A DNA stretch of 64,000 nt, taken from assembly GCF_000204415.1 (NCBI RefSeq), contig NC_015416.1, positions 1-64,000 on the forward strand. The letters are read 5' to 3'. Under the pieces are notes generated by a model, which was given only the letters and a program-made list of their open reading frames with translations, had not been told where the DNA came from and made no database searches. Numbering within the stretch: the first letter of the stretch is position 1; each line of letters starts with the position of its first letter. The DNA is from Methanothrix soehngenii GP6 (GTDB lineage Archaea; Halobacteriota; Methanosarcinia; Methanotrichales; Methanotrichaceae). The position numbers and the translations under genes are program-made. This document shows positions 1 to 64,000 of this stretch, one piece after another.

Positions 1-1
1 A

Positions 2-2995
2 TCAATCCTTATTCTGTCGTTAATAGGATTAATAATATTACCTTCAGGCGCAATGGAGGGCGGCAATCCCGCTCTCTACAATGCATACAAAGGGCTGGAT
101 GACCTTGGTGTAAAGGATGCATGGGATATGGGCTACACGGGCAAAGGAGTGAATATAGCGATAATAGACTTTGGCATAGACTTCGCTACTCCAGACCTCA
201 TGGGAACTCAAGCCCGTGTCTCAAATGTAAGCTCTCCTTACTATGGCTGGCCCATTGTAATAGATCTGGAGTCTCTCTCCTATTATCAGGATGGAACCTC
301 TGGCTTTAGTTCTCATTATGCAAATACTACCTCGATGGATGTAAGGGATTATCAGGTAACAGGAACCAGTAAGAGCGGGATTTACCATATTGGAGATCAT
401 CCCGACCAGCACATTGCTCAGTTTTATGGCCAACAAGTGAAGGTTCTCGTGGTCGATGAGAGTGTCTCTAGCGTTTATGATACAGTATACGTTGATTTGA
501 ACAACAACCATGATTTCAGGGATGATAAGCCTTGCAGAAAGGGCGATGAGGCCTCCTATTGGGATAGAGATAACGATGGCTATCCTGATGAATCTGGTGG
601 CATGGTTTACTTTATAGCTGATGGCAAGACGCCTCTGCCTTTATCAAGGATGCTCTATGGTGAGAAAGCAAAGATACCGAAGAGTGGAGAGTTAATTGCA
701 TTTGAGTGCGATGGTGACTTTCATGGAACCATGTGCGCCTCATTAATAGCGGCCCAGGGCAAAAATGTTATGGGCATCGCCCCTGATGCCAGGATAATAT
801 CTGTTCGACTGGGAAAAACTGAGGAGCTTCTCTGGTTGCTGGCTGTGCTCGGCTATGATGGAGTTCCGAATACTGGAGATGAGGCAGATGTTGTAAGTCG
901 AAGCGGAGGTTTCATGTATCGCCTTAACAAAGGTGCTGATGAGGGCTCAGCATTCTTAGAATATCTCTCCACAAACGTCTCTCCGTCCACAGCTATGATA
1001 TTTGTAAGTGGAAACGACGGTTCAGGGTATGGTACCTGCAACCCACCTTCAGGAGAGCATGCGATAAATGTAGGCGCAACCTATGATCAATGGTGGAACA
1101 ACTCCTCCTATCGAGGAGATGTAACCTGTTTTTCTTCTCGCGGGCCGAACGCTCTAGGTCAGGTCAAACCGAACGTACTAGCCCCTGGCTACCGTACGCC
1201 CGAATCTCTGCCTTTATGGATAACTCACAGCGGCAAGGCCGCATGGGACAATCATGGCGGCGGGACCAGCGGTGCAACACCCCATGCGGCTGCAGTTGTC
1301 GCTCTGATCTACCAGGCTTACAAAGAAGCTCATGGAGAGTTTCCGACCTCTGAGAAGGCCAGGGACATTCTCATGTCCTCAGCTACCGACATCAATGAAG
1401 AGATCTTCGCTCAGGGATCGGGTATGATAAACGCCGCAAAAGCAGTGGAGATCGCATCAGGAAGGAACGGAGTTCTGATTGAACCGGCCCTTCTGGTCAC
1501 GGCTCCTGTTGAGGCCGGATCCACTCTAAAGTTCAGCTTCACTCTGACGAATCATTCTGGCAGAACAGTTAATCTAAAGCCCCAGATCCTGATTAAAGAC
1601 AAAACGTGGGAATTTACACAAAGCTCGGCGAATGAGAGCATTATAGCTATCCCTGAAGATATGCTCACCTGCAACCTGCTGAAGGTTTCTTCCTATTATT
1701 CCAGGGATGCCAGGAATACAAAGCTGGAGAAAAATGAAGGCTATGACATATACCTCTACAACTGGGAAGATATGAATGAGGATGGAGAAATACAAAATGA
1801 TGAACTGAAAATAGTAGCGCTGAATACTGTTGCTTGGGGTTACGGATTTACGTCTGAAGCAAGAATGCATGATCCGTCAAAGCGAGTGAATGATGGACTT
1901 GCTGTTGTTCTCAAGAAGAGGGGCGAGATACAGAGCAATGAGACAAAAGTAGTGGTCGAAGCATATAATTGGACGCCATGGGATATCGGAATGAATATCA
2001 ATGGCAGTAAGATGAGTGTTTCAATACCAGTACCCAACACTACAGGCGTATTTCAGGGAAAGCTCCTTCTAGAGGGATATGATGGGAGACAGTGTATTCC
2101 GATATCCTTCTCAGCCTATAAACACGATGATATCTCGTTAAGCAATACTGACGATATCTACGAGAATGCCAAGATATATGGCAGGTTTGAAGGAGACGGC
2201 AAAAGCGGATGGGATACGAGGTTCTATCCGTTATACCATCGTGGTCATGACTTGGCAAATATCGATGTTACATGGGAGGATCCAAATACTGATATCGATG
2301 TTTATCTCTATGGGGAGAGTGCTTTTAATGCCTCAGATCTCTGGACGTATCCCACAAAACCGCCCGTTAACCTGCCAAAATTAAAGATTTTAAGAGAAAA
2401 CGGTCATAGCCGAAGAATCCTTGGAGATACCTTCATTATTTCTGATGAGGGTGTCGCAGGTGGCCCCAGCTATAACGTATTTTCAACATCCACGGGAGAG
2501 AATAGAGAGGTGATAACTGGTGAACTGACGAACGGGCTAAACCTTATTGTCCTGCGTCAAGTGGTCCCTGGAGGCAATGAATATGGCGAAAATGTATCTA
2601 TAGAGATCAATATCACGCCCTATAATCCCATTAATCTCGTAGCTTTAGCAGGAGAGACGGTGAACCTCACGCAAAGGAATGCAGGAGTGGACTCGATAAT
2701 GGGCTTTTCAAAGGGCGATGATCTCAAGAGTGGAGGATACTTGGAGACCTTCCAGGCAGAGGAGGGAGATCTATTGCTGATCCGTTCCAATTGCACTATT
2801 TATAAGCCACAGATATTCTTTGATTCAAACAGAAATGGGACGATTGATAGGGACATAGATGAGCTAATATTTGGCGAACAAAGGTTCGACGAGGCAGTGT
2901 GCCGAATTTTCTGTAAAATCCTGGCCTCGTATCCACAACCATTTACTCCTTTATCACAGATAAGTACTTTCTACCGGTCAGCCACTCCTCGTTGA
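2..2995 (+). CDS. Secreted subtilisin-like (S8) protease, copy 1; 5' end outside window, 3' end cut by IS
   Basis: Predicted extracellular serine protease. The first ATG in the window (53) is not the start: the frame is open to base 2 and encodes a hydrophobic stretch (SILILSLIGLIILPSGA) that looks like the end of a signal peptide, so the gene begins upstream. Counting from the ATG at 53, the catalytic triad is complete: Asp in IIDFG near residue 40, His in HGTMCA near 225, Ser in GGGTSGATPH near 405. Several Asp-rich loops (DLNNNHDFRDD, DRDNDGYPDE, DMNEDGEIQND, DSNRNGTIDRD) look like calcium sites. Authentic sequence stops at about 2892, where an IS256-type element begins; the last ~34 codons to the stop at 2995 are read from IS DNA. 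The paralogue at 5498-9148 shows that roughly 280 C-terminal residues, including an Fn3-like domain, are missing. Folding and secretion of the truncated product are possible but unproven. Confidence 0.85.
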   Translation, partial: SILILSLIGLIILPSGAMEGGNPALYNAYKGLDDLGVKDAWDMGYTGKGVNIAIIDFGIDFATPDLMGTQARVSNVSSPYYGWPIVIDLESLSYYQDGTSGFSSHYANTTSMDVRDYQVTGTSKSGIYHIGDHPDQHIAQFYGQQVKVLVVDESVSSVYDTVYVDLNNNHDFRDDKPCRKGDEASYWDRDNDGYPDESGGMVYFIADGKTPLPLSRMLYGEKAKIPKSGELIAFECDGDFHGTMCASLIAAQGKNVMGIAPDARIISVRLGKTEELLWLLAVLGYDGVPNTGDEADVVSRSGGFMYRLNKGADEGSAFLEYLSTNVSPSTAMIFVSGNDGSGYGTCNPPSGEHAINVGATYDQWWNNSSYRGDVTCFSSRGPNALGQVKPNVLAPGYRTPESLPLWITHSGKAAWDNHGGGTSGATPHAAAVVALIYQAYKEAHGEFPTSEKARDILMSSATDINEEIFAQGSGMINAAKAVEIASGRNGVLIEPALLVTAPVEAGSTLKFSFTLTNHSGRTVNLKPQILIKDKTWEFTQSSANESIIAIPEDMLTCNLLKVSSYYSRDARNTKLEKNEGYDIYLYNWEDMNEDGEIQNDELKIVALNTVAWGYGFTSEARMHDPSKRVNDGLAVVLKKRGEIQSNETKVVVEAYNWTPWDIGMNINGSKMSVSIPVPNTTGVFQGKLLLEGYDGRQCIPISFSAYKHDDISLSNTDDIYENAKIYGRFEGDGKSGWDTRFYPLYHRGHDLANIDVTWEDPNTDIDVYLYGESAFNASDLWTYPTKPPVNLPKLKILRENGHSRRILGDTFIISDEGVAGGPSYNVFSTSTGENREVITGELTNGLNLIVLRQVVPGGNEYGENVSIEINITPYNPINLVALAGETVNLTQRNAGVDSIMGFSKGDDLKSGGYLETFQAEEGDLLLIRSNCTIYKPQIFFDSNRNGTIDRDIDELIFGEQRFDEAVCRIFCKILASYPQPFTPLSQISTFYRSATPR

Positions 2996-4151
2996 TATTC
3001 ATGAGTATGGCAACTCCAAGCCTAAGAAGTGACCCATCATTGGGAAAAGCCCCAACGACTCTGCTTCTTCTCTTGAGCTCCTTATTGATTCGTTCCAGCC
3101 CGTTGGTGGTTCTAATCCTTCTCCAATGCTCTTTGGGGAATGATTTATGATTCCATATGTCCTGACTAAACCGGTCGATCGTATCAGCTGATTTTGAATA
3201 TCTCTTCTGCCTGAGTTCAATAGCCAGCTCCGCCATCTTTGTTTGGTCTTCGAATCCTTTTCTGAGCTTCTCTGCTATCTCTTCCTTATCCTTGTTTGGA
3301 ATATTGTTAAGCACCGCCCGGCTGAAATGAACCTGGCACATCTGCCATGATGCACCCAAGAACCTTGACGAGACTGCTGCTTGTATTCCTTTATGACCAT
3401 CTGATATTACCAGCTCAACACCACTCAAACCGCGATCTATAAGCTCATCAAAAAATCCAGACCAGAATCCTTCGCTCTCGCTATCGGTAATCTTGGCTCC
3501 AAGAATTTCGCGATATCCATCATCACGAATCCCTGTGATGACAAGAAAAGCTTTAGTTACGTATTTTCCGCCATCCCGGACTTTGAAGTAACTCGCATCA
3601 ACAAAAATGTACGGCATCGGGCGCTCGATAGGTCTTTTAAGGAACTCCTCTACTTTTTCATCTAGCTCCTTGGCTATACGAGATACTGTAGAAGCTGAGA
3701 GACGTTCAACTCCCAAATGAGAGATCACCTCTTGGATCCGTCTTGTTGAAACGCCTTGCAGATACGATTCTGCTATCGCATTTGTCAGAGCTATCTCCAC
3801 GCGAGAATATTTATCAAAAACACAGGATTTAAACGAACGGTCTCTAAATTGAGGTTTTTTAAGTTCCAGGTCTCCAACGCGCGTTTTAAGAGATCGCTCT
3901 TTATAGCCATTGCGTTGAGTTGTTCGCGTGGCATTTCGCTCATAGGGCTCGGCTCCTGATTGCTGTATCGCCTCTAATTGCATGACTAGGTTCAAGAACC
4001 AGGTCAGTAGCTTCTTTAATCCATCATCCTGATCGACAAGGTAATCTTCTAGCAGATCAAATATCTCCATGGCTCTGTATCCTCCTTGTTTCCAAACATA
4101 TAGTGGGTACAGGGCCTTTATATCATTTTACAGAAAAGGAAGTACACTACC
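2893..4151 (-). mobile_element. IS256-type insertion sequence A
   Basis: The ends are imperfect inverted repeats: left GGCAGTGTGCCGAATTTTCT at 2893, and the right end read inward from 4151 as GGTAGTGTACTTCCTTTTCT; both continue into GTAAAAT. One transposase gene fills the element. The left flank is 3' subtilase copy 1 sequence (RFDE codons) and the right flank is only the 6 bases TTCGCC before the next IS, which match the 5' side of subtilase copy 2. No target duplication matches across the element, which fits a deletion next to the IS. Boundaries are read by eye and may be off by one or two bases. Confidence 0.8.
2943..4070 (-). CDS. IS256-family (mutator-type) transposase
   Basis: A 375-residue DDE transposase of the usual IS256 length that cuts and pastes the surrounding element. 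Candidate catalytic residues are Asp in FVDASYFKVR (about residue 159), Asp in ELVISDGHKG (about 225) and Glu in TTNGLERINKELKRR (about 333). The N-terminal part has the typical arrangement of a short zinc/DNA-binding region followed by TRVGDLELKKPQFR. No frameshift is seen, so it is probably active or recently active. It is clearly related to, but distinct from, the transposase at 4211-5338, so the two neighbouring ISs are different species of one family. The ATG at 4070 lies about 80 bases inside the right terminal repeat. Confidence 0.92.
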   Translation of the reverse strand: MEIFDLLEDYLVDQDDGLKKLLTWFLNLVMQLEAIQQSGAEPYERNATRTTQRNGYKERSLKTRVGDLELKKPQFRDRSFKSCVFDKYSRVEIALTNAIAESYLQGVSTRRIQEVISHLGVERLSASTVSRIAKELDEKVEEFLKRPIERPMPYIFVDASYFKVRDGGKYVTKAFLVITGIRDDGYREILGAKITDSESEGFWSGFFDELIDRGLSGVELVISDGHKGIQAAVSSRFLGASWQMCQVHFSRAVLNNIPNKDKEEIAEKLRKGFEDQTKMAELAIELRQKRYSKSADTIDRFSQDIWNHKSFPKEHWRRIRTTNGLERINKELKRRSRVVGAFPNDGSLLRLGVAILMNINEEWLTGRKYLSVIKE

Positions 4152-4157
4152 TTCGCC

Positions 4158-5497
4158 GGTAGTGTCCCGAAAATGCTGTAATTTCGTAGCCGCCCTGTAT
4201 CCTACTATCATTACTCTACGTCCATCGTTAAATACTTTTTACCTGTGACCCACTCTTCATTTATATTTATCATGATGCATCCTGCCAATCTCATCAGGGA
4301 TTGATCACTCGGGAATGCTCCTACAGGTCTGCTTCTGCGCTTTAATTCCTTATTGATGCGCTCAATGATGTTTGTGGTTCGTATCCTCTTCCAATGGGCC
4401 TTCGGATACGCCTTATAATTCCATAGATCGAATCTGAACCTGTCGATTGTCTCTGCAGCTGGATCGTACCCTCTATCTCTCAGCTCCTTCGCCAGTTCTT
4501 GCATCTTCATCTCGTCATCGGATGCCTCTTTTAGCTTATCGGCGATCTCCTGTTTGTCCTTGTTGGGAATGCTCTCCAGGACTGCCCTAGAATGATGAAA
4601 ATGGCAATACTGCCAGGAGGCTCCCACAAAAGACGATTCCACTGCCTTTTGAATTCCCTTGTGTGCATCCGATATCACTAACTCGACGCCTTCTAAGCCT
4701 CTATCTTTGAGGTTTCTGAATAGTGTCATCCAATAGCCACTGTCCTCCGATTCCGCTATGCTGGCGCCCAGGATCTCTCTGAGACCATCCTCGCGAATCC
4801 CCACTACAACCAGCAAAGCCCTGTTCTTGTATTGGGCACCGCATCTCACCTTGAAGTAGGTGGCGTCAACCAGCAGATAGCGAATCTTGACTTCAATTGG
4901 GCGCTTGAGGAACTCCTCCACTTTTTCGTCGAGAATCTTGCATAAACGAGAGACCTCAGACGCAGATAACCTGTTCAAACCGAAGTTTTTGACCAATTCC
5001 TCCATTTTTCGGGTTGAAACGCCCTGGATATATGATTCTGCAATCGTCATTAGCAGAGCTTGTTCTACACGACAGTATCTTTCAAATACGCTTGATTCAA
5101 ATGGGAATTCTCTGAACTGAGGCTTATTAAGGGTTAATTCGCCAACGCGGGTCTTGAGGGTTCTCGATCTGGTGCCGTTTCTGTGTGCCTTTCTCTGAGG
5201 GCTGCGCTCGTAGGGAAGCGCACCGCTCTGCAGATATGCCTCAAACAGCATTACCGCGTTCAGGAACTCGGTTATGACCTGCTTCAGTCCGCTATTCGGA
5301 TCGACAAGATAATTTATTACTGGCTCTAATGGTTGCATGGCCTTGTGTCCTCCTTGATTTCGTGAGACAACTCAAGTATGGATACAGGGCCTATTATAAT
5401 TCTTGCAAATGATCAAAAATGCTGCTACTACCAAAGCAGCATCCAATACATCGCCAGGATTATTACTACTATTTTACATCACAATCGGGACACTACC
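4158..5497 (-). mobile_element. IS256-type insertion sequence B
   Basis: Bounded by the inverted repeat GGTAGTGTCCCGA at 4158 and its complement TCGGGACACTACC ending at 5497. It is separated from element A by just 6 bases (TTCGCC, 4152-4157). The right flank reads GACTTCGCC, the subtilase copy 2 sequence at DFATPDL. The 6-7 matching bases on the left are what remains of an 8-9 bp target duplication. A near-identical copy with two extra insertions lies at 52313-53732. Confidence 0.85.
4211..5338 (-). CDS. IS256-family transposase
   Basis: An intact 375-residue mutator-type transposase. Motifs: Asp in LLVDATYFKVR (about residue 158), Asp in ELVISDAHKG (about 225), Glu in TTNIIERINKELKRR (about 333). 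Each of the two Asp/Glu motifs aligns with those of the IS A transposase at the same spacing. The nearly identical gene in the third copy at 52366-53575 is broken, so this is the likely functional source for that subfamily in the window. Between the ATG at 5338 and the right inverted repeat lie about 160 bases that contain an outward-reading open frame which runs into subtilase copy 2. Confidence 0.93.
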   Translation of the reverse strand: MQPLEPVINYLVDPNSGLKQVITEFLNAVMLFEAYLQSGALPYERSPQRKAHRNGTRSRTLKTRVGELTLNKPQFREFPFESSVFERYCRVEQALLMTIAESYIQGVSTRKMEELVKNFGLNRLSASEVSRLCKILDEKVEEFLKRPIEVKIRYLLVDATYFKVRCGAQYKNRALLVVVGIREDGLREILGASIAESEDSGYWMTLFRNLKDRGLEGVELVISDAHKGIQKAVESSFVGASWQYCHFHHSRAVLESIPNKDKQEIADKLKEASDDEMKMQELAKELRDRGYDPAAETIDRFRFDLWNYKAYPKAHWKRIRTTNIIERINKELKRRSRPVGAFPSDQSLMRLAGCIMININEEWVTGKKYLTMDVE

Positions 5498-8400
5498 GAC
5501 TTCGCCACTCCTGACCTCATGGGAACTCAAGCCCGTGTCTCAAACGCAAGCTCTCCTTACTATGGCTGGCCCATTGTTATCGACCTGGATTCGCTATCTC
5601 TCTATAATCAGCAAAGCCCAGTAAACCCTTTCATCCAGAGCCGTTATGCGGATACCTCCTCGATAGATACAACGGGCTTTCAGACGACTGGAACCAGCAA
5701 GAGCGGCATCTACCATATAGGCGATCATCCTGATGGGTATCTTGCTCAATTCTTTGGGCAGCCTGCAAAAGTTCTCCTGGTTGACGAGAAAAGCTCTGGG
5801 GTATATGATACGGTGTACGTGGATTTGAATAATAATCGAGATTTCAAAGACGATAAACCTTGCAGAAAAGGCGATGAGATCTCCTATTGGGATAGAGATA
5901 AGGATGGCTATCCCGATGAATCGGGAGGCATGGTCTACTTTATAGCTGATGGCAAGATGCCTCTGCCACTAGCCAGAACGCTCTATGGTGAGAATGCAAA
6001 AATACCGAAGAATGGAGAGCTGGTTGCCTTCCATTACGATGATGGCTCACATGGAACTATGTGCGCCGGGATAATAGCTGCTCAGGGAAAAAATATCAAG
6101 GGCATCGCCCCTGATGCCAGGATCATGCCAGTCCAAAACTCGGCGGAAAACGATATGATCCTGTGTCTCCTTGCCTCAATCGGTTATGACGGAGTTCCAG
6201 AAAGCGGAGACGAAGCAGATATAATAAGCAGAAGCGGAGGCTTTTCGTATCTCTTCAACAAAGGCGCTGATGAGGGCTCCGCTTTCTTAGAATACCTAAC
6301 CACCAATGTTTCGCCGTCTACGACTATTGTGTATGCAAATGGAAACGACGGATCTGGATACGGCACCTGCCAGTCCCCATCGAGTGAGCATGTTATCAAT
6401 GCAGGCGCAATTTACGATCTTTGGTGGAACAGCTCTTCATATAGCGGTGACGTAATCTGTTTCTCCTCGCGTGGCCCCAATGTCCTCGGTCAGGTAAAGC
6501 CGAACGTATTAGCTACGGGTTATCTCGCACCTAGGGTCTTACCCCTATCAGAAACTCACAGTGGCAAAGCCGCATGGAACGATATGGGTGGCGGGACCAG
6601 CAGTGCAACGCCGCATGTTGCCGCAGTTATAGCTCTAATTTATCAAGCCTACAAAGATGCCCATGGAGAATTTCCGACCTCTGAGAAGGCCAGGGATATT
6701 CTAATGTCTTCTGCTACAGATATAGATGAAGAGGTCTTTGCCCAGGGCTCGGGAATAGTAAATGCAAAGAGGGCAGTGGAAATAGCATCCGGGAAAGATG
6801 GAGTTTTGATTGAACCTGCACTGCTCGTCACCTCACCTGTCGAGGCCGGTCCCGCTTTGGAGTTTAATTTAACCATTTCAAATTACTCTGGCAAGCCAAT
6901 CGACTTGAAACCAAAAATTTTAGTAAAGGAAAAATCAAAAGAATTAACTTTCGAGAATATAAATGAAAATATCGTATTTACATTACCAGGGGATATGCTC
7001 GACTGCGATTTGCTGAAGGTCTCCTCGTATTATCCAAGAGATTCCAGGAGCACGAAACTGGAGAAATACGAGGGTTATGATCTTTACCTCTATAATTGGA
7101 GAGATACGGATAGAGATGGAGAAATACAAGAACTTGAACTTGAGTCCATAGTCTCACCTGCAGGTGATATGGGCCTTGGATTTACCTCCGAAGCTAGAGT
7201 GCATAATCCTGCTGAACGAATGGATGATGCAATTGTGGGCATCTTGAAAAATAGAGGTGAAATAAAGAGCGATGTGGTTAAGGTGGCAGTCGAAAACTAC
7301 GAATGGAAACCATGGGACATAGAAACAAATCTTGATGACAATTGCCTCCGCGTCTCAATACCGACTCCAAGCACCACAGGGGTATTTCAAGGCAAAATAC
7401 TTCTGGAATATGGTGACGAGAAGCAATGCATTCCCATATCTCTTTCGACCTATCTGCACGATGGTATTAAAATAAATAATACGGGTGAGATCTTCGAAAA
7501 TGCTAAGATCTACGGGAGGTTTGAGGCTGAGCCAAGCAAGTTCTGGGATTCCAGGTTTTATCCGATATATCACCATGGCTATGGTTTAGCAACCGTTGAA
7601 GTTGCCTGGGAAGATCCGAATACGGATATAGATGTTTACCTCTATGGAGAAGACGTTTTCAACACATCAAAGCTATGGAAATTTACCGCCGCTGCACCCG
7701 TGGAGCTGCCCCCGTTGAAAGTTCTAAAAGAAAATGGACATAGCACGAGGGTCTCAGGAATCAACGTTATACTTTATGGTGATAGAGGGGTTGGGGGCAG
7801 CTACAGCAATTTTTACACATCTACGGGAGAGAATAGAGAGATAATAACCGGTGAATTAACTGAAGGACTGAACTTGATCACGCTGCATCAGGTGGTCTCT
7901 GGAGGTAATAAGTACGGAGAGAATGTAACTGTAAAAGTCAGTCCCTTGTCCTTTAACCTCATTGATATTAGAGCAAAGGCTGGAGAAACGGTAAGCTTCC
8001 TGCCAATAGGAATCGATGGCATAACAGGCTTTTCTAAAGGCGAAGAGATCAAAGGCGAGGAGTTTGCATTCAGCCCTATGGTCTTTCAAGCAAAGGAAGG
8101 AGATGTGTTAATGATACGTTCCGACGATGCTGAATACTCGCCACAGATATTCTTTGATTCAAACGGGAATGGAACGATGGACTGGGGAGCAAATATATAC
8201 TTCGGATCGGATGATAGCAGCGAGATGGATGAGCTTATATTTTCCGAAAAGAGGTATGATGGCATCGATCCTTCTTACATTGATATAATACCAATTCATA
8301 GAAATGGGACTTACTTTTTTTTCGTCATGAACCTTTACGGCGGTCTTGAACTCTACCATATGAAGAGTCAATTTGAGGCTAATACTAACGCCAGTGCACC

Positions 8401-9148
8401 AATGAAGATAAAAGCGCCTGAACAGGCAGGGGCATATTTGGGAATAGCAGAAAAGGACGGGAATCTCATACCCATTCCGGTAAAACTGGTGGTAGAAGCC
8501 GGTGAACCGATATCTATCTCCCTAGATACTGCAAACCGTGCTGATCCCAATCTGCCTTTTGAAGTCAAGCTAGAGGTGCAGGACAAATTTGGCAATTTGG
8601 TCGAGAATGATACAGCAACTGCTGTTATAGAATTTAATGGTACCACGAAGAATGTGGATCTCGTTAAAGGAAAGGATTCGATCAACTTAACAGCTCCTGA
8701 GAAAACAGGGATCTACAAGATAAAAGCACAAAGTCGATACGGCATATCTGAAAAAGATATTGAAATCATTGACAAAATCCCTATTGAAACTGGTAATACC
8801 AGCATTAACAGCACAGAAATTGAAGAGAAGATGAATCAGATAGGAGATACGAGAGGTCCTGCATCGACGGAGCAAATAAAAGATCTGCCCAAAAAGGTTG
8901 AATCAGTATCATCCATCTTGACAAGTGGCAACATAAGCCTCACCTGGCAGGCTTCAGAGGATGCGGACTATTACAATGTGTATCGCCTTAAAGGTGCCTC
9001 ATTAGAGAAGCTTGCTGAAGTAAAAAGTCCCGAATATACTTTGAAAGGAGAACTCTGGAAGAGCTATACTTTCAGGGTCTCTGCCGTGAACCGCGAAGGA
9101 AATGAGAGTGAACTGAGCGATCCTGTGGGGATAGTGGTTACTCCATGA
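5378..9148 (+). CDS. Subtilisin-like (S8) protease, copy 2; 5' end replaced by IS B
   Basis: The open frame begins inside the right end of IS B (ATG at 5378) and continues in frame into authentic subtilase sequence at 5498 (DFATPDLM). The first 40 residues are therefore IS-derived. The signal peptide and the catalytic Asp (IIDFG in copy 1) are gone, while His (HGTMCAGIIAAQG) and Ser (GGGTSSATPHVAA) remain, so proteolysis is not expected. The C-terminus is complete and shows what copy 1 lost: Ca-loop-like DSNGNGTMDWG, a beta-rich region, and a terminal fibronectin type III-like domain (about the last 90 residues, with SLTWQASEDADYYNVYRLK). Protein and DNA similarity to copy 1 is high over the shared region, so the pair arose by tandem duplication. 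Best treated as a 5'-truncated gene; expression from an IS promoter is possible. Confidence 0.8.
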   Translation: MDTGPIIILANDQKCCYYQSSIQYIARIITTILHHNRDTTDFATPDLMGTQARVSNASSPYYGWPIVIDLDSLSLYNQQSPVNPFIQSRYADTSSIDTTGFQTTGTSKSGIYHIGDHPDGYLAQFFGQPAKVLLVDEKSSGVYDTVYVDLNNNRDFKDDKPCRKGDEISYWDRDKDGYPDESGGMVYFIADGKMPLPLARTLYGENAKIPKNGELVAFHYDDGSHGTMCAGIIAAQGKNIKGIAPDARIMPVQNSAENDMILCLLASIGYDGVPESGDEADIISRSGGFSYLFNKGADEGSAFLEYLTTNVSPSTTIVYANGNDGSGYGTCQSPSSEHVINAGAIYDLWWNSSSYSGDVICFSSRGPNVLGQVKPNVLATGYLAPRVLPLSETHSGKAAWNDMGGGTSSATPHVAAVIALIYQAYKDAHGEFPTSEKARDILMSSATDIDEEVFAQGSGIVNAKRAVEIASGKDGVLIEPALLVTSPVEAGPALEFNLTISNYSGKPIDLKPKILVKEKSKELTFENINENIVFTLPGDMLDCDLLKVSSYYPRDSRSTKLEKYEGYDLYLYNWRDTDRDGEIQELELESIVSPAGDMGLGFTSEARVHNPAERMDDAIVGILKNRGEIKSDVVKVAVENYEWKPWDIETNLDDNCLRVSIPTPSTTGVFQGKILLEYGDEKQCIPISLSTYLHDGIKINNTGEIFENAKIYGRFEAEPSKFWDSRFYPIYHHGYGLATVEVAWEDPNTDIDVYLYGEDVFNTSKLWKFTAAAPVELPPLKVLKENGHSTRVSGINVILYGDRGVGGSYSNFYTSTGENREIITGELTEGLNLITLHQVVSGGNKYGENVTVKVSPLSFNLIDIRAKAGETVSFLPIGIDGITGFSKGEEIKGEEFAFSPMVFQAKEGDVLMIRSDDAEYSPQIFFDSNGNGTMDWGANIYFGSDDSSEMDELIFSEKRYDGIDPSYIDIIPIHRNGTYFFFVMNLYGGLELYHMKSQFEANTNASAPMKIKAPEQAGAYLGIAEKDGNLIPIPVKLVVEAGEPISISLDTANRADPNLPFEVKLEVQDKFGNLVENDTATAVIEFNGTTKNVDLVKGKDSINLTAPEKTGIYKIKAQSRYGISEKDIEIIDKIPIETGNTSINSTEIEEKMNQIGDTRGPASTEQIKDLPKKVESVSSILTSGNISLTWQASEDADYYNVYRLKGASLEKLAEVKSPEYTLKGELWKSYTFRVSAVNREGNESELSDPVGIVVTP

Positions 9149-9302
9149 GATGAACTTAATGATTTCGGATACCAGAATCATGCGGCGGGCTAGATGATAA
9201 ATAGAGCGAATAAGAAAACAGGAAGTGTGCCAGTGGTCACTGAGCTGGCAGAGCTAATGCCTAATGCAAAATAGCCAGGGGTATTAAGGCTATCCGCTTA
9301 TC

Positions 9303-9309
9303 TTTTTTT
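9303..9309 (+). terminator. Possible U-tract terminator after subtilase copy 2
   Basis: A run of seven T lies about 155 bases beyond the stop at 9148. T-rich tracts are the usual archaeal termination signal. The rest of 9149-9429 holds no gene that I can support. Confidence 0.25.
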
Positions 9310-9429
9310 GGCTCATATTATCATCATAACAACTTTAGTCGATAAAAGAAAATGAGGCCTGCGAATGAAAAGAAGAAAAACGCTAAATCAGAGACGCTAT
9401 TGAAAAAAGTAGTCTTCGAGGCCCTTAAA

Positions 9430-11514
9430 TTATTTGCCTGATTTCTCTGGGAGGTTATGGTAATCAGATCCATTGAGTGCCGCCTCTAGCCCGGGCACCT
9501 CCTCAGCGCCGACCGGCACGGTAATTGCGGAGCCCTGGAAATCCTTATCAATGGGCTCAAATCGCCCGCCTAGGTGCTTGGCGAAGAACGCCTCAGCCAC
9601 TGCATAGAAGGCGATATTATTCTTAGGCCTGACGAATCCATGTCCTTCATCCGGAAAGAGTACATAGGTCACAGAGAGATTTCTCTCCTGCATGGCCAGG
9701 ACCATTTGAGCGGATTCACTCTGATTGACTATAGGATCATTGGCACCCTGAGCGATTAGCAGTGGCCGTCTCACACGATTTGCATAATTGAGAGGAGACC
9801 GTTCAGAAAGCAGTTCCCGTCCCTCTTTGGTGCTTATATTGCCCACGAAGTTTGTCCAGCGAACTCTATCCCAGTGATCATAAGGAGGAATGTTTTCCTC
9901 GCTGGAGGTGAGATTAGACATGCCGCAGATGTCCACTCCACAGGCGAAGATCTCTGGCGTGAAGGCTAATGCAGCCAGTGTCGCATAGCCGCCGTAGCTG
10001 CCTCCCATAATACCTACACGATCCGGATCGGCTATCCCTTTCTTCACGGCCCAGTCTACTCCATCGATGAGGTCATATTGCATCTTTCTGCCGTACTCAA
10101 ATTTTCCAGCGTTTGTGAAGTTCTTGCCAAAGCCGGTCGAGCCCCGGAAGTTGATGCTCAGAACAGCATAGCCCCGATTTGCAAGCAGCTGATGGATGGA
10201 ATTGAGGCCCCAATAATCACGTCCCTCTGGTCCGCCGTGTACGAGTAAAACCATTGGTAGAGGTCTATCTGGGATATCATCCCCATTGGAATCGCTTTTT
10301 GATGGAAGTGTGTAATAACTGACCAGGTCGAGACCATCCCGTGATTTGATGATCACTGGAATCATTTTAGCTAATGGCTCGCTCTCAAGCTTTTCATTCA
10401 GCGTAAAGAGAAATCTGGCATTTCTTGCATCTCTGTCATAATAGTAGTAAGCTAAAGGGCCATCATCACTCATATAGACAACCGTCCAGGCTTTGTCGTC
10501 GAGAGTCCGACTCTCTATGAAGAAGTCGCCATCATTAACTGTACGCAGATACTCTATGTCGTCTTTTATGCTCGGGTCGATTATCTTCCAGTGCATCCTG
10601 TCATATTCGGCGGCCACTGCCTGCACGTTTTTCTTAGTAGGATGAATAAGCGGTCTGTAAAAGCCTCTGCCGTCCAGGTCCACCTTCTCATCTTCTGCAA
10701 TTATGGTCTTTTCGCCCGTCTCCAGGTTATAGGCATAAAGTGCAGCTGTATCGCGGCTACGGCTGTCTTTCAGATAAATCACCTTTCCGGTGCTGTCAAA
10801 CCCAAGAATATCGACGGTCAGCTCGTCTTCCCATCCGATCTCTGCGAACGGTTTCCAGTCACCCTTTTCGGTCCGCTCAAAAATCTCCTTTCCGCCACCA
10901 GGAGTCTGCCTGGATGCAAAGCGAATATGGTAGTCGTCATCGATATAGAATTTATGAAATCCGTCATTCTTCAGGAGAAGTGTCATGCCGCCCGTCTCGA
11001 TGTTTAATCGATAGAGATCACGGAATTCAGGGCTGCGGTTATTTAGCCCTATGATGATCTCCTCTGGATATTTGAAGCTTAAAGCTTGGATAGTGGTCTG
11101 AACACCATTTAAATGCGTGAAATTTTTAATTTTTTCATTGCTCAGGTTAACGCTGTATACCTGCCAGTTCCAATCCCCATTTTTATCCTGCAGGTACAGT
11201 ATGTGCTCATTGGTATAGGCCCAATTATACCTGGTTATTCCTCGGTAAGTGTCATTTGTAACAGGTTTGGCCGAACCTGGATCACCAACAGGTCCCACCC
11301 AGATATTTGTAACGCCATTTACAGGTGCAATATAGCTGATCTTGGATCCATCAGGGCTAAGCATCACACTAAATTTATCCTCGCTACTGAATAGTATATT
11401 CCGTGGGATGAGTGTGACATTTCCGTTCGCGTGACTGTTAGTAATATTCTGTTGGGCAGAGATTGCGTTACTCAGTATAAAGATTAATACAATAAATCCA
11501 TATATTTTTTTCAT
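9430..11514 (-). CDS. Secreted S9-family (prolyl oligopeptidase/acylaminoacyl-type) peptidase
   Basis: Predicted secreted serine peptidase that trims oligopeptides. The start at 11514 is chosen over the upstream in-frame ATG because GGAGG lies 6 bases before it and it gives a clean signal peptide (MKKIYGFIVLIFILSNAISA). The N-terminal two-thirds is a WD40/beta-propeller-like region with repeats such as SPDGSKISYIAPVNG. The C-terminal third is an alpha/beta hydrolase: oxyanion region VLLVHGGPEGRD, nucleophile Ser in GGSYGGYATL, Asp in GANDPIVN, His in DEGHGFVRP, all in the S9 order. About 694 residues, usual for the family. It is transcribed convergently with the subtilases and stands alone; the 11515-11898 upstream region is AT-rich and probably holds its promoter. 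Confidence 0.92.
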   Translation of the reverse strand: MKKIYGFIVLIFILSNAISAQQNITNSHANGNVTLIPRNILFSSEDKFSVMLSPDGSKISYIAPVNGVTNIWVGPVGDPGSAKPVTNDTYRGITRYNWAYTNEHILYLQDKNGDWNWQVYSVNLSNEKIKNFTHLNGVQTTIQALSFKYPEEIIIGLNNRSPEFRDLYRLNIETGGMTLLLKNDGFHKFYIDDDYHIRFASRQTPGGGKEIFERTEKGDWKPFAEIGWEDELTVDILGFDSTGKVIYLKDSRSRDTAALYAYNLETGEKTIIAEDEKVDLDGRGFYRPLIHPTKKNVQAVAAEYDRMHWKIIDPSIKDDIEYLRTVNDGDFFIESRTLDDKAWTVVYMSDDGPLAYYYYDRDARNARFLFTLNEKLESEPLAKMIPVIIKSRDGLDLVSYYTLPSKSDSNGDDIPDRPLPMVLLVHGGPEGRDYWGLNSIHQLLANRGYAVLSINFRGSTGFGKNFTNAGKFEYGRKMQYDLIDGVDWAVKKGIADPDRVGIMGGSYGGYATLAALAFTPEIFACGVDICGMSNLTSSEENIPPYDHWDRVRWTNFVGNISTKEGRELLSERSPLNYANRVRRPLLIAQGANDPIVNQSESAQMVLAMQERNLSVTYVLFPDEGHGFVRPKNNIAFYAVAEAFFAKHLGGRFEPIDKDFQGSAITVPVGAEEVPGLEAALNGSDYHNLPEKSGK

Positions 11515-11898
11515 AGATTCCTCCATTTCATGAAAATACCGCCTTTGACACACTCATATCGATTGGATATGAGGAACGATCTTTTCGCTGGCTTCTTGTG
11601 CTATTATTTTCACCACCCGAATCTTTTATTGATCTGTTTGATTATAAGTATAAAAACATACCTAAAACATCGCTTTAGTTACTCAAAGAATCTCAAATAA
11701 GTCACAAAAAATTTTTTGTCTTCATTTCAGAAATGTTATTATTCATAATATAGTCCAATGATTTATACCCATTAACTGCTGTAATTCGATAAAAGCGAAC
11801 TCATGCTTGCGGAGCGCCAGCGCATTTAGGGGTCTCGCCTTATTGATGAAATTAGAGGGCATGAAGTTATGCCCTCTTTGCCTAATGTGCACTCTTGA
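11515..11898. other. AT-rich intergenic region
   Basis: No gene is visible. The S9 peptidase ribosome-binding site (GGAGG in the minus strand) lies at its left edge, and several A/T-rich stretches around 11640-11760 could serve as its promoter. A GC-richer patch around 11800-11880 has no recognised function. Confidence 0.4.
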
Positions 11899-12207
11899 TT
11901 AATCGCTGTCAAACTTAAGCACCCTGTCGTAGGCTATTTCGGTATAAGATGGCCCTACCGCTGTCTCTTTCTCATTATATGCCCGAAATACGATGTAGGC
12001 GGTATCGTTCAGCCCTATGCCGTATGATCCGGGACCTGTGGGAACCTCCGTACAGTTTACCTCGCCACTGCAGTTCCGGGCCATCTTCCATACGTAAAGG
12101 TACTTGGCCGCCGGATTTCCTGGGAGGTACTCCTCTGCGGTTCCTTCGAATATCCTAAATGCCTCCTTTGTCTGGCAGAAGATGAACTGACTTAGTGTTA
12201 ACGGCAA
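11899..12207 (-). CDS. Small hypothetical protein, possibly a truncated secreted-protein domain
   Basis: About 102 residues from a TTG at 12207. I do not recognise the family. The sequence is rich in aromatic residues (YLYVWKMARN, TAYIVFRAYNEK) with two close cysteines (NCSGEVNC), suggesting a beta-rich extracytoplasmic domain, but there is no signal peptide and an in-frame stop lies just upstream. It may be the C-terminal remnant of a larger gene. It diverges from the TPR gene with under 50 bases between starts. Low confidence that it is expressed. Confidence 0.4.
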   Translation of the reverse strand: MPLTLSQFIFCQTKEAFRIFEGTAEEYLPGNPAAKYLYVWKMARNCSGEVNCTEVPTGPGSYGIGLNDTAYIVFRAYNEKETAVGPSYTEIAYDRVLKFDSD

Positions 12208-12254
12208 AACTTAAGTAGATCTTCGATTCAATATTAATGAAAAGGGGGTATTAT

Positions 12255-13202
12255 ATGATAAGAGCATTTATTGCTCTTGTATGCGCAGCTCTAACTATGC
12301 AATGCGCCTCTGCTTTTGCAGAGGATACTGCCAGTTACTGGCTGGACAAAGGCAATGAATCCTGCAAAGAAGCTTTCAATGAATCGGGAAACATGACCTT
12401 GAGAAATCTCATTCTCACCGATGCCGTTGAGTCTTACGAAAAGGCCATACAGATCGAGCCGCACTCATCGTTGGCCTGGCTGAAGAAGGCGATCGCCTAC
12501 TTCGAAATGGGAAATTATATTGAGGCTCTCGATAGCGTAAATAGGTCCATCGAGATTGATCCTGTAAATGCAGACGCCCTCTATATGAAGGCCGGTTTTT
12601 ATGGCGAGACTGGAAGGACGAGGGATGCACTGCAAGCCTTCAACGAAACCCTGGAAGTAGACCCGGAAAGGATTGATGCCTGGTTCTGGAAGGCAGATTT
12701 CCTGGCCAGCATGGGAAGCTATGAAGAGGCGCTGAATGCCTATAACCGGACCATCGAAATTGACCCAGAGTCGATGAATGCCGCAAGATCCTGGGACAGC
12801 AAGAGCTATGTTTTGAAAAAGATGGGCCTGGAAGATCAGGCTAAAAGCGCCGCAGCCATGGCGGCAGAAACCTACGATAAGGCCATAGAGCAGAATCCAA
12901 ACGATGCCAATGCCTGGTTCGGCAAAGGCTGCAATCTAAACGATCAGGGCAGGTATGACGAGGCTGCTGTGGCTTTGAACAGATCCGTCGAGCTGGCGCC
13001 CGCCTTCATTAATGCCTGGTATTTCAGAGCGGTGGCCCTGAATGCGACGGGCCGGTACGAGGAGGCCGTCAGATCCCTTGACAAATTCCTTGAGGCAAAT
13101 CCGGAACATTCTTTGGCCTGGAAGCTCAAAGGAGAGGCTCTTTCCGCTTTAGGTCGCGATAAAGAGGCGCAGTCTGCTTTTGAGATGGTCAGAGTGGGCT
13201 AG
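12255..13202 (+). CDS. Secreted tetratricopeptide-repeat protein
   Basis: The start at 12255 is preferred to the ATG at 12237 because AGGGGG ends 6 bases before it and the protein then begins with a signal peptide (MIRAFIALVCAALTMQCASAFA). The rest consists of about six to seven TPR units of ~34 residues with the expected W/L/G/Y, A and P positions (for example AWLKKAIAYFEMGNYIEAL, AWFWKADFLASMGSYEEAL, AWFGKGCNLNDQGRYDEAA). TPRs are protein-binding scaffolds; the partner is unknown. No membrane anchor is seen after the signal, so it is likely outside the cell or in the pseudoperiplasm. The gene ends in TAG. Confidence 0.85.
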   Translation: MIRAFIALVCAALTMQCASAFAEDTASYWLDKGNESCKEAFNESGNMTLRNLILTDAVESYEKAIQIEPHSSLAWLKKAIAYFEMGNYIEALDSVNRSIEIDPVNADALYMKAGFYGETGRTRDALQAFNETLEVDPERIDAWFWKADFLASMGSYEEALNAYNRTIEIDPESMNAARSWDSKSYVLKKMGLEDQAKSAAAMAAETYDKAIEQNPNDANAWFGKGCNLNDQGRYDEAAVALNRSVELAPAFINAWYFRAVALNATGRYEEAVRSLDKFLEANPEHSLAWKLKGEALSALGRDKEAQSAFEMVRVG

Positions 13203-13275
13203 GGGGGAGCGACCTCATGCCCAATTATTTTCAGCATTCATGATACCAATCTTGGTAACATCAATGATATTCCGA

Positions 13276-14520
13276 CTAGGATCCCCTACATACGAATAAA
13301 GGATCTCTGACATCAGATACGTCGATTATTGCTACACCTCTATCAGTATTTGCTACGATAGCCATGTCTTCGAATAATGTCACACCCTCAACCCATCCGG
13401 AGAACGGACATTTTCCGATCAATTTTGGATTTGAAGGATTTGACATGTCAATTACTAGAAGTCCATTATCCTTCGAATCTTCATGGTTCCCATTAGCCAG
13501 ATACAAAATATTATCTCTTATGGCCAGTCCCTCTGCGCAGGCATTATTTCCAGATCTGAATTGAGATATCACCTCCGGTCTGAAGGGATTAGATACGTCT
13601 ATTACTATCAAGCCCTGTGGTCCGGCAGCTACGTATACATAGTTTCCTTCACCGCGGACGATTTCCGCGCAGGGATCTTCCAGGTAAACATTTAGCTCAT
13701 TACTCTCCTTTTGGATGCTTATCCGTTTCGTGCTATTCTCCATTATTGCCCAATAACTATCATTATTTTTAACAATAGTGTCACCATTTTCGAGGGAAAA
13801 ACCATTTTGATGAAATTTATTTAAGATGTGTTTTTCTATTGTCCCATTGATTAAATATTTTCCAGACTCCGGGCCCATGGAAAAGAGGTAAATCATTCCT
13901 GACCATATTGCCTGCCCTAAGTATTTAGGTAAGACTGGGTTGGAAACATCCACCACAGCTAATCCGTTTTCATTATCCGCAATATAAGCATAGTTCCCTG
14001 AACTCCACACGTCCCAAGCAGTGCCAGGAGTTTCGCATTTGCCCACGATTCTTACTGCAGATGAATCTCCGATCTCATAGATATGAAGCCCTTCCGTTCC
14101 AGCAGCTACATATGCATAACTATCCTTTATGAATAAGCCAAAGCCGGAACCCATATCGCTGATATATGAGACCATTGGATAATATGGATTTGAAATATTA
14201 ATAATTGCAAGTTCTCCTTTCACAAAGGGGTCGTTTCCGTTTGGTAGAGATGCTACAAATGCATAATTGCCAGCTAATTTAATGTTCCTGAAATAAAGTC
14301 CCTTGGGCGGGTATAAGACGGAGACCATGTCCAGTCGAGATCTATTCGAGTCCAGCTGGAATATCTTCATCCCCCGGTCTCCTTCCACGGCAAAAACATA
14401 TCCATCGTCGGAAGATGCAACATCAAAAGTATAACCCGCAGGAGATTTAATTATTGTCACAAATAATATAACGACAGAAATCACAAAGATTGTTACTAGG
14501 ATCGTCCATTTGTTTGTCAT
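13276..14520 (-). CDS. Membrane-anchored LVIVD-repeat beta-propeller protein
   Basis: A single N-terminal hydrophobic segment (TILVTIFVISVVILFVTII) acts as anchor or signal. It is followed by repeats of the form LVVIDVSNP..P..IG (AVVDVSNPVLPKYLG, LIVIDVSNPFRPEVIS, LLVIDMSNPSNPKLIG, VAIIDVSDVRDPLF), the LVIVD pattern of extracellular beta-propellers of unknown ligand. Its ATG overlaps the stop of the upstream hydrolase by 4 bases (14517-14520), so the two are translationally coupled and probably act together at the cell surface. Confidence 0.85.
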   Translation of the reverse strand: MTNKWTILVTIFVISVVILFVTIIKSPAGYTFDVASSDDGYVFAVEGDRGMKIFQLDSNRSRLDMVSVLYPPKGLYFRNIKLAGNYAFVASLPNGNDPFVKGELAIINISNPYYPMVSYISDMGSGFGLFIKDSYAYVAAGTEGLHIYEIGDSSAVRIVGKCETPGTAWDVWSSGNYAYIADNENGLAVVDVSNPVLPKYLGQAIWSGMIYLFSMGPESGKYLINGTIEKHILNKFHQNGFSLENGDTIVKNNDSYWAIMENSTKRISIQKESNELNVYLEDPCAEIVRGEGNYVYVAAGPQGLIVIDVSNPFRPEVISQFRSGNNACAEGLAIRDNILYLANGNHEDSKDNGLLVIDMSNPSNPKLIGKCPFSGWVEGVTLFEDMAIVANTDRGVAIIDVSDVRDPLFVCRGS

Positions 14521-15851
14521 AATTCTGCATTTAATTGTCTAGGATCGTCAAAATGAGTCTGGACTTCTGAAGAGTTCAATCCATATGTAAAATATGCTCT
14601 TCTAAATTGCCGATAGTAGCCTGGATGCTCCTGGAAATGATGGGAGTCATCGAATACCGCTAATCTGGAATACGGGTACGAGTCGCTGACCCATTGTCCC
14701 ATTTCCACTGCACAAACCTGATCGCCAGTTCCAGACCAAACCATAACCTCTCCTTTGTAGCGAGAGCGGTTCAGATTTATCTGTGTTGTCGGTATTTCTC
14801 CCTTCTCACGAGCTTTAATGAAATCGGCGAGAAGGACCTTTGCCCACTCGATCGCCAGGCAAACTTCTTTCGAAGAGGCAGGATGGTAGTTTTCTAGATC
14901 TTCAGCCATCAATTCGTATAGGCGCACCTTGACTTCTAACTCCCTTGGCGCATTGAACAACGAGTATATCAAGGGAAAATTGTTAGATGGCACAAGCCAG
15001 CTTTTCATATAGGTGAATTTATCTCCCAATGAAGAATTATTTGTCCTACTGTCAGCTATTTTCTTCTGCAGATCCACATCTCCTCCCTGGCCAATCATAA
15101 ATAGCATGAATGCCAAGGATGCAGTTGCATCTCCTTTTTGAGCTAATGCAAAGTAAGAGCTCGCTACAGCCGGATTTGATTCATATGTATTTTTATTGAA
15201 AGTGGTATTATGCTCCCTGGCCAGATCCGGGCCGCCGCTCGCTTCAATTAAAGCCCTAGATACATGGTCTCCATATTTGTCCAAATATTGCTGAACTAGA
15301 ACTCCACCTCCTGAACGACCATAGACCATGATTTTGCCGTTCTTTGGCAGCAGCCCCTTTTTTTGCATGTCTCGCCTTATCGCTTCGATGTCATCTATCT
15401 GTTCGTTGGAGCCGTAGAGCTTCATCGCTAACGTATAATTCACGGAACCGTCTTTATCAAATACTTCTGGAAATAATGTGGGGCTTACGCCACGATTTCC
15501 TATGAGCACGTACGAGAGTCCGCCTAAACTGGCATCAAAATCTCTCCAGGAGGTCGTTAATCCTACAGCCTCTTGTTGGTTATCACAAAGCCAAAAAACA
15601 ACATTATCTCCAGCTATAAATTCAGGATTCAAGAGGTAAAAATCAGTAAAATTTCCAAGAGATGGGTCTTGATGATTGATTGGAATTTGCAGGTAATGAT
15701 GGTATTCATCTGGCAGCATCTCAGGGTAATAGCTGCCAGCTGCCAGACGAGTGTGTGGCACTGCATTAAAATTCTGGTATTCATGCCAGCCATAAACTCC
15801 GCTTATGACGATAATTGCAAGAAGCAAGATGGCAGCTATTTTCCATTTCAT
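14517..15851 (-). CDS. Secreted alpha/beta-hydrolase, probable peptidase (S28/S33/S37-like)
   Basis: 444 residues with an N-terminal membrane/signal segment (KWKIAAILLLAIIVISGVYGW). The hydrolase nucleophile elbow is GRSGGG in KIMVYGRSGGGVLVQQYLDKYG. A late Asp is likely in SGTGDQVCAVEMG, and a His in DDSHHFQEHPGYYRQF. The early segment IPINHQDPSLGNFTDFYLL resembles the opening strand of tripeptidyl/prolyl carboxypeptidase families, but I cannot assign one family. First gene of a two-gene unit with the LVIVD-repeat protein. Confidence 0.75.
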   Translation of the reverse strand: MKWKIAAILLLAIIVISGVYGWHEYQNFNAVPHTRLAAGSYYPEMLPDEYHHYLQIPINHQDPSLGNFTDFYLLNPEFIAGDNVVFWLCDNQQEAVGLTTSWRDFDASLGGLSYVLIGNRGVSPTLFPEVFDKDGSVNYTLAMKLYGSNEQIDDIEAIRRDMQKKGLLPKNGKIMVYGRSGGGVLVQQYLDKYGDHVSRALIEASGGPDLAREHNTTFNKNTYESNPAVASSYFALAQKGDATASLAFMLFMIGQGGDVDLQKKIADSRTNNSSLGDKFTYMKSWLVPSNNFPLIYSLFNAPRELEVKVRLYELMAEDLENYHPASSKEVCLAIEWAKVLLADFIKAREKGEIPTTQINLNRSRYKGEVMVWSGTGDQVCAVEMGQWVSDSYPYSRLAVFDDSHHFQEHPGYYRQFRRAYFTYGLNSSEVQTHFDDPRQLNAEL

Positions 15852-16024
15852 ATTTTAAAAGTCTCCAAGACAGAAATTGTGGTCTAGCATTCCATATTAG
15901 TACTAATACTGCTTTAATGATATAAATTTTGTGTATATTGCATGATTCATGATAATTTATCATACTAATTCTGCGCTTGTTAAATTGCGAAATTAATTGA
16001 AAATTAAGAGGGGACAAGCATGCG

Positions 16025-16068
16025 CTCCTCCCCACCCTTAAGGACGGGGTCTCCGCGCTGCTACGGAG
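16025..16068. repeat. GC-rich double hairpin resembling an IS200/IS605-type end
   Basis: CCCC (16030) pairs with GGGG (16046) around CCTTAAGG, followed at once by CTCCG...CGGAG (16051-16068). The layout CTCC-CC...TAAGGAC-GGGG-TCTCCGC resembles the imperfect palindromes at 54718-54737 and 55048-55080. No transposase is nearby. Confidence 0.45.
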
Positions 16069-16074
16069 ATGAAC

Positions 16075-17274
16075 CTAGGACATCATCGAATTGATCGCCC
16101 GCCCAAGCCTTGCTATTCCCTCCACGATCCTCTCCTCATCCGAGTTAGAGAAGTTCAACCTCATGGTGTTCTCCCCACCACCATTGGCGAAGAACGCCTG
16201 CCCCGGCACGAAGGCGACATTCTCCTTTATGGCACGCCCGAACAGCTCAAGCGAGGATATCCCTTCAGGAAGGGTAACCCAGAGGAACATGCCTCCCTCG
16301 GGCCGGGTATGCTCGACTCCCGCCGGGAAGCTTTCCTCTATGGCCTCAACCATTGTGTCCCTCTGCCTCCTGTAGGCGGCCCGTATCTTTTCTATATGGC
16401 TATTGATATCGTTATCCACGAGATACTGGTGAACCACCCTTTGAGCGAAGCAGCTGGAGTGCAGATCTGCGGCCTGCTTGGCAACGATGAGCTTTTCCAT
16501 AATCTCCTCACGGGCGCATATCCAGCCCAGCCTGAAACCAGGTGATACCAGCTTTGAGAAGGAGCCGAGCATTATGGCCTGGTCCCCAAGGAAGGCCTTC
16601 ATGGGTGCAACCTCCTCGCCCATGAACCTCAGATCGCTGTAGGGATTGTCATCGATGAGGGCCACGTTACGGTCTTTTAGCACATCTGCGATCTCCTGAC
16701 GCTTGCTAGAGGAGTAGGTAATGCCGGTAGGGTTTTGGAAGTTGGTAACTGCGTAGACGAGCTTGACCTGATGCTCTGAAAGCGCTCTATCAAGCGCATC
16801 TGCGTCCATTCCGTCGTGATGCAAGGGAACCGATAGGAACTAAGGCTCGAACATCCCGAAGGACTGAATCGCTGCCAGGTAGGTCGGCCTCTCCACGATG
16901 ACCCTGTCACCCTTGTTCAGGAAGACCTTCCCTGCCAGATCCAGGCCCTGCTGGGAGCCTGTTGTGATCAGGATCTCCTCTGGACTGACCTTGAGGCCCT
17001 TTTCTGCATATCTCTTGGCGATGTACTCTCTCAAAGGGGGATGGCCCTCGGTGGTGGCATACTGAAGGGCTGCATAGCCGCATTCGCCAAGTACCTTTTG
17101 GGCCGCCTCTGCTACCTCGCTCACAGGGAAGAACCTCGGATTGGGAAGACCGCCAGCAAATGAGATGATGCTGGGGTCCTCAGTTACCTTCAATATCTCT
17201 CTGATGAACGACTTATGGACTGATGACATTCTGTCGGCGAATTGGCTATCCATTTTATCCTCTTCCTGTCTCAA
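16075..17274 (-). pseudogene. PLP-dependent class I/II aminotransferase (LysN/2-aminoadipate type) with in-frame TAG
   Basis: Two open segments (17274-16840 and 16824-16075) lie in the same frame and are separated only by TAG at 16842-16840. Joined, they give about 399 residues, a full-length aminotransferase: FAGGLPNPRFFP near the N-terminus, ITTGSQQGLDLAGK, then NFQNPTG, DDNPYSDLRF, and the PLP lysine in MLGSFSKLVSPGFRLGW. The broken spot reads GMFEP-TAG-FLSVPL; relatives usually have an acidic residue here (GxYEPEF), so a single GAG-to-TAG change explains it. TAG ends many intact genes in this window, so pyrrolysine read-through is unlikely. A sequencing error remains possible. Stand-alone gene, with promoter presumably in 17275-17553. 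Confidence 0.85.
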
Positions 17275-17553
17275 CCTTGCTTTTTGGTCAAATGTGCTGA
17301 TTTATAGGATTTAAGCGGATCGGCATAACATGTCTGCGGGAGCTTGCAGGCTTTTAATACTGTTGGCTATCTATCAAAAATCGCCGGCTATTGCTGCTTT
17401 GGGCAGAAAAGCCATCTGCATTATCCATCACCTGATCGCAAATCGGTGGATGATCGATGATTGGGGCTGTGAATAAAAATCGATGCTGACTTGAAGTATC
17501 ATACCCTGCAAACAGGTTTAAATTCAAGCTAGACTATATGTCTATGATTTAAA

Positions 17554-17841
17554 ATGTCCATTGAAGTCGATATTCCCAAAGAATTAGAGTTTAAAATAAA
17601 AGCGAATAAAGAGCTTAATGCTCTTGTGAAGAGAAGGATAGAACGTCAGATATCAACTGATATAAAAAATGACGTATTTATCTCCATGATCTGCGATGAT
17701 CTTCTTAAGGACAGCGAGCTAGAGGAGAAAGATATCGACCAGATTGATCATAAGATAAAGAGAGGAATAGCGGAGAAGCTACGAGTCCTCACCACGAGAG
17801 AGATTCTGTCATTGCTGAGCATCCACGAGCCTGATTTCTAA
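17554..17841 (+). CDS. Small charged hypothetical protein, possibly antitoxin-like
   Basis: 95 residues, highly charged and helical (ELEFKIKANKELNALVKRRIERQ, DLLKDSELEEKDIDQIDHKIKRG). There is no clear ribosome-binding site; a TATA-like CTATATG about 20 bases before the ATG fits a leaderless transcript. The opening MSIEVDIPKELEFKIK resembles the N-terminal strand of VapB-type antitoxins, but no toxin gene follows, so the assignment is only a suggestion. Confidence 0.55.
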   Translation: MSIEVDIPKELEFKIKANKELNALVKRRIERQISTDIKNDVFISMICDDLLKDSELEEKDIDQIDHKIKRGIAEKLRVLTTREILSLLSIHEPDF

Positions 17842-17909
17842 TTCTTTGCCCCACCACCAAATTCATCTACTGCCAACATAATACCATACTAATCTGGTGG
17901 TGGCAGGAA

Positions 17910-19016
17910 TTGAAAAGCACAGTCTTTTTTGCCGGGGTCAGAGCGAGAAGCCCGGAGGACAATCTGCAAAACAAGATCATGCGGCTCTTTGATGCTGCAG
18001 GATTTCCCTATATCATGAAGAAAGGAGACCTGACAGCGATCAAGATTCATTTCGGAGAGCAGGGAAACAGCTCTTATGTGAATCCCGTCCTGGTTCGACC
18101 CGTGGCCGATAAGATCAGATCTGCAGGAGGACAGCCTTTTCTAACCGACACCAATACCCTTTACGGAGGCAGCCGCTCCAATGCCGTCCGCCACCTGCAG
18201 ACCGCAGAGGAGCACGGCTTTGGCCGGACGGTGGCCGGAGCGCCGGTGATCATTGCCGATGGCCTGCAGGGAGACAACTACCGGGAGGTGGCCATCTCCG
18301 GAAAGCACTTCCAGCGGGTCAAAATTGCCGGTGAGATCGCCTCCGCCCAGAGCATGATAGTTGTATCCCACTTCAAAGGCCACCTGCCCGCCGGCTTTGG
18401 AGGGGCGATCAAGAACCTGGGGATGGGCTGTGCCCCCGCCCTCGGGAAATCGGACCAGCATTCCGCCCGGCCCATATTCAATGCCGAGCTATGTGAAGGC
18501 TGTCGGGCCTGTGCAGATGGCTGCCCCAACCAGGCCATCACTGTGAAAAAGAAGATAACCCAGATCGACTACAGCCTGTGCACCGGCTGCGGCAAGTGCC
18601 TGCGCCTCTGCCCTGCTCATGCCCTGGACTTCGACTGGATTGTGGAGGTGCCGCCATTCATGGAGAGGATGGTGGAGTATGCCCTGGGGGCAGTGACCGG
18701 AAAGGAGGGCAAGGTGGGATTCTTCAATTTCCTTCTCAACATCACCCCTGACTGCGACTGTGTGCCCTGGAGCGACACCCCCATTGTGCCGGACATCGGC
18801 ATCCTGGCCTCAAAGGACCCTGTTGCCATAGATCAGGCCAGCTATGACCTGGTAAACCGGCAGGCTGGCCTGAAAAATACTCTTTTGGAGAGGAATCTTG
18901 AGCCGGGCGAGGATAAGTTCCTGGGGATCTGGGAGAGCACTACGGGCAACATTCAGATGGATTACGGGGAGAGGATAGGTCTGGGCAGGAAGGACTATCA
19001 GCTGGAGGAGGTCTGA
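17910..19016 (+). CDS. DUF362 protein with two [4Fe-4S] ferredoxin motifs
   Basis: 368 residues starting at TTG (17910) behind a GGTGGTGGCAGG purine-rich site. The N-terminal ~180 residues are the DUF362 domain (VKIHFGEQGNSSYVNP, FLTDTNTLYGGSRSNA, SHFKGHLPAGFGGAIKNLGMG). Two clusters follow: CEGCRACADGCPNQA (about 196) and CTGCGKCLRLCPAHA (about 222), each a CxxCxxCxxxCP [4Fe-4S] site. It is likely a cytoplasmic electron-transfer protein of unknown reaction. The stop at 19016 is followed after two bases by the iron-sulfur flavoprotein gene, so the two form an operon and may pass electrons to each other. Confidence 0.9.
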   Translation: MKSTVFFAGVRARSPEDNLQNKIMRLFDAAGFPYIMKKGDLTAIKIHFGEQGNSSYVNPVLVRPVADKIRSAGGQPFLTDTNTLYGGSRSNAVRHLQTAEEHGFGRTVAGAPVIIADGLQGDNYREVAISGKHFQRVKIAGEIASAQSMIVVSHFKGHLPAGFGGAIKNLGMGCAPALGKSDQHSARPIFNAELCEGCRACADGCPNQAITVKKKITQIDYSLCTGCGKCLRLCPAHALDFDWIVEVPPFMERMVEYALGAVTGKEGKVGFFNFLLNITPDCDCVPWSDTPIVPDIGILASKDPVAIDQASYDLVNRQAGLKNTLLERNLEPGEDKFLGIWESTTGNIQMDYGERIGLGRKDYQLEEV

Positions 19017-19018
19017 AC

Positions 19019-19594
19019 ATGAAGGTTATAGCATTCAACGGCAGCCCACGACGGGATGGAAACACCGCCACCCTCCTGGCAGCAGTCCTCCGGGAATTGG
19101 AGAGCCAGGGGATTGAGACGGAGCTGGTGCACCTTATAGGCACCCTGGCTGGCTGCAAAGCCTGCTTCAAATGCAAAGAGATGAAGAACGGCCGGTGCAT
19201 TCAGGACAAGGACATGATAAATCAGTGCATCGAGAAGATGGCTGCAGCGGACGGCATCATAATCGGCTCGCCCACCCATTTTGCCGATCTCACTCCCGAG
19301 ACCAAGGCCCTCATCGATCGGGCCGGTTTTGTGGCCATGGCCAATGGATATATGTTCAAGCGTAAGGTTGGGGCGGCGGTGGTGGCCGTTCGCCGGGCAG
19401 GGGCGATCCACGTCTTCGACTCCATCAACCACCTTTTCCTGATCAGCCAGATGATCATCGCCGGGTCAAGCTACTGGAACATAGGCATGGGCCTGGAGGA
19501 GAGGGATGTGGAGAGGGACCAAGAGGGGCTGGCGACCATGCGGACCCTGGGGCAGAACATGGGCTGGCTCTTAAAAAAGATTGCAACTGAGTGA
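19019..19594 (+). CDS. Iron-sulfur flavoprotein (Isf-type, NADPH-dependent FMN reductase fold)
   Basis: 191 residues. The flavodoxin-like FMN site is at the N-terminus (FNGSPRRDGNTATLL). A compact cysteine motif CKACFKCKEMKNGRC (about residues 48-62, CX2CX2CX7C) is the signature of methanogen Isf, which carries a [4Fe-4S] cluster beside FMN and reduces O2/H2O2 or takes electrons from ferredoxin. GSPTHFADLTPETKALIDRAG is the second conserved flavin region. The start has GGAGGAGG upstream, inside the end of the DUF362 gene. Confidence 0.9.
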   Translation: MKVIAFNGSPRRDGNTATLLAAVLRELESQGIETELVHLIGTLAGCKACFKCKEMKNGRCIQDKDMINQCIEKMAAADGIIIGSPTHFADLTPETKALIDRAGFVAMANGYMFKRKVGAAVVAVRRAGAIHVFDSINHLFLISQMIIAGSSYWNIGMGLEERDVERDQEGLATMRTLGQNMGWLLKKIATE

Positions 19595-19815
19595 ATCAAC
19601 AGGAGGCAATCGAATAAAAAAAATAGTTAATTTAAATTTTTCATTCCCTTCCATGCCATGTCCCAAATCCCCTCCTTCGCCCACTCCGCCCCCTTCTATC
19701 CGAAAAGGTATTTAGGCTTGAGATATAGGCTTGAGAGGACTAGTGTGATAGCGATGCAACCACCGACAAAGGGGGACTGTGCCTTCTGACAGACGATCTC
19801 TGGGTCATATCTTTC

Positions 19816-20967
19816 ATGGGCCGGGACAGATCCGGGCTCATACGCGACATTCTGAGCGAGCCTGCTATGCAAAACGTCAACATCGTGGACATGGATCAGA
19901 AGGTGATGCAGGGAATCAGCGTCATGACAGTTGTTGCCGATTTCGAATCAGCAAAAGTCACCCCGCAGAAGCTGGAAAAATGGTACCGGGATAATGCAGA
20001 GAGCCTGGCCATCGACTTCTCCTTCCTCCCCCTGGAGAAGCATCAGGGCCGGCGCCAGACCGCGAAAGAGCTCTATATCGTCACCATTCTCGCCAAAGAC
20101 AGGCCGGGGATCATTCGCGACGTAGCGGAGGTGGCCGCCAGGAATGGTGTCAACCTGGAGAGGGCCTCGGTTACCGCCCGGGGGGAGCTCATCTCCATCG
20201 AGTTTCTGATGGACTTTGCCGATTGCAGTGCGGACGACTGCCGATCACAGCTTAAGAAGGAGTGCGAAGGCCTGGGGCTGGATGTGGTGATACAGGATCT
20301 GGGCCGCTCCCGAAAAGAGAAGAGGCTCATCGTTTTTGATATGGACATGACCATAGTGGACTTCGAGATAATCAACCGCCTGGCCAGCTTTGCCGGTGTG
20401 GACGAGCAAGTGAAAGCGATCACAGACCGGGCGATGAACGGCGAGATGGACTTCAAAGAATCCCTCCGCCAGAGGGTGCGCCTCTTGAAGGGAATGCCCT
20501 TTTCCACCCTGCAAGAGATCGCTGCCGACCTTCAGCTGACCCCAGGCTCTGAGGAGCTCATCCACCACTTAAAGCAGGTCGGATACAAGATCGCCCTGAT
20601 CAGCGGCGGATTCACTTACTTTACGGATGTGCTCAAAGAGCGCCTGGGATTCGATTATGCCTTTGCCAACGATCTGGAGATCGAGGACGGAGTCCTCACC
20701 GGAGAGATCAAAGGGGAGATCATCGATGCCGAGGCCAAGGGGCGGATCATCTATGATCTTGCCGAGCGGGAGAAGATCAGCCCGGACAACATCGTCGCAG
20801 TGGGGGATGGGGCCAACGACTGCCTGATGATCAAGAATGCCGGCCTGGGAGTGGCCTTCAATGCCAAAGAGGTTCTAAAGAAGGTCTCGGACGGATCGCT
20901 ATCCAGGGAGAACCTTCTGGGATTACTGAATGTGCTGGGGCTGGCGGAGAAGGAGAGAGAGGTCTAG
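19816..20967 (+). CDS. serB: Phosphoserine phosphatase with N-terminal ACT domains
   Basis: Makes L-serine from phosphoserine. C-terminal HAD phosphatase: DMDMTIVD (DxDxT nucleophile, about residue 175), LISGGFTYFTD, and VGDGANDCLMIK. The N-terminal half has two ACT-type domains (GRDRSGLIRDIL and AKDRPGIIRDVAEVAARNGVN) that usually bind serine for feedback control. The start is uncertain. ATG 19816 cuts into the first ACT strand; the frame is open upstream to 19744 and codes for DDLWVISF, the expected strand, with AAAGGGGGA before a CTG at 19777. A non-ATG start is therefore likely. Ends in TAG. Confidence 0.88.
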   Translation: MGRDRSGLIRDILSEPAMQNVNIVDMDQKVMQGISVMTVVADFESAKVTPQKLEKWYRDNAESLAIDFSFLPLEKHQGRRQTAKELYIVTILAKDRPGIIRDVAEVAARNGVNLERASVTARGELISIEFLMDFADCSADDCRSQLKKECEGLGLDVVIQDLGRSRKEKRLIVFDMDMTIVDFEIINRLASFAGVDEQVKAITDRAMNGEMDFKESLRQRVRLLKGMPFSTLQEIAADLQLTPGSEELIHHLKQVGYKIALISGGFTYFTDVLKERLGFDYAFANDLEIEDGVLTGEIKGEIIDAEAKGRIIYDLAEREKISPDNIVAVGDGANDCLMIKNAGLGVAFNAKEVLKKVSDGSLSRENLLGLLNVLGLAEKEREV

Positions 20968-21134
20968 GCGAATACATCCATACGCACGCTCACTGGCTAA
21001 AGCCGTATCTCCCTATGAAAGCGTGGGGCAAAAGAATCCAAGAGACTGAGCTCAAATGACGATAAGGCCCACTCCTTCCTGGCCACCAATAGTGGGCATA
21101 ATTTTATTTTCTAAGAATGCAACCTACATGACAG

Positions 21135-21350
21135 ATGCAGCCGATAAAGATAATAATAGAAATGCATCCGGACGGTTATGTTGCCTATCCTATCGGCATC
21201 AAGGGTATCGTAATTGGAGAGGGCGATACATATGGAGAAGCCCTTGCCGATGTCAAGTCTGCCATTCAATTCCACATCGAGACATTTGGCCGGGAATCCA
21301 TAGAGATAGACGGAATTAGTGAGACTTTTGTGGCTGAAGTGGTAGTGTGA
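21135..21350 (+). CDS. hicB: HicB-family antitoxin
   Basis: 71 residues with the partial RNase H-like HicB fold: IIIEMHPDGYVAYPIGIKG followed by GDTYGEALADVKSAIQFHIETFG. In intact systems it masks the HicA mRNA interferase. A decayed HicA-like sequence follows at once, so this appears to be an orphan antitoxin. An AT-rich tract just before the gene (around 21100) may hold its promoter. Confidence 0.85.
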   Translation: MQPIKIIIEMHPDGYVAYPIGIKGIVIGEGDTYGEALADVKSAIQFHIETFGRESIEIDGISETFVAEVVV

Positions 21351-21352
21351 AT

Positions 21353-21442
21353 CGCATTTCCATGAGAAGAATCAATCCAGATGGAAGAAAGACGCCTCTG
21401 ACACTGCCGAATCAAAGGAGATCAAAGGCTCTACTCTATTAA
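21353..21442 (+). pseudogene. hicA: Decayed hicA fragment
   Basis: Right after hicB, short readings in more than one frame resemble the C-terminal half of a HicA toxin: RRINPDGRKTPLTLPN in one frame, then EIKGSTLL in another, as in the family pattern GRRT-PxH-KEIKxGTL. The N-terminal half is not found and at least one frameshift is needed. This is an inference from short motifs. Confidence 0.5.
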
Positions 21443-21460
21443 TAATGCGCTTTGGCCCCT

Positions 21461-21640
21461 TCACCTGATGCCGCCTCCCCCGCCCTTGACCATCTCTCCA
21501 CCCAGATGCTTCTCCGGATTCTGGTCAAAGGCCTTCTTGCACCCCGGAGCGCAGAAGTAATACTTCTTGCCCTTGTACTCGCTCACCAGCTTCGCCGTCT
21601 TCTCGTCCACCGCCATCTTGCATATGGGATCTATTGCCAT
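21461..21640 (-). CDS. YHS-domain (metal-binding) small protein
   Basis: About 59 residues. It carries the YHS/TRASH-like pattern DPICKMAVDE...YYFCAPGCKKAFDQNPEKHL; the three cysteines suggest copper or another soft metal. The start MAIDP at 21640 has GGAGG 9 bases upstream; an alternative ATG at 21649 overlaps the copA stop as ATGA. Either way it is translationally coupled to copA. YHS units are often fused to or sit beside copper ATPases, so a metallochaperone or sensor role is likely. Glycine-rich tail. Confidence 0.85.
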   Translation of the reverse strand: MAIDPICKMAVDEKTAKLVSEYKGKKYYFCAPGCKKAFDQNPEKHLGGEMVKGGGGGIR

Positions 21641-21645
21641 CTTCC

Positions 21646-24135
21646 TCATCCTCCAGTGCCCGTAATCCTGATTGCTTTCTTTTTCGTTGCTGGCGGTATA
21701 TATCTCTTGAGCAGCAGAGAGAGGGTGACCACAGTCACAGAAGAGAGGGCCATGGCAAGGCCGGCCAGCTCCGGCCGGAAGGTGATGCCATAGAGCGGAT
21801 AGAGAGCCCCCGCAGCCACCGGAACCAGCAGGGCATTGTAGGCGAAGGCCCAGAAGATGTTCAGCTTGATCCTGGATATGACCTTGCGGCTGAGCTGAAT
21901 GGCAGCCACAGCATCCAGAAGGTCGTCTTTCATCAAGACGATATCACCGGTCTCAATGGCCACATCTGTGCCGCTGCCTATGGCAATCCCCACATCAGCT
22001 TCCGCAAGAGCGGGAGCATCATTGATGCCATCCCCTACAAAGCCCACCCGGCTACCCGCCTCCTTCAGCCTTCTGACCTCATGGGCCTTCTCCTCGGGCA
22101 GAACCTCCGAAAGAGTTTTCTGAATGCCGATCTTCTCTGCCACTCTGGCCGCGCTGCGAGGATTGTCGCCGGTGATCATCACCACCTCAAGATTCATCTT
22201 TTTCAGCTCTTCGACTGCATAAGCAGATGAATCCTTGAGCCTGTCGGATATGGCCAAAACTCCGGACGCCTTTCCGTCCACAGCCACTAGCATGGCCGTC
22301 TTTCCCTCCTCCTCATATCCAATAGCTTTCTGGAGGAGGCCGTCAGGCATAGCGATATCCATCTCATCGAAGAGAATCCTGTTTCCTGCAGCCACGCTCA
22401 TCCCGGCGATGCGGGCAACGACCCCCTTTCCGGGAAAGGCCTCAAACTGCTCAGCCGGAAGAAGATCAAATCCATCCTCCTTCGCACGTCGCACCACCGC
22501 CTCGGCCAGAGGATGCTCGCTGGGCTTTTCCGCTGACGCTGCCAGGCGCAGGAGCTTTCTCTCATCCATCTCCCAGGCGAAAAGGTCGACCACATCCGGC
22601 CGGCCAATGGTCAGAGTCCCGGTCTTGTCAAAAGCCACCACATCGAGCTTCTCCGCCGCTTCTAGAGCCTCGCCGCTCTTGACCAGAATCCCCAGCTCCG
22701 CTCCTCTTCCAATGCCCACGGTTATGGCAGTGGGCGAGGCCAGCCCCAGGGCACAGGGACAGGCCACCACCAGCACGGATATGAGCGCAGTCAGAGAGAA
22801 GAGAAGGGTATTGTGGGCTACGAAATACCAGTAAACAAAAGCCGCAGCAGCGATTGCCAGAATGGTGGGAATGAAGTAGGCCACTATCCGGTCTGCAATC
22901 CTCTGCATGGCGGGCCTTGAGCCCTGGGCCTCCTGGACCAGTGCTATGATCCCCGCCAGGACGGTATCCTTCCCCACCCTGGTGGCCTTGAAGGTCAATG
23001 AACCATTCTTGTTCATGGTCCCTCCTACCACCTTCTCGCCGGCGGCCTTGAAAGCGGGGACTGGCTCTCCAGTGATCATGGACTCATCCACATAGCTTTC
23101 TCCCTCCACCACCAGGCCGTCTGCCGGAACCTTCTCCCCCGGCCGGACCAGGACCAGATCGTCGACCATTACCTCAACTGCTGCCACCTCGATCTGCCGT
23201 CCATCTCTTAAGACAGTGGCCTGTCTTGGCTGCAGCCCAACCAGCTTCCGGATGGCCTCGGATGTGCGCCCTTTGGCGTTGGCCTCCAGGTAGCGGCCCA
23301 GTGTCAGGAAGGTGGCGAGCATCACCGCTGTCTCATAGAACATGAAATCCGGGGTGAGAACGATCCCAAAGGTCCCCAGGATGCTGGAGGCATAAGCCAC
23401 GCCAATGCCCATGCCGTACATTACATCCATGTCCAGTGTTCTGTTTCTCAGAGCTCTCGTGGCCGCCTTAAAAATAGGATGGCTGACATAGACGAATACG
23501 GGAAGGGATACTACCAGCATGAGCAAGCTCATTAAGTTTGGAACTGCAGTGGAGATACCAGAGGGGATGATCCGGTGGAGAGGAATGTACATCATGGCCA
23601 TGAGAAGAATGCTGGCTGCGAAGCCGATGATAATTCGCCGCTTCTTATCAGAAAGGTCCTTCTCTCGCAGCTCCCTTTCCTTTTCCGCTGCCTCTTCCGT
23701 CTCCTCTCCGGCAACCCCTATGAACTGGTAGCCAGATTCGATGATGGCCTTCTTCATGTCCTCCAGGCCTACCATCCCGGGATTGTAGGTAACACGAGCC
23801 TTCTCAGCCGCCAGGTTTACCTGCACATCAACCACGCCATCCAGCTTTCTCAGGGCCGCTTCTATGGCTCCCACGCACATGGCACAGGCCATGCCCCCTA
23901 TCTTGAGCACAGTCTGCTGATCGATAACATCGTAACCTAGATCTCGAATTGCTTTTTCGATATCAACGAGCTTGATTTTACTGGGATCATACTTTGCCGT
24001 CGCCGTCTCTCCTCCCAGATTGACCCGAACCCAGGAGACACCATCCAGGTTCTGGAGGGCTTTCTCAATAGCAGATGTGCAGGCGGCGCACATCATTCCT
24101 TCCACCTTCAGCTCAGCTATTCTTTCTTCAGCCAT
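21646..24135 (-). CDS. copA: Copper-exporting P1B-type ATPase
   Basis: 829 residues from ATG 24135, chosen because a G7 run lies 5 bases upstream and homology begins at AEERIAELKV; an in-frame ATG further up belongs to the overlap with the ftr gene. It pumps Cu(I) out of the cell using ATP. Two N-terminal heavy-metal domains each have a CxxC (GMMCAACTS, GGMACAMCVG). Transmembrane CPC in VACPCALGLASPT, phosphorylation loop FDKTGTLT, HP motif in SEHPLAEAV, and hinge VGDGINDAPALAEADVG follow in the normal order, with eight predicted membrane helices. Downstream in an operon with glutaredoxin and ferredoxin-thioredoxin reductase, and coupled to the YHS protein. Confidence 0.96.
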   Translation of the reverse strand: MAEERIAELKVEGMMCAACTSAIEKALQNLDGVSWVRVNLGGETATAKYDPSKIKLVDIEKAIRDLGYDVIDQQTVLKIGGMACAMCVGAIEAALRKLDGVVDVQVNLAAEKARVTYNPGMVGLEDMKKAIIESGYQFIGVAGEETEEAAEKERELREKDLSDKKRRIIIGFAASILLMAMMYIPLHRIIPSGISTAVPNLMSLLMLVVSLPVFVYVSHPIFKAATRALRNRTLDMDVMYGMGIGVAYASSILGTFGIVLTPDFMFYETAVMLATFLTLGRYLEANAKGRTSEAIRKLVGLQPRQATVLRDGRQIEVAAVEVMVDDLVLVRPGEKVPADGLVVEGESYVDESMITGEPVPAFKAAGEKVVGGTMNKNGSLTFKATRVGKDTVLAGIIALVQEAQGSRPAMQRIADRIVAYFIPTILAIAAAAFVYWYFVAHNTLLFSLTALISVLVVACPCALGLASPTAITVGIGRGAELGILVKSGEALEAAEKLDVVAFDKTGTLTIGRPDVVDLFAWEMDERKLLRLAASAEKPSEHPLAEAVVRRAKEDGFDLLPAEQFEAFPGKGVVARIAGMSVAAGNRILFDEMDIAMPDGLLQKAIGYEEEGKTAMLVAVDGKASGVLAISDRLKDSSAYAVEELKKMNLEVVMITGDNPRSAARVAEKIGIQKTLSEVLPEEKAHEVRRLKEAGSRVGFVGDGINDAPALAEADVGIAIGSGTDVAIETGDIVLMKDDLLDAVAAIQLSRKVISRIKLNIFWAFAYNALLVPVAAGALYPLYGITFRPELAGLAMALSSVTVVTLSLLLKRYIPPATKKKAIRITGTGG

Positions 24136-24184
24136 GAAAACCCCCCCTTTGCGGTTTGATTGCTTCAAATAGCCCTGATCCGCT

Positions 24185-24718
24185 CTAAATGAATCGCTCA
24201 AACCTCTCTTTGCCTGCTTTGCAGATGGGACAGACCTCCGGAGGGCCATCTCTGCCGCATAGATAGCCGCAGACAACGCACCTCCAGACGGGAACTGAGA
24301 GCTTCTGGCCCAGGATAGCTGCTCTGGATCCCGGTGTCTCTCCCTGTGACTGCAATTTTTGCCTTTCTTCCAAGGGAGGCCTTCTCTCCGGGATTGAGCT
24401 CAGCTCCTGCTTGCCCTCGATCACAGCCTTTGAGACGTATAGGGCGCAGTAGCAGGCCCCAGATTCTGTGATATCTGCATCTCGGTAGTTGCAGGGGCAG
24501 ATTATATCCAGATCCTCGGACCTGTCATCTGCTGCCAGACGACAGGGGCAGGCTTGGTAGCCGTAACGGCGCTCGTTAACAATTAATCCATTGATAAGGC
24601 CTTTGACGAAATCGATATCCGGATTGAGGTAATATCCTCCCTGCTTTGCATCCTTTGCCAGACGGGCATGCATCCGGTCGATCTCCTCTTGAGTCGGCTC
24701 TTGAATATCATTCTTCAT
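24185..24718 (-). CDS. Ferredoxin:thioredoxin reductase catalytic chain fused to rubredoxin
   Basis: 177 residues. The N-terminal ~115 residues are the FTR catalytic subunit: [16 protein letters not shown] and GACYCALYV provide the [4Fe-4S] ligands and redox-active disulfide. The C-terminal ~45 residues are a rubredoxin-like domain with two Cys pairs ([11 protein letters not shown] and EVCPICKAG). This arrangement takes electrons from ferredoxin to reduce thioredoxin- or glutaredoxin-like partners. The start at 24718 overlaps the glutaredoxin stop by 4 bases, so the two proteins probably act as a pair. Confidence 0.92.
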
Positions 24719-25008
24719 AAGCCCAGAGCCTCCTTGATCTCTTTCTCCTTGAAGCCGATGATCGCCTTATCGTTGACCACCAGGGTAGGAAAAGAGGTGC
24801 TGGGATTAAATCGCTTGACACTTGCGATAGCCTTTGCCCTCTCCTCCCCTTTTAAAAGATCCACGTAAATATAGTCGAAGGCGACTCCAACTGAGGATAG
24901 GAATTCCTTGGTCTTTTTGCACCAGATGCAGGTGCTCAGTGCATAAAGCATGATCTTGCCCTTATCCTTGCCTGTCACATGTTCGAGACTCATAAAATCA
25001 CTAACCAT
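24715..25008 (-). CDS. Glutaredoxin-like protein
   Basis: 97 residues; thioredoxin fold with active site CIWC in [15 protein letters not shown] and cis-Pro in [10 protein letters not shown]. It is a dithiol carrier, most likely the substrate of the FTR encoded next to it. An alternative start is the ATG at 24993 (MSLEHV); neither start has a strong ribosome-binding site. First gene of the grx-ftr-copA-YHS operon; the promoter should lie in 25009-25100. Confidence 0.88.
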
Positions 25009-25200
25009 CAGTTAATATGTCTTTGCAGATAAATAAGTAATCATGAATAAGTAATCGTGAGCATGATAGCATTATCCGAATAGGATCCGGATGAGACCAT
25101 CAGATTAAGATTATGCGAGCAGGATTGGTCGAGATCGAATAAGCATCCTAATACCCCAAAAAATTTGGCCCAACCAGATTCACAATCTCTTGCTACTGGT

Positions 25201-25959
25201 TTATTCGTAGGGATTGTATGGCTGGCCCTGGGAGGAAGACGGATAGCTATATGTGTATATCATCGGCCCATCATCATATGAGTAGTAATACGGGTAGGGA
25301 TATGGATAAGGATAGGGCATCGGGCTGGGGCCAGGACTCGGATCAACCCAGTGGCTGGGACCGTTGACATATATATAAGCGTAGTTGCTCCAGCCATTGC
25401 AGTAATACTGGAGGATGTGCCATCCAGGAACATCAGCGTAGAACCATCTCTTATACCAGCCTGGATAGTAGACATTTCCTGCATAATTTGTAACCAGCGA
25501 TCCAGAGGGATACCACTCATAAAACCAGATGTTTCCCTTTCCCGAAATCTGCATCCATAAGGGCAGGTTGGCATAAAGATTGCAGCCCGCGACGGTCTGG
25601 GACGCATACGAGATATAAAGGCTATTCTGAGACATTCCTCCAGGTGGATAGGTCGCCTGAGGATAGGTCGCTTTGGTGGAGATCGGACTGGAAGAGGTCG
25701 ATTTCAAGCTCTCCGGAGCGGAGGAATAGGCTGCCTCTTCGGTTGACCTTATTATGGTCTGGCCGCTCTCCTGCACAGAGGGAGACTGTCCTGAGGTCGT
25801 GATCGTTTTCGGTATCTCCAGCCCCATGGATTCAGGACTGGTGGGCGTGGACGGAGTAGGTGCGCCCCCAGTTGTGGTGGTGGAGTAAGGTGTCAATTGC
25901 CCCAGCGATGCGGTGCAAAGGAGCATGAGCATTGCCATTGCCAATAGAGTCCATTTCAT
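25201..25959 (-). CDS. Secreted protein of unknown function with Tyr/Pro-rich tail
   Basis: 252 residues: signal peptide (MKWTLLAMAMLMLLCTASLG), a Ser/Thr/Pro-rich linker (about 20-110), then an aromatic-rich domain (NIWFYEWYPSGSLVTNYAG, GWYKRWFYADVPGWHILQYY) and a PYPYPYPYYYSYDD tail. The domain resembles part of the secreted protein at 49792-50838 (PSGS/PVGT, then a strand pattern ending in YIYV/IIDV). Function not recognised. It stands alone. Confidence 0.7.
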   Translation of the reverse strand: MKWTLLAMAMLMLLCTASLGQLTPYSTTTTGGAPTPSTPTSPESMGLEIPKTITTSGQSPSVQESGQTIIRSTEEAAYSSAPESLKSTSSSPISTKATYPQATYPPGGMSQNSLYISYASQTVAGCNLYANLPLWMQISGKGNIWFYEWYPSGSLVTNYAGNVYYPGWYKRWFYADVPGWHILQYYCNGWSNYAYIYVNGPSHWVDPSPGPSPMPYPYPYPYPYYYSYDDGPMIYTYSYPSSSQGQPYNPYE

Positions 25960-26161
25960 CTAGGATCATCTCTGCAATTCATTGACCCTATGAATGTAAA
26001 TAGATAACTGTCCAGATAAAATATATTTCTCCAAGAACTCGTATTTGTCCGCATATCTTCAATATGTTTGAGATGATAATATAAAATTTTTTAATCAATG
26101 AAAAACACATTCGCCCTGCATCCATCACATTTTTATTCACATCACAGTAAACCGGATCTTT

Positions 26162-27325
26162 GTGATCAAGGGCAAGGAAGCCTATCTAAAGAAGCTGACT
26201 GCCAGCATGTATATCCCTTCCCAGGAGGTAGGAAAGGAGCTGGATGGCAGCACCCCACCTTCTGTCTTCATCGGCAGCTGGAATTATCCTAAAGTACTCG
26301 CCGGACCTATGATTTCTCCCCTGCATGGAGATACCATGGTCATGGACCACCCTGAATCATGGATACCGGAGAATAAAACCCAGGAGGAGATCATAAGGTA
26401 CCGGCTGAACCTGATAAGAGGCAAGAGATCTGTCAAGGTAACTGATATTGAGAATCGCTTTATAGAAAAGCTTCGCGACATCTCCTTATCCAGTTCGTCC
26501 ATTGAGAGCGAGGCCCAGTTCATTCAGGCCCCCAAAGGCATGTCCTTTGACGACGTGCATACGCCCTTTGGTCCCAGCGCTCCTCTGGAGAGGTTTGAAA
26601 TCGGCAACTCTAGGTGGGATCGAGATCTAGAGAAGGTTTACTTCGATGGGGATCTGAAGGCGGCGGATGCGGTGGAAGATCTTCACCAGCGTGGCCTTCC
26701 CTTCTCCAGCATCCAGAAGGCCTTCTCAGTGGGTGCAATGGGCATGAAAAAGAAAAGGAGGCTGGTTCCCACCCGCTGGTCTATCACCGCCTGTGATAGC
26801 GCCCTTGGCGATCGTCTTCTTCAAAAGGTGAGGGATTATGATATAATCGACTGCTGCCAGATAAGGGAGTTCGCCAGCCTCAACAACTACTATGCCGTTC
26901 TTCTCCTCCCCACTGCCTGGCAGTATGAGTGGATGGAGGCATTCCTGCGCATCATGGGAAACGAGGAGCTGATATTCTCCGATTTTGAGACAAATGGCGG
27001 CAAGAAGGGATACTCCCGGGTGGGAGGATGCTATTATTCCTGCAAGATGGCGGTCCTGGAGGGGCTGGAGAGGGAGAGAAGGCAGGCAGGGGCGATAATC
27101 CTCAGAGAAGCCTATGCCGGTTATGTGCCCCTGGGGGTCTTCAATGTTCGGGAGAATGTGAGAAATGCAATGCACCAGAAGCCCCTGGAGTTCGAGGACA
27201 TGAGGGCTGCTCTTGGATACATATCCACAAGGCTTGAGCTTCCGGTAAAGAGTTTTATCCGTCAGAGCGATCTTCTCCGGGGGGAGCTAAAGAGCCGCCA
27301 GACCACATTGAGCTCCTTTTCATGA
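26162..27325 (+). CDS. nreA: NreA-family archaeal DNA repair protein
   Basis: 387 residues from GTG 26162. The conserved Nre core is visible: [39 protein letters not shown] near residue 200, and [18 protein letters not shown]. The C-terminus ends in RQTTLSSFS, a close match to the PCNA-interacting QxxLxxF motif known for this family, so it probably acts on DNA damage together with PCNA. No strong ribosome-binding site precedes the GTG; a TATA-like run at 26076-26096 fits a short leader. The frame is open to 26102, so an N-terminal extension from a rare start cannot be excluded. Confidence 0.88.
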
Positions 27326-27350
27326 TATTCTCATTTTTTATGATATTCTA

Positions 27351-28283
27351 ATGATACCATCCTGTTTATCGGAAACCTACTTTAAGTCGGTGATTGAATT
27401 ACCTTCTATGCCATTCGAAGCTACCAGGATTATGAGCGGTGATATGCCTCCAGAGCTCAGGGAGAGAGTGGACAGAATTGCAGAGGAGTTTATGGCCATC
27501 GTCGATCGCCTGGTCGATGAACGCCATCTCCAGAAGGGAATAGCAAGAATTCAGCTGCCATGCAGCATGGTTTTCATCCTTGAAGCTCAGTGGCTTTACA
27601 TCCTGGGTCAGTTCAGAATGGAGAACAGGATTACAGGCTACTACAATAGACCAGATAAATCATTGACCCTCCAGAAGGTAGCCAGCAATGCTAAGTGGGA
27701 GTTTGGTTTTGATGATGCTTTTGTGATCCAGCTTCCAGCTGATCTGCTGGAGAAGAGCACAGAAGAAAGGAAAAGCTCATTGCAGGAGATCGCCTCAAAG
27801 CACCTTGATGCAGAGTTTCTGAGGCTGGCCCAGCTTTTAAACTTGATACGCACCCGTCCCATATTTGGGCAGGCCACCCAACCGGTGCAGCCAGGAAGCC
27901 TTCTATTGTTGCTAGCTGGGGATGAAGCGGCAAGAATGAATGCAGATTCGATCCTCAGGGCGATCGGTGCCAGCGGGCTGGCAGGCGATGAGGCTGAGGA
28001 CATCAGAAGCGGAAAGTCTGCCGTCCGGGATTTATGGCGCTCTATCAATCAAGCGGCGTTGATTATTGCCGACCTGACGGGAGCAGATCCCCAGGTCATG
28101 TACGCCTTAGGCATCGCTCATACTCTGGGCAAGGATACCATCCTCATCCACCCGCAAGGCTCAAAATATCTGATTGATATTCCTAAAACACAAAGCATTG
28201 AGTATGAGGATAGCATTCAGGGCAGGGAAAAGCTGGAGGAGCAGATAAGCGAAACTCTGCGTTCCATGACGGCATCCCTATAG
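27351..28283 (+). CDS. Unknown protein with a nucleotide-hydrolase/TIR-like C-terminal domain
   Basis: 310 residues. The N-terminal ~170 residues are helical and unrecognised. The last ~120 residues (LLLLLAGDEAARMNADSILR, then SINQAALIIADLTGADPQV, MYALGIAHTLGKDTILIHP) match the pattern IADLTxxxPNVxYELGIAHALGK of nucleoside 2-deoxyribosyltransferase/TIR-like domains. Such domains act as effectors in some immune systems, but no partner gene is visible. The start is uncertain; ATG 27408 is an alternative. It lies 25 bases after nreA. Ends in TAG. Confidence 0.65.
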   Translation: MIPSCLSETYFKSVIELPSMPFEATRIMSGDMPPELRERVDRIAEEFMAIVDRLVDERHLQKGIARIQLPCSMVFILEAQWLYILGQFRMENRITGYYNRPDKSLTLQKVASNAKWEFGFDDAFVIQLPADLLEKSTEERKSSLQEIASKHLDAEFLRLAQLLNLIRTRPIFGQATQPVQPGSLLLLLAGDEAARMNADSILRAIGASGLAGDEAEDIRSGKSAVRDLWRSINQAALIIADLTGADPQVMYALGIAHTLGKDTILIHPQGSKYLIDIPKTQSIEYEDSIQGREKLEEQISETLRSMTASL

Positions 28284-28348
28284 GATTGATAAGACTTGAG
28301 CGATCAATAGGATTCCGGGACAGGCCATATTCACCGAAGCCTATAACG

Positions 28349-28356
28349 TTATATAT
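28349..28356 (+). promoter_or_regulatory. TATA-like element upstream of ino1
   Basis: TTATATAT sits about 75 bases before the TTG start in an otherwise G+C-balanced intergenic stretch. It is placed by pattern only; no BRE was resolved. Confidence 0.35.
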
Positions 28357-28431
28357 GTCTTGCCTTTATACGAAGCTCCGAATCCTAACTCAGGTCTCCA
28401 GGCTTCACATGACCCAGGAGGGGAAAAGAGT

Positions 28432-29571
28432 TTGAAGAAGATAAGGTTGGCAATCGCGGGCATAGGAAACTGCGCAAGCTCCCTAGTTCAGGGAATTGAA
28501 TATTATAAACATGTTGGTAAAGAAAGTTGTATTGGGCTGATGCATTATGATATCAACGGCTATAGAGCTGGTGACATTGATGTTGTCGCTGCCTTTGACA
28601 TAGATGCTCGAAAGGTAGGGAAGGATGTGAGCCAGGCTATATTTGCCAAGCCCAACTGCACCAATATCTTCTACTCTGATATTCCCCAAAAAAATGTTGA
28701 GGTCAAGATGGGACCTGTTTTTGACGGCGTTGCACCTCACATGGAAAACTATCCTGAAGAGAGGAGGTTCGTTGTGGCTGATGCCAAGCCGGTGGATGTA
28801 ACCCGGGAGCTCGTCGACAGCGGTGCCGACGTCCTGGTAAACTACATGCCCGTAGGGTCGGAGAATGCCACTCGCTTCTATGCTCAGGCGGCTTTAGATG
28901 CCGGGGTGGGATTTGTAAACTGCATGCCCGTATTCATCGCATCTAATCCCGAATGGGCAAAGAAGTTTCAGGTGGCAGGGATTCCAATAGTGGGAGATGA
29001 CATAAAATCTCAGATCGGCGCAACCATTGTGCACCGTGCTCTCACTCAGCTCTTCAAGGACCGGGCCTGCATCATGGACAGGACTTACCAGCTTAACATC
29101 GGCGGCAACACCGACTTTTTAAATATGCTCAATCGCGAGAGGCTCAAGTCCAAGAAGATATCCAAGACGGAAGCGGTCCAGTCCATCCTGGACACGCCAC
29201 TGTGCGATGATGATATTCATATCGGACCCTCGGACTATGTGCCATGGCAGAAGGACAACAAGGTCTGCTTCCTGAGAATGGAGGGCAGGATATTCGGAGA
29301 TACGCCAATAAATCTAGAGCTGCGTCTCTCAGTCGAGGACTCTCCCAATAGCGGAGGAAGCTCCATCGATGCCATAAGGATATGCAAGCTGGCAAAGGAT
29401 AGAAAGATCGGAGGGCCGCTGCTGGGCATATCCGCCTACACCATGAAGCACCCCCCAGTGCAATTTCCTGATGAGCTGGCCAAAGAGATGGTGGAGCAGT
29501 TCATCCGGGGTGAGGTCTCTGAGCAGGAGATTGCCAGGCCAAAGCAGCGCCAGGCGGCAACTGCTCGATGA
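28432..29571 (+). CDS. ino1: Inositol-1-phosphate (myo-inositol-3-phosphate) synthase
   Basis: 379 residues. The start TTG at 28432 is chosen because GGAGGGG ends 8 bases upstream and the protein then begins KKIRLAIAGIGNCASSLVQG, the Rossmann NAD site. It converts glucose-6-phosphate to inositol phosphate, the precursor of archaetidylinositol lipids. Other family regions: DVLVNYMPVGSENATRFYAQ, VGDDIKSQIGATIVHR, NIGGNTDFLNM, and KISKTEAVQSIL. The length matches archaeal/mycobacterial Ino1 rather than the longer eukaryotic form. Followed after about 40 bases by a cupin gene in the same direction. Confidence 0.93.
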   Translation: MKKIRLAIAGIGNCASSLVQGIEYYKHVGKESCIGLMHYDINGYRAGDIDVVAAFDIDARKVGKDVSQAIFAKPNCTNIFYSDIPQKNVEVKMGPVFDGVAPHMENYPEERRFVVADAKPVDVTRELVDSGADVLVNYMPVGSENATRFYAQAALDAGVGFVNCMPVFIASNPEWAKKFQVAGIPIVGDDIKSQIGATIVHRALTQLFKDRACIMDRTYQLNIGGNTDFLNMLNRERLKSKKISKTEAVQSILDTPLCDDDIHIGPSDYVPWQKDNKVCFLRMEGRIFGDTPINLELRLSVEDSPNSGGSSIDAIRICKLAKDRKIGGPLLGISAYTMKHPPVQFPDELAKEMVEQFIRGEVSEQEIARPKQRQAATAR

Positions 29572-29610
29572 CCGGGACTTTTTGCTTTAGTCTATTCTGA
29601 GGTGAATAAA

Positions 29611-29937
29611 ATGTTCTATCGGTTGAATGAGGCTCCTGGGGTGCAGATGCTGCCAGGCCTCATAAGGCGCACCCTTGTCAGCGGAAAGGCTTTGATGATC
29701 TGCCGGTTCGATCTGGAAAGTGGGGTCCAGATCCCTGAGCATTCTCATCCTCACGACCAGGCGGGCTATGTGGTCTCGGGCAGAATTCAGATTACAATAG
29801 ACGGAAATAGCCTCGAGCTGGGGCCAGGGGACAGCTACTGTGCTCCACCAGGAGTATTGCACAGCGCCAGAGCTCTGGAGGCGACAGTGGTTGTGGATAC
29901 TTTCAGCCCGCCCAGAGAGGACTATCTCTCCTTATAG
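29611..29937 (+). CDS. Small cupin-domain protein
   Basis: About 108 residues; ATG 29611 has GAGGTG 6 bases upstream (an in-frame GTG at 29602 overlaps that site). The single beta-barrel has metal ligands in PEHSHPHDQAGYVVSGR and PPGVLHSARAL (His, His, then His). Substrate unknown. It may be co-transcribed with ino1. Ends in TAG. Confidence 0.85.
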   Translation: MFYRLNEAPGVQMLPGLIRRTLVSGKALMICRFDLESGVQIPEHSHPHDQAGYVVSGRIQITIDGNSLELGPGDSYCAPPGVLHSARALEATVVVDTFSPPREDYLSL

Positions 29938-30003
29938 CCTCTTTCACTCACTTTCGCCTCGCAAGCACATCGGTTATAATCGATGAGGCCCAATTATATT
30001 TGA

Positions 30004-31191
30004 ATGGTCACCCTGGAGAAGATAGCTCACCTGGCTGAAGATTGCGCTTTTGACTCCCTCGGGCCAGGCGTGAATATCAACCCGAAGAAACTCTCAACCC
30101 TGGGAGAGGGAACTCGGCATGACGTGTGCGCATCCACCTATTCTCCTCGCGAATCGCCCCTGCCCGGAATCTGTCATGCCTTCACCCAGGATGGCAGGTG
30201 TGTGAGCCTCTTCAAGACCCTCTACACCAACCACTGCAGCCATCAGTGCAACTACTGCATCAATGCCACCAATTGCAGCCGCAAGGTGCAAACCTTCTCC
30301 TATACTCCAGATGAGCTGGCCAGGATCACCCTCTCCTTATATCGCTCCAACTATATCGAAGGACTCTTTCTCAGCTCGGGCGCTGGCAGGGATGAGGATC
30401 TGATCATGGAGAGGATGCTGGAGACTCTGCAGAAGTTGCGCAAGCAATACGACTTTCCGGGATACATCCATCTCAAGATTCTGCCCGGCTCATCCAAGAA
30501 CCATATTCAGCAGGCTATGGAGCTGGCAGACCGGGTGAGCATAAACCTGGAAGCTGCCAGTGCCTCGCAGCTGAATGAGATCTGTGCCACCAAGAGCTAT
30601 GAGAATGATATTCTGCAAAGGCAGAGATACATTCGCGACCTGAGAACGGATGAGAATCTGCCCGCAGGCCAGACCACTCAATTGGTGGTGGGGGCTGCGG
30701 GAGAGAGCGATCAGGACATCTTTAAAAGAATTCTATATGAGTATAAAGATATTGGAGTAAAGCGAGCTTACTATAGCGCTTTTTCTCCCCAAAATGGAAC
30801 AGCATTTGAGTCTCGAGAAGGCCAGCCCCTCTGGCGGGAGCACCGCCTCTATCAGATGGACTGGCTCTACCGGATCTACCGTTTCTCTCCGGCCGACATT
30901 CACATGGCATTTGATGAGAACGGCTTTCTATCCAACTCCGATCCCAAGCTGGCCATAGCCAGGGAGCTTTTGGATTCGCCGGTGGATCCTAACTCGGCCG
31001 CCTACCGGGAGCTTATCCGGGTGCCAGGCATCGGGCCACGGAGCGCGAAGAGAATAATCGCCCTGAGAATGAGGAAGAATATCGTCTCGAAAAGGGAGCT
31101 TGAGGCTCTGGGGGTCGTGATCAAGAGAGCAGCTCCCTTCTTGAAGATCAACGGCTGGAGGGATACCACCCTGGAGAAGTGGTCAGGATGA
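30004..31191 (+). CDS. Radical SAM protein, putative DNA modification/repair (TIGR03916-like)
   Basis: 395 residues. The radical-SAM cluster motif is CSHQCNYC (about residue 77), followed by a TIM-barrel (GLFLSSGAGRDEDLIMERML, PGYIHLKILPGSS, VSINLEAASASQLN). The C-terminus has a helix-hairpin-helix DNA-binding element (IRVPGIGPRSAKRIIALR). This is the family often found beside or fused to a uracil-DNA-glycosylase-like partner. The next gene overlaps its stop as ATGA, and the pair likely forms one functional unit for an uncharacterised DNA repair step. Confidence 0.9.
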   Translation: MVTLEKIAHLAEDCAFDSLGPGVNINPKKLSTLGEGTRHDVCASTYSPRESPLPGICHAFTQDGRCVSLFKTLYTNHCSHQCNYCINATNCSRKVQTFSYTPDELARITLSLYRSNYIEGLFLSSGAGRDEDLIMERMLETLQKLRKQYDFPGYIHLKILPGSSKNHIQQAMELADRVSINLEAASASQLNEICATKSYENDILQRQRYIRDLRTDENLPAGQTTQLVVGAAGESDQDIFKRILYEYKDIGVKRAYYSAFSPQNGTAFESREGQPLWREHRLYQMDWLYRIYRFSPADIHMAFDENGFLSNSDPKLAIARELLDSPVDPNSAAYRELIRVPGIGPRSAKRIIALRMRKNIVSKRELEALGVVIKRAAPFLKINGWRDTTLEKWSG

Positions 31192-31820
31192 GGGTGCCGG
31201 ATGACTATTGCCGCTACCTGGTCATGCATGCTAAATCGAGCGAAAGGCTGCTTGCCAGGACGGAGGGCTTAACCGCTCTGGATCTGGAGGTCTCGACCAG
31301 TCCTGAGGCTGTGAGCCTGAGAAGGATGGTCTATGCTGTGATGAGTGAGGTGCACAGGATGAAAGCATTTGTCAGGCTCAGGCCATTGGGGGACCGGGTC
31401 CTCTGGGGCTATATGAAACCCAGGCACAAGATCGGGGAGCACACGAGCGAGCACTTCGCCCGCCGGAATCCTGGCACGATAATAGTCCTGGGAAATGGCG
31501 CCGAGAGCTGGACGGCATTCTTCCGGCAGGACAGGATGATGCGAATTCACGGGGCGGGATTGAATGAGACTCTGGATAGATTGAAATCTGCCCTGAAGAT
31601 ATCGGAAGAAGAGAAAGGGGCGGATGCTGAGGGTGCCAGGGCAAATGCTCAGGATATAGATGATATCTGGCAGACCTATTATGACAGCCAGTACTGCCCG
31701 GAAAGAAAGAACCTGCAAGCATTTCGCCAGAGAATGCCAGCGCGGGATCAGGAGGCTGCCGGGCTGCAGTTGATGCAGAAGAAAAGGGAGATGACCCTGG
31801 AGGATTTCAGGCAGCAATAG
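31188..31820 (+). CDS. TIGR03915-like DNA metabolism protein, partner of the radical SAM enzyme
   Basis: About 210 residues. ATG 31188 overlaps the upstream stop (ATGA); GTG at 31179 is an alternative. Visible family features: RMVYAVMSEVHRMKAFVRL, EHFARRNPGTIIVLGN, and the basic C-terminal part DDIWQTYYDSQYCPERKN with RQRMPARDQEAA. Family members are always found with this radical SAM protein and in many bacteria are fused to uracil-DNA glycosylase; no glycosylase domain is present here. Ends in TAG. Confidence 0.85.
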   Translation: MRVPDDYCRYLVMHAKSSERLLARTEGLTALDLEVSTSPEAVSLRRMVYAVMSEVHRMKAFVRLRPLGDRVLWGYMKPRHKIGEHTSEHFARRNPGTIIVLGNGAESWTAFFRQDRMMRIHGAGLNETLDRLKSALKISEEEKGADAEGARANAQDIDDIWQTYYDSQYCPERKNLQAFRQRMPARDQEAAGLQLMQKKREMTLEDFRQQ

Positions 31821-32074
31821 TCGGTTCTCTAAATTGGAGAGGTTTGCTCTTCTCCATTAACTTGGGCTAATCGTTTGTTTAATGGACGAAAGTTTAATAG
31901 GTGCGAATGGCATAGTACTTATATCTTTAACTGGCAGAATATTCTGCTATTAAAAATCTAGAATCCAGAGGGCTTACTACGAGAGACGAAAGCAAGAAAT
32001 ATCGTCAATATTTTCGCAGGAGAATGGGATAATCTCCTCAATCTGAATGAGCCTAATGATGCGAGGCGATTTAG

Positions 32075-32386
32075 ATGTCTGCATTAATCGGAGATATAAA
32101 AAAAATACCACAGGAAAAGGGACCAGAAGTTGAACTGGCCGTCTTTGGGGATGAGTATTATGCTCGCTATGAAAACAAAGGTGGTTATGCAGCGATCTAC
32201 GATGAGCAGATGGGTCTGTTCACCTATGCCGAGGTTATCGATGGCAAATATATCTCCACAGGAGTTGCCATTACAAAAGAGCCTCCTGGAAATCTCAAGC
32301 CTCATCTGAGAGAGTCAGATGAGGTTATGAGGGAGAAAGCGCAAAGACGGTTTGAGAAAAGAGAACCACCGAGCTTGAGCGGATAG
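32075..32386 (+). CDS. Stand-alone copy of the M6-protease N-terminal domain
   Basis: 103 residues with close similarity to residues 1-100 of the M6 protease that starts 69 bases after its stop: IPQEKGPEVELAVFGDEYYA versus VPQENGPAVKLWMSGDEFYV, then GLFTYAEVIDGKYISTGVAI versus GLFTYSVLVNGELVSSGVPI. No catalytic domain or signal peptide. It could be a chaperone or inhibitor of the protease (as free propeptides are in other families), or a duplication remnant. A TATA-like TTATATC lies near 31920. Ends in TAG. Confidence 0.75.
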   Translation: MSALIGDIKKIPQEKGPEVELAVFGDEYYARYENKGGYAAIYDEQMGLFTYAEVIDGKYISTGVAITKEPPGNLKPHLRESDEVMREKAQRRFEKREPPSLSG

Positions 32387-32454
32387 CTCTTGAAGCTGAA
32401 AATATGAGCGAAATTTTCTTTTTTTTAATCGATCAAATATGGAGATGAGAGCAC

Positions 32455-34692
32455 ATGAGTGCAATTAAAGGAAGGGTCGTCGAGGTTCCTCAAGAGAATG
32501 GGCCTGCTGTAAAGCTTTGGATGTCAGGAGATGAATTCTATGTCAGATACGAGAATCTTGAAGGTTATACGGTGGTCTATGATGGCAAGCTGGGCCTTTT
32601 CACCTACAGCGTTCTCGTCAATGGAGAACTGGTATCAAGTGGAGTGCCTATTTCAAATCCCGCCCCAGAAGGATTAAAAAAGCACGAGAGAGAGGATCCA
32701 TCCGTTCGTCAGAGAAAATTCGAACTCAAATACGCCAGAATGCTGCCACCAATTACCCGAACCATGGACGAGCGGCCACGAACTATAGGCGAGCAGCATG
32801 GACTGCTGAGAGGCAGGCTCCTTCATGAAGGAAAGATAAAGGGTCTCACAATCCTGGTAGAGTTCCCCGATGAAAAGATCAATGTCTCTGCAGCCAATAT
32901 ATCAGAAATGCTCAATAAGACAGGATACAATGAGGGTGGAAACTTCTGCTCTGTCCGGGATTATTACCTTAAGATGTCCAATGGAAAGCTCGACTATACA
33001 AATGAAGTGGTAGGGCCGATTACACTGAAAAAAAACAAAATGTATTATCACTTCAACCTCTTTGTTGAGGAGGCCATGGATGCAGTCGTGGGCATGGGTA
33101 TAGACCTATCCCGATTCGACTCCAAGGGAGTCGGCTTAATCGATGCTTTGAGCTTCCTTTATGCGGGAAACGCCGTTTACGATGGCGAGCTTCATCCTCA
33201 TAACTCGTACATCGATCTGAAATTCGGCGATATCAAGACCTACTTGTACATGCTCTCCAATCTGGGAACGAGCAAAGACGATCTGGCAATAGGCACCATC
33301 TGCCATGAGACAGGACACCTGCTATGTCGCTTCCCGGATCTCTATGATTACGGGAGAAGGGATGAAGATCTTGTTGAGAGCGCAGGACTTGGTTTATATT
33401 GCCTGATGAGCGTTGGAGATCATCTGGACGATTGGAAGACGCCATCTCCTGTTTGTGCCTATTTTAGAAACCTGGCAGGATGGTGTGACAATGTGGTGGA
33501 TCTCAATAAGCCAGGGAAGTATGAAGCCAAGCATGGCGATTATCGAACTGTGATGAAATACGCGACTGACAGGGCAAATGAGTACTTCCTGGTGGAAAAC
33601 CGCTCTCAAATGGGTCTGGACAGGGCTCTTCCCTCCAGTGGACTGGCGATCTATCACTGCGATATTCTTGGGTCCAATGAGTGGCAGGAGGGTTCGCCAT
33701 CCAAGCATTTTCAATGTGCTCTGCTTCAGAGAGATGGCAGTCTGCATCTTGAAAGGGGACTCAACTATGGTGATGGAACGGATCTATACAAGAAGGTCAA
33801 TGGCGTTGCCTTATCGTATGATACCAATCCATCTTCAAAGATATGGGATCGCTCCGATTCAGGTTTTATAATTTCAGACATCAGTGAACCAGGAGAGGTA
33901 ATATCCTTGGTTGTGGGGCCGGTGGTCTCTTCCGACACGGTCAAAGGGGAGGCAAATGTATCTATTGCCATACCTGACAATGATGTTCACGGAGTGAGCA
34001 GCTCATTGAATATCTCTGAAGAAGGAAGGGCGTCCAGGATCTATTTAAACCTCGATATATCTCATTCCTATATCAGCGACTTGAAGGTAGAGCTCATCTC
34101 GCCATCCGGTAAGAGAGCGATGATTCATAATCGCGAGGGAGGAGGTGAAGGCAATCTGATAAAGACATATGACTCCAATTCGCTGCCTTCTTTAGGGGAT
34201 CTGGTAGGTTCGCCAATCAATGGCGAGTGGTCACTGACCGTAGCAGATGTAGCAGCCATTGACAAGGGCGTCCTCAATAGATGGTCAATTGAGATCGAGA
34301 AAGAAGCCTCTGAAATGGAAGTAAGCAAGGATATGGAGCCGAATGAGCTAATACCAGATAATGATCCGAGAGGGGCTAGCGTGGCGATGAATCTTGATAA
34401 GAAGGGAATCGTCCAGAGAGTTGTGACCATGGTGGATATAACTCATCCCTTCATTGGAGATTTGAGGGTGGAGATACTGTCTCCTTCTGGAAAGACTGCC
34501 ATTATCCATGATAGAGGAGGCTTCGATCAGGATAACCTGGACAAGACCTATGACTCGCAGATAAATCCAGAATTGCAGGCTTTCGTAGGCCAACCAGCGG
34601 AAGGAAATTGGATACTCAGGGCTATGGATCTGTCAAGGCTGGATAAAGGCATTATAAATAAATGGAATATGAGAGTCACATATTCTGGATAG
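32455..34692 (+). CDS. M6-family zinc metalloprotease with two P-domains
   Basis: 745 residues. Residues 1-100 form the M6 N-terminal domain. The zinc site is HETGH in TICHETGHLLCRFPDLYDYG (about 284), followed by a Met-turn-like CLMSVGD. Two C-terminal proprotein-convertase P-domains follow (IPDNDVHGVSSSLN...GEWSLTVADVA and IPDNDPRGASVAMN...GNWILRAMDLS). Relatives are secreted, but no signal peptide is visible: the protein starts MSAIKGRVVEVPQ behind a good GGAG site. The location is therefore uncertain. Probably one operon with the free N-terminal domain at 32075. Ends in TAG. Confidence 0.9.
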   Translation: MSAIKGRVVEVPQENGPAVKLWMSGDEFYVRYENLEGYTVVYDGKLGLFTYSVLVNGELVSSGVPISNPAPEGLKKHEREDPSVRQRKFELKYARMLPPITRTMDERPRTIGEQHGLLRGRLLHEGKIKGLTILVEFPDEKINVSAANISEMLNKTGYNEGGNFCSVRDYYLKMSNGKLDYTNEVVGPITLKKNKMYYHFNLFVEEAMDAVVGMGIDLSRFDSKGVGLIDALSFLYAGNAVYDGELHPHNSYIDLKFGDIKTYLYMLSNLGTSKDDLAIGTICHETGHLLCRFPDLYDYGRRDEDLVESAGLGLYCLMSVGDHLDDWKTPSPVCAYFRNLAGWCDNVVDLNKPGKYEAKHGDYRTVMKYATDRANEYFLVENRSQMGLDRALPSSGLAIYHCDILGSNEWQEGSPSKHFQCALLQRDGSLHLERGLNYGDGTDLYKKVNGVALSYDTNPSSKIWDRSDSGFIISDISEPGEVISLVVGPVVSSDTVKGEANVSIAIPDNDVHGVSSSLNISEEGRASRIYLNLDISHSYISDLKVELISPSGKRAMIHNREGGGEGNLIKTYDSNSLPSLGDLVGSPINGEWSLTVADVAAIDKGVLNRWSIEIEKEASEMEVSKDMEPNELIPDNDPRGASVAMNLDKKGIVQRVVTMVDITHPFIGDLRVEILSPSGKTAIIHDRGGFDQDNLDKTYDSQINPELQAFVGQPAEGNWILRAMDLSRLDKGIINKWNMRVTYSG

Positions 34693-34792
34693 ATACGCTT
34701 TTTTTCCGGGAAAAGGGGGCATAATCCTGCCCCTCCCATCCTGCCCCTCTCCCCAAAATCTATGGCTCTTCGCTGAATGGCCAAATCTTCTC

Positions 34793-35245
34793 TTACTGAG
34801 CAGACTTTTCCATGCTCTTCGTTATCTCTAATAGCATAATATCGAAATAAAGCGTCTGCTCGACGAGGGGATGATTTGCATCCAGGGTGACTGTGGTCTC
34901 TGTAACATCTGTTATCTGCGCAGGGACATAAGTACCCTCGGAGGTGCAGATCTCAAGGCTCATTCCCTCGACGGGAACGAGGTCTGAAGGGAAATCCTTT
35001 TTATCCATGGTTATAGCCCGATCTTCCTTGTAATTGCCATAGCCCTTTTCTGGAGGGATCTGGACCTTCTTTGACTCGCCCGGGCTCATGCCGACTACAG
35101 CCTCTTCAAAGCCAGGTATGAAAGAGCCTGATCCAATCTCAAACTCCAGCGGATCGCATCCTTCTGATGTATCGAATATAACCCCTGTCCCCAGCTTGCC
35201 GGTGTAGTGCACCTTTACGGTGTCGCCCATTTTCGCCTGTGCCAT
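34793..35245 (-). CDS. FKBP/SlyD-type peptidyl-prolyl isomerase
   Basis: 150 residues from ATG 35245 (AGAGGTGG upstream). FKBP core: VKVHYTGKLGTGVIFDTSE, FIPGFEEAVVGMSPGESKKVQIPPEKGYG, with the inserted chaperone (IF) domain between about 75 and 130, as in archaeal SlyD-like proteins. It catalyses proline cis-trans isomerisation during folding in the cytoplasm. There is no His-rich metal tail. Convergent with the M6 protease gene. Confidence 0.92.
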   Translation of the reverse strand: MAQAKMGDTVKVHYTGKLGTGVIFDTSEGCDPLEFEIGSGSFIPGFEEAVVGMSPGESKKVQIPPEKGYGNYKEDRAITMDKKDFPSDLVPVEGMSLEICTSEGTYVPAQITDVTETTVTLDANHPLVEQTLYFDIMLLEITKSMEKSAQ

Positions 35246-35388
35246 ATGATCCACCTCTTTATCCTCAATCCTTTTTCTTATTACTTCCATATAACTTCAT
35301 CCATGCATGATCCATGAGAAGATCCATATCTGAGAAGCGACAAATGCTGGCTGATGCAATCAAGGTATATCGAGGGTGAATTCAAGAT

Positions 35389-36270
35389 ATGATGAGATGG
35401 AAGGCAGATCGAGGGCTTGAAGCCAGAATGCTTCTGACCATGATCCTTCTGGCGGTCCTATACATGGCGTTTCTGGCAGTTCTGGTCTCCCAGGGCGTTG
35501 ATAATATAATAATTATTTTATTCATTGGCGGGTTCATGCTCCTTCAATACTACTATTCAGATAAGATGATCCTGTCGACCATGGGCGCCAAGATGGTCTC
35601 GGAGAGTGAAGCTCCAGAGCTTCATCAAATCGTCTCCCGGCTCTGCGCCATCGCCGATTTGCCCATGCCCAAAATAGCAGTGGTAAACAGCTCAATGCCA
35701 AATGCCTTCGCTACCGGCAGGAACCAGAAGAATGCGGTGGTGGCGGTGACCACGGGCATTATGCAAAAGCTCGATCATAGCGAGCTGGAGGCGGTGCTGG
35801 CCCATGAATTGACTCATGTTAAGAACAGGGATATGATGGTGATGACCATAGCCACGTTCCTATCTTCCATGGCCCAGATCCTGGTCAGATCCATGCCATT
35901 CATGGGCGGAGGGGGCGGACGCGATCGCGACTCAGGAGGCAGCTTCATAGTGATATTCGTGGTCTCCCTGGCGGTTTGGGTCTTGAGCTTTATACTGATA
36001 CAAGCCCTCTCCAGATACCGGGAGTTTGCTGCCGACCGTGGAGCTGCAATCATCACCGGGCAGCCCTCCAACCTGGTGAGTGCATTGATGAAGATAAGCG
36101 GCTTTCGGGTGCCCACCGAGGATCTGAGAAAGGTGGAGGGGCCCGTAAGCGCTCTGTTCATAGTGCCTGCCTTCAGCCGCTCTTCCATCATGAACCTCTT
36201 CTCGACTCACCCCACTCTGGAGGCCAGGATCGAGGCTCTGCAGAGGATTGAGCAGGGGCTGGAGAGCTGA
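35389..36270 (+). CDS. htpX: HtpX-type membrane zinc metalloprotease (M48)
   Basis: 293 residues. Two N-terminal membrane helices (MLLTMILLAVLYMAFLAVLV, IIIILFIGGFMLLQYYYS), the zinc site HELTHVKNRD (about 140), a further membrane segment (FIVIFVVSLAVWVLSFILIQ) and the third ligand Glu in YREFAADRGAA. It degrades misfolded membrane proteins under stress. Two bases separate its stop from pspAB, so the pair is an operon. The start could be the second ATG at 35392. Confidence 0.93.
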   Translation: MMRWKADRGLEARMLLTMILLAVLYMAFLAVLVSQGVDNIIIILFIGGFMLLQYYYSDKMILSTMGAKMVSESEAPELHQIVSRLCAIADLPMPKIAVVNSSMPNAFATGRNQKNAVVAVTTGIMQKLDHSELEAVLAHELTHVKNRDMMVMTIATFLSSMAQILVRSMPFMGGGGGRDRDSGGSFIVIFVVSLAVWVLSFILIQALSRYREFAADRGAAIITGQPSNLVSALMKISGFRVPTEDLRKVEGPVSALFIVPAFSRSSIMNLFSTHPTLEARIEALQRIEQGLES

Positions 36271-36272
36271 AG

Positions 36273-36836
36273 ATGGGATTTCTGGATTCCATTATGGGAA
36301 AGACGCGCCTGCCCGAGGCTAAGATCGACCGGCTATTTGCCATCTCCACCGCTGCGGTGACAATGGATGCCAACCTCGATCTTGTGCCGGATGGACAGGC
36401 TGGGTTATGCTTCAAGCCCATGGAGTCCTCTTACTATGAATCTGCCAGCAAGGAGATTGAAGACCTCCTCAAGCTGAGCTTCCAGGAGTCGGGCACATCG
36501 CACAGCCTCCAGAAGGATGAGTACGGCTATATCTGGGTGATCCTGACCGATCAGGATTTTGAGGATCTGGTGGCCAATATTCAAATGATCTGCCAGATAT
36601 TGATGGAGCATGGATTCGGAACTCAGCTCTTGGCGGCAGTCTATCGCTTCAAGGGAGTGGCTGCTGTATACTGGATCTATAGCTTCAAGCTGGGATCATA
36701 CTATCCCTTTGTGCCGAAATCCAACAAGCAGCGCGACACTGCAATGGAGTTCCGGTTGAGGTCACTGATGCAAAAGGAGCTGCCAATAGAGAAGGATATG
36801 GCCAAGTGGTACCCAATGTGGGGAATGCCGCTTTAG
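36273..36836 (+). CDS. pspAB: PspA-associated protein PspAB
   Basis: 187 residues, with the family start MGFLDSIMGKTRLPEAKIDRLF and the conserved GYIWVILTDQDFEDLVANI and FKLGSYYPFVP regions. PspAB is found with HtpX or PspA in archaea and actinobacteria and is thought to serve envelope-stress response; the biochemical role is unknown. Directly downstream of htpX. No PspA gene is in the window. Ends in TAG. Confidence 0.88.
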   Translation: MGFLDSIMGKTRLPEAKIDRLFAISTAAVTMDANLDLVPDGQAGLCFKPMESSYYESASKEIEDLLKLSFQESGTSHSLQKDEYGYIWVILTDQDFEDLVANIQMICQILMEHGFGTQLLAAVYRFKGVAAVYWIYSFKLGSYYPFVPKSNKQRDTAMEFRLRSLMQKELPIEKDMAKWYPMWGMPL

Positions 36837-36886
36837 TACGGCACAAATGAAAATCCTCGTCGATCTTCCCATAGTAATTGGCGTCG

Positions 36887-37720
36887 CTAAAATCCCATCA
36901 AATCAAATAATCCCATCATCTTCAGGCCGATGAGGATCATCAGGGCGATGAAGATCCTCTTGAGCTTCTCCTCTGACATTTTATGGGTGACATTCACTCC
37001 CCAATGGGCAGTCAGCATGCTTGCTCCTGCTAAGAGAACGAACTGAAACAGATCGATATAGCCCACACAGTAGGCAGGAAGCCCAGCTACCCCCCATCCA
37101 TTGATGGCATAGGCAATCGTCCCTCCCACAGCGTTAAAGGCAATGGCTACAGTTGATGTGCCAACCGCCTGATACATGGTAAAGCCCATGGCAATTACCA
37201 TAGCAGGAACAAGGATCACGCCGCCCCCTATTCCTGCGAGCCCGGAGATAACTCCAACCACTACCCCCCATAGAATATAAGGCAAAAGGCTGCTCACCAC
37301 CTCGGGCCTTCCTCGCCGTAGGTCCCGGGCATATATCATTCGCAGAGCTCCTCCAATGATAATAATCCCAAAGATCATCCTGAGAAGCTCCCCCGGAGCA
37401 TGAGAGGCAATGGTTCCGCCTAGAAAGGCACCTACCAGGCCAGAGAGGCCCAATGTCACTCCTGGACGCCAGAGGACTACTCCTTGGCAGTTATGACCGT
37501 GGCATCCGCAGAGCGACGTGGGCAGTATGACCGCAAGGGAGGTGCCAAAAGCCACCCTGGTTGATAGAGTTGGATCCACTCCCATGGATGTCAGAGCCCA
37601 GATCTGCACCGGCACCATGATGAATCCACCTCCTACCCCCAGCATGCCGCAGGCAAATCCCACAACCATTCCCGTCAGCAGGAGGACGATAATATAGATG
37701 AGCATTGATTCTGCTATCAT
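36887..37720 (-). CDS. TauE/SafE-family sulfite/anion exporter
   Basis: About 277 residues of mostly membrane helices (roughly eight). The two repeated family motifs are GMLGVGGGFIMVPV near the N-terminus and GLAGIGGGVILVPAMV in the middle. This fits COG0730 exporters of sulfite, sulfoacetate or similar anions; substrate unknown. The start is set at ATG 37720; TTG 37732 and ATG 37705 are alternatives. A short spacer separates it from fprA, transcribed in the same direction, but a shared function is not evident. Confidence 0.88.
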   Translation of the reverse strand: MIAESMLIYIIVLLLTGMVVGFACGMLGVGGGFIMVPVQIWALTSMGVDPTLSTRVAFGTSLAVILPTSLCGCHGHNCQGVVLWRPGVTLGLSGLVGAFLGGTIASHAPGELLRMIFGIIIIGGALRMIYARDLRRGRPEVVSSLLPYILWGVVVGVISGLAGIGGGVILVPAMVIAMGFTMYQAVGTSTVAIAFNAVGGTIAYAINGWGVAGLPAYCVGYIDLFQFVLLAGASMLTAHWGVNVTHKMSEEKLKRIFIALMILIGLKMMGLFDLMGF

Positions 37721-37797
37721 GGCCACCTGCAAGCGAATCTCTTGGCGGTCATCTCGCCCTGAGGGTCGATGAGATTGTATTCGTCATTTCTGAGCTT

Positions 37798-38997
37798 TCA
37801 TTTGGTCGCGCTTTGGGCATGCATTAGTTCACGGTGCTTGGCTAAAATCTCATCCGCCAGCCGGTCCAGACGGCGAAAATCGGCCTCCTTGGGATATCCT
37901 TTGGCCACCACCGGATCGAAGAGCTGCAGCTTGAGATTGGGCATAGCCTGGGTGATCTGTTCCAGCATCTTCCCTCCCCAGCCATATGATCCGATTATGG
38001 ATGCGTACCTGGTCTTCGGCCGGAGGGCATTGGCCAGGATGGCAGCATAAAGGGCCAGGGGATGAGCGCCAGAGAGCATCGTGGGCGTGCCAATTACAAT
38101 GGTTGAAGCATCGACTAGGGCCTCGGCCAGCAAACCTATATCGCTGTTGGTGAGGTCGAATCGTTTGACCTCGATTCCCCTGGCGATCAGAGCATCTGCG
38201 ATATAGTCGGTCATGGCTTTTGTCGAACCGTGCATGGAAACAAAGGGCAAAACCACCTGGTTTTTCACCTCGTCCGAGGCCCATTCTCCATAAGCATTTA
38301 GTATGAATTCTGGACGGGCATGGATGGGGCCGTGGCTGGGGGCAATGATGTCAATATCATAATTCGATATCCTTTCCAGGTGCTTTCTAATGTGCTGGCG
38401 GAAGGGCATCATGATCTCTGCATAATATCTCTTTGCCGCTCTATAGACCACTGCCTCATCTGCATATAGAGTGCTGGTGGCTAGATGCGATCCCAGAAAA
38501 TCGCAGCTGAAGAGAATTCTGTCCGCGGCAAGATAGGACAATATGGTATCTGGCCAGTGAACCCAGGGCGCGGAGATTATCTGCAGGCTCTTGCCTCCCA
38601 GATCGATTACATCGCCGTCCTTCAGCTCCTGCGTTCTCTTTTTATCCACCAGGCCGAACTCAACCAGCAGCTCCAGGCATCTGGCCGAGCCGGCAACTGT
38701 GGAATCGGGATATAGCTCAACCAGCCGGCCAAGGCTCCCGGTGTGATCCTGTTCGGCATGCTGGACTATGATGTAGTCGATCTTCTTTATGCCCAGAGCA
38801 TTCAGGTTTTCTATGAGCACATCGGCCATAGTAGAATCCACGGCATCGATGAGCGCGATCTTGTTCTTTCCCCGGACCAGATATGAGTTGTAGCTGGTTC
38901 CATCGGGCAGGGCGATAAGGGCATCAAAGAGCCTGCGGTCCCAGTCTATCGCCCCGATGGAAAATACTCCCGGCTTGATCTCTCTTACAAGGGTCAT
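37798..38997 (-). CDS. fprA: F420H2 oxidase-type flavodiiron protein
   Basis: 399 residues. N-terminal metallo-beta-lactamase-like diiron domain with HAEQDHTGSL (about 81), and ligands in SAPWVHWPDT and APSHGPIHAR. The C-terminal ~150 residues are a flavodoxin (VSMHGSTKAMTDYIADAL) that binds FMN. In methanogens this enzyme reduces O2 to water with F420H2. Rubredoxin lies 22 bases upstream on the same strand, so the pair forms an O2-detoxification unit. An inverted repeat ahead of rubredoxin may control both. Confidence 0.95.
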   Translation of the reverse strand: MTLVREIKPGVFSIGAIDWDRRLFDALIALPDGTSYNSYLVRGKNKIALIDAVDSTMADVLIENLNALGIKKIDYIIVQHAEQDHTGSLGRLVELYPDSTVAGSARCLELLVEFGLVDKKRTQELKDGDVIDLGGKSLQIISAPWVHWPDTILSYLAADRILFSCDFLGSHLATSTLYADEAVVYRAAKRYYAEIMMPFRQHIRKHLERISNYDIDIIAPSHGPIHARPEFILNAYGEWASDEVKNQVVLPFVSMHGSTKAMTDYIADALIARGIEVKRFDLTNSDIGLLAEALVDASTIVIGTPTMLSGAHPLALYAAILANALRPKTRYASIIGSYGWGGKMLEQITQAMPNLKLQLFDPVVAKGYPKEADFRRLDRLADEILAKHRELMHAQSATK

Positions 38998-39019
38998 CTC
39001 TCATCCACCTGGTTGCTAT

Positions 39020-39184
39020 TCATTTTAGCTCTTCGAAGTCGCTCTTTGATGCCCCACATTGGGGACAGGTCCAGCTGTCTGGCAATTCCTCAAAGGGAGT
39101 GTTGGGGGCGATGCCGGAGTCCGGATCTCCTATCTCAGGGTCATAGATGTAGCCGCAGAGAGTGCACTTATATTTTTTTGCCAT
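39020..39184 (-). CDS. Rubredoxin
   Basis: 54 residues from ATG 39184. The single Fe site is formed by [12 protein letters not shown] and [13 protein letters not shown], with the usual [18 protein letters not shown] between. It carries electrons in the cytoplasm, most likely to the FprA encoded next to it. A longer frame reaching 39337 exists but has no homology upstream of this Met. Confidence 0.95.
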
Positions 39185-39229
39185 GAAAACCACTATCCTC
39201 TTTCTGCTAATCCTCTTTTTAGCCGATTC

Positions 39230-39247
39230 AAGGTATCTGGATACCTT
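39230..39247. promoter_or_regulatory. Inverted repeat, possible operator of rubredoxin-fprA
   Basis: AAGGTATC-TG-GATACCTT is a perfect 8-bp inverted repeat about 46 bases upstream of the rubredoxin start. Another GGTATCC half-like site follows at about 39251. The position suits a dimeric repressor controlling the O2-response operon. No regulator gene is adjacent. Confidence 0.5.
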
Positions 39248-39435
39248 TGATGGTATCCGGAAGCCTGAATCTATTATCTGAATCTTACTAGTCTCTATTT
39301 GAGTATAAGCGTTTGCCCAGCAAAGCAGTTTCCTCATGGAGCTTTGATCTGCTTATGAATGGATAGCATAAGCTTGAGAATGGAAAAGCTGAAATAATAA
39401 TGAATTAAATAGCCATCTTGATTCGAGGTGTTTTG

Positions 39436-39552
39436 ATGGACAGCACCGGATCAAAGAGAGAAGGTAAGTTCAAATGCAAGATCTGTCGCATGATATTTGA
39501 GTCGAAGGAAGAGCTGAAGTTTCATCTATTGGAGGAGCATAACAGAGGGTGA
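39436..39552 (+). CDS. Very small C2H2 zinc-finger protein
   Basis: 38 residues, with GAGGTG 5 bases before the ATG. The sequence FKCKICRMIFESKEELKFHL followed by LEEHNRG fits C-x2-C-x12-H-x4-H, a classic C2H2 finger, which fills nearly the whole protein. Single-finger proteins of this size occur in archaea and may bind DNA or RNA. It stands alone between rubredoxin and a secreted protein. Confidence 0.75.
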   Translation: MDSTGSKREGKFKCKICRMIFESKEELKFHLLEEHNRG

Positions 39553-39608
39553 TCGTCTCATAGCTGAGGAATTGAGAATCCCCGGTTCCTGACTGAATTA
39601 TCATATCA

Positions 39609-39615
39609 TTTTTTT
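39609..39615 (+). terminator. Possible U-tract terminator after the zinc-finger gene
   Basis: T7 about 57 bases beyond the stop of the zinc-finger gene, as expected for archaeal termination. Confidence 0.3.
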
Positions 39616-39787
39616 ATTATTGTTGGGGCTGGCATGCTCTTTTTATCTTTTTTCAGCTGATCTTTAGGCTATCGCTGCTGGTCAGGATCATTATTAGAGG
39701 GGAGTAGGCTATAAATATCAAGCCGCATATCTTTATCTTAATCAGCAGCCGAATTATGTTCCTAAAAAATGCGAGGAGACGGTTCTA

Positions 39788-40228
39788 ATGAGGTGGATTC
39801 TGATCTTGCTTATGGCGCTCTCTCTTTTGGCCTTTGCACAGGCAATGAGCGGCACTGATAAGGTTCAGAAGGTTGGCGGCGACTTTGGACGGGCGTGGCT
39901 GGAGAAAAATCTGGGGCCAAAGAGCAGTCCGCCTGCGGCTGGCAGTCAAAGCAATCTGAGCGAGGCGGACCCACTTAGCGAGGACTGGCTGGGCATAACC
40001 TCTCCTTTTAGTGCTGGCAATGAGACGAATGATAAACCCCAAAACGGCTCGAAACAGGATTCTCCATACTCTGTGAACAGGATTATGACCCCTGTTCACG
40101 AGATAGATGCCAGCTGGAACCAGAGTTCCGCTTTTGCAGGACTGCCCGAGCCTGACAAGAATGGGCTGATAAATGGCATTCCGGCAGAGATGTACTACTC
40201 AATAGGGCCGGCTTATTTCGACTTCTAA
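39788..40228 (+). CDS. Small secreted protein of unknown function
   Basis: 146 residues. Signal peptide MRWILILLMALSLLAFAQA, then a Ser/Asn/Gly-rich, low-complexity middle (KSSPPAAGSQSNLSE, ETNDKPQNGSKQDS) and a more ordered end (IPAEMYYSIGPAYFDF). No family recognised. The following 40229-40483 region holds no gene. Confidence 0.6.
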   Translation: MRWILILLMALSLLAFAQAMSGTDKVQKVGGDFGRAWLEKNLGPKSSPPAAGSQSNLSEADPLSEDWLGITSPFSAGNETNDKPQNGSKQDSPYSVNRIMTPVHEIDASWNQSSAFAGLPEPDKNGLINGIPAEMYYSIGPAYFDF

Positions 40229-40483
40229 TGCAAGGCGGATAATATGCTTGCACATGTGATTTTCCATAATGCCGAGCCTGATGGGAAGGATTGACGGCTT
40301 TCCAGTTGATCTGCAGCAATACTATGATCTGTTTGGCATCTGGAAAGAGGATGCTACATAGGCTGGCTCCGGCACTTTCCTCAGGTCAACGAGCGAGGCA
40401 CCTGCCGAGAGTGAGAGCTTTTGGTCTACCCCATAGCTATGAGATCAATTATTTTTTTAAGGCACATCTGAAAAAAAGATGTT

Positions 40484-43018
40484 TCATCCTACTGGAATCC
40501 ACAAGACGCTCATCTCTTCCACATCAACGTCTGCCTTTTCCAGGGGAATCTTGATCTCTTCGATCTGATCGGCCGCTACCTTCCATCGATCGGAGATCAG
40601 CGAAATCTCCTCTGCCAGCTTATCCTCGAGCTCCTCCAGCTCTCTCTCCTTTTCCTCTTTCTTCTCTTCTGCAGAGCGCAGACGCTCCTGAGTGCGAATC
40701 GTCATTGAGCGCCGGGATGCTGCCCCGCCCAGGCTCAGGGAGCGACGCCGGCCACCGAGAAGCCCTGATAGAAGATCGCCAGCACCGTGGAGCAGCTCTT
40801 CCTGTTGCCTCTGACGGGTATCTGTATTGAGCTCTCGAACCCTTCGATCAGCGTTGTTGAGCTGGGATTTTATTCGGTTGATGGAGGACTCATGCTTATC
40901 TTTGAGCTTCGCCATTTCAATATCTGCCTTATCCTCAGCTGCCTGGAAGCATCTTCTCTCAAAATCATTCCTCGACTCGCCCACCCTGGAGTACAAATCC
41001 AGGGCAGGATTGCGTAGGATGCTTATGCTGCGACTTCTTACTAGATGATCCTGCAAGGCGCTTTTCGCTTCTTTGAAGTAGGACGCTTTATCCAGATCTG
41101 CTTTAGCCAGCAGGTAAATTGCCCTGTCGGGCGGCCTGCTGGTCAGATCTCTATCATCATAATCGACGTTAATTGCCGACTTGGGATCGAAGCGTTTGCT
41201 AAGGGGGAAGAAAATCGCTTCCCATTCCTCGGTATGATCGACCGCTGCTTTATTGTCATCATATTTGAGATGGACACGGGCGATCAGGCCTGCTTGGAGC
41301 CGCTTTCCTCCGGGCATTGACCGCACCTGAGATGCCCAGGGGGCTGATGGATCCAGATAATAGACTGCAGTGGATGGATCCACTCGGGGAGCCACCTGGC
41401 TCTCATCCCTGGATATCTCTCCAGAGGCTGGAGGGAATCCACCAGAGCTTCTCCTGGTCATCTCCATTCCTCCTTCCTGCCGCAGCGTTTCCTGTGAGGC
41501 GGCAGCTGAGGCGATCTTGAAGCTCGTGCTAGCGGCGGTCCCATAGGCAGCCCCAGCGCCGGCGGAGGAAGAGGATATGGAAATGCTGCGCAGAGGGTGA
41601 TCACGGGTCAACCTCTCGATCTGGTTTCTATCTAAAGGTCCTGCCAGGTAGGACATAGACCACCGGCTGGTGAAGATCACCGGCTCTTTGGCCTTGGCCG
41701 ATTGAAGGACGAACTGTCGCTTGCCCAGGTTTGAGATCAGCCGGTCGAAGAGCTTCATGTCTGTCTGGCCGGAGACCGATTCGATTCCCTCCAGAATCCT
41801 GGCCTTATCCCTTTCCGTCTGCAGTCTGCCGATCATCCATGTCCCGGCATTGGACATCGCTTTGTAATCCAGATCAACCGGATTCTGAGTGGAGAGGACC
41901 ATGCCCACCCCGTAAGCCCGACCCTGCTTGAGAATGGTCAGGATCTGCTTTTTCGATGGCGGCTCGGCGGTAGGTGGAGCGAAGCCAAACACCTCATCCA
42001 TATAGACCAGCGCCCTGAGGTCCGGAGTTCCAGATTGTCTTCGCATCCAGGTTATCAGCCTGGAGAGGATTAAAGTGACCACGAACTGTCGCTCGGCTTC
42101 TGAGAGATGAGCTAGATAGATTATTGAGGCCTGTGGTTGGCCACGGGAGGAATACAGCATTCTCTCGATATCAAGGGGAGGTCCCGCCATCCAGGCGGCA
42201 AAAGAGGGGGATGCAATCAGGCCGTTGAGCCTTATTGCTAGACGGTCTCTCTCCTTCTGGGGATAGAAGCTATCGATCTCAAACACCCCCAATTTTCTCA
42301 TGGGCGGATGCCGTACTTGAGAGATCAGAGATCCCAGGTCCAGATCCCGGCCCTCGCTCCAGGCCTTCTCGATGATGTTTGCCAGGAGAATGTGCTCCGG
42401 GCTGGAGATGGGGTCAGCATCGATCCTGGCGAGCACCAGGAAAGAGGAGACCAGGCCCTCGATCTCATCCCGCCCGATCTCCGCCTGCGAGGAGTCGGAC
42501 CAGTCCAGCCTGGGGGCAACAAGCGATCCGACCACATTGATCGGGACCCCGGATACTGAACCTGGGGTGTAAATGGTACAACTCGCAGAATCGGCAAGCT
42601 TTTGCATTCGGTCTGGCCCTATTCCCCATTCTGCCAGACCAGACCTCCAGCTTTCTGATATCTGGACGGCGAGCTGATCGGTGCCGGTAGCTTGGCTTTT
42701 TGCTTCAGCCTCATTGATCCAGGGGAGAAAGTCTCGGGGAGAGAACGATGGGAAGTTCAGGAGCAGGTTGCCCATATCCCCTTTTGGATCCAGTATAAGG
42801 CAGGGAATTCCCGAGGAGAGAGCCTCCTCCAGCATGACTATTCCAAGGCCTGTCTTGCCCGAGCCCGTCATTCCTACGATGATGCCATGGGTGGTCAGGT
42901 TGCGGGCATCGTAAATGATGTCCCTCTGCATGCGTTGGCCGCTAACCGGGTCGATTACTCCTCCCAGGAACATCTCGCCCGGCTGGATCGCCTGGTTCCC
43001 CTGGTTCCCTGCAGTCAT
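40484..43018 (-). CDS. HerA-like ATP-binding protein with long coiled coil
   Basis: 844 residues. Walker A GMTGSGKTG (about residue 51) follows the beta-rich start GEMFLGGVIDPVSGQRM. Walker B lies in ALVYMDEVFGFAPP, and an Arg-rich sensor region in KQGRAYGVGMVLSTQNPVDL, as in HerA/FtsK-type pumps (DUF853-like). The last ~180 residues (IEMAKLKDKHESSINRIKS and on) form a long coiled coil. HerA relatives form hexameric rings that move DNA, but no NurA or other nuclease gene is adjacent, so the process is unknown. Confidence 0.85.
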   Translation of the reverse strand: MTAGNQGNQAIQPGEMFLGGVIDPVSGQRMQRDIIYDARNLTTHGIIVGMTGSGKTGLGIVMLEEALSSGIPCLILDPKGDMGNLLLNFPSFSPRDFLPWINEAEAKSQATGTDQLAVQISESWRSGLAEWGIGPDRMQKLADSASCTIYTPGSVSGVPINVVGSLVAPRLDWSDSSQAEIGRDEIEGLVSSFLVLARIDADPISSPEHILLANIIEKAWSEGRDLDLGSLISQVRHPPMRKLGVFEIDSFYPQKERDRLAIRLNGLIASPSFAAWMAGPPLDIERMLYSSRGQPQASIIYLAHLSEAERQFVVTLILSRLITWMRRQSGTPDLRALVYMDEVFGFAPPTAEPPSKKQILTILKQGRAYGVGMVLSTQNPVDLDYKAMSNAGTWMIGRLQTERDKARILEGIESVSGQTDMKLFDRLISNLGKRQFVLQSAKAKEPVIFTSRWSMSYLAGPLDRNQIERLTRDHPLRSISISSSSAGAGAAYGTAASTSFKIASAAASQETLRQEGGMEMTRRSSGGFPPASGEISRDESQVAPRVDPSTAVYYLDPSAPWASQVRSMPGGKRLQAGLIARVHLKYDDNKAAVDHTEEWEAIFFPLSKRFDPKSAINVDYDDRDLTSRPPDRAIYLLAKADLDKASYFKEAKSALQDHLVRSRSISILRNPALDLYSRVGESRNDFERRCFQAAEDKADIEMAKLKDKHESSINRIKSQLNNADRRVRELNTDTRQRQQEELLHGAGDLLSGLLGGRRRSLSLGGAASRRSMTIRTQERLRSAEEKKEEKERELEELEDKLAEEISLISDRWKVAADQIEEIKIPLEKADVDVEEMSVLWIPVG

Positions 43019-43206
43019 GATAAGGCTCTCCTGTATCCTCTCAAATGATCCCAGGTTTGCTGGATGGGATAATTCTCCCGATCGTCATCAAATCTAATGC
43101 ACCTTCTCTTGCGAATGTAGATCAACCCCAATCAAGGCTTTCTGTGTCTTATCCTGAAGCCTGACATAAATGATGCTAGGATTATATGTTACCCACATTC
43201 CGCAGT

Positions 43207-44116
43207 TCACCCCATCACATAATACTTTTTGCACTCACTACCTAATAATTCCAGAATGGTTTTCTGGGGATCGCTTAGATGTATAACTGTTTTTATGATT
43301 GTTTCACCGTCCATAATAGCCGATGCTATAACGCCCATAAAAATCTCAAAGACCCAGCGCATTGTGGGTCGCTGTGTTGGTTTATTTAGCTGATTGGGCA
43401 CAGTCTGGCCGGTTTTCTTGAGTTCTTGCCTGAGCTTCCATTCAGCAAATGAATATATTAGAAGACTTAACACCATAATCATGCAAAGTGCTTCTATTCT
43501 CTCCTCTTTTTTGAGATAGACCTCAGAGACATGGAAACTTTTGTCCTTCAAGAATCTGAATCCACGTTCCACCGCTTGCTGTCCTTTATAATAATTTAGC
43601 ATAACCTCGGGATCAAGATCGACCTGATTACTGGCTAAAACGAATCGACCTAAGTTCTTGCGAGCTTCGATCAGAGCTTCTTCATTTAATTTAATTTCTC
43701 CCTGAATCATATAGCTCGCAGTTAAAAGCTCATCTTTTTTCGGTCTTCCTCGTTTCTTTTCTGCTTTTTCCATAACAGGCACAACCCGCACATTATCGAG
43801 GAGATGATGTGGATGTGAGGATTGCCATAATCTCAAATCATTATCAGCGTCCGGTATGCAGGCAAATTTCTTTCTCATTAGCTTTTTGAGATCTTTTCCT
43901 GCTTCTATAGTTTCTTTCTCTATTTTTCTCTCAAATGTCTTTTCATTCCTCTCGTTCATTTCTTTGGACCAAACAACAACTGCACGCTGAGGGACGCCGC
44001 CATAATTGATATCAGTAGCATAAAAAGCGTATCGTGGATCGCTGCCAGGAATCATATTTAAGTTGGAACTGAGGAGCTCTTGAGCTTCTGCCACCGTAGC
44101 AGGCATATGTGTAATC
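43207..44116 (-). pseudogene. IS1634-family transposase, 3' part
   Basis: C-terminal part of the interrupted transposase, beginning at ITHMPATVAEAQELL. The late catalytic region is in QQAVERGFRFLKD (the Glu position), followed by EERIEALCMIMVLSLLIYS. The frame is open but has no start of its own in the host element. It joins exactly to the 5' part once the guest IS and one duplication are removed. Confidence 0.85.
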
Positions 44117-45574
44117 CATGCGTCTTCGGTTAGCAGATCATTCCTAGCACAATCGTTATAAATGCACATTAATTTATCTTCTGAAATAGTTCATCTAATA
44201 AGATTTATATGGAATATGTGATACTATATTCAATCCAAGGGATTAGCATGCGAAAAGGAGTATCACAAATTGAGAAAGATATAGTCGAGCAAGAACTAAC
44301 CAGGATGTTTGAATCCAAGTGGATTCGAGATAAAGCAAGAGAGAGCGGATTGATCGAAAGAGAAAGAAAGATTGATCCAGTGATAATGTTTTGGACTCTC
44401 GCTATCGGCTATGGCTCACAGTTGTATCGAACTATAGTGGAGTTGAAACGCGTTTACGAAGTCAGAGGGAAAGTATCAATTTCAGACAGCAGTTGGCATG
44501 ATCGTTTCACTCCAGAACTGGTAAAATTTCTCAGAGAATGTGTGATTCACGGCATAGAGCACATTTCTGAAGAACCCAGTAGGATTTTGGGTGACCGTCT
44601 AGCTAGCTTTCGGGATGTAATGATTCAAGATAGCACTATTATTCGGCTTCATAAAAGCCTTGCTGATAAGTGGCCAGCCACTCGTTCCCGAAAAGTGGCT
44701 GCAGGAGTAAAAGTGGCATTTTTAACAAGTGCCATAGCCAATAGTCCAAAAAGCATTTCGATACTGCCTGAGAATACCAACGATGTAAAGACCTTAAAAA
44801 TAGGTCCCTGGGTAAAAGATATAATATTATTAATAGATCTAGGATTTTACAAATATCAACTGTTCAGCAGGATAGTTGAAAACGGCGGATCCTTTGTCTC
44901 TCGCCTCAAGAGCAATGCAAATCCCTTAATAGTAGGAACAAATCAGGTACGCAATACCCGTGGCGTTGATCTAAACGGGAAACATTTGAAAGATATTAAA
45001 CTAGAAAAATCCGATGATATTTTTGATGTAAATGTGGAAGTATCATTTGACCGAAGATCCTATCGCGGCGAGAGCAAAAAAGATAATAAGATATTTAGAT
45101 TAGTCGCCATTTATAATACCGAAGCAGAAGAACATCACTTTTATCTAACTAATATTTCATCAGATATATTAAATGCTTCAGAGGTTGCAGCGGTTTATTC
45201 TGGGAGATGGGAAGTCGAACTCATCTTCAAAGAATTGAAGAGCAGATATGCGCTAGATCAGATAACAACAAAGAGCCCATACGCGATTGAGGCCTTAATC
45301 TGGGTCTCAATTTTGACGCTTCTTGTCAGCAGAAAATTGTATTCGATAGTGCGAAAACTAAATCCCGGTGCCAAAATGGTTCGCTTTACTCAATTGAGAT
45401 GGAGTAACATCTTTGTCCAAAATTCCTCGCATCTATTGTCTGCGATATTGGATTACCTTGGAATAGAGCATGATTTCTCTACAGTCTTAAATGTGTGTTC
45501 AAGTGAGGCACTTGATCCGCATGTCAATAGAGAACGATTCAGGGAGGGATTGTGGTCTTAACCGAAGACGCATG
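44117..45574 (+). mobile_element. IS4-type insertion sequence nested in the IS1634-type element
   Basis: A perfect 16-bp inverted repeat (CATGCGTCTTCGGTTA at 44117; complement at 45559-45574) bounds the element. A 10-bp target duplication ATGTGTAATC flanks it (44107-44116 and 45575-45584). Deleting the IS and one duplication restores the host transposase frame (TETKWITHMPAT). The guest is intact and is the younger insertion. Confidence 0.92.
44209..45561 (+). CDS. IS4-family transposase
   Basis: 450 residues. DDE motifs: Asp in VMIQDSTIIRLH, Asp in LLIDLGFYKYQL, and Glu in the family signature YSGRWEVELIFKELK (Y-x2-R-x3-E-x6-K). No frameshift, so probably functional. ATG 44248 (MRKGVSQIEKD) is an alternative start. 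It is transcribed opposite to its host transposase. Confidence 0.93.
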   Translation: MEYVILYSIQGISMRKGVSQIEKDIVEQELTRMFESKWIRDKARESGLIERERKIDPVIMFWTLAIGYGSQLYRTIVELKRVYEVRGKVSISDSSWHDRFTPELVKFLRECVIHGIEHISEEPSRILGDRLASFRDVMIQDSTIIRLHKSLADKWPATRSRKVAAGVKVAFLTSAIANSPKSISILPENTNDVKTLKIGPWVKDIILLIDLGFYKYQLFSRIVENGGSFVSRLKSNANPLIVGTNQVRNTRGVDLNGKHLKDIKLEKSDDIFDVNVEVSFDRRSYRGESKKDNKIFRLVAIYNTEAEEHHFYLTNISSDILNASEVAAVYSGRWEVELIFKELKSRYALDQITTKSPYAIEALIWVSILTLLVSRKLYSIVRKLNPGAKMVRFTQLRWSNIFVQNSSHLLSAILDYLGIEHDFSTVLNVCSSEALDPHVNRERFREGLWS

Positions 45575-46288
45575 ATGTGTAATCCATTTTGTTTCTGTAC
45601 CCATTAGTTTAATATTTTCTTCAGTATACAGAGCGCTATCAGCGACCCAAAAATTATCATCATCTAAATCGATCGCTTGTTGCGTTTTTTGTATCATCTC
45701 CATTAAGCTTTTCTTATCAGATTTGTTCCCAGAGTAAGCTTCAGTGAAGAGAGGCAAGCCAAACTGATTTGTGACCATGCCGAGGACAAACCTCTTCAGA
45801 TCCATTCTACCATCTTTGGCATGGCCAAAAGTAATTTTAATAGAATCGGTACTGTCTGGTGCATCATTCTCATATTTTCCATAAACTCCGAAGTTTGTTG
45901 TGTCTGCATGAAGCAGTTGAGTTCCAAAGGAAAATTGTTTCATGATGTGCAAAGAGATCTCATTGAAAAGCTCGGTAGCACCGTATTTGTAGATCGCATC
46001 GAGTGTCCTTCCAACGACATCATCATTGAGGTCAGTCGGACAAATTCCTTTGCCAAGTAGCTTTTCGGTAGGGATTGTCTTGAAAAAATTAGGAAAGAGG
46101 TAAAGTCGCTGACCAGTATAACCCAAGCCATTCAGGATCATAGCTTTAATAATTACTGAATGGGGAAGATTTCGCGAGCCTCTCTTTGGAAGAACCCGAT
46201 CAATTACATCCGCGAGATTCAATGCATCGAATGAGCCTGCTACAATGCCAAGGTGGCCTATCAAGTAAGATTGGACATCCATCTCCAT
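45575..46288 (-). pseudogene. IS1634-family transposase, 5' part
   Basis: N-terminal ~238 residues with the DUF4277-like start (HLGIVAGSFDALNLADVIDR, PTDLNDDVVGRTLDAIY) and the first catalytic Asp in LLHADTTNFGVYG. The native reading ends at KWITH, where the IS4-type element entered; the open frame then runs a few codons into the guest (to 45539). Confidence 0.88.
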
Positions 46289-46555
46289 GCTGCTTCCCTT
46301 CTGGGAAGAAGCTGTAGCTGCTATTAAATAATCTTTCCTATTTTAATCACAGGCTATTTCTTGGATTATTTTATGCGAAGTGCGGAATGTGGGATGTTAG
46401 ACTGAAAGCGAAATATTAAAATGTATCGCAATTGAATTGTTGAGTTGATCGCTCCAACCGATATTTGATGATCTATCAATATGACAATCTAGTGAGCTAT
46501 CAGCAAAACTATCTATATACTATGAGCTCTAAACATATACCAGAGGTAGGGCGGC

Positions 46556-46985
46556 ATGACTGAGCAAGAATCATTCTGGGAGAACGAGAGCTTTGTGGTG
46601 GTCACAGATAGGACAAAGCCGGCCATGAAGTGGACAATCGAGGAGCTGGAGAAGAAAAGGAAAGAGGATCTACATCGTCGATTTGTCAGACGATCCTGAA
46701 AAAGGAAGCGTATCACAATTTTCCGATCTATCCCCTGAAATAGATTGTGCAGTAATTGGTCTGACAAAAAAGGATCCTGCACATGCAGTTGAAGAGCTAA
46801 AGACAATCGGCATCAAGAATTTCTGGATACACTGGAGAACGGAGACTGATGGGACCAAGAAGATGAGTCAGGATGCGGTGGTGCATTACATAGCCGGCAG
46901 ATGCCCCATGATGTACCTGGCCGATAAGGGATTCAATATGCATTCCATACATAGAGCAGTGGCGAAGATATTAGGCAAATATTAG
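46556..46985 (+). pseudogene. CoA-binding-domain protein with a +1 frameshift
   Basis: Two frames encode one protein. MTEQESFWENESFVVVTDRT starts at ATG 46556 with AGAGGTAGGGCGG upstream; after about 38 codons the frame must shift to read IYIVDLSDDPEKGSV and on to MHSIHRAVAKILGKY at 46985. Removing one G of GAGG near 46668 joins them into about 142 residues. The Rossmann pattern and WIHWRTETDGTKK resemble the CoA-binding family of small proteins. Decayed gene or single-base sequence error. Confidence 0.7.
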
Positions 46986-47123
46986 GAAGTAATAGGCATA
47001 CCATAAGGGGATACAGGTGAGAATATAAGGTAAAATTCATAGGTAATAACCAGGAGAAAACCCAGGAACGATATAATATAAATTAAATAAATAGATATAT
47101 TCTAATAGGGCTTGATGGCAAAA

Positions 47124-47132
47124 TATATATAA
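47124..47132 (+). promoter_or_regulatory. TATA-like element before the hairpin-rich segment
   Basis: ATATATATA in an AT-rich stretch (47070-47135) precedes the GC-richer hairpin cluster by about 25 bases, the usual archaeal TATA-to-start distance. Placed by pattern only. Confidence 0.4.
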
Positions 47133-47149
47133 CTTTAGCGAGGACCTCT

Positions 47150-47480
47150 AAAGCATGTCGTGGCTCTTAATTCGCAATTTTAGTCGAGAGCACGGACGCG
47201 ATGCGTCCTTAGATGCATCCATGATTAAACCCGGCCTATAAGGCCCAATCCGATGGCTCGGATTGGGTATTGAATGCCGAATGTGCGCTATGTTGATTGT
47301 TCGAGCATAGATGTTATTCATTCTCTGAAAGCATCGATGAACGGGATCAATCTCTTGATTCAAAACAAAGACATTGCGCTGCAATATAGCATTCAGAATA
47401 GAAGTTTTGAGGCAATGCCAGATCAGATCCAATAAGACCGGATCTTTCAAGCTGAATCCATCAGCAAGGATTCATCATAT
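47150..47480 (+). ncRNA. Candidate structured non-coding RNA
   Basis: No credible protein is encoded, yet the segment holds at least eight local inverted repeats: GGACGC/GCGTCC (47194-47208), GGCCT/AGGCC (47233-47245), CCCAATCCGA/TCGGATTGGG (47244-47267), CTATG/CATAG (47288-47310), ATCAA/TTGAT (47346-47359), ATTGC/GCAAT (47373-47385), AGATCC/GGATCT (47425-47445) and GAATCC/GGATTC (47454-47473). RNase P, SRP and tRNA signatures were looked for and not seen. The strand is inferred from the TATA-like box at 47124. An array of small repeats is an alternative. Confidence 0.45.
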
Positions 47481-47671
47481 CTGATCAGCATAAGCAGATT
47501 AATTAAGTGATAAGTATAAAAAACATAGAAAGAAATGGCCGGATGAAGCCCTTCTGGTCTGCAAACTCGAGAGACTCCATCAGGTTGATTGCTCTAAATA
47601 GCGCCTATGCATTAAAGCATTTTGGCGCTCCAAGGCAAACACCGCGGCCAACTCTTTCAAGGAGTTGGAAA

Positions 47672-47926
47672 ATGAGAAGGAATATCCTGTATACGACAGA
47701 GGATTGCACGCAAAGTAAGCGTTTGGTGTGCCTCTTAAAAGAGGCTAATTTGAGTTTTGAAGAAGCAGACATGAGAAGCAAAGAATCACTGCTGCAGCTC
47801 AAATCCATGGGCATCTCTGCTCCTGATTCTCCCCTGCTGGTTATGGATGATAATCCATTGAGGTTCTTGAGCTCAAACGACATCAATTCAATGGCAGACA
47901 AGAATTTGCTGGCATTGGTCCGGTAA
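47672..47926 (+). CDS. Glutaredoxin-like small protein (monothiol CTQS)
   Basis: 84 residues; AAGGAG lies 8 bases before ATG 47672. ILYTTEDCTQSKRLVCLLKE resembles a glutaredoxin start, with the active site CTQS keeping only the first Cys, and SPLLVMDDNPL resembles the cis-Pro strand. The upstream frame from 47507 has no recognised homology. It may act in Fe-S or redox transfer; the substrate is unknown. Confidence 0.6.
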   Translation: MRRNILYTTEDCTQSKRLVCLLKEANLSFEEADMRSKESLLQLKSMGISAPDSPLLVMDDNPLRFLSSNDINSMADKNLLALVR

Positions 47927-48012
47927 GAGGACGATTATTGAGATGGGGAATGTCAGGGAAAGATTGTGTTAGATGTTATAAATAATATAGTATATCTGGA
48001 GAATTATTGAGA

Positions 48013-48147
48013 ATGGTGTTGCCGAGATGTCCTATGTGCGGTTCCATGTGGATAGCACATAATGAAAATAATCCAAAACCAGAATGCGAGACTTGCGGTC
48101 AGAAATTAAGGAAGAGAGAGAATGGAAAGGGTTACGAGGTTGCTTGA
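48013..48147 (+). CDS. Very small zinc-ribbon protein
   Basis: 44 residues. Two CxxC knuckles (RCPMCGSM and CETCGQK) about 18 residues apart form a zinc ribbon, followed by a Lys/Arg tail (KLRKRENGKG). Such proteins bind nucleic acid or act as small transcription-type factors. No clear Shine-Dalgarno site; it may be leaderless. Confidence 0.6.
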   Translation: MVLPRCPMCGSMWIAHNENNPKPECETCGQKLRKRENGKGYEVA

Positions 48148-48251
48148 AATGAGATCAAATAAAATGAACGCCAATTCGGATATAGATGAGTTCGATAGAT
48201 CAACCAGATATAGATATGCGCTTTCATACACAGAAAGGAGGATGTTCTGAA

Positions 48252-48455
48252 ATGGAGCCAGATGGTTACTATTTCTTCTCAGAAAAGCAAAAAAAGATCA
48301 GAGAGATGGTTGACCCATCGCCCACATTCTTTGCCAGGATAGGAGGCAAGGTGGTGGAATGCACAGAGAGAAGCTCATCACCAAAACCCTCCGGCCCCTT
48401 CGACGACTACAAATCTTATGGCAGAGGCATCTATATCGGTGAAAAGCCAGAATGA
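48252..48455 (+). CDS. Small hypothetical protein
   Basis: About 67 residues from ATG 48252, with GGAGG roughly 10 bases upstream; the frame extends to 48186. Not recognised. Features: DGYYFFSEKQKKIREMVDP, one Cys, and a Pro/Ser-rich end. Weak support. Confidence 0.4.
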   Translation: MEPDGYYFFSEKQKKIREMVDPSPTFFARIGGKVVECTERSSSPKPSGPFDDYKSYGRGIYIGEKPE

Positions 48456-48818
48456 AATGGAGGGACTCATCCACTCAGAGCCTGAGGCCAAGGGTTGATC
48501 TGATTCCGGATCCACCGATTCACCATGGTGGCCGATAAAGGCGAACTGAAATATATGCATAAGTAATTTTGGGGGTGGACTGGAACTGCCTGCAAAGCCC
48601 TCTTTTATTTTTTTCTTTCAAGATCAATCTCATGAATCCGCCAGCAGATTATTCGCTCAGATATCTGAGCAATCAGCGTCCAATGCCTACCTATCCAAGC
48701 TTCCCTAAAGAGCCATCACCCATTAATCCGATTGCCTGCCTCATTCATCTCAAACGACATGATTAATACCAACATCAAAGCATACCCAAACCAGGAAATA
48801 TCGAAATGGTGGATCTCT
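48456..48818. other. Intergenic region before the aldo/keto reductase
   Basis: I see no gene. A pyrimidine-rich run with T7 near 48605-48618 could end transcription of the upstream small genes. The open frame from 48732 is the unused upstream part of the reductase frame. Confidence 0.4.
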
Positions 48819-49667
48819 ATGGCGATTAGTACCAGGCTATTTGGAAGGACTGGCCCATCCGTCACCCGCGTGGGCCTGGGAGGAGAAGGAGTGCTCCGCA
48901 CCTACGGCCGGGGAAGGGATGCGCTGCAGGTTATTGAGGAGGCCGCAACCAGGGGCATTAGCTACTTTGATTCTGCCAAGGCCTATGCCGGCAGCCAGGG
49001 ATATTACGGCAGTTTCTATAGGAGCCATCAGGAGAACCGATCCACCATATTTCAGACCAGCAAGTCAGCCGCCCGCGAATATCATGAAGCCCGGGCCGAT
49101 CTGTTTGAGACTCTGGAGGTTATGGGATTGAAGAGCCTGGACCTGTGGCAGATCCATGACCTCCGCACCAGAAGGGAGAAGGAGGAGATCGAATCCTCCA
49201 ATGGCGCCCTAAAGGCCTTCATCGAGGCAAGGGATTCGGGCCTGACGAAGTATATCGGTGTTACCGGTCACCACGATCCAGAGGTAATCCTGGCGGCGAT
49301 AGAGAGCTGGCCTTTGGATGCCGTCCTCCTTCCCGTCAATCCGGCAGAGGCGATAATCGGCGGATTCATGGACAGGGTCATTACTGCTGCCCTGGATAAA
49401 GGAATAGCCGTGATAGGAATGAAGGTATTGGGGGCACGAAACTACATCGCACCAAATCTGGGGATCACACCAGAGCTATTGATCCGGTTCGCCCTCTCTC
49501 GGGATATCACCACCGCCATTGTGGGATGCTCCAGCCCGGAAGAAGTGCAGCAACTGGCCAGGTTGGGCGAGGACGGCCGACCCCTGGACCCGTTGGAGGA
49601 AGCAAGGCTGATGGATCTCTTCCGCCCACATGCTAAGAGTCTCGCCTACTACCGGGGCAGAATATGA
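48819..49667 (+). CDS. Aldo/keto reductase
   Basis: 282 residues from ATG 48819 (GGTGGATC upstream), where homology begins (STRLFGRTGPSVTRVGLGGE). The (beta/alpha)8 barrel catalytic set Asp-Tyr-Lys-His appears in YFDSAKAYAGS, QTSKSAA and LWQIHDL. NADPH-dependent carbonyl reduction is expected; the substrate is unknown. C-terminal AIVGCSSPEEVQQLARL is the usual cofactor-phosphate region. No CxxC ferredoxin-like tail. It stands alone. Confidence 0.9.
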   Translation: MAISTRLFGRTGPSVTRVGLGGEGVLRTYGRGRDALQVIEEAATRGISYFDSAKAYAGSQGYYGSFYRSHQENRSTIFQTSKSAAREYHEARADLFETLEVMGLKSLDLWQIHDLRTRREKEEIESSNGALKAFIEARDSGLTKYIGVTGHHDPEVILAAIESWPLDAVLLPVNPAEAIIGGFMDRVITAALDKGIAVIGMKVLGARNYIAPNLGITPELLIRFALSRDITTAIVGCSSPEEVQQLARLGEDGRPLDPLEEARLMDLFRPHAKSLAYYRGRI

Positions 49668-49791
49668 GCCGCTCTGTCTTAAACGATGGTCAACTGCTCA
49701 GCACTCAGCCCCTCAATACTTCTGAATGCATATCCCTATTCTCAATAGCTTTATGAATTTCAAGAAGGCAGAATGTAAACGAGGTAATACT

Positions 49792-50838
49792 ATGAGAACG
49801 ATGTCATTGAAATTGATATTATTGGCACTGATCGTTGCCCTGGCAACTCCCCTGGCCCAATCAGCCGAGGGTGAAACCGCTCCGGCTATAGGCCAGCTTT
49901 ATCCGGTTGACTGGCTAGAGGGAGCATACGTTACTCCCATTGATCGGGCTTCTTTAATGGACCCGGGAATAGCTGGCATGGTTCGCTGGCTGGATTCTCC
50001 TGTTCCATCCTACCCTTGGTACAGCTCCGACCTGACCTTCTCCAGACATATGGCGCCATCATCTACATTCGCTCCATACAGGGAGTATTATTATGCCCAG
50101 GCCATTCCCATGGACGGCGAGATCGTGAGCAATCCCGTTAAGTTCAATGTTACACAATCTCCACCATCTTATCTCTATTATGGAAACGGCCAGGGACTGG
50201 CTTATGCTCAGTATCTGTCCATCACCGCTCCCCAGGCCAATGACCTCTGGATCCGGGGCAGGCAAAACTGGACTCAGTATCTGGTAAGCCCAGTAGGAAC
50301 GACTCTTGATCTGGTCGGCCGCGTACCCCTGGGAGGAACAGGCGGATTTTTCGAGAGCATCACAAATGGAACGAACGCCCAGAGGTCCAGGATCTACCAG
50401 TTCCATCAAGGCTATAACAGCATGAAGTACCGGGCGGATGAGATGGGAAGACATATGCTCTATTTTGTGGTGGATAACCAGCCGAGCAACGTTATAATAA
50501 TCGATGTATTCGCCCAGGCCCCATCGGCTCAGCCCCCAATCTATCCCACAGAAGCAGGGCAGTCAGAGCAGTCTGCACCATCACCATCAACATTGCAACC
50601 TTCTGCTGCACCTTCCTCTGGCGATACACCGGTATCGATCCTTTATCCCGGCAAATCCGCCTTCCAGGTCTACGTCGATGGAGCGCTCGTGGGCGTAGGA
50701 CAGAATGGCGTATTCAACCTGAGCGTCCAGGGCGGCGTGAATCATGTGATAAGCATCTGGGACGGCTTCTGGATGTATGAGAACGATATACTCTTCCCGG
50801 CCGGTGTGCCCAAAGAGATCCATGTGGAGGGGGTTTAG
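49792..50838 (+). CDS. Secreted protein of unknown function with a PEGA-like C-terminus
   Basis: 348 residues from ATG 49792 (GAGGTAATACT upstream). Signal peptide SLKLILLALIVALATPLAQS, then an N-terminal domain of about 230 residues (WLEGAYVTPIDRASLMDPG, DLWIRGRQNWTQYLVSPVG), a Pro/Ser-rich linker and a PEGA-like end (KSAFQVYVDGALVGVGQNG). The middle part resembles the secreted protein at 25201-25959. Probably an outer-surface protein. Ends in TAG. Confidence 0.7.
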   Translation: MRTMSLKLILLALIVALATPLAQSAEGETAPAIGQLYPVDWLEGAYVTPIDRASLMDPGIAGMVRWLDSPVPSYPWYSSDLTFSRHMAPSSTFAPYREYYYAQAIPMDGEIVSNPVKFNVTQSPPSYLYYGNGQGLAYAQYLSITAPQANDLWIRGRQNWTQYLVSPVGTTLDLVGRVPLGGTGGFFESITNGTNAQRSRIYQFHQGYNSMKYRADEMGRHMLYFVVDNQPSNVIIIDVFAQAPSAQPPIYPTEAGQSEQSAPSPSTLQPSAAPSSGDTPVSILYPGKSAFQVYVDGALVGVGQNGVFNLSVQGGVNHVISIWDGFWMYENDILFPAGVPKEIHVEGV

Positions 50839-51460
50839 GCCAGGACCGTTTTGCAGATATCGTCCAGGATAATTCACCTCGCCTGGTCGGGGTTAATTCA
50901 GGCCTGGCAGCCCATCGGCCGGGCTGAACCCTGGCCGGTGCCCCACGATTTACGATCAATTTCCGCTAGTGTGCGGGAATGATCGGGCTGCATCGCTGTC
51001 TGGCAGGCGGGCATTCTGGGGTGCTCTCGCATGGACGCTCGTGCCGGCGTGGGCTTGTCGCATGGAGGGCCGGGAGGCCGGTCGGGCGTGCGGTTGGGGG
51101 CTTGCCTATTTGATGGGCAGCTTTTCAAGGGGGGCTGGATTTTGGGAAGCAATGGCGGGTCAGCTTTTATTACTAGCTGAAAATTATAACCGAACAACTA
51201 CCGATCACACCACAGAGCCACAGAGCGCACGGAGGACGCACAGAGATTCTTGGGCGAAGTTTCGGGGCTGTCGTCTCCAGATTTGCAATTATTGCGAATT
51301 GTAGGCTACTTGCACAGCAGCTCATCAGCTGTGCTGCATCCTCGCCGGAGTCCAAGGTCGCGCTCCCCAGTGCTTCGCTCGTGGCAGGGCCAACGGGTAT
51401 CATGGCAGTTTACAGTGCGATGGATCAATTTAAATATGAATCAGATCATTTAGATTTCTG
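50839..51460. other. Non-coding region with GC-rich and ACAGAG repeats
   Basis: No credible gene. It contains the GC-rich repeat R1 (51002-51100) and an ACAGAG-rich tandem patch (51207-51249, including CACAGAGCCACAGAG and CACAGAG again). Base composition changes sharply at about 51170, and the 3' end is AT-rich and may hold the promoter of the toxin module. Confidence 0.5.
51002..51100. repeat. GC-rich direct repeat R1
   Basis: Shares GGCAGGCG, GTGCTCTCGCATGG, GCGTGGGCTTG, GGGCCGG and CGGTTGGGGG-type blocks, in the same order, with R2 at 52242-52314. The pair brackets the antitoxin-PIN toxin module. Confidence 0.65.
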
Positions 51461-51664
51461 TTGGCTAATGCGCAAAAATGCATCTATTGGAAGGAGGAGT
51501 CGCTCATTCCCGAAGAGATACCAGAGCAGTACTACAGTTTAGATGATAACCAGATGCCTTACGGCGGAGCAACAGACATCCACGGCAAGATACTCTGGAA
51601 GGTCTCCAAAGAAGAGCATGACCAGATGATGTTTCGCATAAAGAAGGCATTTGGAAAAGAGTAA
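51461..51664 (+). CDS. Small protein upstream of PIN toxin, probable antitoxin
   Basis: 67 residues from TTG 51461; no ATG lies in the frame before residue 32. Family not recognised. Its stop TAA overlaps the PIN-gene ATG (TAATG), the typical coupling of a toxin-antitoxin pair. Features: IPEEIPEQYYSLDDNQMPYG and a basic end (MMFRIKKAFGKE). Confidence 0.6.
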   Translation: MANAQKCIYWKEESLIPEEIPEQYYSLDDNQMPYGGATDIHGKILWKVSKEEHDQMMFRIKKAFGKE

Positions 51665-52173
51665 TGGCTATGCGGCGAGCAGCCATTGATGCGGATATTT
51701 TCTTCTTTTCCATCAGCCATAAGAGCGAAAGCCTAACCAAGCGGGATATAAATCCGTACGATATTAAAAAATTTTTATTCCATCTTAGCAGTCATCCTGA
51801 TATCTCGCTATGTGTTCCCATATCCGTCCTTGGAGAAGTAGTCATCATATGCGTTGAAGGTGAGTGGAAAGGCCGGGAGGACAAGCATAATCGTGAAGAG
51901 CTTCACGAGCTTATCGATATCTGGAGCGGCCTGAGAATTTCATTTCTTCACCCTAATGAAGCAGTTGCTACTACCTGCTACAATCTGTATAACCACAGCA
52001 AGTATAAAGATTCAAGAATCAAACCAGCTGATTTGGTGCATTTGGGATACGCTCTGGCTTACGACGTGGACTTTTTCATAACCACCGACAGAATTCTAAG
52101 GGGCTATAGCATCCCGAAAGAGTTCAAGACCAAAGTTCTGCATCCGCATGAAGCTCAGGCCATTTTAAAATAA
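51664..52173 (+). CDS. PIN-domain toxin (VapC-like RNase)
   Basis: 169 residues. PIN fold acidic residues: Asp in RRAAIDADIFFFS, Glu in VPISVLGEVVII, Asp in RIKPADLVHLGYA and Asp in FFITTDRILRGY. Expected to be a Mg-dependent ribonuclease held by the upstream small protein. Flanked on both sides by GC-rich repeats R1 and R2, suggesting acquisition as a module. Confidence 0.8.
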   Translation: MAMRRAAIDADIFFFSISHKSESLTKRDINPYDIKKFLFHLSSHPDISLCVPISVLGEVVIICVEGEWKGREDKHNREELHELIDIWSGLRISFLHPNEAVATTCYNLYNHSKYKDSRIKPADLVHLGYALAYDVDFFITTDRILRGYSIPKEFKTKVLHPHEAQAILK

Positions 52174-52241
52174 CGGAGCCGACGGCTTCTCATTCAGTTG
52201 GCTCGTCCTCTAGACATGGCCCTAATGGCGGAGTTGATGTT

Positions 52242-52314
52242 GCAGGCGTTCGTGCGTGCTCTCGCATGGGCGCGCGTGGCCGCGTGGGCTTGCCGCCTGG
52301 GGGCCGGTTGGGGG
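52242..52314. repeat. GC-rich direct repeat R2
   Basis: Second copy of R1 (GTGCTCTCGCATGG at 52256, then GCGTGGGCTTGCCGC and GGGGGCCGG). Its right end is cut by, or directly abuts, the third IS256-type element at 52313. Confidence 0.65.
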
Positions 52315-52760
52315 TAGTGTCCCGAAATTGCTGTAATTTAGCCGCCCTGTATCCTACTATCATTACTATACGTCCATCGTTAAATACTTTTTACCTGTGA
52401 CCCACTCTTCATTTATATTTATCATGATGCATCCTGCCAATCTCATCAGGGATTGATCACTCGGGAATGCTCCTACAGGTCTGCTTCTGCGCTTTAATTC
52501 CTTATTGATGCGCTCAATGATGTTTGTGGTTCGTATCCTCTTCCAATGGGCCTTCGGATACGCCTTATAATTCCATAGATCGAATCTGAACCTGTCGATT
52601 GTCTCTGCAGCAGGATCGTAACCTCTATCTCTCAGCTCCTTCGCCAGTTCTTGCATCTTCATCTCGTCATCGGATGCCTCTTTTAGCTTATCGGCGATCT
52701 CCTGTTTGTCCTTGTTGGGAATGCTCTCCAGGACCGCTCTTGAATGGTGAAAACGGCAAT

Positions 52761-52804
52761 GTTTCGACTTTGTCGAAACTCTCGCTGACTTCAGTCAGCG
52801 ATAT
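52761..52804. repeat. Twin-hairpin micro-insertion 1
   Basis: Absent from the matching site of IS B (about 4604). Two perfect adjacent hairpins: GTTTCGACTTTGTCGAAAC (19 nt, 8-bp stem, 3-nt loop) and TCGCTGACTTCAGTCAGCGA (20 nt, 9-bp stem, 2-nt loop), spaced by 2 nt. Confidence 0.85.
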
Positions 52805-53497
52805 CTGCCAGGAGGCTCCCACAAAAGACGATTCCACTGCCTTTTGAATTCCCTTGTGTGCATCTGATATCACCAACTCGACGCCCTCTAATCCCCTATC
52901 CTTGAGGCTTCTGAATAGTGTCATCCAATAGCCACTGTCCTCTGATTCCGCTATGCTGGCGCCCAGGATCTCTCTGAGACCATCCTCGCGAATCCCCACT
53001 ACAACCAGCAAAGCCCTGTTCTTGTATTGGGCACCGCATCTCACCTTGAAGTAGGTGGCGTCAACCAGCAGATAGCGAATCTTGACTTCAATTGGGCGCT
53101 TGAGGAACTCCTCCACTTTTTCGTCGAGAATCTTGCATAAACGAGAGACCTCAGACGCAGATAACCTGTTCAAACCGAAGTTTTTGACCAATTCCTCCAT
53201 TTTTCGGGTTGAAACGCCCTGGATATATGATTCTGCAATCGTCATTAGCAGAGCTTGTTCTACACGACAGTATCTTTCAAATACGCTTGATTCAAATGGG
53301 AATTCTCTGAACTGAGGCTTATTAAGGGTCAATTCGCCAACGCGGGTCTTGAGGGTTCTCGATCTAGTGCCGTTTCTGTGGGCCTTTCTCTGAGGGCTGC
53401 GCTCGTAGGGAAGCGCACCGCTCTGCAGATATGCCTCAAACAGCATTACCGCGTTCAGGAACTCGGTTATGACCTGCTTCAGTCCGCTATTCGGATC

Positions 53498-53539
53498 TTT
53501 CACCTACGGGGAAAGAGTCCCGATCTCAATCGGGACATC
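53498..53539. repeat. Twin-hairpin micro-insertion 2
   Basis: Absent from the matching site of IS B (about 5302). Counting the C at 53497: CTTTCACCTACGGGGAAAG (19 nt, 8-bp stem with one mismatch, 3-nt loop), then GTCCCGATCTCAATCGGGAC (20 nt, 8-bp stem), spaced by 1 nt. ATC is repeated at both edges. The second stem shares AATCGGGAC with the IS end. Confidence 0.85.
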
Positions 53540-53708
53540 GACAAGATAATTTATTACTGGCTCTAATGGTTGCATGGCCTTGTGTCCTCCTTGATTTCGA
53601 GACAACTCAAGTATGAATACAGGGCCTATTATAATTCTTGCAAATGATCAAAAATGCTGCTACTACCAAAGCAGCATCCAATACATCGCCAGGATTATTA
53701 CTACTATT

Positions 53709-54551
53709 TTACATCATAATCGGGACACTACCGATCATCCTCTCGGATTCTTCAATTATGCCGGGATTTTCGAAGAACTCCGCGGCAGTTCTTAAGGCTG
53801 AAGATGTCTCTTCGATGCCCAGGAAGCTCACATTTCGGTAGGGTATGCCATACTCCTCTTCAAATCGCCTGGCTAGGGAGCCAATGGAGCTGCTACACTG
53901 TACCAGATTCAGATCTGCGCAATGAGCCCTCTGAATCTCTGCAACTCTTGAATCACCGGTTATTGCAGATATCACCTCAATACCCAGCTCTTCAAGGTAG
54001 GATCTGATAGGCCATAGATCTCCTGCAATGTTGTAATCTCCCAGGATGTTCACTGAATAGGGGCTTATGGGCTTGTAGCTCCTGCTGCCTATCAGCCTCA
54101 AGAGTGCATTGCATGCTGCTTCGTATCCCGTCTCCGCCTGGAAACCCATGCTACCCACCGGAATGACAGGTATCCTCAGATCCTTCGCCGCAGATTCACA
54201 CACTTCACTGACATCGCAACCCATTGTCTCGGTCATGCAGGTGGAATAGACGAATATGGCCTGGGGCTTGCAGGCTGCAGCTAGCTCCCGCATGACTTGA
54301 GCAGATAATCCTAAATTATCGAAGAATATCTTATCTCGTTTACCATGAAGCATTGGTTGGCTGGAAATGCTTCCACGCGCGTTCCAGGCATATGTAGCGC
54401 ATGTAGCGCATTCAAGTGGTCCTTGGACCACATGCATGGCATCTGCTATTGGATTCAAAACAGATATCGCTCTGGAGTAAGCACAGGCTCCATGAGCTGC
54501 ATCTTCATCGAAGAGGCTCTTTTCGCACGCTAGAGACTTTAATTCATCCAT
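53709..54551 (-). pseudogene. NifE-like nitrogenase cofactor-scaffold protein, 3' end removed by IS
   Basis: The N-terminal ~273 residues resemble NifE: ACAYSRAISVLNPIADAMHV, VQGPLECATCATYAWNARGS, FVYSTCMTETMGCDV, and SVNILGDYNIAGDLWPIRSY. NifE is usually about 450 residues, so roughly 40% is missing. At 53732 the reading enters the IS256-type element and stops within 8 codons (GSVPIMM). The missing part is not on the other side of the IS. Candidate cysteine ligands remain (Cys in LECATCA and STCMTE). No nif neighbours; the original role (nitrogenase, or another nitrogenase-like enzyme) is undetermined. Confidence 0.8.
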
Positions 54552-55195
54552 TCCTTTCTGCTTTCATCTACAGCCCAAAATTATTTTCATTGAAAAGGGA
54601 TCCACAATTCCCAACTCCAGCAATAGGCTAAAATGCATAGGTATTTGGAGTTATTTGAGAAGCATTAGGAAGAATATAGATGAGTTCGGAAAATGTCATA
54701 ACCAACTACGTAAGCTACTCCGGCCTGAAGACCGGAGCTTTCAGCAGCCCTGATCTGGTCTGTTCCAAAAATCAGAGACCAGATCGGACCTCCAGGCCAG
54801 CCTACATGCAGCGACGATCTGCAGAGGTCCCAGTCTTGCTGGAACATTGGCCTCAGATCTGCCAAAGACGGCTTCAAATCGTGTTTCGACCGCACCCTTT
54901 CGGGCAAGAGTCTGGCAGAGCCATACAGGATCAGCATCAAGCGGTTTACCGCGAGGGTGCCTAAGATGCCCAAGTACAATACAGGAGATGGATTTGGCAT
55001 GTTAAATATGTATGCAGAGCACAGCGAAAGTAATGGGTGGGGCACGCTCCTCCCCGGCCTAAAGACCGAGGCTTCCGCTGCCCCTACACCCCGGAGCGAT
55101 CTGTGAATGCTTCCCGGCTGAAAGAGCTGGCTTGTATTTCTTCTGCGAACAGACTGCAGAAAAACTTTTAACTTTTTAGCGGTCATTATGCTCAG
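54552..55195. other. Non-coding region with several GC-rich hairpins
   Basis: No supportable gene; frames on both strands lack recognisable features. It holds at least three hairpin units of one type (see repeat entry) and, at 54752-54785, the inverted repeat GATCTGGTCT/AGACCAGATC with a 14-nt loop. Confidence 0.5.
54718..55130. repeat. IS200/IS605-like end hairpins
   Basis: CTCCGGCCTGAAGACCGGAG (54718-54737) is followed by CTTTCAGC. TCCCCGGCCTAAAGACCGAG (55051-55070) is followed by GCTTCCGC. TTCCCGGCTGAAAGAGCTGG (55111-55130) is followed by CTTGT. The common form CCGGCCTxAAGaCCG then GCTT resembles subterminal hairpins of TnpB-type elements. No tnpA or tnpB remains. Confidence 0.45.
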
Positions 55196-56039
55196 ATGAA
55201 TTCCGTTGATCGAGCCATGAAAGAGACTGGCGAACCGATTTCTGCAGGCAGAGTCCCTGTAGACGATATAGAGATGTATTTCGAGGTTCACGGCCAGGGC
55301 GAGCCCTTGCTCATGATCATGGGCCTGGGGGGGCCACTCGCTCGACTGGGGGTGGATAGTGCCCCAGAGATTGGCAGAAAGCTACAGGGTGATTCTCTTT
55401 GACAACCGCGGAGCAGGGCGCAGCGATCAGCCTCCTGGCCCCTTAACCATAGGGCAGATGGCAAAAGATGCCGCGGGCCTGCTGGATGCATTGGGAATTG
55501 ATCATGCCCATGTATTCGGAGGAAGCATGGGGGGCATGATTGCTCTGCAAATGGCTTTGGATTACCCCAAGCAAGTCGACAAGCTGGTGCTCGGAGGCAC
55601 AACCGCTGGTGGAAGCTCCAGGACCAATCCGCCGCCCGAGATCCAGAAGTATTTCTATCCGAGGACGGACCTTTCCGCCCATGACTACCTTTGGTGGACT
55701 GGAGCGGTATGCTATCCGCCGGAGTTCATTGAGGCCCATCCGGATATAGTGGAGAGGAAGATCCAGGCCAATCTCGCCTTTCCTGGAACCCTTGCTGCCT
55801 ATGAGGCCCAGCTCAAGGCCTTCAATGAGTTCGATGTCGAAGGGCGCCTGGGCTTTATTCGCGCGCCTACGATGGTGATAATCGGCAAACGAGATGTGCT
55901 GATTCCGCCGCCCAATAGCTTCGAGATCGCCCGAAAAATTCCGGGCGCACAGATGCGGGAGATCGAAGGCGCAGGGCACATCTTCTGGATCAGCCATCCT
56001 GAGGAGACTGTATTGATAGTAAAGGAGTTCCTGGGATGA
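55196..56039 (+). pseudogene. Alpha/beta-hydrolase with a frameshift in a G7 run
   Basis: The first frame (from 55196) gives PVDDIEMYFEVHGQGEPLLM and IMGLGG; the second continues HSLDWGWIVPQRLAESYRVI, then GGSMGGMIALQMALDYP (Ser nucleophile), KRDVLIPP (Asp) and GAGHIFWIS (His) to the stop at 56039. Removing one G from the seven-G run at 55327-55333 joins them into about 280 residues of normal family layout. Decay or homopolymer sequencing error. Substrate unknown. Confidence 0.8.
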
Positions 56040-56249
56040 GGCGATGGTGGTGCATTGGCTGAGCCGAAGCGGAGTGCAATATACTTGGGATGTCTGGCGC
56101 TACTGCCATATCTTCCCATTGATCTACATAGCTGGAGAGATTATGAATTGCCCCTAAAAAAGCTCTTAGCTTGCCGCGAGAAATGATGGAATCTGTCGAA
56201 ATATCTGCATATTCTGTATCGATAATTCTCATTAACATCACTAGATCCG

Positions 56250-56532
56250 CTATTGAGGAAGGTTCTTCATCGCTGCTAATAGCTCATCTCTCCTTGATTC
56301 CAGATAGTCGAGTTCCTGAAAATCCTCCAGAACATCCTCCTCCCGAACTTCCCCTTTTTTCAGCTTATCATCCAGCTCGAGTATGGATCTCACGTCATGC
56401 TTTCTCCTAATCTCGAATATCTCTGCTTCGATGCACCTGAGTTCTTTTTCAAGGAAGGCCTTGATGCTAGCCTGAAACCAGAACGTCACGATCCATCTTC
56501 AGGGCACTTGCAACTTCATCGATAACTACCAT
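56250..56532 (-). pseudogene. Small coiled-coil, antitoxin-like protein with a +1 frameshift
   Basis: From ATG 56532 the first frame reads MVVIDEVASALKMDRDVLVS and then stops. Removing one G of CAGGCTAGC (around 56487) continues as ASIKAFLEKELRCIEAEIFE to NLPQ at 56250, about 93 residues, with a ribbon-like N-terminus and a helical acidic C-terminus. This layout recalls small archaeal antitoxins; no toxin follows. Confidence 0.55.
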
Positions 56533-56788
56533 GATCGGATACCAACCAATAAAACTATCATTAAGATATTTCAATATCTTCAGCGTTCTGGGCTATCCCC
56601 AAATGGGCAAGTCCGCGGCAAACGACAAGCATTATCCCAGGGCGGATCTCCCGAAATTATTGCTACCACGAGTCCAGGCAACCACGCCCCACCCCGCCTA
56701 CAGGGGCGCGAGCCCTCGGGATGCGACTCGAAGGCATACATCTCTTTAACTCGTATGAGGCGGAAAAAAGGAATTTTTAATGGGCAGA

Positions 56789-57196
56789 CTATGCTTTTAT
56801 CCTATGGAATTGATCAATGGCAGCTATCGCTGGCGTTCCATGTTCGAGATAAAACATCTCAAATTCATTCTCAGAGATTATCGTTCCAAAGCCATATCCA
56901 TTACTCTCGGCAATGTATAACGTCTTGTTATCCGCACTAATTGCTCCTGCAAAAGCCTCTACAACCTCTTCTCCATCTCGCATAAACGTTATATTTCCTG
57001 TGAAGAGGCGGTCCGTCTGCTCGACGACAGCAAGAACAATGCGGTCGTCTTCCACCAGATCATGAGCTCCATCTTCAATAAAATATGCCGGCGCAGATCC
57101 TGCCCAGTAGCCCACGAGGTCAGGAACTTGAGCCGCACAGATCCCCGTAATCAGTATGATCAAAAATATTAGCCAAATCCTTCGCATTGATCTCAT
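56789..57196 (-). CDS. Small secreted protein of unknown function
   Basis: 135 residues from ATG 57196 (GGGTGATG just upstream; an in-frame ATG further up adds a non-signal leader). Signal peptide RRIWLIFLIILITGICAA, then a beta-rich domain (DLVGYWAGSAPAYFIEDG, RLFTGNITFMRDGEEV, ISADNKTLYIAESNGYGFG) that may be a lipocalin-like barrel. No clear family. Confidence 0.6.
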   Translation of the reverse strand: MRSMRRIWLIFLIILITGICAAQVPDLVGYWAGSAPAYFIEDGAHDLVEDDRIVLAVVEQTDRLFTGNITFMRDGEEVVEAFAGAISADNKTLYIAESNGYGFGTIISENEFEMFYLEHGTPAIAAIDQFHRIKA

Positions 57197-57864
57197 TGCA
57201 TCACCCTTGATTATAGCGAGCATCCATTTATATTTCAATGGCGGTTCAAAATTATCTATTATTATTCATATATATTTATTTAACGTATTACATCATGGTG
57301 CCCTTCATCCGCCTGGAGAAGTATTCTGGCTCGAATCAGGTTTCTTGCAGAGGACTTGCCTTTACAAAGGTATCATCTAAAATGAAACCCCTGAAACAAT
57401 TGCGCACTATTTTATGGAGTCTAAAAAAAGCAACCATAGTTCCGATTGGGCAGTCAAATCAGTCCGACCAGAGAGCCTGGATGATTTCCGGGTTCTGAAA
57501 AACGGCAGTGATCGGCCCGAGGCATATCCCTTCCTTAGGGCTTGGTGGCTGAGTGCTGTTTGATGGCAAAAATCATCAGCCTGCAATGGCCAGGCCTCAA
57601 GGCCAGCTTGCAATCAATTTATATGGAATCGTGGTCTATTATCATCTCGGTACATAAGATCCAGTGTAAGAGAAACATACTAATGCAATAATGCGCAAAT
57701 ATCTATGCAAAATGGGCATTCGATAAATCGCCAGCACTCCCATCCGGGACTCTAATTGAACCCATTTATTCATTTAGAATTCTGAGATCTTCTCTCCAGG
57801 TATATCCAGACTGCAATGCAATAAACAGAATCGAGCTTCCGCAAACCAAACCAGGTGTCAAGAA
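57197..57864. other. Intergenic region before the glucan-synthase gene
   Basis: No gene supported. AT-rich runs at 57250-57290 and 57615-57720 could be promoters for the secreted protein and the synthase. A short palindromic patch (GGCCAGGCCTCAAGGCC, near 57588) has no assigned role. Confidence 0.4.
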
Positions 57865-60800
57865 TTGATTCAGAGCAAAAATCGAATTTATAGAACAGTA
57901 AGTCGCCTTAGAGCGCGCTTCGACAGCACTACTGCACCACTTCTGCTTAATTCTGAGCAGCAACAACGATCCGAGCTGTCAAGCACCCGCCAGCTGGAAG
58001 GCCATGCAGCGGAGCTCGCAGAACGCCATGAGGTTGACCCCATGCCTGGCAAGGATTTGCTCTTGCCAAGGCTGGCTGAGAACGAAGCGATCCTTCTCAA
58101 GGCAAACGAGCTGCTGACCGGAGCGGTGGCGGCGAATCTCAGGATTACGCCTGCCTCAGAGGAGTTTCTGGACAACTTCTATATGATGGAAGAGCAGATT
58201 CTCATGGCCAGGCAGCATCTGCCCAAGGGTTATAGCAAAGAGCTGCCACATATGCTTAATGGATCGCTGGCAGGCTACCCGCGCATTTATGATATTGCCA
58301 AAGAGCTAATTGCTCGTACCGATGGCCGGGTGGATGCAGAAAGCCTGAAGCGCTTTGTGGATGCTTATCAGACAAAATCAGTTCTAAATCTGGGCGAGCT
58401 CTGGGCAGTTGCGATCATGCTCCGCCTGGCATTGATCGAGAACCTGCGGAATATTTCTTTGCGAATCATTCAAGACAGGATCGACCGCGATCTGGCCAAT
58501 CGCTGGGCGGTTCAGATCATCAAGACGGCAGAGATAGAGCCTAAGGGCTTGATTATTGCAGTGGCTGATCTGGCCCAGTCGGATCCTCCTTTGTCCAGTG
58601 CATTTGTAACCGAATTTGCCCGAAGGCTGGAGGGACAGGGACAGGCTATGACTCTCCCTCTATTCTGGATTGAAGAGCGTCTCTCCGAAACAGGAAAGTC
58701 AATCGGACATCTGGTCCAGGAGGATATAAAGCAGGCGCCTGCTGATAAGGTCTCCATTGCTAATAGCATCGCAAGCTTTCGTTTTCTTGACTCCATGGAC
58801 TGGAAACGATTTGTAGAGGGAACGAGCGTTGTCGAGAAGGCACTCCGCTCCGATCCTGCAGGCACATATGACAAGATGGATTTTGCTACGCGGGATCGCT
58901 ACCGTCATGCAGTGGAGAGCATTGCAAAGCGCAGCCTGCTGACTGAAGAAGATGTCGCCAATAAAGCAGCAAATCTGGCCCGGGAGAGTGCCACGGCCAG
59001 GGGTATCGACGATAGAAGTGCGCATGTTGGCTTCTATCTGATCGACAAGGGCCTGCCTTATCTGGAGAGAGAGGCGGATTTGAGCCTGTCCTTAATCGAG
59101 TCCTTCAACAGTACCATGCTCAGGTTCCCTCTGCTCTTCTATATCGGCGCCATAGCTCTTATTACTGCACTCATCATGATCACAGTACTGACACATGCTC
59201 ATACCCTTGGATCACTCGGATGGCTGCAAATCCTGGCTTTTATTCTGCTGGTGATCTGCATAAGCAGTCCTGTAGTAGGGCTGGTTAACTGGCTGGCAAC
59301 AATGGTTGTCCGTCCACATGCTCTGCCTAGAATGGACTTCTCCTCAGCAATTCCCGATGAGATGCGGACACTGGTGGTGGTACCATCAGTTCTGTCCAGT
59401 CCTGAAAAGATCGATGACCTGCTGGAGGGGCTTGAGATCAGATACCTGGCAAACCGGGATCACAACCTTCACTTCGGCCTCTTGACCGACCTGGTCGATG
59501 CCAAGCAGGAGATTATGCCAGAGGATGAGCACCTGCTGCAGAGGGCCCGCCAGGGAATCGAGGCGCTCAATGAAAGGTACCATGAGAGCATCTTCTTTCT
59601 CTTTCCCCGTTTGCGCAGGTGGGACTCTGAGGAGGAGATCTGGCGGGGCTATGAGAGAAAGAGAGGCATACTCGAGGAGCTAAACTTTTTATTGCGAGGC
59701 GGATCCGAAAACAGCTTTTCTGTGATAACAGGCGACGTATCAATCCTCCCCGGAGTAAAATATGTCATTACAGTTGATGAAGATACCATGATGCCATTCG
59801 AATCCGCCCGGATTCTTGTGGAGACCATGGCCCATCCCCTCAACCACCCCAGATTCGATAAGGATAAGCGATATGTCGTCGAAGGCTACAGTATACTCCA
59901 TCCTCGCCTGAGCTCAGGCATGAATGAAGCAGAAAAATCGCGGTTTGTGAAGCTCTTTGGAGGAGAGCCGGGAATTGATCCCTACACCCGAGAGGTCTCG
60001 GACGTCTACCAGGACATCTTCGGGGAAGGATCATTTACTGGAAAGGGGATCTACGACGTGGATGCTTTCTCCCAGTCACTAGGCGGACGCTTTCCAGAGA
60101 ATCTGATCCTGAGCCATGATCTTCTGGAGGGAAGCTACGCCAGAGCGGCACTGGTCAGCGACGTCCAGTTCTATGAGGACTATCCTTACCATTACGCCTC
60201 AGACGTTAGCCGGCGGCATAGATGGATCCGGGGAGACTGGCAGATTGCCAGCTGGCTTCTCACGCGCGTGCCAGGTCCAGGTGGCATGGTCATGGACAAT
60301 CCAATCTCAGGGCTATCCCGATGGAAGATCTTCGATAACCTCAGGCGAAGTCTGGTGGCGCCTGCCCAGATCTCTTTGCTGCTCTTGGCATGGGTAGCCC
60401 TTCAGCACCCCATCTTCTGGACCTCTATGGTAGTAGGAGCAGTTCTTGCTCTGCCTGTGCTGGCTTCCATCAGAACTATATTGAGCAAGTCAGAAGGGCT
60501 CTTTTTATACAAGCATCTGCATTATGCGGGGAGGGCAATTGCCAGATATCTGGCACAGGCAACTCTCAGCCTGATATTTCTGCCTTTTGAGGCATACTTC
60601 AGCCTTGATGCTGTTGTGCGCACCGGAGGGCGGATGCTATTCACCCATAAGCGACTCCTGGAATGGAACACCTCAGGCAGCGCCCAAAACCGCAGCCAGA
60701 GCAATTTGAGTGGATTCTACAGATCGATGTGGATAGCCCCGGCAGTAGCTATCAGCCTGATATCTTATCTCGCGTTTTGGCGTCCTGGTCTGCTGAGCAC

Positions 60801-63800
60801 TAGCTGGCCGCTGCTGGCATCCTGGATCCTCGCCCCTGTTGTTGCCTGGTGGATAAGCCTACCCCTGGATACGCCCAGGGCAGAATTGAGCCCAGATCAG
60901 ACGCTCTTTTTGCGCAAGCTTTCCAGAAGGACGTGGAGGTTCTTTGAGACATTCGTTACGCCTAAAAGCCACTGGCTTCCGCCGGACAACTATCAAGAGA
61001 ATCCGCGCTCTGTGGTGGCGAATGGCACCTCGCCTACGAATATGGGATTGTCACTGCTAGCGAACCTGACAGCATACGATTTCGGCTATATCTCTGCGGG
61101 AAGGCTGATAAGGCGGAATGCTAGTGCCCTGAATACAATGAAAAACCTGGAACGGTTTCAGGGTCATTTTTATAATTGGTATGATATTAAAAAATTAAAG
61201 CCGATGATGCCCAGATATATCTCAACTGTTGATAGCGGTAACCTGGCGGGTCATCTCTTGACCTTAGAGCAGGGCCAGCTCGAGCTAATAGATCAGAAAA
61301 TTCTGTCAGATCGTGCATTTTGCGGTCTGGAGGATACTCTGCAGATATTGAAGGATGCAGCCACCAGGGGCGGCGAGTCAGCAGAGGACCAGAAGCGAAT
61401 TGCACCATTCCAAGTGCTCGAACAGATTGATCGATTCAAATCTGAGATTCATTCGCCCCCAGAGAACCTTTCTGCGGCCTGGCAGTTGCTGGACCGGCAA
61501 GCAAAAGCAACGGCATCGATGATAAGCCTTATTGAGCGAGAAGAGAATAGCGATCTGTTGTGGTGGGCTAGAGCTTACAAGCGGCAGCTCCGGGATCATA
61601 AGAGTGATCTGATCTATCTTGCCCCCTGGCTCATGCTGCCCATCTGGATACTGGAGCATCCAATTCCCGGGGAAATCCCGGAGCATGAATCAAATGAGCT
61701 GGCGGGAAAGAGAAGCGAGCTGGAAGCTGAGCTTCTCGGACATAACTATATTCCATCTTTAGGAGAGGTCCCAGAAGTGTCAGAAAAGGTGGCAGGCGTT
61801 ATAGATCAGATCAGCAGGTGCTTTGTAGAAGACTGCCAGGAGGAACGAGATTGGCTAGAGGAGCTGAGGTCAAAGACAACTGACGCCAGGAGGCGTGCAG
61901 ACGAGAGAATTGCGTCTATTGAATGGCTTGCTCAGACCTGCGGCGAACTGGCAGAAATAAAATATGATTTCCTCTTCAATAACTCGCGTCGGCTTCTTTC
62001 TATCGGCTATAATATCGAGAACTTAGAGCTTGATGAGAGCTGCTACGACCTCTTAGCATCCGAGGCCAGACTATGCAGCTATGTGGCCATTGCCCAGGGT
62101 CAGCTCCGACAGGAGCACTGGTTTGCTCTGGGTCGCATGCTCACCATAGCAGGGGGAGATTTCGCTCTGCTTTCCTGGGGTGGGACAATGTTTGAGTATC
62201 TCATGCCGCTACTGATTATGCCAACTTATGGAAACACCCTTCTTGATCAGACCTGCATATCGATAGTCAAGCGGCAGATCGAATATGGACAACAACGAAA
62301 AGTTCCCTGGGGCATCTCAGAATCTGGCTATAGTGTCGTAGATGTCAATCAGATCTATCAATACAGGGCTTTCGGAGTCCCGGGCCTTGGACTGAAACGT
62401 GGGCTGGCCAACGACCTGGTAGTAGCGCCTTATGCCTCCGCCATGGCTCTGATGGTCCTTCCTCAAGAGAGCTGCGTCAATCTGAAGCGTTTGGCAGATG
62501 AGGGTTATCTGGGAGAATATGGCTTTTATGAAGCTATCGATTATACCCCATCCCGTCTGGCCCAGCATCAGAGAAGCGCAATAGTCCAGTCCTTCATGTC
62601 TCACCATCAAGGGATGAGCCTTCTCTCTTTGGCTTATGTCCTGTTGGACCGGCCAATGCAAAGAAGATTCATGGCCAATCCCATCTTCCAGGCTGCAGAT
62701 CTGCTTCTTCAGGAAAAGATTCCTCTGGCCAAGGCATTTTATCCTCATGCTGCAGAGGCATCGTCATCAATCTGGAGGGCGGGCATGCTTGAGCGCAAAG
62801 GCTCTGTGCGCGTCTTCAGTGATCCGAGCAGTGCCTTTCCCAATGTGCATCTTCTCTCCAATGGCAACTACAACGTGATGATCACCGGTTCTGGCGCAGG
62901 CATTAGCCGGTGGAAGGATATTGCAGTCACCCGCTGGCATGGCGATGCTACCCTGGATAATGAGGGACAGTTCTTCTATATCCGTGACCTGGAGAACAAT
63001 GATTTCTGGTCGGCAGGATATCAGCCTGCATGCAGAGATTCAAGGACTTATCAGGTCATATTCGAGGGATCGAAGGCAGAGATTCGGTCAATGATTTGGG
63101 GGATTGATGCCCGTAGCGAAATTGTAGTCTCGCCTGAGGACGACGTTGAGTTAAGGACCATAAGTCTCACCAACCGTTCATCTGCAAAGCGGAAGATTGA
63201 GCTGACAAGCTATGCAGAGGTCGTTCTTACGGCCCTAGCCGCTGACGCGACTCATCCTGCTTTCAGCAACCTATTCGTGGAGACGAAGATCCTGCCCAAA
63301 AATTCTGCTATCCTGTGCACTCGACGACCGAGGTCTGAGGATGAGAAGACGCCCTGGATGTTGCATATGATGGCGTCGAAGAATGTTGCCGATGATTCAA
63401 TCTCTTTTGAGACGGATAGGTCCAGGTTCATAGGCAGAGGAAGAGACGTCGCCGATCCTGTGGCAATGACAGGAACGGCGAGTCTATCAAATAGCGAGGG
63501 CCCCGTCCTGGATCCGATAGTCTCCATCAGGTGCATAGTTTCGATAGATCCAGGCGAGACAATGCGGGTGAACTTCATCACCGGAATTGCAGAGACGGAA
63601 GATGAAGCCATTAAGCTGATCGAAAAATACCATGACGTACGAATGGCCGAGCGCGTACATAATCTGGCCTGGACCCACAATCAAATGATCATGCAGCAGC
63701 TCAACATATCAGATGGCGATGTTCACCTTTATATGCGCCTTGCCAGCGCAATAATCTATCCCAACTCAAACTGGCGGGCAGGCTCGGGCGTTCTCATGAA

Positions 63801-64000
63801 AAACCAGCTTGGCCAGTCAGGCCTGTGGGCTTTTGGCATATCAGGCGATTTCCCAATTGTCCTCCTTCGGATCACAGATCGGTCTAATATCAATCTCGCC
63901 CGTGAGTTCCTGAGGGCTCATGCCTACTGGCAGATGATGGGGATTGTCGTGGATCTGGTGATCTGGAATGAGGATAGCTCGGGATATCGGCAGGAGCTTT
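57865..64000 (+). CDS. Cyclic beta-1,2-glucan synthase-like protein (GT84 + glycoamylase + GH94), 3' end beyond window
   Basis: Over 2,040 residues, open to the window end. No ATG lies before 58047; TTG 57865 is the likely start because family similarity begins about 35 codons later (RQLEGHAAELAERH, then LDNFYMMEEQI). Domains: N-terminal helical region; two membrane segments (59130-59310); glucosyltransferase with VDEDTMMPF, SHDLLEG and RRHRWIRGDW; more membrane segments (60360-60480, 60740-60860); a glycoamylase domain (GHFYNWYDIKKL, STVDSGNLAGHLL, SHHQGMSLLSLA); and the start of the GH94-like phosphorylase part (ISRWKDIAVTRWHGD). In bacteria such enzymes build and size cyclic glucans at the inner membrane. 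Its role in an archaeon (osmotic or surface glucan) is inferred. Confidence 0.85.
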   Translation, partial: MIQSKNRIYRTVSRLRARFDSTTAPLLLNSEQQQRSELSSTRQLEGHAAELAERHEVDPMPGKDLLLPRLAENEAILLKANELLTGAVAANLRITPASEEFLDNFYMMEEQILMARQHLPKGYSKELPHMLNGSLAGYPRIYDIAKELIARTDGRVDAESLKRFVDAYQTKSVLNLGELWAVAIMLRLALIENLRNISLRIIQDRIDRDLANRWAVQIIKTAEIEPKGLIIAVADLAQSDPPLSSAFVTEFARRLEGQGQAMTLPLFWIEERLSETGKSIGHLVQEDIKQAPADKVSIANSIASFRFLDSMDWKRFVEGTSVVEKALRSDPAGTYDKMDFATRDRYRHAVESIAKRSLLTEEDVANKAANLARESATARGIDDRSAHVGFYLIDKGLPYLEREADLSLSLIESFNSTMLRFPLLFYIGAIALITALIMITVLTHAHTLGSLGWLQILAFILLVICISSPVVGLVNWLATMVVRPHALPRMDFSSAIPDEMRTLVVVPSVLSSPEKIDDLLEGLEIRYLANRDHNLHFGLLTDLVDAKQEIMPEDEHLLQRARQGIEALNERYHESIFFLFPRLRRWDSEEEIWRGYERKRGILEELNFLLRGGSENSFSVITGDVSILPGVKYVITVDEDTMMPFESARILVETMAHPLNHPRFDKDKRYVVEGYSILHPRLSSGMNEAEKSRFVKLFGGEPGIDPYTREVSDVYQDIFGEGSFTGKGIYDVDAFSQSLGGRFPENLILSHDLLEGSYARAALVSDVQFYEDYPYHYASDVSRRHRWIRGDWQIASWLLTRVPGPGGMVMDNPISGLSRWKIFDNLRRSLVAPAQISLLLLAWVALQHPIFWTSMVVGAVLALPVLASIRTILSKSEGLFLYKHLHYAGRAIARYLAQATLSLIFLPFEAYFSLDAVVRTGGRMLFTHKRLLEWNTSGSAQNRSQSNLSGFYRSMWIAPAVAISLISYLAFWRPGLLSTSWPLLASWILAPVVAWWISLPLDTPRAELSPDQTLFLRKLSRRTWRFFETFVTPKSHWLPPDNYQENPRSVVANGTSPTNMGLSLLANLTAYDFGYISAGRLIRRNASALNTMKNLERFQGHFYNWYDIKKLKPMMPRYISTVDSGNLAGHLLTLEQGQLELIDQKILSDRAFCGLEDTLQILKDAATRGGESAEDQKRIAPFQVLEQIDRFKSEIHSPPENLSAAWQLLDRQAKATASMISLIEREENSDLLWWARAYKRQLRDHKSDLIYLAPWLMLPIWILEHPIPGEIPEHESNELAGKRSELEAELLGHNYIPSLGEVPEVSEKVAGVIDQISRCFVEDCQEERDWLEELRSKTTDARRRADERIASIEWLAQTCGELAEIKYDFLFNNSRRLLSIGYNIENLELDESCYDLLASEARLCSYVAIAQGQLRQEHWFALGRMLTIAGGDFALLSWGGTMFEYLMPLLIMPTYGNTLLDQTCISIVKRQIEYGQQRKVPWGISESGYSVVDVNQIYQYRAFGVPGLGLKRGLANDLVVAPYASAMALMVLPQESCVNLKRLADEGYLGEYGFYEAIDYTPSRLAQHQRSAIVQSFMSHHQGMSLLSLAYVLLDRPMQRRFMANPIFQAADLLLQEKIPLAKAFYPHAAEASSSIWRAGMLERKGSVRVFSDPSSAFPNVHLLSNGNYNVMITGSGAGISRWKDIAVTRWHGDATLDNEGQFFYIRDLENNDFWSAGYQPACRDSRTYQVIFEGSKAEIRSMIWGIDARSEIVVSPEDDVELRTISLTNRSSAKRKIELTSYAEVVLTALAADATHPAFSNLFVETKILPKNSAILCTRRPRSEDEKTPWMLHMMASKNVADDSISFETDRSRFIGRGRDVADPVAMTGTASLSNSEGPVLDPIVSIRCIVSIDPGETMRVNFITGIAETEDEAIKLIEKYHDVRMAERVHNLAWTHNQMIMQQLNISDGDVHLYMRLASAIIYPNSNWRAGSGVLMKNQLGQSGLWAFGISGDFPIVLLRITDRSNINLAREFLRAHAYWQMMGIVVDLVIWNEDSSGYRQEL

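Follow-up and report, generated by a model that had tools for sequence, protein, structure and literature searches.

The inserted IS copy and its surroundings

The window analysed here is a stretch of 64,000 nucleotides from Methanothrix soehngenii GP6 (NC_015416.1, positions 1 to 64,000), the genome of which consists of a 3,008,626-bp contig and a second small contig (3,026,645 bp in all). The window contains one empty and one inserted copy of the same IS256-type insertion sequence (IS). The inserted copy carries two short segments, each of which folds into a pair of adjacent hairpins, referred to here as a twin hairpin. The features are as follows.

2943–4070, minus strand: second IS256-type transposase subfamily, related by translation to a fragment at genome position 849918
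4158–5499, minus strand: empty copy of the IS, with empty sites at about 4608/4610 and 5299/5300
4211–5338, minus strand: transposase gene of this empty copy, intact and encoding 375 aa (Pfam Transposase_mut, E = 6.6e-98)
52313–53735, minus strand: IS copy with both twin-hairpin inserts and an interrupted transposase (alignment to other copies)
52762–52804, plus strand: insert 1, 43 bp net, its boundary ambiguous by 1–2 nt (gap relative to empty copies)
52761–52779, plus strand: first hairpin of insert 1, GTTTCGAC-TTT-GTCGAAAC (hairpin scan, folding)
52782–52801, plus strand: second hairpin of insert 1, TCGCTGAC-TTCA-GTCAGCGA (hairpin scan, folding)
53495–53536, plus strand: insert 2, 42 bp, with the direct repeat ATC at 53495–53497 and 53537–53539 (gap relative to empty copies)
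53497–53515, plus strand: first hairpin of insert 2, CTTTCACC-TAC-GGGGAAAG, with one A.G mismatch (folding)
53517–53536, plus strand: second hairpin of insert 2, GTCCCGAT-CTCA-ATCGGGAC (hairpin scan, folding)

Alignment bears out the original prediction that this copy has two extra segments, net 43 and 42 bp, relative to the IS at 4158. The same prediction described each segment as a hairpin with an 8-bp stem and a 3-nt loop followed by a second hairpin. This holds for insert 1, the sole perfect-stem pair listed by the first hairpin scan of the window, but not strictly for insert 2, because of the mismatch in its first stem. The hairpins are separated by TC in insert 1 and by A in insert 2, and both first hairpins begin with TTTC and finish with GAAA. 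Against dinucleotide shuffles, the folding z-scores are −6.8 (insert 1) and −5.1 (insert 2), and 0 of 200 shuffles were equally stable. A covariance model (described below) matches 52761–52801 and 53497–53536, and an Rfam search of the window and seven further loci gave 0 matches above the gathering score. The match noticed earlier between an insert stem and the IS end, AATCGGGAC (in the IS end CAATCGGGACA, 11 nt), is real. It is probably a coincidence, since the homologous insert of another genome (locus L053, genome G024) reads GTCTCGAT..ATCGAGAC.

The IS copies near the start of the window are flanked by two large paralogous open reading frames (53–2995 and 5378–9148) that look subtilase-like by eye. 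The one at 5378 begins within the IS at 4158–5499, as though the IS broke up the second paralogous gene.

Effect of the inserts on the host transposase

Read along the coding strand, the net +43 of insert 1 causes a frameshift directly after the GASWQ motif. Insert 2 (+42) keeps the frame but adds an in-frame TAG, beyond which a GTG start is open. In this IS, the inserts are predicted to have destroyed or truncated the host transposase. With the TAG and the open GTG lying within 53460–53540 of the window, the genomic copy at 530851 could still yield a transposase that lacks its first residues. In several filled copies, the frame 3' of the insert is intact. An otherwise open IS256 transposase gene in genome G234 (L264) contains a 39-nt in-frame twin hairpin flanked by CAC, a few nt downstream of IS256 site 1, the site of insert 1.

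Order of gain among the IS copies

The genome holds four full copies of the IS256-type element, and their inserts form a staircase: the copy at 4158 has none, that at 530851 has insert 2 only, and those at 52313 and 562609 have both. Insert 1 is identical in its two genomic copies and insert 2 in its three. Relatives of the IS in genomes G016 and G017 (82 and 79% identity) give full-length matches of 1338 and 1341 bp, which is the uninserted size. Because of the staircase and these uninserted-length relatives, the insert-free state is taken as ancestral, with insert 2 gained first and insert 1 later. Judged from the sequences, gain in this element was thus stepwise, insert 2 preceding insert 1. 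Around the inserts, the four copies are mosaics of shared variants, and therefore recombination has occurred between them.

Filled and empty sites in other elements

Self-comparison covered 1.66 Mb of genome stretches, with model and pattern searches for the remainder. A plain census of hairpin pairs in this sample stays near background except at the IS256 inserts and other inserted copies. As a result, the census does not reveal a class by itself; indels between paralogues do. When gaps of 20–100 bp between paralogues were tabulated from a self-BLAST of the 1.66 Mb, all gaps of 42–45 bp except one proved to be twin hairpins, located in the IS256 element and in two tnpB types. The first tnpB type has 45-bp twin hairpins at 1355545 and 2802705, in frame where translated, and the second has a 42-bp twin hairpin at 733154. 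The exception, at 746635 (contig C1), is a 43-bp indel between 70%-identical paralogues and contains no twin hairpin.

The left ends of TnpB elements provide many empty and many filled loci. The empty form reads CATCC/CCACCCTGAAGGATG and the filled form has a 45-bp twin hairpin, the second stem of which varies between species. At L149, a twin hairpin lies in reversed orientation at a nearby site. In the isolate PFL3, alignment of filled IS5 copies (L231, L278, L222, L226) with empty ones (L233, L235, L237) leaves a clean gap of 44 nt, located at a single codon position. IS5 has a second site with variant twin hairpins (L276, L281), and further variants occupy IS256 site 1 (L278, L279, L280). 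Filled and empty sites are thus found for IS256, tnpB, TnpB left ends, and IS5. The general architecture is a hairpin with an 8-bp stem and a 3-nt loop, 0–4 nt, and a second hairpin, about 39–48 bp in all.

No constant target-site duplication was found at these sites: the end repeats differ between subfamilies, and some are ambiguous. They are ATC at insert 2, AT at 733154, CAC at L264, and GATG-like elsewhere, with none clear in IS5. Such variable ends are not what a fixed duplication would leave, nor do they fit a single cleavage site. Insertion at hairpin tips was considered as a general rule, which fails for insert 2 and for 733154. A tip position does hold for insert 1 (empty site TGGCA-ATAC-TGCCA), for a nested copy (described below), and for palindromic repeats of genome G232.

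Distribution across species

A covariance model built from eight copies was run on 26 genomes of the genus and then on 238 genomes of the class, with matches accepted at E up to 0.02. It matched 19 of 50 Methanotrichaceae genomes and, weakly, one of the 188 other genomes of the class. A collection of 84,980 species was searched with the stem pattern of insert 1 (GTTTCGAC..GTCGAAAC TC TCGCTGAC..GTCAGCGA, loops free). This gave nine stretches, all from Methanotrichaceae: five are TnpB-element left ends and four are IS5-type transposase sequence of PFL3. Viral contigs searched with the same pattern gave no match. The insert-1 stems are found in IS256, IS5, and TnpB left ends of several species, with differing loops. 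In the nine stretches, the first loop reads TTCTC, ATCTC, TAC, TGT, or TGC, and the second CCGCG, CCGTG, TGAC, TGAT, TAGA, or TA. Twin hairpins also lie close to host genes in one genus.

Pairing is maintained as the stems diverge. Among 54 distinct copies, standard pairs fill 96.2% of the pair cells, compared to 67.2% after shuffling, and 14 of the 16 stem pairs have double-sided substitutions. The covariation score of these copies is 0.671 vs 0.157 shuffled (0 of 500 shuffles reached it; slid versions score at most 0.106), a wide margin in an alignment that was fitted to the model and is thereby biased toward structure. The most conserved part of the first hairpin is the core CGAC-nnn-GTCG. 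The statement that the stem sequences differ completely, so that structure rather than sequence is shared, is correct between the two inserts and between subfamilies. It does not extend further, since each insert has sequence relatives elsewhere and sequence is shared within subfamilies.

Recurrence at the same sites and nesting

Divergent transposons carry twin hairpins at identical positions. For example, the IS256 fragment at 849918, which belongs to the second subfamily, has insert 2 at the same site, with 39 of 40 element positions identical (97.5%) and flanks that are 66.7 and 73.7% identical. L053 is an IS256 copy with stop codons and has inserts at both of the IS256 sites known from the GP6 copy. 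The element at site 1 of L053 shares its stems with insert 1; folding resolves a further twin hairpin within the loop of the first hairpin of that element. By inspection, the reverse complement of the element at 733154 belongs to the stem family of this nested element; another copy of the subfamily lies at L208 (genome G003). Some same-site cases could reflect recombination or common ancestry instead of fresh insertion.

Origin of the inserts

The inserts are probably separate insertions of a non-autonomous mobile family of twin hairpins, about 39–48 bp long and confined to Methanotrichaceae. Comparison of filled and empty sites demonstrates, at the level of sequence, insertion, recurrence, and movement between unrelated sequences. 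We infer that the folded hairpin pair is recognised, that movement takes place at the DNA level, and that a single enzyme is responsible. In the proposed mechanism, a putative trans-acting activity would recognise the folded pair in single-stranded or extruded DNA and would place twin hairpins at preferred targets. Afterwards, they would multiply via transposition of the host IS and recombination between IS copies. A more tentative version, which we consider possible but doubtful, treats them as homing-like micro-elements of about 40 bp. In that version, a putative archaeal activity would hit conserved transposase motifs again and again, and the elements would be structure-defined parasites that disable transposons.

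Spread by recombination (gene conversion) between transposon copies, instead of transposition, is unlikely. It would account for the mosaics around the inserts in the four IS copies and for the location of recurrent sites in conserved coding stretches, but IS256, IS5, and TnpB left ends, all of which contain insert-1 stems, have no flanking homology in common. It is less probable still that the inserts each go back to a single event in an ancestral transposon, were passed on by descent, and were precisely deleted from the copies now empty. Both sites are indeed filled in IS256 copies from G000, G024, and PFL3 that share 61–67% identity, and IS5 copies of 65% identity are likewise filled at one common site. 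However, element identity is far above flank identity (39/40 vs 67–74%), empty IS5 copies are nearer to some filled copies than filled ones are to each other, and unrelated transposon families have the same stems. The PFL3 IS5 comparison suggests that the filled state is nested within empty clades.

The inserts might alternatively be kept as RNA-level features: if, for instance, the mRNA lost them or the ribosome passed over them, the transposase would stay functional. The covarying stems, the intact frame beyond the insert in several filled copies, and the in-frame GAT..GAT that flanks both insert 2, with its internal stop, and its L053 homologue are as such a reading would have them. Nevertheless, we regard it as very improbable: insert-1-type copies have no matching take-off and landing codons, many copies are in non-coding left ends, several host copies (such as L053 with its stops) are already pseudogenes, and we know of no archaeal machinery for such removal or skipping. 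Selection at the RNA level had been among the original suggestions; it may act, as stem covariation is strong, but it is not needed. One-off products of template switching or hairpin repair, which would constitute no family, rank marginally lower. Perfect small hairpins are typical of that process and the loops are hypervariable, but the stems are unlike their flanks, and they turn up again at unrelated loci and in further species, so the earlier proposal of template switching by itself is not supported. An assembly or sequencing artefact is extremely improbable. Although repeats are prone to misassembly, identical inserts stand in two and three distinct places of the genome, and independently assembled genomes contain homologues. 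The mobile-family reading, by comparison, gains from the search for similar insertions in this genome and its relatives, which found them with interrupted and empty sites. Identical or near-identical twin hairpins in unrelated host sequences and species, at sites known in the empty state, thus support the original suggestion of a tiny mobile element class.

Relation to known small elements

Twin hairpins would count as some of the smallest mobile DNA known; their stems are conserved and their loops hypervariable. They would favour transposons as targets and can hit one position more than once, which suggests a natural brake on transposons. Rickettsia palindromic elements and the small dispersed repeats of cyanobacteria are likewise small palindromic inserts that can sit in frame within genes or inside other repeats, but they are bacterial, are longer or have a single hairpin, and are not known to concentrate in transposases. 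The translational bypassing elements (byps) of yeast mitochondria are mobile hairpin inserts of 27–55 nt in coding sequence. For insert 1, translational bypass fails on its codon rule: the GAT/GAT codon match of insert 2 and its L053 homologue has no counterpart in the insert-1 type. Many copies are non-coding.

Fungal mitochondrial DNA contains double-hairpin elements (DHEs; Paquin, Laforest and Lang 2000, as cited in PMC10085805) that are also very small and non-coding, have two adjacent hairpins, and occur in genes and intergenic DNA. Twin hairpins likewise consist of two adjacent hairpins in tens of bp. In fission yeasts, DHEs from different species have the same sequence or differ in a loop (PMC10085805). 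In contrast to DHEs, twin hairpins are in an archaeal chromosome, fall into several unrelated stem subfamilies, and are mostly inside transposons; the likeness is one of description, and sequence homology is not expected. We file the fungal mitochondrial DHE as the nearest functional analogue, in that twin hairpins would work like a DHE without being a member. The searched literature gave no account of such elements in Archaea, and double-hairpin DNA movement becomes testable in the chromosome of a cultured host.

REP sequences and REPINs, which are moved by RAYT (PMC3116915, PMC3733652), resemble twin hairpins as short paired palindromes with compensatory changes that are non-autonomous and probably involve single-strand handling. 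They differ in that the two REPs of a REPIN pair together, whereas each hairpin of a twin is self-contained. Twin-hairpin copies also lie inside transposase genes, and their richest genomes have no PF01797 (Y1 transposase) gene. By inspection, an invariant GTAG or CGTC foot is absent from the aligned copies. In Archaea, only the IS200-type Y1 subclass has been reported (PMC6006769). The two hairpins recall the two ends, left and right, of an IS605-type element, as in an IS200/IS605 MITE, and the GAT-type direct repeats at insertion sites could be cleavage sites, but only the two hairpins are present and the richest genomes are without TnpA. The first hairpin also resembles the insert of TnpB left ends, though the latter is itself an insertion with empty sites.

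Copy-rich genomes

The motif TTCGACNNNGTCGAA occurs 62 times in G232, 49 in G233, 17 in G234, and 9 in G219, compared to 2, 2, 0, and 1 for the reversed control. The PF01797 profile has no match in G231–G235, which include the three copy-richest genomes; a PF01797 gene is present in G000. A RAYT or IS200-type enzyme is therefore no obvious mover in G232 and G233, and the absence from the richest genomes weakens the case for a Y1 transposase as the present mover.

In G232 and G233, the hairpins are found singly, as twins, or as triples; many of them sit at the tip of a larger palindromic repeat and may spread with it. At loci L296–L315 of G232, for example, abundant palindromic repeats of about 80–100 bp are tipped by a TTCGACnnnGTCGAA hairpin, in some cases extended to two or three hairpins. 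Some copies in G232 and G233 are at the end of pyrD, where the region is too diverged to provide a clean empty/filled pair. At L312 (13234–13596), the 10-nt repeat GAAGATGGTG flanks a 45-nt twin hairpin that lies in frame close to the beginning of a host gene. By eye, this gene looks DUF296/PPC-like, as does the gene at the start of which some hairpins of G232 and G233 lie in frame.
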